From the NCBI GenBank assembly GCA_025363475.1, contig JANYDS010000088.1, forward strand, positions 1 to 42,767: a stretch of DNA of 42,767 bases, read 5' to 3'. Shown piece by piece: positions 1 through 42,767 of the stretch. The DNA comes from Terriglobia bacterium (lineage in GTDB: Bacteria; Acidobacteriota; Terriglobia; Bryobacterales; Bryobacteraceae). How positions within the stretch are numbered: position 1 is the first letter of the stretch; each line of letters begins with the position of its first letter. The notes beneath the pieces are model-generated. The model was not told the origin of the DNA and searched no databases. It worked only from the letters and a program-made list of their open reading frames with translations. The position numbers were made by a program, and so were the translations under genes.

Positions 1-1
1 G

Positions 2-154
2 GCGCAACAGCGTGGAAGAGAACCCGGCGTTATCGTCGTGGCAGGGGGCATCAAAGAGCAGCATTCATCGTTGCGTGATTATCTTGACAGGAATTATCGC
101 CTCGTTGATCGCATCGGTAGTTACCTGATCTACGGACGAACTGATCGGAAGTAG
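2..154 (+). CDS. C-terminal end of a probable membrane glycosyltransferase (partial, 5' end outside window)
   Basis: An open frame enters from the left edge and ends at TAG 152-154, giving 50 residues. The tail contains DYLDRNYRLVDRIGSYLIYGR, which resembles the ends of acidobacterial multi-spanning GT39/ArnT-like or related membrane proteins (a YL..NYRLV..IG.YLIY pattern). That family assignment rests on a short tail and is inference. The setting fits, since a glycosidase and a glycosyltransferase follow on the same strand after 214 bp of DNA with no recognisable gene. The frame could also be the end of another membrane protein of unknown function. Confidence 0.45.
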   Translation, partial: AQQRGREPGVIVVAGGIKEQHSSLRDYLDRNYRLVDRIGSYLIYGRTDRK

Positions 155-368
155 TCAATAACAAAATTCCTGCCATCGCATTAACCGAGTCGCTAGTCCC
201 GGTGCTCGCCTTTAAAAAGCTGCTTAGGCGCATATGCCGAGTACAACCCAACGGATTTACGCAGCTGACGGTTAGCCCGTTTGTTTATTTAGCTGTCTCG
301 GCAGTTCTTACGTGTCATGAGAGTTCCATAACATATCACATCAAAACTGGCACCGAATCTGCTTTGGC

Positions 369-1494
369 TTGCGATTGATCCCGGTCTTCAAAAGTTTCCT
401 GCAGGCAGGCTACGAATGTTCAACCCACAAGCTCCGCAACGGCACGCGTCTCGACCTCGTTGCATCCACTAACCACGACCGCTTTGTATCTGAAGACTAC
501 GCTCTCCTTTCCGAATTCGGAATCCGGACGGTCCGCGAAGGTCTCCGCTGGCCCTTAATCTCTCCCACGGCCGGAGTCTGCGATTTCTGCACAGTTCTCC
601 CCTTTTTGCGCGCCGCCAGAAAAGCAAACATCGAAATCATTTGGGACCTTCTCCACTTCGGCTGGCCCGATTACCTCGATATATTCAGCGAAGCCTGGAT
701 ACAAGCTTTCACCGATCTGGCATTTGGCTTCGCTCAGCTCTTGAAGAACGAAAGTCCGCCACCTTACTTCGTCGCTTCTGTCAACGAAATTTCCTTCGTC
801 TCATGGGGTGGCGGAGATGTCGCTTATTTAAATCCCTTCGAGCATCATCGTGGCGTTGAACTAAAAAATCAGCTCGTCAAAGCATCTCTCTCCGCAATAC
901 GCGTAATGCGCGCGGTTTTACCAGAATTGCTGATCGTTTCTCCCGAACCCGCAATTTATATCGCAGGTCGCCGCGATGTGCCCGACGATCAGGTTCACGC
1001 CGACCACTACCGCGTCTCCATGTTCGAAGCTTGGGATCGTATCCTCGGCCGCAGCATGCCTGAACTGGGTGGCTTTGAATCCGCCATCGATATACTCGGC
1101 GTGAATTATTACGACCGCAACCAGTGGAGAAATTGTGGGGAGACGCTTCTTCCCGGCGATCCCGATTACAAGCCTTTCCACCTGATACTCGAAGAAATCT
1201 ACAACCGCTATCGTCGTCCCGTTTTCGTATCGGAAACTGGTACGGAAAACGACGCAAGGCCTGCATGGTTTTCATACATCTACAGTGAAATGCAGCGTGC
1301 CATTACAAAGGGCATACCCTTGCAAGGTCTTTGTCTGTATCCAATCCTGAATCACCCAACGCTGGGATGATAACAGGCATTGTCTGAACGGCCTCTGGGA
1401 CTATCCTGCTGACTCGGGTCACAGGAAAATCTTTGAACCGTTAGCGGACGAAATCCGCAAACAATTGCAACGAGGAGCAGAGCGAACTTTATGA
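369..1494 (+). pseudogene. GH1-like beta-glycosidase, single-base frameshift near the C-terminus
   Basis: The first frame (TTG 369 or TTG 375, stop TGA 1368-1370) encodes a TIM-barrel glycosidase of the GH1/clan-A kind. The general acid/base is visible in SVNEIS (E140) and the nucleophile in VSETGTE (E289). The family-typical opening FKSFLQAGYECSTH is present. After NHP the frame stops, but the next frame continues with WDDNRHCLNGLWDYP, the expected C-terminus, down to TGA 1492-1494. The span of 1126 nt is one base more than 375 codons, so a single inserted base around 1356-1362 explains the break. The restored stop overlaps the ATG of the next gene (ATGA), which implies translational coupling to the glycosyltransferase. 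Whether this is a real mutation or an assembly error cannot be told from sequence alone. Confidence 0.75.
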
Positions 1495-2689
1495 TGAGCC
1501 TTCAATCAAAATCAAAATCTCTCGCTGACCTGATCTGTTACTCGCATCTTCGCTGGAGTTTCGTCTTCCAGCGCCCCCAGCATCTCATGAGCCGCTTCGC
1601 GAAAGCACGCCGTGTCTTCTTCGTCGAGGAACCCGTTTTCGAAGAATGCACCGCCCCTGAAATGCTGATTAAACCGTGCCCGCAGACTGGCGTGATGGTC
1701 GCAACACCTCGACTTCCCCTGGATAATCCGCATCAGAATGTCACTGCGATCGTGTCTCAACTAATTGACAATCTGATTCGCGAATACAGCATTCAGAACC
1801 ACGTCGCCTGGTACTACACACCCATGGCTCTCGATGTGACTCAGGGGCTCAAACCTGCGGTCACTGTTTACGACTGCATGGACGAACTGACTTTATTCAA
1901 AAACGCACCACCCGCGCTCGGGATGAATGGCCGCATGCTTCTCGCAGCCAGTGATCTTGTCTTCACCGGCGGCTACAGCTTGTATGAGGCAAAGCAGCAT
2001 CAGCATCCCCACGTGCATTGCTTCCCCAGCAGCGTTGATTGCGCACACTTTTCACAGGCTCGGCACCTTGCCGATTCCGCCCCCGATCAGAATCAGCTTC
2101 CAAGCCTCGCCTTGGTTATGCAGGCGTAATTGACGAGCGCATCAACATTGACTTGATACTTGGCATCGCAGAACGTCGGCCCGACTGGCAACTCATCATG
2201 CTCGGCCCCATAGTCAAGATCGATCCTGCAACGCTTCCTCGTCGGCATAACATCCACTGGCTCGGCTCTAAAGACTATCGTGAGCTTCCCACTTACATGG
2301 CCGGCTGGGATGTTGGACTTATGCCGTTCGCAATGAACGAGTCGACGCGTTTCATCAGCCCCACTAAGACGCCCGAATATCTGGCGGCCGGGCTCCCGGT
2401 GATCTCGACGCCGATCCGCGATGTGGAACGGCAGTACGGCGACACGGGCATGGTGCGGATCAAGTCTACTGCGGAGGGATTTGTCAGCGCTGCAGAGAAA
2501 GCTCTCGCACCCGAAGGCGGGTCAGACTGGCGCGACCGCGCTGATCGCTTTCTGCAAACGGTCTCGTGGGACCGTACGTGGTCCAGCATGAACGACCTGA
2601 TTGAACAAGCCGCCCAGCCTGCCGCCAAATCGGCCAAGATGGCAACCGCGCCACTGGCCACCATGCCAGCCGCTTCAGTTCCCGCGTAA
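1491..2689 (+). pseudogene. Glycosyltransferase (GT4/GT1-like, GT-B fold), single-base frameshift in the middle
   Basis: The N-terminal half reads in one frame from ATG 1491 (LICYSHLRWSFVFQRPQHLM, then VTVYDCMDEL) and ends out of frame at about 2129. The C-terminal half continues in the next frame with KPRLGYAGVIDER, then WLGSKDYRELPTYMAGWDVGLMPF in separate stretches, and the donor-site motif TPEYLAAGLPVIST. Total length is 1199 nt, one base short of 400 codons. The loss of one A in a CCAAAG-like context near 2100-2106 accounts for the break. Proteins of this type transfer a sugar from a nucleotide donor in surface or exopolysaccharide assembly. The start overlaps the stop of the GH1-like gene, so the two form one operon. 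Both carry one indel, so they may have decayed together or share an assembly problem. Confidence 0.75.
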
Positions 2690-2696
2690 ACACTCC

Positions 2697-2730
2697 CGCC
2701 CGGATCGCACCATGCCGTGCGATCCGGGCG
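2697..2730 (+). terminator. Strong hairpin after the glycosyltransferase gene
   Basis: A perfect 14-bp inverted repeat (CGCCCGGATCGCAC, 6-nt loop, GTGCGATCCGGGCG) begins 8 bases after the stop codon. No run of T follows, so it may act as a rho-independent terminator of weak type or as an mRNA-stabilising hairpin. Confidence 0.6.
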
Positions 2731-2763
2731 GATCTCATTGATATTGATTCCGCTTCGCAGTGC

Positions 2764-2792
2764 TTGTATTGCACCGGCGTTTCGAATATAAT
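2764..2792 (+). promoter_or_regulatory. Sigma-70-like promoter of the receptor-peptidase operon
   Basis: The -35 box TTGTAT (2764-2769) and a consensus -10 TATAAT (2787-2792) are separated by exactly 17 nt. Both lie just upstream of a strong ribosome binding site (GGAGG, 2813-2817) and ATG 2822. Confidence 0.65.
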
Positions 2793-2821
2793 CGTCGGCA
2801 CGTCTTTCTGCAGGAGGATCG

Positions 2822-5800
2822 ATGCCCCGTTGCCTTCGGATTCTTTGTCCCTTCATACTGTGTCTGCCACTGAGTATTTCAAACGCTCTGGCGCAAACAT
2901 CTGCAACCGGCGCTCTGTCCGTTACCGTTAAAGACAGCAGCGGCGCGGTTATTCCATCAGCAACGGTCGGGCTGTCGAATTCCTCCGGATTACGGCGCGA
3001 GCAGGCAACTGGAGACAATGGCGCAATCACATTCACGCTCCTGCCTCCCGGGGTTTACGACCTTGCGATCACAGCCCCCGGGTTCCGTAAGCTCGAAGCT
3101 CCCGGTGTAACTGTCAACGTCACTGAAACCGCCGCTGTTATAGAAAACCTCCAGGTAGGCCAGCAGGATCAGCAAATCGAAGTCACCGCTGATGCGCAGG
3201 CCATTCAGGTCGAAACCTCAACGCTCGGCGGAGTCGTCAGCAGTCAGGCCATCATGAGCATTCCCCTCGTGACGCGCAACTTCACGCAGATCCTGAACCT
3301 CTCTCCTGGCGTAGTCACCGATGTGACGAACGCGGCCCAGGCGGGGCGCGGCTTCCAGAATATTTTCGTCAACGGCAAAGACAACACTGGCAACAGCTAT
3401 TCAATGGACGGCGCGTCCATCGCCAATTACGCATCCTCCGGTCCAGCCGACGCGACAGGCTTCTATGGCAACATTCCAACGCCAAGTCCAGACGCCCTGC
3501 AGGAGTTCAAAGTGCAAACCTCCCTTTACGACGCCAGCTATGGCCGGAACTCGGGTGCCAGCGTAAACGTCGTGACGAAGACCGGCACCAATCTGCTGCA
3601 CGGCTCATTGTTTGAGTTCCTGCGCAATGACGATTTAAACGCGAACACTTTTTTCCAGAACAGTACCGGCAAGCCTCGCGGAGTGCTCAAGCAAAATCAG
3701 TTTGGCGGAACCCTGGGCGGTCCGCTAAAAAAGGACAAACTCTTCGGCTTCTTTTCCTATCAGGGAACGCGGCAGGTGAACGGGGTGGCTCCAGCTGCAA
3801 CTTCGGGCGTAAGTCTGCCGGCGCAACTGACTGACGATCGCTCCGTGCTGACGATCGAAAATGCCTTCTGCGCTGCCAATCCGGCGAATGCGACGGGTGG
3901 ACCGGGCGCAGCTTATGCGAAAACATTTGCAGGCGGTCAACAGTTGCTTTGCCCGGGCGGCGGCACTCCGGGGCAAGGTTCGGTTGCTGTCCCCCTCGAT
4001 TCAACTGGCGGTTTAAACTCGGTCGCCTGGCGTCTGTTAAATGCGAAACTTCCCAGCGGAGGATATGTAATCCCAACTCCCCAGACAATTCGCGCGACCA
4101 ATGGCGGCGGGCTTGTGGGCTTCTCATCGTTCAGCGTTCCGGCGCGCTTTTCGGAAGATCAGGAACTCGCGAACCTCGACTACTTAATGTCAGCGAAGAA
4201 CAGTCTGGCTTTCAAGTACTACTACGCGTTCGGCAATCTCGTCAGCCCTTTTACCGTTGCAGGACAACCGCCCAACGGCGGCAATCAGGGATTATCGGGC
4301 AACCAGCTTTACGGCGCGAAACTGACAACGCTCATGACGAGCCATCTCATCAACGAAGCGCATTTCACCAGTTCGTTCATCCGCGCATCGTTGAACAGCC
4401 TCGTTACCACCACCGCCGGTCAGGTCGGCATCACGCCATCGAACCCAACCAGCGCACTCATGCCAACGCTCGCCATCACAGGCCTTTTTTCAAACTTCGG
4501 GACTTCGATCGACGGCAACAGAACGCCCCAGCTCGCCTATGAATGGTCCGATCAGGTTTCGTGGGTGAAGGGCAAACATACCATCCGGGCAGGTTATGAC
4601 CAGCAGTATGTCATTTGGAATATATGCTCCTGCGGCAAGATTCGCGGAGGGCTCACATTCCAGACCTGGGCGGACTTCCTTTTGGGTGAGAGTGCCGCAC
4701 AGAACGGATCGTCGAACAGCAATGTGTTCACATCCAGTGCCGCGATGCAGTTGTGGTCGTCACCGAACGCGCTGCGCGATAACCAGGGCAGCGCGTTCGT
4801 GCAGGATGACTGGAAGGTTGCCAGCCGCCTGACCCTGAATCTGGGCCTTCGATGGGAGTATGACGGGACCGCATACGACAAGCTGGCGGTAGGCGGAACC
4901 AATGTCGAATGGGGTTTGGCGCAGACCGTACCAGTTCCTCCTGTCGGCGGCACCTTTGTCGGGTACACGGTAGCGAACCATTACTCGGGTCCGCTGCCTG
5001 ATGGTATTTTGCGGCGCGATACGGAAGTGCTCACCCGCGGCGGCGCTCCAAAAACGAACTTCTCACCGCGCGTGGGTTTCGCCTGGCAGCCGTTCGGCAA
5101 CGGGAAATTCGTGGTGCGCGGCGGCAGCGGATTCTTCTATGATGTCGTGTTCGGTAACGCCTGGCTTCAAACACTCAACACCACTCCACCTAACGCGGCT
5201 TTGATCAATTACTCCGGAGCGCAGAACGCAAAGGCTACGTTCGCCGTCCCCTTCAATCCCCCCGTAGCGCCGGGCAGTTTCGATGGCTTCGTGAGGACCA
5301 CCACCTCCGCGATCACAGGTCGCGGCGTCGATCCCCATGTGTTGACACCTTTAACAATGAACTGGAACGTGAATATCCAGTACGAGTTCAAGCCATCGTG
5401 GATTATTGAACTCGGCTATGTGGGCAGCCGCAGTGAGCACGGCCTCGCTCAGCAGATCCTGGATATTCCTCAACTGGCGACGGCTTCGAACCCTGTAAAC
5501 TGCGGCTTCCCCGCAGGCTGCATCACAACGAACACGTCTGCCAACGCAGCCCAGAGGCTTCCGGTGCTCGGTTTCAGCAATGGCGGGGTGCAGATCGCTT
5601 CAAACATTGGGGACGGGCGCTATAACTCCATGCAGGCGCAGTTGCGAAAAATATTTTCGCACGGGCTGCAGCTTCAGGCCGCTTATACCTGGGGGCGCGG
5701 CTTTTCCGATCTTGTCGGAGCCGCAATAGGCGGCGGCGTAGGCCTGACTTCAAACAGCAACGATCCCCAAAACCGCGCTCAAATGTATGGGCCCAGCGAT

Positions 5801-6394
5801 TTCAACCGCCCGCAGCGGCTCGCTGTTAACTACGTCTATCAGTTGCCTTCCTTCCGCTCGCAAAAAGGGTTTGCCGGAAAGGCTCTGTCGGGCTGGGGCT
5901 TGTCGGGAGTAACCACTATTCAAACCGGGTCGCCCCTGACCCTTACCGATTCGCGCGGCGGCGTTGTCTACGGGTCCATCGCAACGTCGCGCGCCCAAAT
6001 CTGTCCCGGGAAGACGTATGATGACATTCTGACTTCGGGAAGCGTAAACAGCCGCGTAACAGGGTTCTTCAATCCGGGGACATTCTGCCCCGTGCCCGTG
6101 ATCGGGCAGGTCAACGGCGTTGGCGGAGCCACTGGCTACGGGAACACCGGGCGCGGAATTGTGCTGGGTCCAGGCCAGGCGAATTTTGATGTGGCGGCAA
6201 CCAAACGCACCGTGGTGGGCGGGTTCAATGAAAACGGCTATCTGGAATTCAGGGCTGAGTTTTTCAACGCGATGAACCATCCGCAGTTCAGTAACCCCGC
6301 CACGAATGTCGGCTCGGCAGCCACATTTGGAGTGATTACCAGCACGTCCGTAGGCCCGCGAATTATTCAGTTTGCTTTGCGATATGCCTTCTGA
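2822..6394 (+). CDS. TonB-dependent outer-membrane receptor with carboxypeptidase-regulatory-like N-terminal domain
   Basis: This 1190-residue protein starts with a signal peptide (hydrophobic LCPFILCLPLSI, cleavage near ALAQ). A CarboxypepD_reg/Cna-B-like beta-sandwich follows (about residues 28-110: ALSVTVKDSSGAVIPSATV), then a plug (about 120-250, with VETSTLGGVVS and GASVNVVTKTGTN) and a long 22-strand-type barrel. It ends in the aromatic residue expected for barrel insertion (RYAF). This is the large Oar-like receptor family greatly expanded in Acidobacteria. The substrate cannot be read from sequence; family members take up oligosaccharides, peptides or chelates. It has a consensus promoter and a good ribosome binding site. 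It is followed after 25 bp by an M28 peptidase on the same strand, which suggests peptide uptake or processing. The gene is intact. Confidence 0.93.
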   Translation: MPRCLRILCPFILCLPLSISNALAQTSATGALSVTVKDSSGAVIPSATVGLSNSSGLRREQATGDNGAITFTLLPPGVYDLAITAPGFRKLEAPGVTVNVTETAAVIENLQVGQQDQQIEVTADAQAIQVETSTLGGVVSSQAIMSIPLVTRNFTQILNLSPGVVTDVTNAAQAGRGFQNIFVNGKDNTGNSYSMDGASIANYASSGPADATGFYGNIPTPSPDALQEFKVQTSLYDASYGRNSGASVNVVTKTGTNLLHGSLFEFLRNDDLNANTFFQNSTGKPRGVLKQNQFGGTLGGPLKKDKLFGFFSYQGTRQVNGVAPAATSGVSLPAQLTDDRSVLTIENAFCAANPANATGGPGAAYAKTFAGGQQLLCPGGGTPGQGSVAVPLDSTGGLNSVAWRLLNAKLPSGGYVIPTPQTIRATNGGGLVGFSSFSVPARFSEDQELANLDYLMSAKNSLAFKYYYAFGNLVSPFTVAGQPPNGGNQGLSGNQLYGAKLTTLMTSHLINEAHFTSSFIRASLNSLVTTTAGQVGITPSNPTSALMPTLAITGLFSNFGTSIDGNRTPQLAYEWSDQVSWVKGKHTIRAGYDQQYVIWNICSCGKIRGGLTFQTWADFLLGESAAQNGSSNSNVFTSSAAMQLWSSPNALRDNQGSAFVQDDWKVASRLTLNLGLRWEYDGTAYDKLAVGGTNVEWGLAQTVPVPPVGGTFVGYTVANHYSGPLPDGILRRDTEVLTRGGAPKTNFSPRVGFAWQPFGNGKFVVRGGSGFFYDVVFGNAWLQTLNTTPPNAALINYSGAQNAKATFAVPFNPPVAPGSFDGFVRTTTSAITGRGVDPHVLTPLTMNWNVNIQYEFKPSWIIELGYVGSRSEHGLAQQILDIPQLATASNPVNCGFPAGCITTNTSANAAQRLPVLGFSNGGVQIASNIGDGRYNSMQAQLRKIFSHGLQLQAAYTWGRGFSDLVGAAIGGGVGLTSNSNDPQNRAQMYGPSDFNRPQRLAVNYVYQLPSFRSQKGFAGKALSGWGLSGVTTIQTGSPLTLTDSRGGVVYGSIATSRAQICPGKTYDDILTSGSVNSRVTGFFNPGTFCPVPVIGQVNGVGGATGYGNTGRGIVLGPGQANFDVAATKRTVVGGFNENGYLEFRAEFFNAMNHPQFSNPATNVGSAATFGVITSTSVGPRIIQFALRYAF

Positions 6395-6419
6395 CACCAT
6401 CGCGATCAGGAGCTTTCTT

Positions 6420-7880
6420 ATGAAAAAAACGTTTATCGGATTCGTGGTGGCCTCCGCGGCTTTTTCCCAGACCCCGCGCGCGCCGCAGCCTCCCATGAAG
6501 GCTCTGCACCCGCTCGACGAGTCGTATCTGAACTGGCCCGTCACCCCGGAAAACAAAGCTTATACATCCATCGACGGCCAGCATCTCAAGGGTTACGTCG
6601 AAGAACAGGCGGCCATCTCCCGCCGGTACCGCGACAAAGGCCATCAGTTTTGGGGACGCATCATCGGCACTGAAGCCGATAACGAAAACGCACAGTGGAT
6701 GATGGCGAAGATGAAAGCCGCGGGGTTGACCGACGTACATCAGCAGCTGTTCGATCTGCCTCCGCAGTGGATGCCGCAATCATGGTCGGTGGTAGCCTCC
6801 GCTGGCGAGCGGACTCTCAAGCTTGATTCTGCGCAGCCCACCCACAGGTCCGTCGGAACGGGGCCGGAAGCCCTCAACCTCGAAGCTGTTGATGTGGCAT
6901 TTGCCAGTTCAGCGGATCTGGCCAACCGCGACTTGCGTGGAAAAGCCGTCTTCTTCTACAGCACCGACTTCTTCTCGCGCCATGTGACCGTCAATGACGG
7001 CGCGTTCAAAAAAATTGAAGATCTGGGCGCGTCGGCCATTTTCGTAACGCTCATGATTCCCGGCGATATGAAGATGCAGTTTTATCCGGTAAACAGCAAG
7101 GTCCCCACCTTTGCTCTCAGTTATAAAGATGGCCTCGCAATGCGCGACCTGATCGGCGCAGCGCGCGGGGGAACTGCTCCACACGTGAAAGTTGCGATGG
7201 ACGTGAAGATGGTGCCCGACGAAAAAACGTCAACCGTCTGGGGCACTCTGCCGGGCGCGACGGACGAAACTGTAATCGTCACCGCCCATCGCGACGGGTG
7301 GTTCGAAGGCGCGAACGATAACGGCACAGGCGTCGCAACCATGCTGGGCCTCGCCGAATATTTTGCGAAAATCCCTCAGGCACAAAGGAAGCGGACCATC
7401 ATCTTCCTTGGTACCAGCGGACATCACGACGGTACGGCGGAAAGCGGGACATGGCTTTCGCAGCACAAGGAAATCTTCGCCAAAACGGCTCTCCTGATCA
7501 ACTGCGAACACACCGCGGCGACTCAGTTGGTTCAGGGCAACCAGATCATCACAAAATCCAACTGGGCTTCGACGCTGACCTGGTATGTGGGGGGAAGCAA
7601 AAAGCTCGAAGAGATTACGATGAAAGGCTACTCTGCCTTTGGGGTTCCCACGCAGGAGATTCCCGCGCGCTCCCCGGCCGGGGAAATCGGCCGAATTTAC
7701 ATGAATTCCCCCGCAATTCAGCTCATTGATACCGGGCTCTACTGGCACTCGGATTACGAAACACCGGACATTATTCCAGCCCCTGCCCTTGCGAACGTCA
7801 CCAGGGCGTACGCGAAGATCATCACCGATATCGGGGCCGTGGATCTTAAGGATTTACAACGGCCTGCCGGCGGGTATTAG
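6420..7880 (+). CDS. Secreted M28-family metallopeptidase-like protein with PA-type insert
   Basis: The start is placed at ATG 6420 because AGGAG lies 7 nt upstream (6408-6412) and the protein then opens with a signal peptide (MKKTFIGFVVASAAFSQ). A longer frame from 6372 would overlap the receptor. Residues about 130-265 look like a protease-associated domain. The M28 zinc ligands appear as H290 (TAHRDG), D300 (GANDNGTG), E363 (NCEH) and H443 (YWHSD). The catalytic Glu-Glu pair normally found after the second strand is replaced by GTSGHHDG (331-338), so activity is uncertain. It is probably periplasmic and cotranscribed with the upstream receptor. Its last 35 bp overlap the convergent antiporter pseudogene. 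Confidence 0.85.
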   Translation: MKKTFIGFVVASAAFSQTPRAPQPPMKALHPLDESYLNWPVTPENKAYTSIDGQHLKGYVEEQAAISRRYRDKGHQFWGRIIGTEADNENAQWMMAKMKAAGLTDVHQQLFDLPPQWMPQSWSVVASAGERTLKLDSAQPTHRSVGTGPEALNLEAVDVAFASSADLANRDLRGKAVFFYSTDFFSRHVTVNDGAFKKIEDLGASAIFVTLMIPGDMKMQFYPVNSKVPTFALSYKDGLAMRDLIGAARGGTAPHVKVAMDVKMVPDEKTSTVWGTLPGATDETVIVTAHRDGWFEGANDNGTGVATMLGLAEYFAKIPQAQRKRTIIFLGTSGHHDGTAESGTWLSQHKEIFAKTALLINCEHTAATQLVQGNQIITKSNWASTLTWYVGGSKKLEEITMKGYSAFGVPTQEIPARSPAGEIGRIYMNSPAIQLIDTGLYWHSDYETPDIIPAPALANVTRAYAKIITDIGAVDLKDLQRPAGGY

Positions 7881-9004
7881 GAATTTCTCTAAAGATCCGC
7901 AGGAGCGGTGTCAGCGTAAGCCCCTGTATGAATACCGAGAACGCCACAACGGCAAAGCTCGCCGTAACGATGGCTTCGCGCTGCGGCATTTGATCCGGCA
8001 AAGCCAGCGCAAGCGCCAGAGCAAGTGCTCCGCGCAGCCCGCCCCAGAAAAGAACGTGCTGGTGGCGCATGGTCACCCGCGCACTCGATTTTAAAAATAA
8101 AGCGCAGCACGGATAAACCGCCAGCGCCCGCGCAATCGTTACAATTGCTATCGCAATCGCAATGGTCCCGATTGCGGCAAAAAAGTTCTGTCGCGCCTCA
8201 CGCATACCGATCAGCAGAAAAACCAGCGAATTAGCCACGAACGCCGCATACTCCCAAAACGCCTGAACGGCTTCACGGCCCCGGTCTGTAATCGCGCCGA
8301 GTGACCCGATGTTACCCAGCATAAGTCCGGCGGTAAGTGTAGCTAAAACACCGGATAAGTGGAAGTGTTCGGCCAGAAGGAATGAGCCCCATGCAGCGAC
8401 CGTAGTAAAAGTAATCTCAACCAGGTGATCTTCCGTGCGCCGCCAGCAGCAGAGCCGCCCCCGCAACCGCCGCCCCGCACAGCAGACTTCCGGCAACCAT
8501 CACCAGAAGCTTCAGCAATGCCTCCGGGGGTGAGAGTGTGCCACCCAGGGCGAGCTCAAGAGCGATGGCAAAGAACACGGCAGCCGTTCCGTCATTAAAC
8601 AGGCTTTCGCTTTCCACAAGCAGCAGCAGACGGCCCTGCGCTTTGGCCTCTTTAAACGTGGCGATTACCGATACCGGGTCAGTCGCTGCGATCAGGACTC
8701 CAAACACCATTGCCGCAGGCCACTGCCACTTCGCTAGATAGTACATCCCGGCGGCGGTGACAACGGCCGAGATAACCACTCCAAGAGTAGCCAGCACAAG
8801 CACTACGGAAAGATCGCGCCGCAGGTGCTTCCAGTTGAGGTAGTGGGCCGCTTCGAAGATCAACGGCGGCAACAACGCTGAGAACAGCAGATCTTTCGTC
8901 AGATTAATTTGAGGCGCGAAAGGCAGGTTTGCAATCACTACCCCGGCGGTTACCAGACCAGCACTATAGGGCAGGTGTAGCTTGCGGGTGATCATAGCAA
9001 CCAC
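7846..9004 (-). pseudogene. CPA1-type Na+/H+ antiporter, frameshifted and N-terminally truncated
   Basis: Two minus-strand frames together encode a cation/proton antiporter. The first (from GTG 9004) has LHLPYSAGLVTAGVV, LLPPLIFEAAHYL, the ion-site stretch AATDPVSVIA and ESLFNDGTAAV. The second has HLSGVLATLTAGLMLGN, a segment with FVANSLVFLLIGM, and FWGGLRGALALALAL. The switch lies near 8431-8440, and removing one G there joins LLLA to RTEDHLVEI. The usual first transmembrane helix is missing; instead a TGA lies just upstream and the adjoining DNA matches a transposase start (8992-9078). The gene therefore has two lesions and is probably dead. Its stop lies inside the 3' end of the convergent M28 gene. 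Confidence 0.8.
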
Positions 9005-9078
9005 CGCCGACGGGACCTCTCATCCAACACCCCCCGCACCGTTTCAAAACGCTGAGCAATCCCGGCCAGGTCCGCCAT
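8992..9078 (-). mobile_element. ISAzo13-like transposase N-terminal fragment
   Basis: A 28-codon frame from ATG 9078 to TGA 8992 includes IAQRFETVRGVLDERSRRRW. This matches the opening pattern of ISAzo13-family transposases (RFE.L.P.LDER.RRLWAA). The match breaks off after RRRW, exactly where antiporter sequence begins. The simplest reading is that an insertion and later deletion fused an IS end to the antiporter gene and removed its first transmembrane helix. The fragment is short, and the family call is from recollection of the motif. Confidence 0.5.
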
Positions 9079-9124
9079 ACACCCAGGATACTCCAAAACA
9101 TTTCAATATGATAATGTTATTTTG

Positions 9125-10064
9125 TTACGAGCCCTTATCGCCGTTCACATCTTTAATCTTGAGGTCGGTACCTTTGGCAATCAGGGCTTTGATTACTTCC
9201 GGTTCCTGGTGGTCGGTTGCAGTGGCCGGCATCAGCGTAGTCATGCCCCGTCCATCCTGTGCATTCACATCTGCGCCCGCTGCCAGCAAGGTCTTGACCA
9301 CATCCGCATCGGTTGGGGCAAAGGCACATGCCAGCCCGAGGGCTGTGAATTTGCCGAGGCCGGGAGTCCCGATCACGGTCCGCGAACCCGGAGGCCGTGT
9401 GGCCAGATTCACGTTCGCGCCCTTTGAGAGCAGCAGCTTTACCGCGACCAGATTTTGATTGCTCGCCGCGTTCATAAGCGGAGTCTGGCCGGTATTGTCG
9501 GCGGCGTTCACGTCGAGCCCGGCCTCTACAAACAGCCGGATCGTTTCCATGTCGTTTCCGTTGGCAGCCATGTACAGCGCAGTCTTCTTCGCGTTGTCCA
9601 TGGCTCTGATATTCGCGCCTTTGGCGAGCATCAGTTTGACGGTCGCCGCGGAGGGATCACTCATTGCAGCAATCAACAGCGGAGTGTGGCCCAGTTTCGA
9701 CGCCGCGTTCACATCCGCCCCACGGTCGATCAGCATCTTCCCTTTGCGTGGATCGGCGGCAGCCCGGATCAGCGCCGTGGAGCCAAATGTGTTCTTCGCG
9801 TTGACGTCCGCGCCTTTGTCCATCAGGAGTTGCATGGCTTCCGGTGAGCCGATTGCAGCTGCATACATCAGAGGTGTAATGCCACGGTCATCCGCCAGAT
9901 CCACGCCTGAAACCTGTGCCAGTTTTGAAATTGCAGCTAAATCGTTGGAGCGGATGGCGGTGTAGAAGGCGTCGGTGGCATCATCCGCCAACGGCTATAC
10001 CGGGCAGTGCAATTAGATTGACGAATACGGCAAACAGGGCCCCCGTGGTGTTCCGGAGGGACAT
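9125..10064 (-). pseudogene. Secreted ankyrin-repeat protein, frameshift at the signal-peptide junction
   Basis: The mature part is about 288 residues of ankyrin repeats (G.TPLM.AA...., .GADVNA pattern) covering nearly the whole chain. Read alone it would need a TTG start (9991), with a stop codon two codons upstream. In the neighbouring frame an ATG at 10064 opens a clear signal peptide (MSLRNTTGALFAVFV, then NLIALPGIAV) that runs directly into ADDATDAF if one G of a GTTGGCGG stretch near 9986-9992 is removed. The full gene would then be 312 residues. Periplasmic ankyrin proteins are common in Acidobacteria and probably act as protein-binding scaffolds; no partner is evident here. Without the repair the protein lacks an export signal. 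Confidence 0.8.
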
Positions 10065-10383
10065 GATTCCGGAGTATATCAAGACATGGCTGGGATGGCG
10101 GCGCTCGGTTTATTCGGCAAGTGCTCGGAACGTATCCCTTGAATGAGGCGACGAATTCCCGACCCGCCTCGAGTTGCTCCTCAAGCGGCGAACCGCAGGC
10201 TGTGGTGTCGCCAGATGCTTCCGGCGCAGCGTTTTCGCTTGTATCTGCGTGGTTGGCGGTCCGCGAAGTTTCGGGCCCGTTTTCGTTGAACATCGTCACA
10301 ACATGCTTGAAGTATTGCATTCCTGGACGGTCATGAATCGGTTCGGCTCGACCGGCTGCGTGAATGAGCCTGTTTGGAAAGGA
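10065..10383. other. Intergenic region without a convincing gene
   Basis: Minus-strand frames exist here (for example GMQYFKHVVTMFNENG and EEQLEAGREFVASFKGY), but none has a recognisable start, family pattern or ribosome binding site. The stretch may hold the promoter of the ankyrin gene. I see no RNA gene or repeat. Confidence 0.4.
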
Positions 10384-10420
10384 CGACCCCAACGAAGCCT
10401 TCCGTTGGGGTCGAGTTTTT
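10384..10420 (-). terminator. Rho-independent terminator downstream of wrbA (bidirectional form)
   Basis: Perfect 11-bp arms CGACCCCAACG and CGTTGGGGTCG enclose an 8-nt loop. A T-run (GTTTTT) follows on the plus strand, and A-run/T-rich flanks are seen on the minus strand. It sits 19 bp after the wrbA stop. Confidence 0.75.
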
Positions 10421-10438
10421 CGGTTGTCCGTGCGCGAA

Positions 10439-11050
10439 CTAAACCGCGCCTTTCAACGCCCCCGCAACCGAAGCCACGCGGCGCCCCTGATATTCCGCAA
10501 CTGCCACGTCCTGAGCCGTCGGAGGCGCACTCGCCTGTCCCGACACCGTTGAAGCGCCATAAGGCGTACCTGCCGCAAACATCGCCGGATCACCATACCC
10601 CAGCGGCACAATAATCAGGCCCAGATGAGCCATGAAATTGTACATCGTCAAAATCGTGCTCTCATTGCCGCCGTGGGTAGTCGATGTCGATGTAAACGCC
10701 GAACCCGCTTTCCCCACCAGCTTGCCCTGGAACCACAAGCCGCCCAGGGAATCGACAAAAGCCTTCAGTTCCGATGTCACATTGCCAAACCGCGTCGGCG
10801 TGCCGAACACGATCCCATCCGCCCAAACCGCATCGTCCGCAGTTGGGGCCGGATATTCGGCATTCATGCGCGCCGCGTTTTCCGCCCAGCCAGGAGCGGT
10901 CGCCATCACATCCGGCCCCGCCAACTCGCGAACTCGCCGTAACCGGACCTCCGCGCCCTTCGATTCAGCGCCCGCCGCTATCGATTTCGCCATCGCTTCT
11001 GTAGAACCGTTGCGCGAGTAAAAAACGATTAGAACTCTTGTTTCACTCAT
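10439..11050 (-). CDS. wrbA: NAD(P)H:quinone oxidoreductase, WrbA family flavoprotein
   Basis: The 203-residue length is typical of WrbA, a cytoplasmic FMN enzyme that reduces quinones by two electrons and so limits oxidative stress. The flavodoxin P-loop is seen at residues 7-16 (IVFYSRNGST), followed by FGTPTRFGNV (about 84-93), LGGLWFQGKLVGKAGSAFTS and THGG (about 125-128), all hallmark WrbA segments. AAGGAG lies 7 nt before the ATG. It is the last gene of a marR-pirin-wrbA operon, 17 bp after the pirin stop, and a terminator follows. Confidence 0.93.
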   Translation of the reverse strand: MSETRVLIVFYSRNGSTEAMAKSIAAGAESKGAEVRLRRVRELAGPDVMATAPGWAENAARMNAEYPAPTADDAVWADGIVFGTPTRFGNVTSELKAFVDSLGGLWFQGKLVGKAGSAFTSTSTTHGGNESTILTMYNFMAHLGLIIVPLGYGDPAMFAAGTPYGASTVSGQASAPPTAQDVAVAEYQGRRVASVAGALKGAV

Positions 11051-11067
11051 TCTCTTTCTCCTTAAAC

Positions 11068-11949
11068 TTACTGAACGTATTCCAGCCGGCCCATCTTGCC
11101 AGCCCGGTAATCTTCCATCGCCTGCCGTAACTCGGCCTGCGTATTCATCACAAACGGTCCGCCACTGGCCACTGGTTCACCAATCGGCTCACCGCTCAAA
11201 ACCAGCAGCACCGAATCGGCGTGCGCTTCAATGGCAACTGATTCCCCGCCTGCACTCAGCAGGCCCATTTGCGCCTTGCCGGAAATCGCGGAAGAACCGT
11301 TCACCACAACGTCCCCGTGCAGCAGGACTAAACCAGCCTGATGTCCGGCCGGAATCTTTACTTCCACCTTGCTGCCCGCTTTCAGATCAAGGTCAAACAG
11401 ATTCACGGCAGTGAATGTCTTCGCAGGTCCGCGGACCCCATCCAGTTCCCCTGCAATCACGCGCGCTGTTGAGCCGGAGCCCAGATCCACAACCGGAATC
11501 TGCGCGCTGGCAATCGCCTGATATCGCGGCGCAGACATCTTGAACGCCTTCGGTAAATTCACCCACAACTGCACCATTTCAAACGTGCCGCCCGCTTTCG
11601 TGAACTCGCGTTCATGCAGCTCCTCATGCACCACGCCCGATGCCGCAGTCATCCACTGCACGTCGCCGGGGAAAATCGTCCCGGCATTTCCCGCCGAATC
11701 CCGGTGTTCCACCGCGCCCTGATAGGCGATGGTCACCGTCTCAAAACCGCGATGCGGGTGTTCTCCCACGCCACGCGGCCGGCTCGAAGGCAGAAACTCC
11801 GTGGGGCTCACATAATCCAGCATCAGGAACGGATCAATCTGCCGATCCACACCGCTCGACGGAATCAGGTTGTGGACTGGAAACCCGTCTCCCACCCAAT
11901 GATTCGACCCCGCCTCAAACACACCCAAAACTTCTTTTTGCGTACTCAT
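11068..11949 (-). CDS. Pirin family protein (quercetin-dioxygenase-like bicupin)
   Basis: At 293 residues this is a two-cupin pirin. The N-terminal cupin carries the iron ligands in GEHPHRGFET and GVVHEELHE, the normal pirin arrangement of three His and one Glu. Some bacterial pirins cleave quercetin-like flavonols or act as redox sensors; the true substrate here is not known. The start ATG 11947-11949 lies 3 bp after the marR stop, and wrbA follows after 17 bp. The pairing with a MarR regulator and a quinone reductase suggests an aromatic or oxidative-stress response operon. Confidence 0.9.
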   Translation of the reverse strand: MSTQKEVLGVFEAGSNHWVGDGFPVHNLIPSSGVDRQIDPFLMLDYVSPTEFLPSSRPRGVGEHPHRGFETVTIAYQGAVEHRDSAGNAGTIFPGDVQWMTAASGVVHEELHEREFTKAGGTFEMVQLWVNLPKAFKMSAPRYQAIASAQIPVVDLGSGSTARVIAGELDGVRGPAKTFTAVNLFDLDLKAGSKVEVKIPAGHQAGLVLLHGDVVVNGSSAISGKAQMGLLSAGGESVAIEAHADSVLLVLSGEPIGEPVASGGPFVMNTQAELRQAMEDYRAGKMGRLEYVQ

Positions 11950-11952
11950 TTT

Positions 11953-12378
11953 TCATTTCTCTTCCGCCGCCCGGCCCAGCTTGCGCAACAGGCCAGTCAG
12001 TGTTTGCAATTCATTCTTTGTCAGAGCCGAAACTGGTTTTTCCATGTCTTCGGCATGTTGGGTAAACAGCTTCTGAATCAGCCTTTCGCCCTCCGCGGTC
12101 AGATGCACAATCCAGCTGCGCCGGTCACCGGGATCGTCGCGCCGCTCAACCAGCCCGCGCCGCTCCAGACGATCTACCGCCGCCGTCATCGATCCGCTGG
12201 TCAGCAGGACTTTTTTCCCCAGCGCATTCACCGCCAGCGGCCCCTTGTGCAACAGGGCTTCCAGAACAGCAAAATCACTCGGGCACATTTCGAGGCCCTG
12301 CAAACTTGCGTGGGCGTGGGCTTCCAGTGCACGGGTGGCTTTCCACATAAGCAGCCAGATATGAACGCCCTGTTTCAT
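11953..12378 (-). CDS. MarR family transcriptional regulator
   Basis: The 141-residue start (ATG 12378) is preferred over a longer frame because upstream codons run through a palindromic operator and add no family sequence. A winged helix-turn-helix is visible (CPSDFAVLEALLHKGPLAVN, then LLTSGSMTAAVDRLERRGLV), and the wing DPGDRRSWIVHLT is typical of MarR. It likely represses itself and the downstream pirin and wrbA genes and is released by a phenolic or oxidising ligand. That role is inferred from the operon and the operator position. Confidence 0.88.
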   Translation of the reverse strand: MKQGVHIWLLMWKATRALEAHAHASLQGLEMCPSDFAVLEALLHKGPLAVNALGKKVLLTSGSMTAAVDRLERRGLVERRDDPGDRRSWIVHLTAEGERLIQKLFTQHAEDMEKPVSALTKNELQTLTGLLRKLGRAAEEK

Positions 12379-12393
12379 CTTGTTATTAAGATG

Positions 12394-12405
12394 CTTGACG
12401 TCAAG
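12394..12405. promoter_or_regulatory. Palindromic operator upstream of marR
   Basis: CTTGACGTCAAG is a perfect 12-bp palindrome 16 bp before the marR start. MarR dimers bind palindromes of this size near their own start codon. The assignment to this MarR protein is inference. Confidence 0.6.
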
Positions 12406-12422
12406 ATAAGTTTCGTAAAAAA

Positions 12423-13373
12423 CTACTCTCCCCACGCCAGGCCCGCGAACTCGCGTTTTTTCTGAAACCCGCAGCCCTCATAGAGCCTCACCGCGCCCAG
12501 GTTTGAATCCGTCACCGTAAGACTCACCCGCTTGACGCCAACTTCCGCGAGCGACTCCAGTGCCACACGCATCAAGCCCGAGCCCAAACCGCCAGCTCGC
12601 GCGCCAGGCACTACGCAGAGTTGCGTAATATGACCAGTCACGGGGCCGACAAAGCTCACCAGAATCATCCCCGCCAGCCGCCCGGTCTCTACATCCAAAG
12701 CCACGAACGACCCTTCCGAAAAAAACATCCCCGCACTGGGAAACTTCAGTATGTTGCGCAGAAAGCGGCGCGCCCCGGCCATCCCGTGATATTGATCATT
12801 GATCAGGCTGTCCACATGGCCCTCATAGGCCAGAGTGATCACCCCGGCTGCGCCCTCAAAGTGATGCTCAGCCCAGCGTTCCAAACGGTAACGACGCGGA
12901 TTCAACTGTGTTTCCGCTGGCCGCGCACCAGCCAGATTCGCCGACATCATCATCCGGTCAAAAATATGGAGGCCAAGAGATTCTGCCACAGTCCGCGCCA
13001 CGCCCCGGTCAACCAGCAGCATCTGGCTCTCCATCCGCCTCAGACCCGGCATCGCCAGCAGGCCTTCAGCCACGGTGCCCAGGAGCCGGACCTCATTGAT
13101 GCCGTCCCGCCAGCCCTCCCGCACGAAAATATCGCCAACCATCCCCTTGCCGCCATCAAACGCGGAATATCCGTAACCCACTACTTCCCCGCGATCGAGC
13201 AGCGCGCAGCCAGTCAATTCCCGCGTATCGATGCAACCCCGGATCGCTTCAGCCGCATGTCGAAAATCCCAGTCGAGTTCCTGCTCCCATTCCACAGTCT
13301 CCTCAAGCAGCAGGGCGTCCATTTCCCGCCCCACAACCCGCCGGATATCCACCATCTCCAGAACCGCCACCAT
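12423..13373 (-). CDS. GNAT-family N-acetyltransferase (probable double-GNAT)
   Basis: The C-terminal half has the acetyl-CoA-binding pattern of GNAT proteins (ITQLCVVPGARAGGLGSGLM, then LTVTDSNLGAVRLYEGCGF). The N-terminal half (about residues 1-150) looks like a second, degenerate GNAT fold (GEVVGYGYSAF, GDIFVREGWR). I chose ATG 13373 (316 aa); ATG 13355 is an equally possible start. A longer frame reaching 13532 would overlap the divergent EF-G-like gene and is unlikely. The acyl acceptor is unknown. The gene ends 45 bp before the marR start on the same strand. Confidence 0.8.
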   Translation of the reverse strand: MVAVLEMVDIRRVVGREMDALLLEETVEWEQELDWDFRHAAEAIRGCIDTRELTGCALLDRGEVVGYGYSAFDGGKGMVGDIFVREGWRDGINEVRLLGTVAEGLLAMPGLRRMESQMLLVDRGVARTVAESLGLHIFDRMMMSANLAGARPAETQLNPRRYRLERWAEHHFEGAAGVITLAYEGHVDSLINDQYHGMAGARRFLRNILKFPSAGMFFSEGSFVALDVETGRLAGMILVSFVGPVTGHITQLCVVPGARAGGLGSGLMRVALESLAEVGVKRVSLTVTDSNLGAVRLYEGCGFQKKREFAGLAWGE

Positions 13374-13475
13374 GGCCACGAGTATACGAAAGCGCAAGCT
13401 TCCCGACCTTTCTGACAGGCATATCCACCGGTGATCAATTGTGTTACGATGCGGCTTCAGAACGGAGGCGCATCC

Positions 13476-15572
13476 GTGAAAAACTACGAGACGAAGGACG
13501 TGCGGAACGTCGGCTTTGCAGGTCATGGTCACTGCGGCAAGACTTCAGTAGTCGCAGGCATTCTCTTCGCAGCCGGAGCAACAGCCCGGCTCACCAAAGT
13601 CGCAGATGGCAACACCATCACAGACTGTGACGATGAAGAGATCCAGCGCAAACACACCATTTCCACCTCACTCGCGGCGGTTGAGTGGAAGAAAAGCAAG
13701 ATCAACATTCTCGACACGCCCGGCTTCAACATGTTCTCGAATGATGCAAGGGGAACGCTCGTCGCGGCAGACGCTGTTGTCTTCGTCATTGATGCTGTTC
13801 ACGGTGTGGAACCGCAGACAGAAAAGATGTGGGCAGTGGCGGATGATTATGGCCTGCCCCGCGCGATCGTAATCAATAAACTTGACCGCGACCGCGCCAG
13901 TTTCGAGCGAGCACTGGACAGCATTCATGAACGATTCGGGCGCACTGCGGTGCCAATTCAGTTACCGCTGGGCAACGACAAGGAATTCCGCGGCGTCATC
14001 GATCTGATCCGCATGAAAGCGTTCCTTTATATCCCCGATGGCGATGGCAAATCGCGCATGGTGGAAATCCCCGCTGAATATGCCGAAGCCGCCAAACTCG
14101 CCCACGAACAACTGGTAGAGGCCGTGGCCGAAGGTAAAGACGACCTGATGCAGGAGTTCTTCGAAACCGGCACTCTGCCGGAAGAACACATCGTGCAGGG
14201 CCTTGACGAAGAGATGCGCGAAAACCGCATCTTCCCCATCGTATGCATGTCTGGCGCACACAACATTGGGTCCGATCTGCTGCTCGACCTGATCGTCGAG
14301 GCGTTCCCCTCACCCGCTGACCGCCCTCCCGTGAAACTGACATGGAATGGCGGCGAAACCGAACGCAATTACTGCGATAACAGCCCGGCCGCAGCGTTCG
14401 TCTTCAAGACTACAGCTGACCCCTTCGCCGGCCGCATCAGCTTCTTCAAAGTGCTGTCCGGCTGCATCAAAACCGATTCCAGCCTGTACAACAGCGCGCG
14501 GAGTTCCACTGAACGTCTGGCCCATCTGAGCGTGCCGTTTGGCAAAACTCTGGTCCCCGTGACAGAGCTCCATGCCGGCGATATCGGAGCGGTGGCCAAG
14601 CTGCATGACACGCTGACGGGCGACACCATTACTGACAAGTCATATTCAGTGGTTTTCAAACCCGTTAAGCTCAGTGAACCCTCGATCGCCTTCGCGGTCG
14701 AAGCTAAAAGCCGAAATGACGAAGACCGCATGGGCAATGCGCTGCATAAAATCCTCGAGGAAGATCTTTCCCTGCGTTTTTATCGCGATCCGCAGACCAA
14801 AGAATTTTTAGTGGCGGGCACGGGTCAGCAGCACGTTGAAATTGCCGTGAGTCGCCTGAAACGGCGCTACGGTGTGGATGTCGCCCTCAAAGCCCCCAAA
14901 ATTCCGTATCGGGAAACGATTCGCGGGCACGCTGATGTGCAGGGTCGCCATAAGAAACAAACCGGCGGCCACGGGCAGTTTGGCGATTGCTGGATTCGCC
15001 TGGAACCCCTGCCGCGTGGCGCGCAGTTTGAATTCGTGAACGATACTTTTGGAGGCTCTATCCCCAAAAACTATATTCCGGCCGTGGAGAAAGGGATTAT
15101 TGAAACCGCCGAGCGTGGTTTCCTGGCTGGATTCCCCATGGTCGATTTCAAAGTCACTGTCTATGACGGTTCTTACCATGATGTCGATTCCTCGGAACTG
15201 GCGTTCAAGCTGGCGGCACGAAAAGCCTTCCGCAACGCTATGCAGACAGCCAAACCGTCTCTGCTGGAACCGGTGATGAACATTGAGGTGCAGACTCCGC
15301 TGGAGTTTGCCGGGGACCTGATGGGCGACTTGAACGGCCGCCGCGGACGGATCTCAGGAATGGATGTTCAGGGCGGTACGCAGATCATCCGGGCCGTAGT
15401 GCCCATGGCAGAAATGTTGAATTATCAGAACGATTTGACGTCTCACACGCAGGGGCGTGGTTCGTTTTCCATGGAATTTGACCACTATGACTACGTCCCG
15501 CAGTTGCAGGCGGATAAGATCATTGCCGCCGCAAAACACATCAATGCGCACGAAGACGGAGACGATGATTAA
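13476..15572 (+). CDS. EF-G-like translational GTPase (divergent EF-G paralogue)
   Basis: GTG 13476 is chosen as start because GGAGG (13464-13468) lies 7 nt upstream, giving 698 aa. The GTPase motifs are G1 GHGHCGKTS (16-24), G3 DTPG (80-83) and G4 NKLD (134-137). The G2 region reads QRKHTIS rather than RGITI, and G1 has GHGHCGKT instead of AHIDAGKT. Domain IV is present (KQTGGHGQFGDC) and the C-terminal stretch FAGDLMGDLNGRRGRISGM is EF-G-like. Such divergent paralogues (EF-G2/'FusA-like') occur beside true EF-G in several phyla, and their function is not settled. They are not assumed to be the main translocase. No str-operon genes are adjacent. Confidence 0.92.
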   Translation: MKNYETKDVRNVGFAGHGHCGKTSVVAGILFAAGATARLTKVADGNTITDCDDEEIQRKHTISTSLAAVEWKKSKINILDTPGFNMFSNDARGTLVAADAVVFVIDAVHGVEPQTEKMWAVADDYGLPRAIVINKLDRDRASFERALDSIHERFGRTAVPIQLPLGNDKEFRGVIDLIRMKAFLYIPDGDGKSRMVEIPAEYAEAAKLAHEQLVEAVAEGKDDLMQEFFETGTLPEEHIVQGLDEEMRENRIFPIVCMSGAHNIGSDLLLDLIVEAFPSPADRPPVKLTWNGGETERNYCDNSPAAAFVFKTTADPFAGRISFFKVLSGCIKTDSSLYNSARSSTERLAHLSVPFGKTLVPVTELHAGDIGAVAKLHDTLTGDTITDKSYSVVFKPVKLSEPSIAFAVEAKSRNDEDRMGNALHKILEEDLSLRFYRDPQTKEFLVAGTGQQHVEIAVSRLKRRYGVDVALKAPKIPYRETIRGHADVQGRHKKQTGGHGQFGDCWIRLEPLPRGAQFEFVNDTFGGSIPKNYIPAVEKGIIETAERGFLAGFPMVDFKVTVYDGSYHDVDSSELAFKLAARKAFRNAMQTAKPSLLEPVMNIEVQTPLEFAGDLMGDLNGRRGRISGMDVQGGTQIIRAVVPMAEMLNYQNDLTSHTQGRGSFSMEFDHYDYVPQLQADKIIAAAKHINAHEDGDDD

Positions 15573-15963
15573 CCGGTGTGATTCGAACGCTATTGCACCC
15601 CGATATTCACTTCATCCGTCAAGGCATCGGATGTCAGTCGAAGCGACTATTTATTCTGCCATGGGTATCAACTGGACAACTGTCCGATGTGATGATCCGT
15701 TCCATCGCGGTTTTGAATACGTCCCGTTTTCCAGCCAAAACCTCTACGGGCCTATTGACGAACTCTGGACCTAAGCCCCTGTCACCCGCAAGGCGCAGGG
15801 GGGGCCCAAGGGTAATGCCGGGGTGGTTGACGCAATTGTAACCATTAAGGTAGCCTGAAGAGGTCGCTGGCGGGCCAGAGCGCCCTGCAAGGTAAGACTG
15901 TCCGCGGGATGCTTCCGTTGACGGACACCTGGTATACCCGAATATCCGATTCGAGGAGAGTGG
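15573..15963 (+). other. Long G-rich leader / intergenic region before the lytic transglycosylase gene
   Basis: No convincing gene lies in these 391 bp. The part 15781-15910 is rich in paired G and C blocks: CCCGC (15785-15789) can pair with GCGGG (15904-15908), and GGTT (15825-15828) with AACC (15840-15843). A GGGGGGCCCAA...GGGGTGG...GGTAGCC order is seen. This faintly recalls the c-di-AMP (ydaO-yuaA) riboswitch, which often precedes cell-wall hydrolase genes, but the later conserved blocks are not convincing. See the findings. Confidence 0.35.
15918..15946 (+). promoter_or_regulatory. Candidate promoter of the transglycosylase gene
   Basis: TTGACG (15918-15923), a 17-nt spacer and AATATC (15941-15946) lie just before a strong GAGGAGAG ribosome binding site and ATG 15964. 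If this is the main promoter, the upstream structured region would not be transcribed. Confidence 0.35.
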
Positions 15964-17649
15964 ATGGTCTGGAATTCGAAATCTGTTTTTGCTTTTGTGT
16001 TAACCGTTCTACTGGTAACTCCGAACGAACTCCTCTACGCTCAGCAAGCTGGCTTCCAAACTTCTTTCCTCGCCCCCGCGGCGGTCCACACCCCGGCAAT
16101 CATCCCCAGCGTTTCTGACGCTGAGCACCTTCCTTACCTCAGGCAACTCCGCAAAGACAATAAGATCTCGGCGTCTGCATTCAAACCAAGTCCTTCCGAT
16201 TTATTGATCCAGCAGGCTGAAGAAAGATTCGCCAGCGGGCGGAAATTTTATCAGGAAGGCGATTTTGACCGCGCGCGCTCAGAATATGATGCCGCCATCG
16301 CCATCATGCTGCAGGGTTCGGAAAATCCTACAGACCGGCGACTTTTTGAGGCCCGCCTCGAAGATATGGTGGACGCCATTCACCATGATGACCTTTCCGG
16401 GCTCGGGGGGGCGTCTCAGGGCGATCCCTCGGCGTTTGACAAGGCTCCGCTCGACGACATCCTCACCATGACCTTCCCGGTGGACCCCCGTCTCAAAGAT
16501 AAGGTGCAGACCGAAGTCAGCCGCACATCTTCCGCGCTTCCCCTGGTCGTCAACGACACCGTTCTCAGCTATATCAATTATTTCAACACTCGCGGGCACC
16601 GCACCATGGAAGGCGGCCTGGCCCGTGCCGGCAAATTCCGTCCCATGATTTCGCGTGTTCTGGCAGAAGAGGGCGTGCCCCAGGAATTGATCCATCTCGC
16701 TCAGGCAGAATCCGGCTTCATGCCCCGTGCCATGTCACGTGCTGCTGCCGGTGGTATGTGGCAGTTCGTCAAATTCCGCGGCAATGAGTACGGGCTCCAC
16801 CAGACTGCTTATACGGATGAGCGTTTCGACCCTGAGAAAGCGACCCGCGCGGCAGCCCGGCATCTGCACGATCTTTATAACGAATTTGGCGACTGGTATC
16901 TGGCCATTGCAGCCTACAATTGCGGTCCAGGCAATGTAGAGAAGGCCGTGGAACGTACCGGTTATGCGGATTTCTGGGAACTGCGCGCACGTGGCGCACT
17001 GCCTGCCGAAACCACCGCATATGTACCGATCATTCTCGCCATGACCATCATGACGAAGAATGCGCAGGCGTATAACCTTGATCAGGTGGTCCCGGATGAT
17101 CCATTCGAGTACGACACAATCACGACCACGGCCCAGACCAACCTGGCGCTAATTGGCGATATCACCGATACAGCCGTGCCGCAATTGCTTCAGTACAATC
17201 CGGCGCTGCTGAAGAACATGGCTCCTGCGGCGTTTGAAATTCGTGTACCTAAAGGTTCGGGTGAGCGGCTTGCGTCCGCGCTCGAAAACGTGCCTGCCGA
17301 AAAGCGCGCGTCGGCCCGCATGCATCGGGTGGAAGCGGGGGAAAGCCTGGTTGCGATCGCACGGCAGTTTAGTACGACTGCGGCCCGGATTACGTCGGCA
17401 AATAACATCGCGGGCGAAGAGTTGGAACCGGGTAGCCTGCTGGTCATCCCCGGCGGTTATCGTGAACCAGCACCGGTCGTGCGTGCCGCAATGCGTCCGG
17501 CTGCGCGTAAAGGTGTCCTCACTGCAACCCGCAAAGGCACCTCTGGGACTCGCCCGGCCACGCGCAATACAGTTGCTAAAGCGCCTGTTCACCGCTCGAC
17601 AACCACCATTGCTCAGGCAAAAGAACGCCGAACTGCTCTGAATCGCTAA
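15964..17649 (+). CDS. MltD-like lytic transglycosylase with LysM domain
   Basis: This 561-residue secreted or membrane-anchored peptidoglycan hydrolase cleaves the MurNAc-GlcNAc bond with anhydro-ring formation. A hydrophobic leader covers residues 7-26. Residues about 85-120 look like a TPR-like helical pair (AEERFASGRKFYQEGDFDRA). The SLT domain (about 220-350) has catalytic E249 in LIHLAQAESGF, plus AAGGMWQF and AAYNCGPGNV. One LysM domain follows (about 453-497, HRVEAGESLVAIARQF to GSLLVIPGG). The last 60 residues are unusually basic and Ala/Thr/Arg rich. GAGGAGAG precedes the ATG. A histone-H1-like gene lies 82 bp downstream. Confidence 0.92.
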   Translation: MVWNSKSVFAFVLTVLLVTPNELLYAQQAGFQTSFLAPAAVHTPAIIPSVSDAEHLPYLRQLRKDNKISASAFKPSPSDLLIQQAEERFASGRKFYQEGDFDRARSEYDAAIAIMLQGSENPTDRRLFEARLEDMVDAIHHDDLSGLGGASQGDPSAFDKAPLDDILTMTFPVDPRLKDKVQTEVSRTSSALPLVVNDTVLSYINYFNTRGHRTMEGGLARAGKFRPMISRVLAEEGVPQELIHLAQAESGFMPRAMSRAAAGGMWQFVKFRGNEYGLHQTAYTDERFDPEKATRAAARHLHDLYNEFGDWYLAIAAYNCGPGNVEKAVERTGYADFWELRARGALPAETTAYVPIILAMTIMTKNAQAYNLDQVVPDDPFEYDTITTTAQTNLALIGDITDTAVPQLLQYNPALLKNMAPAAFEIRVPKGSGERLASALENVPAEKRASARMHRVEAGESLVAIARQFSTTAARITSANNIAGEELEPGSLLVIPGGYREPAPVVRAAMRPAARKGVLTATRKGTSGTRPATRNTVAKAPVHRSTTTIAQAKERRTALNR

Positions 17650-17668
17650 GCTTTTTTCGCTTCGCCCC

Positions 17669-17696
17669 TTGCCAACAAATTAAAAAACGGTATGCT
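17669..17696 (+). promoter_or_regulatory. Promoter of the histone-H1-like gene
   Basis: TTGCCA (17669-17674), a 16-nt A-rich spacer and TATGCT (17691-17696) stand in an otherwise AT-poor area, 35 bp before ATG 17732. Confidence 0.5.
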
Positions 17697-17731
17697 AATG
17701 AAGACCCGTGCCGAAACAGGAGGCTGACTCA

Positions 17732-18553
17732 ATGTTCGACGACCTGAAGCTCGCTGCTGAACCTGAAGACGAAATGGAAGATTTTCGCGATTATGGTGAC
17801 GAGAGCGATGACCTCGAATCCAGACTTGACGATTACGAAGACAGCGAAGAAGACGAAGATGATGAGGACGATGTCATCATCGCCATCGCGCCTCCTGCAG
17901 TCGGCTCGCCTCTTTTGAGTCCGGACGTATTGGTACTGGAAATCGAAGTGCTGGAATTGACGATTGAGGCTCCGCCCCAGCGCATTCCTGTGAAGTCGGA
18001 AATGAAGGCCCCGGCAAAGAAAGCGGCTGTCGTAAAGAAGGCCGCTCCAGCGAAGAAAGCTGCCGCTCCAGTTAAGAAAGCCGTGCCAACAAAGAAAGCT
18101 GCTCCAGCGAAAAAAACCGCCGCTCCAGTTAAGAAAGCCGCGCCATCAAAAAAAGCTGCTCCAGCAAAAAAAGCCGCCGCTCCAGTCAAGAAAGCCGCGC
18201 CAGCTAAAAAAGTCGTTCCGGCAAAGAAGGCTGTCGCGAAGAAAGCAGTGCCAGTCAAGCACGTGACCGTAAAGAAAACTCCTGCCAGGAAAGCTCCGGT
18301 AAAGAAAGCTCCGGCAAAGAAAGCTCCGGTAAAGAAAGCAGCGCCCAAAAAGGCAGTTCCGAAAAAAGCGACAGTGAGGGCGCCCGCGAAGGCCGCACCG
18401 AAAAAGGCGGTTGCAGTAAAAAAAGCAACACCCAAAAAAACCGCGCTGAAGAAAATCGTAGTTAAGAAACCAGCGCCAAAGAAAGCAGTGGCCAAGAAAC
18501 CGGCACCCAAAAAGCCGGTCGCCAAAAAAGCCGCACCGAAAAAGCGCCGCTAG
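17732..18553 (+). CDS. Histone-H1-like Lys/Ala/Pro-rich DNA-binding protein with acidic N-terminus
   Basis: ATG 17732 is preferred over GTG 17708 because AGGAGG (17718-17723) fits it, giving 273 aa. Residues 1-55 are extremely acidic (ESDDLESRLDDYEDSEEDE and similar). After a short hydrophobic linker, the last ~175 residues are KKAPAKKA/AAPVKKA repeats ending in KKRR. Such tails resemble eukaryotic histone H1 and bacterial Hc1/AlgP-type proteins, which bind DNA or RNA without sequence specificity. An acidic head fused to the basic tail suggests self-masking, but that is inference. The tail includes three tandem 57-nt units. Charge-only similarity makes function uncertain; a ribosome- or polyphosphate-binding role is also possible. 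Confidence 0.8.
   Translation: MFDDLKLAAEPEDEMEDFRDYGDESDDLESRLDDYEDSEEDEDDEDDVIIAIAPPAVGSPLLSPDVLVLEIEVLELTIEAPPQRIPVKSEMKAPAKKAAVVKKAAPAKKAAAPVKKAVPTKKAAPAKKTAAPVKKAAPSKKAAPAKKAAAPVKKAAPAKKVVPAKKAVAKKAVPVKHVTVKKTPARKAPVKKAPAKKAPVKKAAPKKAVPKKATVRAPAKAAPKKAVAVKKATPKKTALKKIVVKKPAPKKAVAKKPAPKKPVAKKAAPKKRR
18035..18205 (+). repeat. Three tandem 57-nt coding repeats in the H1-like tail
   Basis: Units 18035-18091, 18092-18148 and 18149-18205 each encode 19 residues of the form KKAAPAKKxAAPVKKAxPx with few changes. The unit length is a multiple of three, so copy number can change without shifting the frame. Confidence 0.85.
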
Positions 18554-18561
18554 ACCAATCG

Positions 18562-18591
18562 GGGCCGCTGACGCATCAGCGTGAGCGGCCC
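18562..18591. terminator. Shared terminator between convergent genes
   Basis: GGGCCGCT and AGCGGCCC arms, with an inner ACGC/GCGT pair and an ATCA loop, form a long hairpin. It lies 8 bp after the H1-like stop and 6 bp before the stop of the convergent small gene. There is no strong T-run. Confidence 0.6.
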
Positions 18592-18597
18592 TTGACC

Positions 18598-18891
18598 TTA
18601 TTCAGATACCGGCTTGGCCACTACAGACCGACACCGCTCAAACAGCTGTATCAGCGATTCCGCATATTCTTCCGACGATTTCGAAGGCTTCCCCGAAAAC
18701 CCGGCCGCAGCCGAACTTCCTTTGCCGTACCCTGTAGTCACGGCGATAAATTTCATCAATTCCAGCGCAACCTCGTCGCGGCTTTTTCTCGTGGCCGCTT
18801 CAGACTCCGCAGCGCTGGGCGCGGTCTTGTTCTCTTCTGACTTTGAGTCCTGTGGTGTCAAGTGATCTTCTCCCTGGCTGCGAATTTCCAC
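18598..18891 (-). CDS. Small hypothetical protein (97 aa)
   Basis: I do not recognise this protein. The N-terminal half is polar and probably disordered (Ser/Glu/Ala/Lys rich). The C-terminal half is helical and better ordered (DEVALELMKFIAVTTGYG, then SSEEYAESLIQLFERC), which suggests a short conserved domain. The start is either GTG 18891 or TTG 18861; the latter has GGGAGA 8 nt upstream and gives 87 aa. It is divergent from the HipA-like gene with only 14 bp between the starts, so the two may share a control region. Confidence 0.6.
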   Translation of the reverse strand: MEIRSQGEDHLTPQDSKSEENKTAPSAAESEAATRKSRDEVALELMKFIAVTTGYGKGSSAAAGFSGKPSKSSEEYAESLIQLFERCRSVVAKPVSE

Positions 18892-18905
18892 TCCCGGCGA
18901 ATTCC

Positions 18906-19739
18906 ATGCCCGTAAACGCCACCCGTTTCATCCGCAAAATGCGGGGCGGCGCGCAGGCACATTTGCTGGAAGCCGACGACGGCGGCTTTTACATCGTCAA
19001 ATTCCAGAATAACCCGCAACACCGCCGGATTCTCATCAACGAAGTGATTGCAGCCGGAATCCTTGAGCATTTACAGATCGATTCGCCGCCGCACCAAATG
19101 GTCAGCCTCTCGCAGAGTTTTCTGGATGCGAATCCCGATGTCCATCTGCAGATGGGCACCAGCCGGATCCCGGTTCGCCCCGGCTGGCACTTCGGCTCCA
19201 GGCATCCAGGCAACCCTGACACCATGGCGATTTACGATTTTGTCCCTGACGTCCTGCTCAATCAGGTAGCTAATGCCGACCAGTTCCTTGCCATACTCGC
19301 CTTCGATCGCTGGGTGGCCAATTCCGACGGACGCCAGTCCATATTCTTCCGTGCCCAGTTGAACGACTGGCTGGCGCGCCCCGGTATTCCTCCCCGCAAA
19401 CTCGGTTTCGTTGCCCTCATGATCGACCATGGCTTCGCGTTTAACGGCCCCCACTGGGACCTGCCGGAGTCTGCCATTTCGGGCCTCTATCCGCGTCGCA
19501 TCGTTTACGAAAACGTGCGCTCCCTCAGCGATTTTGAGCCGTGGCTCGAGCGTATTCTCAACTTCCCTCCCGAGGTTTTCGACAAGGCGCTGCGCCAGCT
19601 CCCTCCCGAATGGACCGTGGGCGATTCCTCAGCGCTCGAAGATCTGCTCGAAGCCCTGTTCCGCCGCCGCAAACGCATCCCCGACCTGCTAAATGATTGC
19701 CGCAAGGCCCCCGGCGAGCCATTCCCGCGCTGGAATTGA
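18906..19739 (+). CDS. HipA-like kinase-fold protein (HipA_2 type)
   Basis: At 277 aa this stand-alone protein resembles the HipA C-terminal kinase fold. It has a nucleotide-binding start (RGGAQAHLLEADDGGFYIVKFQNN), a catalytic-loop-like FDRWVANSDGRQ (about 139-150) and a metal-site-like MIDHGFAFNG (about 171-180). No HipB-type DNA-binding partner is adjacent, so it need not be a toxin. Proteins of this type are widespread in Acidobacteria with unknown substrate. ATG 18906 is chosen because the conserved part starts there; a frame from 18843 would overlap the divergent gene. Confidence 0.75.
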   Translation: MPVNATRFIRKMRGGAQAHLLEADDGGFYIVKFQNNPQHRRILINEVIAAGILEHLQIDSPPHQMVSLSQSFLDANPDVHLQMGTSRIPVRPGWHFGSRHPGNPDTMAIYDFVPDVLLNQVANADQFLAILAFDRWVANSDGRQSIFFRAQLNDWLARPGIPPRKLGFVALMIDHGFAFNGPHWDLPESAISGLYPRRIVYENVRSLSDFEPWLERILNFPPEVFDKALRQLPPEWTVGDSSALEDLLEALFRRRKRIPDLLNDCRKAPGEPFPRWN

Positions 19740-19787
19740 CAGGCCCGCGCCCGATGCTAACCCCAATCGGCTGTTAACCTGAAAACG

Positions 19788-20717
19788 ATGAGTTACGCCG
19801 TTGTATCGGGAGCCGCAGGCTTCGTCGGGTCGCACATGTGCGACCGTCTTCTCGCTGAAGGGCACACCGTTCTCGCCCTGGATAACCTCCTGACGGGAGC
19901 GGAACGCAATATCGCGCATCTGCGCGGCAATCCGAATTTTCATTTCCGGCTGCATGACGTAACCCGGCCCGTTGAGATCCAAGCCAAAGTCGATCTGGTG
20001 CTGCACATGGCATCGCCGGCCAGCCCTAAAGACTACCTCGAATTCCCCATCGAAACGCTGGACGTGGGCTCTCTCGGTACCCGCATGATGCTCGAACTGG
20101 CGCTCGCAAACGACGCCCGTTTCCTGCTCACCTCCACATCAGAATGTTATGGTGACCCCACCGTTCACCCCCAGGTGGAGACCTATTGGGGCAACGTGAA
20201 CCCGGTTGGCCCGCGCTCCTGCTACGACGAAAGCAAGCGCTTTGCCGAAGCCATTACGATGGCCTATCACCGTAAACATGGTGTGAAGACGCACATTGCC
20301 AGAATTTTCAATACCTATGGCCCGCGTATGAAGCTGAACGATGGACGCGTGGTTCCCGCGTTCATGGACCAGGCCCTGCATGGCAATCCACTCACCATCT
20401 TCGGGGACGGCTCTCAGACCCGCAGCTTCTGCTATGTGAGCGACCTGGTGGACGGGCTCTACCGCCTGTTGCTTTCGGATGAAGTCTTCCCCGTCAATCT
20501 CGGCAATCCCCGCGAAATGACCATTCTGCAATTCGCTACTGCCATCCAGGAACTCACCGGAACCAGCACACCCTTGATTCGCCTTCCGCTGCCGGAGGAT
20601 GATCCGAAACAACGCCAGCCCGATATCACCAAGGCAAGAGCTATCCTCGGCTGGGAACCGCGCGTTCCACTGGAAGAAGGTTTGCGTCATACGGTCGAAT
20701 ACTTCCGCGCAATTTGA
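19788..20717 (+). CDS. UDP-glucuronate decarboxylase / NAD-dependent sugar epimerase (extended SDR)
   Basis: This 309-residue protein has the NAD-binding GAAGFVGSH (9-17), the catalytic Ser in [12 protein letters not shown] and the YxxxK motif in YDESKR. NTYGPRM and [11 protein letters not shown] are characteristic of UDP-xylose synthases. It would convert UDP-glucuronate to UDP-xylose in the cytoplasm for surface polysaccharide synthesis. Closely related UDP- or dTDP-sugar epimerases cannot be fully excluded, but the sequence [13 protein letters not shown] and the overall length fit UXS best. No glycosyltransferase is adjacent. Confidence 0.87.
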
Positions 20718-20752
20718 ATAGTACGTACGTGTATTTTATTACGTACGTGCTA
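20714..20752 (+). promoter_or_regulatory. Promoter and palindromic operator of the toxin-antitoxin operon
   Basis: An interrupted inverted repeat, TAGTACGTACGT and ACGTACGTGCTA (20719-20752), carries two self-complementary ACGTACGT boxes 10 nt apart. It overlaps a candidate promoter (TTGAAT 20714-20719, 17-nt spacer, TATTAC 20737-20742). This is the usual arrangement for autoregulation by an antitoxin or toxin-antitoxin complex. Confidence 0.65.
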
Positions 20753-20762
20753 ATCTATATTT

Positions 20763-21002
20763 GTGGCATTGACTGCGTCTAAAGTACGTGACGATATCTA
20801 CAATATCCTCGATGGCATACTCGCAACCGGTGAGCCGGTCGAAATTGAGCGGAAAGGGCGCATTCTCAGGATCGTCGCCGAAGCTCCCCCTTCTTCGCGT
20901 GTAGCCCGCATGAAGAAGCGCCCCGGTATGATCCTTGGCAACCCCGAAGACCTGGTTGAAATCGACTGGGCTGTTAACTGGAATCCGGAAGGCAATCTCT
21001 GA
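20763..21002 (+). CDS. Phd/YefM-type antitoxin
   Basis: This 79-residue protein (GTG 20763) has the Phd/YefM fold pattern: an N-terminal TASKVRDDIYNILDGI helix region, then TGEPVEIERKGRILRIVAE, the beta strand pair that dimerises on DNA. The C-terminal 40 residues (to VNWNPEGNL) would wrap the toxin. The start lies about 20 bp after the candidate -10, so the leader is very short. It is translationally linked to the PIN gene by a CTGA overlap. Confidence 0.8.
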   Translation: MALTASKVRDDIYNILDGILATGEPVEIERKGRILRIVAEAPPSSRVARMKKRPGMILGNPEDLVEIDWAVNWNPEGNL

Positions 21003-21370
21003 CCTGGCTCGATACCCACGCAGCGCTCTGGCTTTGCACGTGTGAAGTGCCCCTCTCCAGCTTGGCGCTGCGGGAAATCGAGCATGCTGACCTTCGCATC
21101 TCGCCGATGGTATTGCTTGAGATGAAGCTGCTTAAGGAGATCGGTCGTCTGGACGCCGACCCTGCGGAATTTCAGACGATCCTGCGGCGGGACTTTGACG
21201 TCACCGTCTGTACTCTGCCATTTCAGGCGGTTATCGAAGCATCCTATGACGAAACCTGGACACGTGATCCATTTGACCGGCTCATCGTGGCCCAGGCGAA
21301 ACTCGGCGGCGGGAAACTGATTACCCGGGACCGACGCATTCGCGAGCACTTCGCCAGCGCACTCTGGTAA
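20999..21370 (+). CDS. PIN-domain ribonuclease toxin (VapC-like), apparent CTG start
   Basis: The full PIN domain of 123 residues begins TWLDTHAALWL and keeps all acidic metal ligands: D in LDTH, E in LLEMKLL, D residues in TRDPFDRLIVAQA and D in ITRDRRI. It would cleave RNA (tRNA or rRNA in studied VapC). The only start that keeps the first catalytic Asp is CTG 20999, overlapping the antitoxin TGA; an in-frame TAA lies at 20975-20977. GGAAGG (20986-20991) is a good ribosome binding site for it. Starting at GTG 21047 would remove the first strand and Asp. The CTG may be a functional weak start or a mutated ATG. Confidence 0.8.
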   Translation: MTWLDTHAALWLCTCEVPLSSLALREIEHADLRISPMVLLEMKLLKEIGRLDADPAEFQTILRRDFDVTVCTLPFQAVIEASYDETWTRDPFDRLIVAQAKLGGGKLITRDRRIREHFASALW

Positions 21371-21414
21371 AGAGCCTGCCTGCCACTGAAACGTATTCGC
21401 GTTAAAATGTCGTT

Positions 21415-21540
21415 GTGAGTATCCTCCGCACTCTTGTGGATTTCAACGCCTACATGCGGTCCGGAACCCTGTTAACACGCACTCAGGGGCGTAAAACGAA
21501 ATCCACAATTGAAATCAACAGGCAGAGGCCGCTACCTTGA
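21415..21540 (+). CDS. Possible 41-residue upstream ORF coupled to dnaB
   Basis: GTG 21415 opens a frame (SILRTLVDFNAYMRSGTLL and on) that ends at TGA 21538-21540, overlapping the TTG start of dnaB. A TAAAAT box at 21403-21408 lies just upstream. No family is recognised. The overlap could couple translation to dnaB, but the peptide itself may not matter. Its ends hold an 11-bp inverted repeat. Confidence 0.35.
   Translation: MSILRTLVDFNAYMRSGTLLTRTQGRKTKSTIEINRQRPLP
21434..21508. repeat. 11-bp inverted repeat pair upstream of dnaB
   Basis: TTGTGGATTTC (21434-21444) and its exact complement GAAATCCACAA (21498-21508) are 53 nt apart. In mRNA they would form a large stem enclosing the dnaB leader, ending 28 nt before the start codon. 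Confidence 0.55.
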
Positions 21541-22922
21541 ACTCTCCGCTTATGTCCGCTCCTGCCGGGATGGCTCTTGAAAAAGGCCTTCCCTCCAATG
21601 TCGATGCCGAACGTTTCATCCTTGGGTCCATCCTGCTCGATGACGCGCGCTTTATCGACATCGCCGGAACGCTGACTGGTCCCGACTTCGCGCTGGAAAA
21701 GCACCGCCGAATCTACAACCGCATGGTTGAACTGCACGAGCGCGGCGAGAAGATCGACCGCGTCACCGTTGCGAATGAGCTGCTCCGTTTCGGCGAACTG
21801 GAATCGGTTGACGGCCTGACTTACTTAGTCTCTCTGGATGACGGTCTGCCGCATATCTCCAATCTGGACGCTTACGTCAAGATTGTGCGCGACAAGGCCA
21901 TGCTCAGGCAGATCGCCGTAGCCTCGCAGCAGTTGATGAACCGCGCGCTGATGGCGGAAGAGGATCCGGAAGCGATTCTCGCCGGGGCTGAGGAAACACT
22001 GCTCAGGCTGGGCGAGGCACGCACCGAGCAGGGGCTGATGACGCCGCTGCAGGTGATCCAGAGCTTTGACGGTGGCCTGAATGCTTTCCTTGACCCCAGC
22101 AAGCGCATTAAGGGCATCAGCACAGGCTTTACCAAGCTGGACGAAATGACCGGCGGGCTGCACCCCGGCGAACTCATCATCCTCGCCGCGCGGCCTTCTA
22201 TGGGTAAGACGGCGTTTGCGCTCAACATCGCCTGGCATGTGGCGACGCGGCATTTTCAGCCGGTGGCGATTTTCTCGCTCGAAATGTCCAAGGAGTCATT
22301 GCTGACTCGTATGCTCTGCGCGGCCGCTCGTGTGGATAGTCAGCGTTTTCGCGCCGGCTATTTGAATGAAGGTGAGCGGCAGAAATTGCGTGCGGCAGCA
22401 AATCAGATGGTGGAATCACCGCTTCATATTGACGATTCCGCTGGGGCCAGCCTCATGGATATGCATGCGAAGCTGCGGCGCATGGCACAGACGGGGGCCA
22501 AACCGGGGCTGGTGATTGTCGATTATTTGCAGCTGATGAGCATGAAGGGGCGTTCAGAGAACCGGAACCAGGAAGTGAGTCAGCTGTCGCGGGGCATGAA
22601 GCTGTTGTCGAAGGAAATGGGCTGTCCGTTTCTGGTGCTTTCGCAGTTGAGTCGTGCCACGGAAACGCGCGTGGGCGATCATCGCCCGCAGTTAAGCGAT
22701 TTGCGCGAATCGGGGTCCATTGAGCAGGATGCGGATGTGGTGGGGTTTATCTTTCGCGAAGAAGTTTATAAGCGTGACCGGGAAGATCTGCACGGCGTGG
22801 CGGAACTGATTCTGGCGAAGCAGAGGAATGGACCGATCGGGAAAGTGGATCTGGTCTTCCTGCACTCTATGACGAAGTTTGAAAACCGGGCCGAGGATCT
22901 GGGCGATTTACCGGAGGGGTAG
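21537..22922 (+). CDS. dnaB: Replicative DNA helicase DnaB
   Basis: At 461 residues this is a normal-length DnaB, the ring helicase that unwinds DNA ahead of the replication fork. The N-terminal primase-interaction domain (about 20-120, with AERFILGSILLDD) is followed by the RecA-like motor. Walker A is ARPSMGKTA (218-226) and Walker B is VIVDYLQLM (about 325). Later motifs LSQLSRATE, LRESGSIEQDADVV and AKQRNGP are intact, with no intein. The start is TTG 21537 or ATG 21552; the former overlaps the upstream small ORF. Confidence 0.96.
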   Translation: MNSPLMSAPAGMALEKGLPSNVDAERFILGSILLDDARFIDIAGTLTGPDFALEKHRRIYNRMVELHERGEKIDRVTVANELLRFGELESVDGLTYLVSLDDGLPHISNLDAYVKIVRDKAMLRQIAVASQQLMNRALMAEEDPEAILAGAEETLLRLGEARTEQGLMTPLQVIQSFDGGLNAFLDPSKRIKGISTGFTKLDEMTGGLHPGELIILAARPSMGKTAFALNIAWHVATRHFQPVAIFSLEMSKESLLTRMLCAAARVDSQRFRAGYLNEGERQKLRAAANQMVESPLHIDDSAGASLMDMHAKLRRMAQTGAKPGLVIVDYLQLMSMKGRSENRNQEVSQLSRGMKLLSKEMGCPFLVLSQLSRATETRVGDHRPQLSDLRESGSIEQDADVVGFIFREEVYKRDREDLHGVAELILAKQRNGPIGKVDLVFLHSMTKFENRAEDLGDLPEG

Positions 22923-22960
22923 CTTACTGAGAAGGTAAGGGGCGAGATAATCTTGAAGTT

Positions 22961-23134
22961 ATGAAGCTACCCGTCGATTTGCCCCAATCGCCTCTTAGTG
23001 ATGACTGTGCCCGGGTGCAGCAGGACGGAAAGCGCTGGCGTCTTTCTCGCACGGTTGTCAGCGGGCGCCCATTCCCTGAAATGAGTTTTGCTCAGATGCT
23101 CGACGCAACTATTTCGAACTGGCTGGTCGACTGA
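22961..23134 (+). CDS. Small 57-residue protein, possible antitoxin partner of a PIN fragment
   Basis: ATG 22961 to TGA 23134 encodes a polar peptide (for example QQDGKRWRLSRTVVSG and PFPEMSFAQMLDATISNWL). I do not recognise the family. It ends in an overlap with a PIN-like start, like the antitoxin at 20763-21002, so an antitoxin role is inferred from context only. A GATAAT box at 22946-22951 lies 9 bp before the ATG, suggesting a nearly leaderless message. Confidence 0.5.
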   Translation: MKLPVDLPQSPLSDDCARVQQDGKRWRLSRTVVSGRPFPEMSFAQMLDATISNWLVD

Positions 23135-23259
23135 CCGCTGTCGATACTAATATTCTGATTTGGGCGCGCAGGGGGAGTCCCCTTTTCGGTTACTCACCCG
23201 AAGATTTTCAGCTTGCCGGGCACGCTGGAAGAGTTCCGGTCTGTGAATCGCAACTTTAG
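23131..23259 (+). pseudogene. Truncated PIN-domain toxin (N-terminal strand only)
   Basis: From CTG 23131 the frame reads TAVDTNILIWARRG, the standard VapC opening with its first catalytic Asp. PIN similarity is lost after about 14 residues, and a stop follows at 23257-23259. The rest of the domain is absent from the window, and the tRNA-Leu gene lies 90 bp on. The module is a remnant. Confidence 0.6.
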
Positions 23260-23349
23260 CCGTTTCCCTCAGTTCCGGGTGGTAAATCCCTTCGCACGTT
23301 GACTCCATCAGACAACGGAATCGGGGCAAGGCGGACCTGCGGAGATTCG

Positions 23350-23436
23350 TGGTGCCCGGGGCGGGAATTGAACCCGCACACCCTTGCGGATAACGGATTT
23401 TAAGTCCGTTGCGTCTGCCGATTTCGCCACCCGGGC
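23350..23436 (-). tRNA. tRNA-Leu (anticodon UAA)
   Basis: On the minus strand the acceptor arms GCCCGGG and CCCGGGC pair perfectly and CCA is encoded (23350-23352). The anticodon stem ACGGA/TCCGT holds the loop CTTAAAA, so the anticodon is TAA. A long variable arm (TATCCGCAAGGGTG region) and the T loop GGTTCAATTCC are as expected for a class II tRNA-Leu. tRNA genes are common integration sites, and the truncated PIN gene lies nearby. Confidence 0.95.
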
Positions 23437-23516
23437 ATGTGCTGGTAACCCATTGTGGTTCCAGCCCCTACCATTATATTCGGCTTAGTCCCGGACGCCA
23501 CTTCCGGCACCGACCT

Positions 23517-24722
23517 CTACTTCGCCGGTTCGATCTTAATCACTGCCCCGTCATCTTCCTCAGTCAACAAATAAATATTTCCATCAGGTCCCTGCCTTAC
23601 ATCACGAACCCGTTGATGAAATTCCGTCAGTATCGACTCCCGACGCTGCTCCCATAACTTATCGTTAAACACAACGCGCTCCAGGCCACCCGTACCAGCA
23701 ATCCGTCCGCGCTGAACACTGCCGACGAACATATTGCCCTTCCAATTCGGAAACTTGTCGCCAGTGTAGAACAACATACCCGAAGGCGTAATGCCAGGGT
23801 TCCAGGTAATCCACGCCTGCTCCATTCCCTCAACCGGAAGGGGCATCGGTGAGCCGTTATTGTCGCGACCGTAACCATTGGTAGGCCAGCCGTAGTTGCC
23901 ACCCGCCTTGAGAATATTGATCTTGTCGCCACCCATCGGCCCCAGTTCACCGTCGAAGATCTGACCAGTCGCCGGATTCGCCGCGATTCCATGATGGTCC
24001 CGATGGCCGATCGTATAGATCTCGGGGCGGCTTCCGGTCTTTCCCACGAAAGGATTGTCAGCCGGAATCGTCCCGTCATCTTTCAGGCGAAGAACCTTGC
24101 CGAAAATCGTATTGGTTGCCTGCGCGTCCGGAAGCCGGCCAGCCCCGCCCACAGTGATGTAAATCAGCCCGTCAGTTCCAAACGTCAGCTTTGAACCCCA
24201 CGTCGTAGTTGGGTTACCGGCATACAATTCCTTTACATCGGAAAGCCCCTTGCCGTCATAATGGCCGCGACCCAGCGCAAGCGTGAAGGTATTGCCTTCC
24301 AGCGCCTTTGTATACGTGAAGTAAATTAATTTGTTCTCTGCAAATTTCGGATGCATCACCATGTCGAGCATGCCGGTGGTCCGGCTGGTGCGCATTGCGG
24401 GCAGGCCCGTGAGCGGAGTCGGGTCAAGTACGCCATCGCGGATGGCGAGCACCTGGCCAGTGGGCCGCACGCCCACCAGAAAATTGCCGTCAGGCAGGGG
24501 CAGCAGGCTCCAGGGACGTCCAATCCCATGGGCCACCACGCTCACACGGATCTTCTCTTCGAACGTCTCATACACCTGCGGTTCGGTGGGCAATGGAAAT
24601 TTGCGCGCAGTAGCAGGCCGCGGCGTAACCTGCGCGGGCGCAGGGGCCGGGAATGCAACTAGCAGGGCAAGACCCGCAAACGCGAACGTACCGAAAACCA
24701 AATTCGTGTGTTTCATCTCCAT
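23517..24722 (-). CDS. Secreted PQQ-dependent sugar dehydrogenase (glucose/sorbosone dehydrogenase family)
   Basis: This 401-residue protein (399 if ATG 24716 is used) has a signal peptide (FGTFAFAGLALLVAFPAPAPAQ) and the six-bladed propeller of soluble GDH/sorbosone dehydrogenases. Motifs include HGIGRPWSLLPLPDGNFLV, TGMLDMVMHPKF, IFGKVLRLKDDGTIPADNPF, IYTIGHRDHHGIA and GGDKINILKAGGNYGWP. The enzyme would oxidise an aldose or polyol in the periplasm with PQQ and pass electrons to a soluble carrier. No pqq biosynthesis genes are in the window. Other quinoprotein genes follow at 29-31 kb. Confidence 0.88.
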   Translation of the reverse strand: MEMKHTNLVFGTFAFAGLALLVAFPAPAPAQVTPRPATARKFPLPTEPQVYETFEEKIRVSVVAHGIGRPWSLLPLPDGNFLVGVRPTGQVLAIRDGVLDPTPLTGLPAMRTSRTTGMLDMVMHPKFAENKLIYFTYTKALEGNTFTLALGRGHYDGKGLSDVKELYAGNPTTTWGSKLTFGTDGLIYITVGGAGRLPDAQATNTIFGKVLRLKDDGTIPADNPFVGKTGSRPEIYTIGHRDHHGIAANPATGQIFDGELGPMGGDKINILKAGGNYGWPTNGYGRDNNGSPMPLPVEGMEQAWITWNPGITPSGMLFYTGDKFPNWKGNMFVGSVQRGRIAGTGGLERVVFNDKLWEQRRESILTEFHQRVRDVRQGPDGNIYLLTEEDDGAVIKIEPAK

Positions 24723-24740
24723 CCAGTGTAGTATCCGTCC

Positions 24741-24777
24741 CTCAACTCATGGGCTCAACTCATGGCTCAACTCATGG
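24741..24777. repeat. Three tandem copies of a 12-nt unit at the 3' end of a gene
   Basis: CTCAACTCATGG occurs at 24741-24752, 24754-24765 and 24766-24777 (one extra G between the first two). On the minus strand each copy carries an ATG-AGT-TGA, that is, the last residues and stop of the neighbouring coiled-coil gene copied twice downstream. Confidence 0.85.
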
Positions 24778-25138
24778 CTCTGGTCAGCTTTTCTATACCG
24801 GAATTGATGCGGCTCAAATTATCGTCCGTTCTCAGGCAATTCTCGCCAATTTCATTCGTAGCCAAAGCCTGCCGGTTCATGGCCTCCTCCAGCGCCGTAA
24901 TTCGGCGAACCAGTTTTTCCTGAACTTTTCTGACAAACGCCTCAATCGAACAGATGTGTTCCTGCTCAATTTCCCTTCGCAAACGGACCGCCATCTCCTC
25001 CACTCGCGCCTGCACTTCGCGCTCAATCATTTGAAGCACTGCCAGATTTCCCGGCTCAAGCGCTTTCATGCGTGCTTCCACATCACGCAACTGCTGCGTG
25101 ACATCAAAGCCAAAGGGCACTGCTGTATCGTTCACCAT
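24767..25138 (-). CDS. Small coiled-coil protein of unknown function
   Basis: ATG 25138 to TGA 24767 gives 123 aa. The chain is charged and helical with heptad-like spacing (VTQQLRDVEARMKALEP, VEEMAVRLRREIEQEH, VRKVQEKLVRRITALEEAM), which predicts a long coiled coil. No catalytic or membrane segments are seen, and I do not recognise a family. The open frame extends far upstream (to 25879), but that part is antisense to the DUF2237 and S9 genes, so it is not used. It is divergent from DUF2237 across 90 bp. Confidence 0.7.
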   Translation of the reverse strand: MVNDTAVPFGFDVTQQLRDVEARMKALEPGNLAVLQMIEREVQARVEEMAVRLRREIEQEHICSIEAFVRKVQEKLVRRITALEEAMNRQALATNEIGENCLRTDDNLSRINSGIEKLTRAMS

Positions 25139-25228
25139 GCGGTCGTTGCCCTTCCATCGGCAGAATCGCGCAGATTTCCGAGGGCGCTGCTTTCTGAATC
25201 CGCAGGCCGCACGGTACTCTTGTGATTC

Positions 25229-25591
25229 ATGGTCAAAAACGTACTTGGAACTGTCCTCCAGACTTGCTGCGCCGATCCCGTCACCGGCTTTTATCGCGAC
25301 GGCAAGTGCAACACCGGCCCGGACGACCGCGGCCAGCATACGGTCTGCGTCATCGTGAATGACGAGTTCCTGCGCCATCAGCAATCCATCGGCAATGACC
25401 TGATCACGCCGCATCCGGAATATGGTTTCCCCGGCCTCAAAGCGGGGGATGGCTGGTGCGTTTGCGTGGGCCCATGGAAGCGGTCCTTCGATGCTGGCGT
25501 CATGGCACCCGTGCGCCTCGAAGCCACTCACGAAGCGGCGCTCGAAGTTGTCACCCTCGATATGCTCGTCAAGAGCTCGCGTTTGAATTAA
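25229..25591 (+). CDS. DUF2237 family protein
   Basis: These 120 residues match the full DUF2237 pattern: GFYRDGKCNTGPDDRGQHTV, then VNDEFL, GNDLITPHPEYGFPGL, KAGDGWCVCVGPW and ATHEAALEVVTLDML. The conserved Cys and Asp residues (NTGPDD, WCVC) suggest a metal site or small-molecule enzyme, but no function is established. It is a small cytoplasmic protein without a signal peptide. The S9 peptidase gene starts 27 bp after its stop on the same strand. Confidence 0.9.
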   Translation: MVKNVLGTVLQTCCADPVTGFYRDGKCNTGPDDRGQHTVCVIVNDEFLRHQQSIGNDLITPHPEYGFPGLKAGDGWCVCVGPWKRSFDAGVMAPVRLEATHEAALEVVTLDMLVKSSRLN

Positions 25592-25618
25592 AACGCTCAG
25601 GGGCGCTACGCTACTCTT

Positions 25619-27928
25619 ATGCGTCCGTTCGTACCTGCAATCCTGATCGCGTTTTGCGCCTCCGGCCTGGCTCAGCAGCGGCCAGTCCTCACCGCTGCCG
25701 ATTATGCCCATGCTGAGCAGTTCATGGGTTACAGCACAACGCCGCTGGTGACAGGCACCCCGTCGCGCCCCCACTGGCTGGCGAACGACCGCTTCTGGTA
25801 CCGCGTCACCCGCGAAACCGGCCCGCAGTTCATGCTCGCAGACCCGGCTAAGGGCTCCGTTGCCCCGGCCTTCGATCATCCAGCCCTCGCCGCCGCCCTG
25901 TCCAAAGCATCAGGCAAAACCGTCGACGCAAACAAACTGCCCTTCGAGACCATTGAGATTTCTGACGACCTGTCGCAGCTCAGCTTCAGCGCTGAAAACA
26001 AACGCTGGAAGTTCCTGCCCGCCACCGGCGTTTGCCAGGCCGATACTGCGCCAGAGCGTGTTCCCAACGCCTCTGTTTCTCCCGACAAGAAAAAAACCGC
26101 CTTCATTCGTAACTACAACCTGTGGGTGCGCGACGTCGCTTCCAGTAAAGAAACGCAGCTTACAACCGACGGCGTCAAAGATTTCGGCTACGCCACCGAT
26201 AACGCGGGCTGGACAAAGAGCGAACGCCCCATCCTGCTCTGGTCGCCCGATTCCAAAAAGATCGCCACTTTTCAACAAGACCAGCGAGGCACCGGGGAAA
26301 TGTTTCTGGTGAAGACGGAAGTGGGCCATCCCACGCTCGAAGCCTGGAAATATCCGCTGCCGGGCGACGAAGTCGTGACCACCATCCAGCGCGTCATCAT
26401 CGACGTGGAAAAGAAGAAGATCACGCGTCTCAAGATTGCGGCCGATCAGCACCGGTCTACACTCTGTGACGATATCGCCTGCAAGGGTTCGGAGTGGGCC
26501 GACATTCAATGGAGCCCCGATACCGCAAAACTCGCCTTCGTTTCCACTTCGCGGGATCATAAACAGTCGCGGTTGCGCGAAGCATCAGCAAGCGGGGAAG
26601 TCCGCGAGATTTCGGAAGAAGCCGTCGCCACGCAGTATGAATCGGGCGATGGCAAAGTGAACTGGCAGGTTCTCTATGGCTCGCACGAGTATGTATGGTT
26701 TTCGGAAAAGAGTGGCTGGGGCCATCTGTCTCTGGGCGACTGGAAGACGGGCCGGATCAAGAACGCCATCACGTCTGGCGATTGGCTGGTTCGTCAGGTA
26801 GTCCATACCGATGAGAAGGAACGCGTCATTTATTTCCTGGGCGCAGGCCGCGAGAAAGGGCGAGACCCATATTTCACGCACCTGTACCGAGTGGCGTTCG
26901 ATGGCAGCGGACTCGCCCTGCTCACGCCTGAAGATGCCAATCATGAAATCTCGATGGCTGCGTCCGGGCGCTATTTCGTCGATATCTATTCCAAGCCTGA
27001 CGCCCCTCCGGTAACAGTACTGCGAGACACCACCGGCAAGCTGATCTCTACTCTGGAGAAGACCGACATCTCGAAGCTCAAGACATCCGGCTGGAAGCCT
27101 GTGACGCCCGTCACGGTCAAAGCTCGTGACGGCGTGACTGATCTTTATGGCCTGCTTTACTTGCCCACAAATCTTGATCCCAACAAGAAATATCCGTTTG
27201 TAAATCACATTTATCCTGGCCCGCAGGGGGGCAGCGTGGGCAGTCGTAACTTCTCCGCTGCCCGCGGCGATGCCCAGGCGCTGGCAGAACTGGGATTTGT
27301 CGTCATGGAACTGGATGGCATGGGGAATCCCACCCGTTCAAAAACTTTCCATGACGCCTATTACGGCAACCTGGGCGACAACACGCTCCCGGATCAGATC
27401 GCGGGCATGAAGCAAATTGCAGCGCGCTATCCCTTTATCGATATGGACCGCGTGGGAATCTACGGCCATTCAGGCGGTGGTTTTGCTACAGCCGATGCCA
27501 TGTTCCGCTACCCGGATTTCTTCAAAGTCGGCATCTCAGAAGCTGGTAATCACGACAATCGCGTCTACGAAGACGACTGGGCTGAGCGCTATGTGGGTTT
27601 GCTGAAAAAGAACGCCGATGGCACGTCAAACTACGATGACCAGGCCAACCAAAACCTGGCGAAAAACCTGAAAGGGCACCTGCTGCTGGCCCACGGGACC
27701 ATGGACACCAACGTACCGCCCTACAACACGCTGCTGGTGGTGGATGCGCTCATCAAAGCCAATAAGGATTTCGATTTGCTGCTGCTGCCCAACCGCAACC
27801 ACGGCTTCGGCAATGAGCCTTACATGGTGCGACGCCGCTGGGATTATTTCGTGCGCTATCTTCTAGGTGCCGAACCGCCGGCCGGGTATGAATTGAAAAC
27901 CCCGCCACCGGCCCGGCGTCCCGAATAA
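25619..27928 (+). CDS. Secreted S9 family prolyl oligopeptidase (DPP IV-like)
   Basis: This 769-residue protein has a signal peptide (MRPFVPAILIAFCASGLAQQ), a DPP IV-type beta-propeller (about 60-480) and a C-terminal alpha/beta hydrolase. The nucleophile elbow is GIYGHSGGGF rather than the more common GWSYGG, the acid is in AHGTMDTNVPP and the His in LPNRNHGFG. It would remove dipeptides from proline-containing peptides in the periplasm. It lies downstream of DUF2237. Its last 73 bp overlap the convergent NHL-repeat gene. Confidence 0.92.
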   Translation: MRPFVPAILIAFCASGLAQQRPVLTAADYAHAEQFMGYSTTPLVTGTPSRPHWLANDRFWYRVTRETGPQFMLADPAKGSVAPAFDHPALAAALSKASGKTVDANKLPFETIEISDDLSQLSFSAENKRWKFLPATGVCQADTAPERVPNASVSPDKKKTAFIRNYNLWVRDVASSKETQLTTDGVKDFGYATDNAGWTKSERPILLWSPDSKKIATFQQDQRGTGEMFLVKTEVGHPTLEAWKYPLPGDEVVTTIQRVIIDVEKKKITRLKIAADQHRSTLCDDIACKGSEWADIQWSPDTAKLAFVSTSRDHKQSRLREASASGEVREISEEAVATQYESGDGKVNWQVLYGSHEYVWFSEKSGWGHLSLGDWKTGRIKNAITSGDWLVRQVVHTDEKERVIYFLGAGREKGRDPYFTHLYRVAFDGSGLALLTPEDANHEISMAASGRYFVDIYSKPDAPPVTVLRDTTGKLISTLEKTDISKLKTSGWKPVTPVTVKARDGVTDLYGLLYLPTNLDPNKKYPFVNHIYPGPQGGSVGSRNFSAARGDAQALAELGFVVMELDGMGNPTRSKTFHDAYYGNLGDNTLPDQIAGMKQIAARYPFIDMDRVGIYGHSGGGFATADAMFRYPDFFKVGISEAGNHDNRVYEDDWAERYVGLLKKNADGTSNYDDQANQNLAKNLKGHLLLAHGTMDTNVPPYNTLLVVDALIKANKDFDLLLLPNRNHGFGNEPYMVRRRWDYFVRYLLGAEPPAGYELKTPPPARRPE

Positions 27929-28959
27929 GCCTGCTTCTTCACGTAACGCTTTACAGCACGCGGGCCAACTTCGGCCCCGTAAACATTACCCGCAGCATCG
28001 GCGGCAACACCTTCAGCCGCGCTGGTGGCACCGGTGCCAGGCGAAGGGTCAGGAATAAATGTCGTCACCACGCCAGTCCTCGCGCTGCCAATACGAAGGC
28101 CGCGCTTGTATCCGGGATTGTTACCGTAACCCGGTTTATCCGTCGATTCCGAATCGGCCACATACAGCACATCATTCTTATCGATAAACACCCCGCTCGG
28201 GCGGCTGAACTGACGCCAGTCGGCAATAAATTTGCCGTCCTGATCGAAGATCTGAACCCGGTTATTAGCGCGGTCGCCCACAAACAAACGCCCGGCGGAA
28301 TCGAATGCCAGCGTATGCGGTACTTCAAATTCACCCGGGCCGGAGCCATGCTTGCCCCACTCTGAAATGTACTTGCCGTCTTTATCGAACTTGACGATAC
28401 GCGCGGTGCCAGTTCCGGGGCTGTGGCCCTCGGAAACAAAGATGTTTCCGTTGGGCGCGACAATCACGTCATTCGGCTGATTGAAGCCTTCCTTGCCCTC
28501 ACCTCCGCCCGCCTTACCCAGGGTCATCAGCACCTTGCCTTCGGGGCTGAACTTCCAAACCTGCATGCCCTTGCCGTCTTTCGCCTGTCCGTCGGTCACC
28601 CAGACGTTCCCGCTCTTTTCCACATAGATGCCATGGGGAAACAGAATCAGGCCCTCGCCAAAGGCGCGCAGCAGAATCCCGGACGGGTCAAACTTTAAAA
28701 CCGGCGGATCCATTTTGCCCGCGCAGGAATTCCCTCCGCAGCGTTCCGCGATCCAGATTGTCTTGCCGTCCGGGTCAATATCGATAGCGCTCGTCGAGCC
28801 CCAGACACGCCCGGCCGGCAAATGAAAATAGCCTTCCACTGTGGTGTAAGGGTTTGGCTGCGAATTGGGTGCCGGCTGATTTTGGCCAACAGCGCTTTGG
28901 CCAAAAGCCGTCGCCGCGATAGCAGCTGTGAGCAAAGTGCACGAATGGAATATAGACAT
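27856..28959 (-). CDS. Secreted NHL-repeat beta-propeller protein (peptidylglycine-lyase-like)
   Basis: ATG 28959 is preferred over an in-frame TTG two codons upstream; 367 aa. A signal peptide (FHSCTLLTAAIAATAFGQ) precedes an NHL propeller with repeated GEFEVPHTLAFDSAGRLFV-type blades, as in peptidyl-alpha-hydroxyglycine lyases and many acidobacterial secreted proteins. GHSPGTGTARIVKF and GYKRGLRIG are typical of that subfamily. The enzymatic role is uncertain. Low-complexity residues after RYVKKQA are encoded antisense to the S9 peptidase end, so the natural C-terminus may have been extended by stop loss. Confidence 0.83.
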   Translation of the reverse strand: MSIFHSCTLLTAAIAATAFGQSAVGQNQPAPNSQPNPYTTVEGYFHLPAGRVWGSTSAIDIDPDGKTIWIAERCGGNSCAGKMDPPVLKFDPSGILLRAFGEGLILFPHGIYVEKSGNVWVTDGQAKDGKGMQVWKFSPEGKVLMTLGKAGGGEGKEGFNQPNDVIVAPNGNIFVSEGHSPGTGTARIVKFDKDGKYISEWGKHGSGPGEFEVPHTLAFDSAGRLFVGDRANNRVQIFDQDGKFIADWRQFSRPSGVFIDKNDVLYVADSESTDKPGYGNNPGYKRGLRIGSARTGVVTTFIPDPSPGTGATSAAEGVAADAAGNVYGAEVGPRAVKRYVKKQAYSGRRAGGGVFNSYPAGGSAPRR

Positions 28960-28983
28960 GAACAATCAGCCTATCGCAGAACG

Positions 28984-29021
28984 AAAAGCGGCGGGAAACC
29001 CAAAGGTCTCCCGCCGCTTTT
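28984..29021 (-). terminator. Rho-independent terminator of the PQQ dehydrogenase gene
   Basis: Perfect 13-bp arms, AAAAGCGGCGGGA and TCCCGCCGCTTTT, surround a 12-nt loop. Read on the minus strand it lies 29 bp after the dehydrogenase stop and ends in TTTT. The plus-strand side also has a T-run. Confidence 0.85.
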
Positions 29022-29049
29022 TTCCGGGCTTCCTGCGAAACGAACCCAA

Positions 29050-31185
29050 TTAGTTCGCGGAAGGCAGGGCGTATGCGATGTACTCACCGGAATACGAACC
29101 ACCGCTAACCGCCACGATGATGTACTGCTTGCCCTCAACCATGTACGACATGGGCGAACCACTCTGCGGAGCAGGCATAAACACGGCACCCACCTGCTTG
29201 CCTGTGTTCTTGTCATGCGCTCGCAGCATAGCGCCACGCGGATGTTCCGGCGTCGTGGTCAACTGGCTGTCACCCAGAACGACCAGCGTCCTGGTAACAA
29301 GCAAACCCACGCTGCCGGGCATCCCGGTATTGCCAATGTTGAGGCCCTTCAGCTTTGGGTGATTGCGAACGGCATCCGGAGTTTCCCCATAAGGAACAGT
29401 CCACTTGATGTCGCCCTTGTCCATATCCACCGCCGAAACAACACCATACGGGGGCTTAATGATGGAAAGACCTTCGACGAGCAGGCTGCCAAGGGTGCTG
29501 GGTGCCGCAGGTGCCGCGGCAGGCCCGGCGGAAGCGGCCGGACGGCGCTGCGGAGCATCTGCCGCGCTGCCAAAGCCAGGCCCTTCCGCCACGCGGAATT
29601 CCTGATCGTTGCGGCCGGAAACCAGCTTGATGTCCGTAAAGTTGGGCGGCGGCGTGCGGAGCGAGATCGGCGTTACTGCAGACTGGTTCGCCTGCGCGTA
29701 GACCGTATGCGTCTCCGGGTCGAAAGCCGCGCCAGGCCAGTTCGTGCCACCGCTGGCATTGCCGAGGTTGATGGCACCAAGGAAAGCCTTCGGGTCGCCA
29801 ACCAGCGGCGGCAGGTACATGCCGTTCACTTTGTAATGCGAAATCTGGTCCGCTGCCTGCGCGCGCATTTCTTTAGTGAAGTCGATCAGGTCATCCGGAA
29901 CTTTCATGAAGTTGCGTCCGTAGGCTGGGGGCTTGGTGGGGAAGGGCTGAGTCTTGGCAGTCTTTTCGCCTGGGGCGTCGCTCTGCGGAACAGGGCGCTC
30001 TTCGATCGGCCATACCGGCTTGCCGGTCATGCGGTCGAATACATAAAGGTAAGCCTGCTTGCTGGGTGTCGCCACAGCCTTGATCGGCTTGCCATCGACA
30101 ACAATGTCCATCAGCAAGGGAGCTGAAGACATGTCATAGTCCCAGATCGGATGGTGCACAAACTGGAAGTGCCATTTGCGCTTCCCTGTTGCCAGTTCCA
30201 CGCAAACCAGGCTCTCTCCATACAGGTTGTCGCCAGGGCGTTCGCCGCCATAGTAATCAGAGGTGGGCGATTCCACCGGCAGATAAACCAGGCCGGCTTC
30301 TTCATCAACCGTGATCTGCGTCCACACACCGGTGTTGCCGTTGTAATCGGCCGACCCGTTTTCCCAGGTACCGTAGCCGAATTCACCCTTCTGCGGAATG
30401 GTGTGGAACGTCCAAAGTCTCTTGCCGGTCTTCGCATCATACGCGCGTACCAGACCCTTGGTGTTGTTGCGCGTGTTGACCGTCATGCCTTCTTTGAAAG
30501 AAGAACCGACGATGATCACATCCTTAACCACAGTCGGAGTGGAATGCAGGCCGGCTTCGCCCTGTTCCAGATCGATCTGTTTGCCGGTGCCGGTGATCAT
30601 GCCTTCCTTGAGGTCGACGCGGCCTTCCTTGCCGAAGCCGGCAACCACTGCGCCGGTGTGGGCGTTGAGTTCCATCAGACGGTAGCCGGTGGTGACGTAA
30701 ACGATACGGTCATCACCCTTGCCATCGCTCCAGTAGGAAACGCCGCGACCCGAAAGCTGCCGGGGGGCAATAGCGGCCCGGACGCCTTCGCGCTCGCTGT
30801 GCGACCACATCAGTTCGCCTGTTTTGGCATCCAGCGCGACAACTGAACGCCGTGTCCCGGCGGTCGTGTAGAGCACACCCTTCACCATGATGGGCGTGCC
30901 TTCCAGCTTGTACTCGGGCCGGGTGCCAAAAGCGTCAGTCTTAAAACGCCAGGCTACTTCCAGCTTGTTGAAATTCGTTGCGTCAATCTGCGCGGCAGGC
31001 GTGTATTTGGAGCCATGCAGATCCGCCGTATACATCGGCCATTCAAAGTTTTTGGTCGAAGGCTGGCCCGAGCCGCCCTGCTGACCGGAGACGATTTGCG
31101 GCACCATCCAGAGCGCAAGCCCTGTGGCAACCGCTGCGACCGGCAATAACGCCTTGCCCAGTCTGTTCATTTTCTTTTGTTCCAT
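29050..31185 (-). CDS. PQQ-dependent dehydrogenase (membrane-type glucose/alcohol quinoprotein family)
   Basis: This 711-residue protein has an N-terminal hydrophobic segment (LLPVAAVATGLALWMVPQIV) acting as signal or anchor, then an eight-bladed propeller. Family motifs include EWPMYTADLHGSKYTPAAQI, WRFKTDAFGTRPEYKLEGTP, FVHHPIWDYDM, KQAYLYVFDRMTGKPVWPIEE and GNTGMPGSVGLLVT. An Ala/Pro-rich insert near 545-570 (PQRRPAASAGPAAAPAAP) is a linker. It would oxidise a sugar or alcohol in the periplasm; there is no heme-binding domain. GGGAGAG lies 7 nt before the ATG and a TATACT box at 31247-31252 (minus strand) may drive it. It follows the cbiO gene after 78 bp. Confidence 0.9.
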   Translation of the reverse strand: MEQKKMNRLGKALLPVAAVATGLALWMVPQIVSGQQGGSGQPSTKNFEWPMYTADLHGSKYTPAAQIDATNFNKLEVAWRFKTDAFGTRPEYKLEGTPIMVKGVLYTTAGTRRSVVALDAKTGELMWSHSEREGVRAAIAPRQLSGRGVSYWSDGKGDDRIVYVTTGYRLMELNAHTGAVVAGFGKEGRVDLKEGMITGTGKQIDLEQGEAGLHSTPTVVKDVIIVGSSFKEGMTVNTRNNTKGLVRAYDAKTGKRLWTFHTIPQKGEFGYGTWENGSADYNGNTGVWTQITVDEEAGLVYLPVESPTSDYYGGERPGDNLYGESLVCVELATGKRKWHFQFVHHPIWDYDMSSAPLLMDIVVDGKPIKAVATPSKQAYLYVFDRMTGKPVWPIEERPVPQSDAPGEKTAKTQPFPTKPPAYGRNFMKVPDDLIDFTKEMRAQAADQISHYKVNGMYLPPLVGDPKAFLGAINLGNASGGTNWPGAAFDPETHTVYAQANQSAVTPISLRTPPPNFTDIKLVSGRNDQEFRVAEGPGFGSAADAPQRRPAASAGPAAAPAAPSTLGSLLVEGLSIIKPPYGVVSAVDMDKGDIKWTVPYGETPDAVRNHPKLKGLNIGNTGMPGSVGLLVTRTLVVLGDSQLTTTPEHPRGAMLRAHDKNTGKQVGAVFMPAPQSGSPMSYMVEGKQYIIVAVSGGSYSGEYIAYALPSAN

Positions 31186-31263
31186 ACTGCTTCTCTCCCG
31201 GTGGTCAAGCCCGGTGGTAAAAAATCCTGTGCGGGGACCCTCGGGTAGTATACAGCCTCCCGC

Positions 31264-32067
31264 CTAATCGTGATTGTGGGGGTGGACGTGCGGGTGACTA
31301 TGGGCCACGCCGCCTGGATGAACGTGCCGGTGGCCGTGAATCAGATTCGCCTGTGCCAGCAGTTGCGTATTGCTCAGAACCAGACCTGGAGTCCCGTGCG
31401 ACACTACCTTGCCTCGATTGAGAACGTAGCAATAGTCGGAAGTGTCTTCCACCACGCTCAGGTCATGCGTGGCCGTAATCACAGTCTTTCCGGTCCCGGC
31501 CCAGCCGATCAAAAGGTCAATCACCTGGCTTTGACTGCGCGGGTCCAGCGCTGCGGTGGGTTCATCCAGCAGCAGAACTTCCGGATCCAGCACCAGCACG
31601 GAAGCCAGCGCTACCCGTTTTTTTTCGCCGCCGGAAAGCCGGTGCGGGGGCCGGTTTCTCAATTCGACGATTTCCATTTGGCGCAGAGCCAGGTCCACAC
31701 GGGCCAGGACCTCATCTTTTTTCCAGCCCATTTGTAAGGGCGCGAACGCCACTTCGTCAAACACCGTGGGGTTGAAAAGCTGGACGTCAGGATTCTGGAA
31801 TACCAGACCCACGCGGCGGCGGAAGCTGAATGCCAAGGCATCGTCTTCGAACCGATCCGCCGTCAGCGCCTCCCCCTGAAACTGGATGGTTCCGGAATCG
31901 GGGAAATACAGCGCATCCAGCATCCGCAGCAGCGTCGATTTGCCAGATCCGTTCGCACCCAGCAGAGCAACGCGCGTGCCAGTCTCAATTTGCAGAGAGA
32001 CCCCGTCAACCGCTGCTACCTGATCGTAACGGTAGTGCACTTCGTTGAGCTCGAATACCGGCTTCAT
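31264..32067 (-). CDS. cbiO: ECF cobalt/nickel transporter ATPase with His-rich C-terminal tail
   Basis: ATG 32067 overlaps the cbiQ stop (ATGA); 267 aa. Walker A GANGSGKST, Q-loop VFQNPDVQLF, signature LSGGEKKR and Walker B VLLLDEPTA are all present. The FNPTVFDEVAF segment is typical of CbiO/NikO/EcfA ATPases. The last 25 residues (HGHRHVHPGG, then VAHSHPHVHPHNHD) hold ten histidines, which should bind Ni or Co in the cytoplasm. Such a tail on the ATPase is not a general family feature and may buffer or sense the metal. Confidence 0.92.
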   Translation of the reverse strand: MKPVFELNEVHYRYDQVAAVDGVSLQIETGTRVALLGANGSGKSTLLRMLDALYFPDSGTIQFQGEALTADRFEDDALAFSFRRRVGLVFQNPDVQLFNPTVFDEVAFAPLQMGWKKDEVLARVDLALRQMEIVELRNRPPHRLSGGEKKRVALASVLVLDPEVLLLDEPTAALDPRSQSQVIDLLIGWAGTGKTVITATHDLSVVEDTSDYCYVLNRGKVVSHGTPGLVLSNTQLLAQANLIHGHRHVHPGGVAHSHPHVHPHNHD

Positions 32068-32873
32068 CTTTGCCACCACACTACCGCCGCAGCCAGTGCA
32101 GCGAAGCCGCCCAGCCAAACCCAGTCCGAAGCCTTCGCATGAAAGTCTTCCAGCAGCCGCACTTCACCCCGGAAACCCCGCGACTGCATGGCCAGATGAA
32201 CATCGCCGCTCAGTTGCAGGCTCTTGCTCAGCAGCACTCCAACAGAAGACGCTGCGATGCGGCGGCGTTCAGCACGTGCCAGTGGCCCCACACTTCGGCT
32301 GCGGCGCGATTCCATCATCTCGAAAGCGCTTTGCAGAATCACGAAAATATAACGATACGTCATGCCCAGAATGACGACAAAAACCACCGGGAGATGAAAT
32401 GTCCGCAACGCCCTGAGCACGGCGGGCCAGGGAGTGGTGAGCACCAGCAAGCCCGAAAGAGTCGCGGCTGTCTCCGCGCGCGAAAGCAGCATGATGGCGC
32501 TGTGCAGACCTTCGGCACTAATGGAGACCGGACCCAGCGCCGCCACCATCCGGCCAGGCGTAATAAACAGCGCGGGCAGGGCAACCGTACCGGTAAAAAA
32601 CAAAACAGGCGTCCAGATCCAGACCGCCAGCCTGCCCACAGGGATTCGCGAAACCAGCGCTAAAATGAACGCGGCACCGAAGAGTACGGCGATGACGGGC
32701 AGTTGGCGCGAAGCAGCAGCCACCATCACCAGCCCGAAGAGGCCGGCCACTTTCACCCGCGGATCAACGCCCTGCAGCAACCCTTTACCCGCACCGATGC
32801 GTTCTGCGCCCGACGCATAGTCTGATTCGAAGGCGAGCTTACGCAGGCTTCGTTCAATGAAGCCCGCCTTCAC
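32064..32873 (-). CDS. cbiQ: ECF cobalt/nickel transporter transmembrane subunit CbiQ
   Basis: GTG 32873 overlaps the cbiM stop (GTGA), so the 269-residue frame is used rather than the long upstream extension to 33200, which is antisense-like noise over cbiM. Several hydrophobic helices are seen (LFGLVMVAAASRQLPVIAVL, LFFTGTVALPALF). The coupling motif MESRRSRSVGPL is the Ala-Arg-Ser type signature that contacts the ATPase. The end of the protein is AAAVVWWQR. It forms the energy-coupling unit with CbiO and CbiM. Confidence 0.9.
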   Translation of the reverse strand: MKAGFIERSLRKLAFESDYASGAERIGAGKGLLQGVDPRVKVAGLFGLVMVAAASRQLPVIAVLFGAAFILALVSRIPVGRLAVWIWTPVLFFTGTVALPALFITPGRMVAALGPVSISAEGLHSAIMLLSRAETAATLSGLLVLTTPWPAVLRALRTFHLPVVFVVILGMTYRYIFVILQSAFEMMESRRSRSVGPLARAERRRIAASSVGVLLSKSLQLSGDVHLAMQSRGFRGEVRLLEDFHAKASDWVWLGGFAALAAAVVWWQR

Positions 32874-33937
32874 TCGCGCTGGCCTTTTGCCAACTGGCCA
32901 GCGCCCAGCCCCAGAAGAATAATCAGACCTGTTCCCGCCATGGCAGAGAGCATGTAACCCAGCTTTTCGTTGCGCAGAAAGGCGGGCGCGTAGCCGGGCA
33001 TGGGCGCTGTCCAAAACGTTGCCAGACGATTGAGTCCTTCGGGCGCTTGTGCGGGCGGCTGTTCGCTCCCGGAAACGGCCGCGATTGCACTGCGGGCCTG
33101 GGCATTTGAGAAGTCCTGTGGCAGCCACTCTCCCCACGCGGAGCCAGCCGCGAGAATGCCAAACGGTGTGAGCACCAGCAGAATCGCGAGGGCCGCCCAA
33201 AGTGGCCGCGTGGATTTCCAGCCATCCGGTGCCGCTCCATTCCGTTCGTTCGGAGCGCCAGGCGCGGTGGCCCTCAGCAATTGCGGTTCGGATTTCTGCA
33301 GCCAGGCCACAACGCCCGCCGCTACCACCATTTCCGCCAGCCCGGCCACCGTGAGGTGCCCGATCATCATCGCCGGAATCGTGATTCTCAGAGGATACGG
33401 TGCGTAGAGCGGAGCCCCTGCGGCGTCATGAAACAGCATCGGCTGAAGGCCGAATTCAATCGCAGCCAGCAGCGCGGAAATATTGATGGCACCATAGCCC
33501 GCCAGACCAGCGGCGAAAACCCTGCGGCGCGAATCGAGGGGCGCGTTGCCTGCCGTCAAACGGTAAATTGCGTATGCGGCCAGTGACCCGGCCACCGCCA
33601 TATTGAAGCAATTGGCGCCGATTGCGGTAATACCGCCATCCCCGAAAAATACGGCCTGAATCACGATGGCCATCGTGATGGCAAGTATGGAGGCCCACGG
33701 CCCCAGAACTATGGCAGCAATCCCGATACCCATGGCATGGCCAGTCGTGCCGCCGGGCAGTGGCAGATTGAACATCATAATGATGAACGAGAGCGCCGCG
33801 AACACAGAAATCAGCGGGATCATCCGCGTGTTCAGCGCGCGCTTCAGCTTGCGCAGTGACGTGTACCAGAAAGGTGCCGCCCCCGCGAACAGGGTCACGC
33901 AGGTGGAAGGGCTCAGGTAACCGTCAGGAATATGCAT
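32870..33937 (-). CDS. cbiM: ECF cobalt/nickel substrate-binding subunit, CbiM fused to a CbiN-like domain (NikMN/CbiMN type)
   Basis: This 355-residue protein opens with MHIPDGYLSP, the strictly conserved CbiM/NikM start in which the N-terminal Met and His coordinate the metal after processing. GTTGHAMGIGIAAIVLGPW and GDGGITAIGANCFNMA are also diagnostic. After about residue 225 a linker leads to a CbiN-like part with two helices (LLVLTPFGILAAGS and LIILLGLGAGQL). It takes up Co2+ or Ni2+; the metal cannot be decided from sequence. The head gene of the operon (heavy-metal-binding protein) ends 46 bp upstream. Confidence 0.92.
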   Translation of the reverse strand: MHIPDGYLSPSTCVTLFAGAAPFWYTSLRKLKRALNTRMIPLISVFAALSFIIMMFNLPLPGGTTGHAMGIGIAAIVLGPWASILAITMAIVIQAVFFGDGGITAIGANCFNMAVAGSLAAYAIYRLTAGNAPLDSRRRVFAAGLAGYGAINISALLAAIEFGLQPMLFHDAAGAPLYAPYPLRITIPAMMIGHLTVAGLAEMVVAAGVVAWLQKSEPQLLRATAPGAPNERNGAAPDGWKSTRPLWAALAILLVLTPFGILAAGSAWGEWLPQDFSNAQARSAIAAVSGSEQPPAQAPEGLNRLATFWTAPMPGYAPAFLRNEKLGYMLSAMAGTGLIILLGLGAGQLAKGQRE

Positions 33938-33983
33938 GTTGCCACTTGTGTAGACGAATTTCGCGCCGTTTTGGATTGAAAAC

Positions 33984-34937
33984 TTAAAACGCAGCTTGGA
34001 CCGGGACGTTGAACGCTACTGTATTCACCACGCCTTTGCGCTGAAACTGAATCCACACACGGTAAACGCCTTCACGCCGGAAAATCATATTGAACTGCAA
34101 CTGCTTGTACGCATTCCGCTTTTCATCAGTCGCGGAAAACGGATGGTTATGCATCATGTCGATCAGATCGGAACTCGCGGCCAGCATGTGCGCCATAGCC
34201 CCAAGATAAGGTTCAATTCCGTCGTCCGGCGTCACTTTGAAATACATCTGCAACTTTTCGCCAGCCACCGGGTGTGGGGTACTCAGCACCAGTTCTGCCT
34301 TTGCGTTCGGGCCATTTTGCGGCCCCAGATCCGCCGTGATTTTGGCCGGTTGCGCCTGAAAGCCTGCCCCTGGAACCATGACCGTATTCGTAATGAGCTG
34401 CGGGGTCCCGCCACGAGGATAAAAGTCGCTCAGCACCCGATACATTCCCGCCTTCGGGAACTTTAAACCCAAATGAAAATTCTCGTCGCCCTGCCGCTCG
34501 GGATGGGTATGCAGAAAGAACTTCAGATCCTGACTCACAACGAAAATGTGATACAGCTTTTCATGCACAACATCAAAATTACGTACCGGTTTGAGCGTTC
34601 GCGGATTGACAATATCAAAATCCAGCAGCGCATCGATGCCAGCCCTCAAAGGCTGTGGAGTCACCGTCATATGGACCGGATATTCCACCGTATCCATAAT
34701 TCCTTCCACCAGCTTCATGCCGCAACGCGGACACGAACCCGGCTTGCTCGCCCGCACATCAGCATCCATCGGACAGACAAACTCACCATCCGGGTATTGG
34801 GCCAGCGACGCTGCCCCAGCCTGCGCGGCTGCCGTTGCAGCATTGGCGTTGAGCATAGCCAGCACCCGGGGGTCGGGAGCCGGGGCGTGCCAGGCACACA
34901 GAACCACTACCAGAATCAGGGCCGCGACGCGAAGCAT
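33984..34937 (-). CDS. Secreted heavy-metal-binding protein (HMBD plus two His-rich beta-sandwich domains)
   Basis: This 317-residue protein has a signal peptide (VAALILVVVLCAWHAPA). A small heavy-metal-binding domain at 48-76 reads YPDGEFVCPMDADVR...SCPRCGMKL; the usual CPMH is CPMD here. Two related beta-sandwich regions follow, each with a His motif: FLHTHPER (141-148) and MMHNHPF (261-267). Each has a VYRV/MYRVL strand of YtkA-like type. It is the first gene of the cbiMQO operon, so it may capture or deliver Co or Ni in the periplasm. That role is inferred. A TATTAT box at 34945-34950 (minus strand) may be the -10. The mobile element boundary lies only 44 bp upstream. Confidence 0.8.
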   Translation of the reverse strand: MLRVAALILVVVLCAWHAPAPDPRVLAMLNANAATAAAQAGAASLAQYPDGEFVCPMDADVRASKPGSCPRCGMKLVEGIMDTVEYPVHMTVTPQPLRAGIDALLDFDIVNPRTLKPVRNFDVVHEKLYHIFVVSQDLKFFLHTHPERQGDENFHLGLKFPKAGMYRVLSDFYPRGGTPQLITNTVMVPGAGFQAQPAKITADLGPQNGPNAKAELVLSTPHPVAGEKLQMYFKVTPDDGIEPYLGAMAHMLAASSDLIDMMHNHPFSATDEKRNAYKQLQFNMIFRREGVYRVWIQFQRKGVVNTVAFNVPVQAAF

Positions 34938-34980
34938 TCCTTCAATAATAGCGGGGTCAGGCCATTAGGGTTGCCGGACG

Positions 34981-35659
34981 TCAGTAATCGGGTGTGCGAC
35001 ATAGAAATGGGGAACTGTCAAGGCGCACGTCAGTCAAACGAACCTGAGCGTACCCAGTACTTACAGGCTCTGGCTTGTGGGGCGGACCCCCCAGGTCCGC
35101 TGGCGACCCCACGGTCGCCCGTCCCGCGCTCGACCACCGATAGTCACTGGCTTCAACCACTAACCCTGCCCGCACGGGATTCCCCTCAATGTAATGCCGG
35201 ATCCTCTTGAATTCCGGCAAATGGCGCACCAGGTGGTCGTAGCTCTCTTCCTGCCAAAAGCGGCTTCCCGTCAGGGCCGGCATTGCGTTAGTTAGCCCGC
35301 CTGGCTGTGATGCCTTTCAACGATTTCGTCAGTTTGGGCAATGCCACGGCGGGAGTAACCAGCACATGAACGTGATTTGGCATGACCACGAAGGCGTGCA
35401 GTAGATAGTGCCCGAAGACATCGGGAGTTAGACGTCGGAGTTATAGTGGATTGCCTCCACGATCATGTCAGCGATGGCTGGCTGGCGAAGATAGACCGCT
35501 CCGAAGATAGACCGCCCCACCGCAGGCTTGGGCCAGCAGTCGATCCATGGCGGCAAATGCCTGTCCCGAACTGAGAGCGTCCGCCGGGAAGGCTCGACCG
35601 GGGGGCGGCTGCTGACCAAGAGGTCCGCCCCACCAAATCCGCATCACTCTATGTCGCAC
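34981..35659 (-). pseudogene. REP-associated tyrosine transposase (RAYT/Y1), broken by three tandem duplications
   Basis: Three minus-strand frames encode a Y1-type single-strand transposase: LSSGQAFAAMDRLLAQACGG, then AVYLRQPAIADMIVEAIHY, then HAFVVMPNHVHVLVTP (the HUH pair) and GSRFWQEESYDHLVRH (catalytic Tyr), ending EGNPVRAGLV...SDYRWSSA. Each frame change coincides with a tandem duplication: period 16 nt at 35487-35515, 14 nt at 35417-35443, and 4 nt at 35287-35294. Removing one copy of each (34 nt) leaves 645 nt, exactly 215 codons from GTG 35659, without internal stops at the joins. The first 20 residues do not look like the usual RAYT N-terminus, so this was probably replaced earlier. 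The gene is dead as it stands. Confidence 0.85.
35077..35119. repeat. REP-like double hairpin inside the element, with an inverted copy of one arm at 35622-35633
   Basis: Two adjacent hairpins, GCGGACC/GGTCCGC (35082-35100) and GGCGACC/GGTCGCC (35102-35119), are typical in size of REP palindromes. GTGGGGCGGACC (35077-35088) recurs inverted as GGTCCGCCCCAC at 35622-35633, so similar modules lie at both ends of the RAYT gene, as is usual for REP-RAYT loci. A 10-nt match (GGTCCGCCCC) also lies at 36725-36734. Confidence 0.65.
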
Positions 35660-35706
35660 ACCCTCAGTAATCCGATGCCTGTTGCGTTCGGCCCGTTACC
35701 GAAGCC

Positions 35707-35735
35707 TTGACACGCGCCTCGGCGAAATGTAGCGT
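35707..35735 (+). promoter_or_regulatory. Candidate promoter of the secreted unknown protein
   Basis: A consensus -35 TTGACA (35707-35712), a 17-nt spacer and TAGCGT (35730-35735) end 8 bp before ATG 35744, implying a very short leader. It lies just outside the mobile element. Confidence 0.45.
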
Positions 35736-35743
35736 GTTGCTTG

Positions 35744-36706
35744 ATGTCACCCGCGCGCAAACTCTTGTTTCTTACTCTGCTGCTTGTGCCCGTAGAGGCC
35801 ACAGCACAGGTCGCAACTGCACAAATCAAAGCGCAGCCAGATATCTCAGGCTACTGGTCGAATACCACCCTCACCCCTCTCGAACGGCCCCTGCAACTCG
35901 CCGACAAAGCGTTCTTTACAGACCGGGAAGCCTCTGACTACGAGCGCAACATCCTCGCGGCAGTTAACTACGACCAGCGTGATGCCGACCCCCAAAAGGA
36001 CGTCAACCGCTCTTACAACGAACTCTTCCGCGAGCGCGGCACTCTGGTGCCGGATAAACGCACGTCGCTGATCATTGATCCGCCCAATGGCAGAATGCCC
36101 CCCCTCACTCCCGAAGGGCAAAAGAAAGCCCAGGCCCGCGCAGATGACCGCCGCAAGCGCGGTGCTGACCCGGCCGATTCGTGGGAAGACCGGAACCTGG
36201 CCGAACGATGTCTGACCCGCGGGGCACCGAAGATCCCCGGTGGCTACAACAATAATTTCCAGATTCTGCAAACGCCGGGTTACGTGGTAATTGTTCAGGA
36301 AATGATTCACGAGGCCCGCATCATTCCTCTTGATTCCCGCCCGCACCCAGACCCGCGCGTTCACCTCTGGATGGGTGATTCGGTGGGCCACTGGGAAGGC
36401 AGCACCCTGGTTGTCGAGACCACTAATTTCGATGACCGCATCGTTGCCAACTCGTTTAACTGCTGCGGCCTCGCGGGCGAACACCTCAGCGTCACCGAAC
36501 GTTTCCGGCGGGCGAGCGCGAACCAGATTGACTATCAGTACACCGTGAATGATCCTGCCGTTTACACGAAGCCATTCACTGCATCAGTCCCGCTGACCCG
36601 GTTTGACGGACCGATTTATGAATATGCCTGCCACGAGGGGAATCTGGCGATGACCGGCATCCTGGCCGGTGCCCGAGCGCAGGAACGCGCTGCGAAGACC
36701 CACTGA
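35744..36706 (+). CDS. Secreted protein of unknown function (acidobacterial type)
   Basis: The protein is 320 residues from ATG 35744 (a TTG three bases upstream is less likely). A signal peptide is clear (RKLLFLTLLLVPVEATAQ). The mature part contains PDISGYWSNTTLTPLERP, LIIDPPNGRMPPLTPEGQ, RCLTRGAPKIPGGYNNNFQI, WMGDSVGHWEGSTLVVETTN and YEYACHEGN. These are motifs I know from a large family of secreted proteins repeated many times in acidobacterial genomes, usually annotated as hypothetical. Four Cys and several His could form a metal or disulfide site. No function is claimed. Confidence 0.82.
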   Translation: MSPARKLLFLTLLLVPVEATAQVATAQIKAQPDISGYWSNTTLTPLERPLQLADKAFFTDREASDYERNILAAVNYDQRDADPQKDVNRSYNELFRERGTLVPDKRTSLIIDPPNGRMPPLTPEGQKKAQARADDRRKRGADPADSWEDRNLAERCLTRGAPKIPGGYNNNFQILQTPGYVVIVQEMIHEARIIPLDSRPHPDPRVHLWMGDSVGHWEGSTLVVETTNFDDRIVANSFNCCGLAGEHLSVTERFRRASANQIDYQYTVNDPAVYTKPFTASVPLTRFDGPIYEYACHEGNLAMTGILAGARAQERAAKTH

Positions 36707-36724
36707 ATCCAGACCATGAGGGTG

Positions 36725-36756
36725 GGTCCGCCCCCGCCGGCTTACTTCACCGGCGG
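36725..36756. repeat. Hairpin at the convergent gene ends, next to a REP-like box
   Basis: CCGCCGG (36734-36740) and CCGGCGG (36750-36756) form a hairpin whose loop holds the TAA stop of the kinase gene. GGTCCGCCCC (36725-36734) next to it matches the RAYT-linked repeats. The hairpin may terminate both convergent transcripts. Confidence 0.45.
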
Positions 36757-39291
36757 CTTCCAGTTCATCAGCAAGTGAATGGGTTCGGAGGAAGCGTCCT
36801 CCAGCTGAGTATTGATCAGGAACCGTCCATCGCGCGCCACGTCGTATTCCGGTTTGAATGTATCCGGCACAATGTTCGTTTGAAATAACGCTTCCGGTGT
36901 CCCCGGCACTACGGTTCCACCCTGCGCTTTTACCGCCACCGCCATCAGTCGGTTATCCAGCGCCAGGTAGTAAAGCTCTTTCCCATCTGCCTTCCAGCGG
37001 ACTGATTTTCCGCCTGCCGTGGATATCTGCCACTGCCCGCCCGGTCCTGGAAACGGCCTCACATAGATCTGGTAGGTCCCGGATTCGTTCGACTGGTAGG
37101 CTATCCACTTGCCGTCCGGCGAAAACACACCCTGCTGCTCGTTGAACGGGGTACTGAGAAACACGAACGGTTTCCGGTCTCCGGTGAGAGGCAAAACCAT
37201 CAGGTCGCCCTTATTCTGATCACTTCCATACAGAATAAAGCGCCCGTCAGAGGACCAGGAAGTGGGCCACTTGTTGTCGTCCGACTGTAGCAGCACTTCC
37301 TCGGTGCCCGAACCGTCGGCCGGTTTCTGGTAGAGATTTGAAACGCCCGTCCGGCGGGCAGCGAATACCACACGCGTGCCGTCGGGCGACCACAGGGGCA
37401 AACGGTTATTTCCGGCAGCGAAAGTGAGACGGCTGCTGCGTGTCCCATCCTGTAGCCAGATATCCCGCAAGTCAGGTGAACCGCGTATGACCGCCACCCG
37501 GTTCCCGTTGGGCGCGAGTTCGGGAACAGTGGCATCTTCCGCATCCCCGAAAATTCCCAGATTCTGCCCTGCCCGATTGAACCAGACCAGTTGAGACCGT
37601 CCGGAACCGCCGCCCCGCCAGGCAATGGTTCCGGCGTTGGAGACCGAGAAAAATCCGGACAATGTCCCCGCGTTCAGGCCTCCCCTGGGTGACAGCGTGA
37701 CCGGCTCACCGGAAAGTTTGCCCTGCGTCGCGTCGAAGCGCTGGGCGATCAGCGTGTTCTGCTTCACCCGCACCAGCCATCCGGGTGCGAGGTACTCACT
37801 GGCCGAATCGGCTCCCGGTGCCAGCGTAACGATCCGAACCAGCTGGGCAGGCGGACCCTCCCCGTTCAGCCCACTGAGCCAGATAGCCGGATCCATGCCG
37901 CCGGCCGCGAACAAAAAATGCCGCCCGTCAGGAAGAAACTGCGGCGCCCGGTGGTTGTTCTGACCTTTGCCGAGCTTCGTTGATGCCGCTGCCTGACCGC
38001 CTGAGGCGCGTATTCGAACCAGTGCCATGCCAGGACCCGGATTGTAGAGGATTACGTCCTCCGCACCCCACGTGCCACGCCGCCCGTTGGCCGGCCCGTT
38101 GGTCTCCGTAATGACCTGGGGTGCGCCGCTGCCGGGGTCAATCCGTTCCAGTTTCTGGTCGGCGAAAAAGGCAATGGACCCGCTGTCGGGCGACCAGAAA
38201 GGGTTCAATCCGCCTTCCGTCCCCGGCAGAGGAGTGGCACTGATCGAATTGAGCGACCGCACCCACAGGCGCGAAGGGCCATCCCCCGATGCCTCATAGA
38301 CAATTTTTCTGCCGTCCGGTGAGAGTGCAAAGGCCCCCGGAAATTTCGTCGCCGGTGTGGCAATGTCGAGGCGGATTTCGGGGTTGGCCGTGTCAGGGTG
38401 GTTCCAGACTGCGTATGCCGCAATCAGCCCGAATGCCGCCGCGGCAATCCACCCGGTCATTCTGAGCCGCGACTGTAAAGGAGCGGTAACGACATGCTCG
38501 CCAGCACCCAGCAATCGCCCGAAGTCACCGATATCACGCAGCCGCTGCCGGGGTTCCTTCTCTAAACACGACCGCAACACACCTCGAACTTTCACTGGCA
38601 CCCGTGTCCAGTCCGGTTCGTCTCTGACTACCGCCGCGATTGTGTCGGAAACGCTGTCGCCCCCAAACAGGCGCTTGCCCGTTAGCATTTCAAAAAGCAC
38701 CACGCCGAACGCCCAGATATCGGCCCGTTTATCGACCACCTTCCCCCGAGCCTGTTCGGGAGACATGTAGCCGGCGGTCCCGATAATCATACCTGCGACG
38801 GACAGCATGGTCGGTGAATCCGGCCCATACTCGACGGCCTCATTGGCCGCCTTCGCCAAACCAAAATCAAGAACCTTCACCGAACCATCAGGCCGGATCT
38901 TGATATTTGCCGGTTTCAGATCCCGGTGAATGATGCCCTTCTCATGTGCCGCTTCCAGCGCATCGGCCATCTGCTTCGCAATGCCGAGCGCTTCTTCCAG
39001 TGGAATCGGACCCTGTAAAATCCGTTCGGCCAGAGTCGGACCTTCTACCAGTTCCATCACCAAATAATTTGGCCCGACATCAAACAACGTGCATATATTC
39101 GGATGATTCAGCGCCGCAATGGCCCGCGCTTCGCGCTCAAAGCGATCCGTAAACTGCGCCGCCGATATCTTGATCGCAACATCCCGACCCAGTCGCGGAT
39201 CACGGGCTTTCCAAACCTCGCCCATGCCACCTTTACCAATAGAAGCGACAAGTTCGTAAGGTCCGAGTCGAGTGGGTGCGGGGGCAGACAT
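36742..39291 (-). CDS. Membrane Ser/Thr protein kinase with PD40/TolB-like propeller
   Basis: ATG 39291 (849 aa) is chosen since the kinase domain starts at once; a 34-codon extension adds nothing conserved. The kinase domain (about 11-265) has the glycine loop GKGGMG (19-24), Lys41 in VAIK, the catalytic HRDLKPAN (122-129) and DFG (143-145), with SPEQARG replacing APE. One membrane helix follows (about 285-305, GWIAAAAFGLIAAYAVW). The remaining 540 residues form WD40-like PD40 blades (FALSPDGRKIVYEASGDG, FWSPDSGSIAFF and others), probably periplasmic. It is a sensor kinase of a type greatly expanded in Acidobacteria; the ligand is unknown. A close paralogue lies at 40314-42767. Confidence 0.93.
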   Translation of the reverse strand: MSAPAPTRLGPYELVASIGKGGMGEVWKARDPRLGRDVAIKISAAQFTDRFEREARAIAALNHPNICTLFDVGPNYLVMELVEGPTLAERILQGPIPLEEALGIAKQMADALEAAHEKGIIHRDLKPANIKIRPDGSVKVLDFGLAKAANEAVEYGPDSPTMLSVAGMIIGTAGYMSPEQARGKVVDKRADIWAFGVVLFEMLTGKRLFGGDSVSDTIAAVVRDEPDWTRVPVKVRGVLRSCLEKEPRQRLRDIGDFGRLLGAGEHVVTAPLQSRLRMTGWIAAAAFGLIAAYAVWNHPDTANPEIRLDIATPATKFPGAFALSPDGRKIVYEASGDGPSRLWVRSLNSISATPLPGTEGGLNPFWSPDSGSIAFFADQKLERIDPGSGAPQVITETNGPANGRRGTWGAEDVILYNPGPGMALVRIRASGGQAAASTKLGKGQNNHRAPQFLPDGRHFLFAAGGMDPAIWLSGLNGEGPPAQLVRIVTLAPGADSASEYLAPGWLVRVKQNTLIAQRFDATQGKLSGEPVTLSPRGGLNAGTLSGFFSVSNAGTIAWRGGGSGRSQLVWFNRAGQNLGIFGDAEDATVPELAPNGNRVAVIRGSPDLRDIWLQDGTRSSRLTFAAGNNRLPLWSPDGTRVVFAARRTGVSNLYQKPADGSGTEEVLLQSDDNKWPTSWSSDGRFILYGSDQNKGDLMVLPLTGDRKPFVFLSTPFNEQQGVFSPDGKWIAYQSNESGTYQIYVRPFPGPGGQWQISTAGGKSVRWKADGKELYYLALDNRLMAVAVKAQGGTVVPGTPEALFQTNIVPDTFKPEYDVARDGRFLINTQLEDASSEPIHLLMNWKPPVK

Positions 39292-39376
39292 GAAGTCGCT
39301 CAATTGTACAGGAGCGAACCAAACCCCGAGAACTTCCGGATTTTCCCGCACTGAATGAATTGATTCGCACAATGCC

Positions 39377-40297
39377 ATGCACGAATACGACATCGCGCTG
39401 AAGAGCCTTCTTGTTTGTGGAAGTAAGTCGCTGCTCGATCTTACGAAAGTGACAGTAGATCACTGGCTGAGCGTCGAACTGCCTGAAGTCCGCAACCGGC
39501 GGGTTGACCTGCTGGGGGAAACCGCTGACCGTCGTATCGTGCATATTGAACTGCAAAGCACTCACGATGCAACCATGGCGCTGCGCATGATGGAATATTC
39601 CGCTGCCGTTTTTCGCAAATTCGGACGGTTCCCTGAGCAAGTGGTTCTCTATGTCGGCGAAAGGCCGCTGCGAATGACGGGCACGCTAAAGGGAGCGCAC
39701 GTCTCGTTCGAGTGCCGGATCGTGGACATTCGCGAACTCGATGGTGAACGTTTGCTCGAAAGCCCCAGACTGGAAGATAATGTAATTGCGATACTGGCGA
39801 AGGTCAGGGACCAGCGTTCGGCGATCAGGCGTATTCTCCGTTCAATAGCCTCAAGCGATCCGGATGGCAGGGCAAAAGCGCTGGCCGGGTTTCTGATTCT
39901 GGCGGGATTGAGGCGGCTGGCGACGGGCGCGATTAATCAGGAGGCAAGTCAAATGCCAATTTTAGACGACATCATGGATCATCCTATTCTGGGGAGCCGG
40001 TTCAAACTCGCACAGGAGCAGGGACTTGCCCTGGGTCTTGAACGGGGTCTGGAACAGGGTCTTGAACGGGGCCTGGAACGGGGTCTGGAACAGGGTCTGG
40101 AACGGGGTCTGGAACGGGGTCTGGAACGGGGACGTCACGATGGCGAACTAGGCATACTTCTGCGTCTCATGGAGAGACGTTTCGGCAGAGTCTCCACCTC
40201 AGTTAAGAATCGTCTGGCAAAGATGTCCGCCTCTGAAGTCGAAGCAACGGCGCTGCGTCTGCTGGATGCCCGGAGCGTCGAAGAACTTCTGGACTGA
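39377..40297 (+). CDS. Rpn/PD-(D/E)XK nuclease-family protein with DUF4351 C-terminus
   Basis: This 306-residue protein has a PD-(D/E)XK core in RRVDLLGE and RRIVHIELQSTHD (about residues 46-70; D and ExQ), typical of Rpn recombination-promoting nucleases and the related 'transposase-like nuclease' family. A middle helical region follows. Residues about 220-251 are repeats of GLERGLEQ, and the C-terminus (ILLRLMERRFGRVSTSVKNR, LRLLDARSVEELLD) is a DUF4351 domain. Rpn proteins cut DNA and have been linked to recombination and phage defence. The gene is oriented against both neighbouring kinase genes and may have been inserted between them. The divergent start is 85 bp from the kinase start. 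Confidence 0.85.
   Translation: MHEYDIALKSLLVCGSKSLLDLTKVTVDHWLSVELPEVRNRRVDLLGETADRRIVHIELQSTHDATMALRMMEYSAAVFRKFGRFPEQVVLYVGERPLRMTGTLKGAHVSFECRIVDIRELDGERLLESPRLEDNVIAILAKVRDQRSAIRRILRSIASSDPDGRAKALAGFLILAGLRRLATGAINQEASQMPILDDIMDHPILGSRFKLAQEQGLALGLERGLEQGLERGLERGLEQGLERGLERGLERGRHDGELGILLRLMERRFGRVSTSVKNRLAKMSASEVEATALRLLDARSVEELLD
40034..40129 (+). repeat. Eight tandem 12-nt units coding GLE(R/Q)
   Basis: Units of the form GGTCTGGAACGG (with CTT, GGC or CAG variants) repeat in frame from 40034 to 40129. They encode GLERGLEQGLERGLERGLEQ and on, an amphipathic helix between the nuclease and DUF4351. Copy number can vary without a frameshift. Confidence 0.9.
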
Positions 40298-40313
40298 GTC
40301 TGTCGATATTTGG

Positions 40314-42767
40314 CTACTTCTTCAGCCCCGCAGTCCAGTTCTGCACAACCGTCAGTGGTTCGCCGGTTTCACCCGCCTGATTGATAACCAGAAACCGCTG
40401 CCCGTCGGCGGAGGCATCGTATGTCAGGCCGTTACCGAGAGTCAGGATGCCCCCGAACAGCGCCTCGACCTTGCCAACCTCCATACTCCCGTTCTTCGGA
40501 CTCATTTCTGCTGCCATCAGGTGTCTGTCCGGGGCGACATAGAACAGCTCTTTACCATCTACCCGCCAGCGCGCCAGCGTGCCTCCCGCCGCCGATACCC
40601 GCCGCTTCCCGCCCTGCCCCCCGCCCGGACCCAGGAACGGCGCAACATACACTTCATTCCTGCCGGACTCGTTCGACTGGAATGCGATCCAGTGGCCATC
40701 GGGTGAGAATTGCGGATAGCCCTCGTTAAATTCAGTACGCATGAAAGGCCACGGCTTCGAGGCTCGCGGAGTCCCCAGCGGCTCCGGCAAAATCCAGATG
40801 TCGTTCCCGGTCTTTGGATCGCCCACCGTAAAATACGCCAGATACTTCCCGTCTGGCGAAAAACTCGCGGGTATCTTTAGCAGATTGTCGGCATGGAACA
40901 GTTCTTCGTTCCGGGAACCGTCCGCAGGCTTGCGATACAGGTTGTCCGAGACATCCCCCGCACGCTTGGAACGGAATACGATCATGCGCCCGTCCGGCGA
41001 CCAGACCGGCGTTCCGTCATTCACCGGATCAGAGGTAAATCGCGTCTGCAGGCCGCGCAATACATCATAGAGCCAGATGTCGCCGCGGTACGTGCCCACC
41101 ACCGTCCTGCGATCCGGGGAAAAGTGCATGTTAATCAGGCTGCCCGAATCGCCCACCGTCCCGAGCGGTTTGCCTGTCCTGTCCCGCCATGTCAACCGCA
41201 AGTCGTTCGCGTTGCCCTTCTCATATACCAGGACTCCGGCCGCAACGGAAAACTTAGGCGCTTCGGATATCGAAGTCACTGTATTTTGTAAGCTCTCGGC
41301 GACGGGTACCGGGTCTCCGGTAAACGCCAGTCGTTTTGCGTCGAAGGGCCTTGCGACCAGTGTGGTGCCCCGCACCCACAACAGATATCCCTGTGTATAG
41401 ACAGCGAAACTATCGACGGTGTTCAATAAAATCCGGTCTTCCCCTGACGAGTCGTGAGTTAAGTCCCCCAGGGACGAATCCAGCGAACCGAGCCGAATGC
41501 TGTCGATGGTGCTGGTGCCGTCACCAAGGTAAAGAAAATGCCGCCCGTCGGGCAGGAACCAGGGGAACCGGTGGTGCGTCCCCGCCTTCGGGCCAACGCG
41601 GGTAACCGGGCGTGGGGTGCCGCCTGATGCAGGAATCTGTTGCAGCGCGGCGCCCTCCGGTGCAAAGACGATGATGCCCTCCTGGCTCCACGTTCCACCG
41701 CGCCCAATCGGAGCGTCTGCGAGCGGCGTCGCGGACCCTCCGGCGATGTCCATCCTCTTGAGTTTGCCGCCGCCGAAAAAGCCAATCGTTTTGCTGTCGG
41801 GCGACCAGAAGGGCAAGCTCGCTTCGTCAGTTCCAGACAGCGCCTGTGCAGTAAGACCGTCCAGCGGACGCAGCCAAAGCTGACTCTGTCCCTCCGCCGA
41901 AATTGCCGAAAAAACAACTAGCCTGCCATCGGGTGAAATAGCCTGTGGCCCGTTCGCCCGGCTGAATTGGAGTTTTTCCGGAAGATCAAGACTCAACCGT
42001 GTGACCGGTATTTCGAACGGCTTTTCGCGGAAATGAATGACCGCGAGAGCAGCCGCGAACATGATCGAGACTGCGGCAACAATCCACCCCGCCATTCTGA
42101 GCCGCGACCGTGAGGGAGCGGCGGCAAGATGCTCGGTATCCACCAGCAATTCCGCCCAGTCACCCATCCCGCGCAGCCGCTTGTTAGGGTCCTTCTCCAG
42201 GCATCGCCCGAGCAACCGTCGCACCTTCTCCGGTGCCAGCGTCAGGTCCGGGTCCTTCGTCAGAATCGCCGCCAGGGAATCCGTAACTGTCGCGCCGTCG
42301 AACAGCCTCTTCGCCGTCACCATCTCATACAGCACAACGCCAAAAGCCCAGATGTCTGCGCGCTTATCCACCACCTGCCCGCGCGCCTGTTCGGGGCTCA
42401 TGTACCCGGCGCTCCCCATGATCATGCCGGCAACCGACAACATCGTGGGTGAATCAGCGGTGAGTTCCTGCGCTTCACCCGCTTTCGCCAAACCGAAATC
42501 CAAAACCTTAACCGAACCATCGGGCCGGATTTTGACATTCGCCGGTTTCAGATCCCGATGTACGATCCCCTTCTCATGCGCCGCTTCCAAAGCATTGGCA
42601 ATCTGCTTCGCGATGACCAGAGCTTCACCGAGAGGAATCGCCCCTTGTTTGATCCGCTCGGCCAGGGTCAAACCCTCGATGTATTCCATTACCAGGTAAT
42701 CCGGACCAACATCAAACAACGTGCAGATATTGGGATGATTGAGCGCCGCAACCGCCCGCGCTTCAGT
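40314..42767 (-). CDS. Membrane Ser/Thr protein kinase with PD40 propeller (partial, N-terminus outside window)
   Basis: The frame is open to the right edge, where it begins inside the kinase N-lobe (TEARAVAALNHPNICTLFDV); the glycine loop and catalytic Lys lie beyond 42767. HRDLKPANVK, DFGLAK and MSPEQARG are present. A membrane helix (AGWIVAAVSIMFAAALAVIHF) follows and then a PD40 propeller (AISPDGRLVVFSAISAEG, FWSPDSKTIGFFG, FSPDGHWIAFQSNESGRNEV). It is clearly paralogous to the kinase at 36742-39291, which suggests tandem duplication with the Rpn gene now between them. It probably senses a signal outside the cytoplasmic membrane. Confidence 0.92.
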   Translation of the reverse strand, partial: TEARAVAALNHPNICTLFDVGPDYLVMEYIEGLTLAERIKQGAIPLGEALVIAKQIANALEAAHEKGIVHRDLKPANVKIRPDGSVKVLDFGLAKAGEAQELTADSPTMLSVAGMIMGSAGYMSPEQARGQVVDKRADIWAFGVVLYEMVTAKRLFDGATVTDSLAAILTKDPDLTLAPEKVRRLLGRCLEKDPNKRLRGMGDWAELLVDTEHLAAAPSRSRLRMAGWIVAAVSIMFAAALAVIHFREKPFEIPVTRLSLDLPEKLQFSRANGPQAISPDGRLVVFSAISAEGQSQLWLRPLDGLTAQALSGTDEASLPFWSPDSKTIGFFGGGKLKRMDIAGGSATPLADAPIGRGGTWSQEGIIVFAPEGAALQQIPASGGTPRPVTRVGPKAGTHHRFPWFLPDGRHFLYLGDGTSTIDSIRLGSLDSSLGDLTHDSSGEDRILLNTVDSFAVYTQGYLLWVRGTTLVARPFDAKRLAFTGDPVPVAESLQNTVTSISEAPKFSVAAGVLVYEKGNANDLRLTWRDRTGKPLGTVGDSGSLINMHFSPDRRTVVGTYRGDIWLYDVLRGLQTRFTSDPVNDGTPVWSPDGRMIVFRSKRAGDVSDNLYRKPADGSRNEELFHADNLLKIPASFSPDGKYLAYFTVGDPKTGNDIWILPEPLGTPRASKPWPFMRTEFNEGYPQFSPDGHWIAFQSNESGRNEVYVAPFLGPGGGQGGKRRVSAAGGTLARWRVDGKELFYVAPDRHLMAAEMSPKNGSMEVGKVEALFGGILTLGNGLTYDASADGQRFLVINQAGETGEPLTVVQNWTAGLKK

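Follow-up and report, generated by a model that had tools for sequence, protein, structure and literature searches.

RAYTs have a patchy distribution and are thought to be domesticated, and MIC231 is an example of a mobile insertion cassette. With regard to mobility, a 2018 survey (PMC6006769) reports, in its passage on this point, no evidence for movement of genes of the RAYT class and deduces that horizontal transfers took place; the motifs of TnpA-REP proteins used here, HUH, WQ, and Y, are taken from a passage of the same survey. The Mutator-type superfamily, which includes ISKra4, is characterized in the section of PMC3942029 that deals with it by inverted repeats of 18 to 39 bp and target duplications of 8 to 9 bp, and several ISKra4 members are stated there to insert upstream of promoters. 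We analyzed a stretch of 42,767 nt (the window) from a Terriglobia bacterium, corresponding to contig C64 in a genome of 4.16 Mb (G000; GenBank assembly GCA_025363475.1, contig JANYDS010000088.1) and which contains a broken RAYT gene enclosed by ISKra4-type ends. In structure, this is a known kind of element, a mobile insertion cassette; its RAYT passenger is what is unusual.

The element is 674 bp long and is bounded by perfect 16-bp inverted repeats, namely, GGGTGTGCGACATAGA at positions 34990 to 35005 and its exact complement at 35648 to 35663, with 642 nt between them. Flush outside both repeats lie 9-bp direct repeats, TCAGTAATC, at 34981 to 34989 and 35664 to 35672, which agree at 9/9 positions and have the same length as the 9-bp duplications of ISKra4 copies. 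An earlier sequence-only reading of this DNA had described these ends and flanking repeats, and its description holds to the base. The boundaries that it drew at 34990 and 35663 also stand: neither a related genome with the same sequence lacking them nor a copy in which homology continues past the repeats appeared, and the one other copy found in the same genome, on contig C88, stops exactly at the inverted repeat. The empty site that it predicted was not seen. A DNA search with the flanks in 151 genomes gave short flank matches only, and a protein search of 19 genomes of the genus yielded relatives of the downstream gene, around which 20 loci were fetched, each reaching ~1.5 kb to either side; of these, the window alone has the upstream gene adjoining. 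The insertion site lies between two divergently transcribed genes, with the element 52 and 77 bp from the two frame starts; a simple promoter scan of the stretch around the element returned no promoters. The downstream gene (35741 to 36706) has 34 matches, including itself, in its own genome at 1e-10, i.e., a large paralogous family, and no Pfam match.

Two nested pairs of ends are present in the element, the outer ISKra4-type repeats and an inner pair of inverted REP hairpins. Reading inward from the left, a left arm (34990 to 35076, + strand) is followed by a REP hairpin with a GTGG head (35077 to 35100, +), the RAYT (TnpA-REP) fossil (35101 to 35610, − strand), a second GTGG-headed hairpin (35611 to 35633, −), and a right arm (35634 to 35663, −) that ends in the terminal repeat. 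The two REPs, with heads at 35077 and 35633, flank the gene in inverted orientation with the GT(A/G)G head (GTGGGGCGGACC at 35077 to 35088 against GGTCCGCCCCAC at 35622 to 35633). All three TnpA-REP motifs, HUH, WQ, and Y (YIxxNP), occur in the fossil, split between frames: NHVH (~35377) lies in one, WQ (~35256) and YIEGNP (~35193) share a second, stops interrupt each of the three frames, and the window has no intact RAYT reading frame. A 100-aa piece matches the family NF047646 (REP_Tyr_transpos) at 1.1e-9 with a score of 38.3, under the curated cutoff of 80, which two relatives also fail to reach (70.8 in G066 and 78.9 in G019); the piece matches no Pfam family. A 16-bp tandem duplication (94%) lies within the fossil at 35486 to 35517. 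No reading frame of transposase size is listed in the 674-bp element that could be a DDE transposase gene, and the searched piece matches only REP_Tyr_transpos. The earlier description of the cargo as a degenerate RAYT is thus borne out by the motifs in two frames and the stops in all three; its further view that a RAYT was the only cargo holds for the gene itself and overlooked the inverted GTGG-headed hairpins on either side.

At the DNA level, the fossil is 77% identical to the RAYT region of G019 and 73% identical to that of an element on contig C286 of G066, whose RAYT is open over 244 aa. Matches to this REP type number 157 in G066 (control, 0), 12 in G019 (control, 2), and 4 in G078. 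In the window's genome, the right REP of the element itself is the sole match to the REP pattern at ≤2 mismatches, which fits the arrival of the RAYT in the window's lineage as cargo, without the founding of a REP population there.

We then compared the outer ends with those of insertion sequences in the same genome, which has four paired ISKra4-type elements (C19, C43, C8, and C20). The one on C19 (C19:9868-11699) is an ISKra4 copy of 1,832 bp flanked on both sides by the 9-bp duplication AACTTTAGG, and one of its ends, the left, is identical to the left terminal repeat of the window element at 16/16 positions; repeats of this type are present at both ends of the latter. Its 435-aa transposase matches NF033572 (transpos_ISKra4) at 2.3e-82, above the cutoff. 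The C43 element is a second full-size copy, these two being the full-size relatives with a transposase gene in this genome; that on C8 (1,617 bp) has a partial transposase match, and that on C20 (301 bp) is internally deleted. Among the four, only C19 shows the 9-bp duplication, which is absent at C43, C8, and C20. ISKra4 transposase matches over the cutoff occur at three places in the genome, two of them without a stop. The C19 and C43 copies have ...ACATGAA at the 5′ end and ...ACATAGA at the 3′ end; in the window element, both ends read ...ACATAGA. The end pattern at ≤3 mismatches gave 19/14 matches in this genome against 19/14 for the reversed control, i.e., no excess, and at 1 mismatch 4/2 against 0/0; hence, only near-exact and paired matches are counted as evidence here. 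A lone ISKra4-type end (L035:2034-2053; C63:7833) is identical at 20/20 positions to the left end of the window element, its interior being nonhomologous, and no partner end was found within the stretch examined.

The left arm can be related to ISKra4 more closely through a subterminal motif, CTGAGCGTA-n5-TACTTACAG (35044 to 35066, +), which we read as the decayed counterpart of a palindrome that ISKra4 has upstream of its transposase. The motif CTGAGCGTA lies 54 bp inside the end in the window and 54 to 56 bp inside one end in 11 of 14 short complete elements, the search patterns having permitted a wide range of spacings. Of 14 places that combine motif, REP, and an end, 12 show the spacing of 54 to 56 bp, the other two being L257 (31 bp) and L253 (46 bp); a count of bare arm-plus-REP-head places was discarded as evidence (27 against 23 for the reversed control), and only the 14 with an end were used. 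In ISKra4 itself, the palindrome stands 52 to 55 bp from the end at 9/9 ends tested, with 8 to 9 of 9 pairs formed and ≤0.8% of shuffles as good; this 9/9 is partly selected, as the ends on C19, C43, C8, and C20 were taken regardless of the motif and five further loci were drawn from the 7 of 30 found to carry it. At 15 other ends, most of them found by a pattern that selects for the presence of the motif and leaves its spacing free, 5 to 8 of 9 pairs form, and 2 of the 15 pass the 5% level of shuffles. The window palindrome forms 6/9 pairs and is no better than shuffles (50%), so that the homology of the arm rests on its position and on the linked series of elements. Homology of the arm extends to C88 (97%) and G055:C14 (76%), in both of which it starts at the inverted repeat, and to G066:C286 from base 41 on. 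Because the motif occupies the position of the ISKra4 palindrome, the left arm is best read as the putative equivalent of the ISKra4 5′ end, with the RAYT unit standing where the transposase gene would be.

Further copies of the composite were found, one of them complete. On contig C286 of G066, a genome of another genus, a 797-bp element with ISKra4-type ends has its own duplication, ACGCCCAGG (9/9), and contains, in order, arm, REP, an open 244-aa RAYT frame, REP, and right end. This frame matches PF01797 above the cutoff and continues through REP and arm beyond the end of the element; two TAG codons of the aligned stretch precede its ATG. Two deletion derivatives in the same genome, at C474 (278 bp; duplication, 8/9) and C634 (254 bp; duplication, 9/9), have lost neither REP and still contain the RAYT's 3′ portion; counted along the C286 element, the right part of each starts at base 702, and the same piece is found at a contig end on C134. 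The C88 copy in the window's genome is partial, with 302 bp at 95% identity running from the terminal base of the repeat, an unrelated outer flank, and its other half missing. Arm, REP, and RAYT are also joined in G084:C427, where the left end would fall off the contig and no right end was seen, and three arm-plus-REP copies lie at or near contig ends in G055 (C14, C336, and C95).

As to the location of the C88 copy, the last 141 bases of the window (42627 to 42767) are identical to the last 141 of C88, reversed, and C64(+) and C88(−) are probably neighbors in the assembly graph; such adjacency would put the partial second copy no more than ~1 kb from the window's end and give it the orientation of the first. 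Separately, C88 contains, ~600 bp from the partial copy, a stretch that matches at 88% the 3′ terminus of the gene following the element (36595 to 36705). The order is the same on both contigs, a hint of local duplication, the breakpoint of which would fall exactly at the inverted repeat.

Ends of this kind also occur in other genomes. In relatives, 6 of 30 fetched ISKra4 loci have paired GGGTG..-type ends with perfect 9-bp duplications; the other 24 gave no clean case, because the fetched stretch showed only one end or a duplication was absent (L222 deviates by one base). A census of fetched loci, at ≤3 mismatches per end, gave 20 distinct elements with ISKra4-type ends and flanking duplications of 8 to 9 of 9 positions; the control 9-mers taken 20 bp further out agreed in 0/75 pairs (+ strand only). 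The combined end-plus-motif pattern occurs at 21 places in 13 of 237 genomes of the family (reversed control, 0), of which 6 show duplications of 8 to 9 of 9, 5 have a second end without a readable duplication, and 10 have no second end, some of the last being cut by contig ends. ISKra4 transposase is represented in G066, an assembly 84% complete, by a 67-position remnant only, and none was recovered in G055, G286, or G193 at 1e-20. At one further locus (L131; G288:C838, from 6248 downward), for which no second end was found, an ISKra4-type arm is followed by a frame whose product, judged by eye, is similar to MazF/PemK-like proteins.

As to other cargo, related short elements contain inverted REP-like pairs of other sequence. 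Ten short complete elements were fetched without asking for REP or RAYT; judged by eye, six (L077, L112, L127, L113, L191, and L194) contain inverted REP-like pairs, of three sequences in all, and in four (L095, L183, L192, and L196), such pairs are not clear. The window, L260, L266, and L147 are left out of this count, having been found via REP or RAYT queries. Where measured, the pairs begin ~88 to 100 bp from the end; they may reflect either a preferred landing site or hitch-hiking. The pair in L113, L191, and L194, TATCAGGGCAC.., is unrelated to the GTGGGGC type. Among the elements searched, RAYT coding sequence occurs only in the window, C88, G066:C286, and G066:C474, a result that is based on 24 of the 30 RAYT queries (the other six, L150, L157, L165, L167, L170, and L174, were read antisense). 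The elements form a series of nesting that runs from the full composite through deletion derivatives with both REPs and short elements with other REP-like pairs to short elements with none.

We interpret the window element as a non-autonomous ISKra4-derived element, in form a mobile insertion cassette, with REP-RAYT-REP in place of the transposase region, and give this reading a probability of about 0.88. The ends of the composite were probably recognized in trans by the DDE transposase of an ISKra4 element (Mutator superfamily), which would have inserted the composite between the two divergent genes and duplicated 9 bp; the RAYT and its REPs would have been passengers, and the gene would have decayed after insertion. 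The short element probably existed first and received the RAYT unit later, and the RAYT itself is likely to have taken no part in the move. The sequence-only reading had offered capture of a RAYT by a non-autonomous cut-and-paste element as one possibility; capture agrees with our results, which add ISKra4 as the family, with cut-and-paste as one possible pathway of its movement. Its other possibility, a new RAYT-linked element type, is right in that the composite recurs and wrong in that the ends are not the RAYT's own, given that the same ends bound ISKra4 and RAYT-less short elements.

The order of events could also have been local: a RAYT-less ISKra4-type element might have landed between the two genes and a REP-RAYT unit entered it on the spot, so that the composite never moved in this genome. 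Short elements with neither a RAYT nor a GTGGGGC REP do exist (G245, L196, and G171), and the RAYT-region tree unites the three arm-bearing RAYTs in 0% of 200 bootstrap trees, while one clade is not rejected (p-AU, 0.15), so that a single RAYT capture is neither supported nor rejected by it. Nevertheless, such local nesting is very unlikely, since C88 has the same arm-REP-RAYT order elsewhere from the same base, G066:C286 has the same left arrangement with a duplication of its own, and RAYT remnants stand at two further G066 sites with duplications. A very unlikely reading is that the terminal repeats belong to the RAYT, as in the TIR-associated tyrosine transposases, and that the RAYT moves the unit as a TIRtron. 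TIRtrons have been described, Acidobacteria included, in the relevant passage of PMC3733652, and the RAYT does lie between repeats in both the window and G066:C286; however, ISKra4 insertion sequences and short RAYT-less elements have ends of this kind, too, the motif GGGGWSAS is missing from the repeat GGGTGTGCGACATAGA, the RAYT is already flanked, within the element, by inverted REPs of its own, and the 9-bp duplications fit ISKra4 and not a single-strand Y1 enzyme as characterized in the part of PMC2817692 that treats it. Moreover, when 90 RAYT loci (30 plus 60 from a ranked list, the best matches among those listed) were scanned, the arrangement proved rare: paired ISKra4-type ends were found at one locus, G066:C286, and neither such a pair nor a near-exact single end at the other 89, some of which are cut by contig ends. 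A REP-RAYT unit lacking such ends lies on G019:C78, where the RAYT between the REPs is open and homology with the window does not extend past the REP. A chance origin, in which the inverted and the direct repeats that surround the RAYT remnant have no relation to each other, has a negligible probability. The composition-based expectation is 1.3e-7 per window for perfect inverted repeats of 16 bp that lie within 2 kb and are bordered flush by direct repeats of 9 bp, and chance is refuted by the recurrence of the composite in other genomes, G066:C286 in particular.

The series amounts to one element family nested in another. A RAYT within insertion sequence ends that are flanked by target duplications, its frame being open in one genome and broken in a second, gives concrete evidence of a possible route for RAYT movement and makes the question of RAYT mobility testable. 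We tentatively suggest, as a possibility that we hold to be rather doubtful, that ISKra4-derived short elements serve as a standing vehicle for REPs and RAYTs: several unrelated REP-doublet types and at least one whole REP-RAYT-REP unit share the slot just inside the subterminal motif, where perhaps a hairpin-forming stretch is a preferred RAYT landing site, and RAYTs might travel via a borrowed DDE transposase and would die, as in the window, wherever their REPs did not spread. No report of a RAYT inside ISKra4 ends was found among the abstracts and passages searched in an open-access library.

Several described systems resemble the window element in part, each compared here on the basis of the cited passages. 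ISKra4 insertion sequences (p-MULT 4 group of the Mutator superfamily; PMC3942029) are alike in ends, in the 9-bp duplication, and in the subterminal motif near the 5′ end, whereas the window element has REP-RAYT-REP instead of a transposase gene and measures 674 bp against ~1.8 kb. Members of the IS200/IS605 group have, in the account of PMC2817692, neither terminal inverted repeats nor a larger target duplication, while the window element has both. REPtrons, RAYTs flanked by inverted REPs (described in part of the same source, PMC2817692), share the inverted GTGG-headed REPs and the HUH, WQ, and Y motifs; in contrast, the unit in the window lies within a second, outer pair of ends with a target duplication, and its gene is broken. 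The TIRtron or TIRYT class calls for a subclass 2.1 protein with an HTH domain. TIRtrons or TIRYTs, as outlined in passages of PMC3733652 and PMC6006769, likewise place a RAYT-like gene between terminal inverted repeats and are known from Acidobacteria, but the window repeat has no GGGGWSAS and is common to ISKra4, and its REPs lie inside. REP dimers within longer palindromes (GTAG-15 of A. variabilis and CGTC-1 of H. neapolitanus; PMC3733652) also show REP pairs regularly inside another repeat, although the passage on them names no insertion sequence family or target duplication and no RAYT inside. Mobile insertion cassettes and MITEs with a passenger, such as the qnrS2 cassette presented in an excerpt of PMC5444012, have IS-like ends around the passenger and lack a cis-encoded transposase of that family, as does the window element, in which the passenger differs in being a transposase gene of another class with inverted REP ends of its own.
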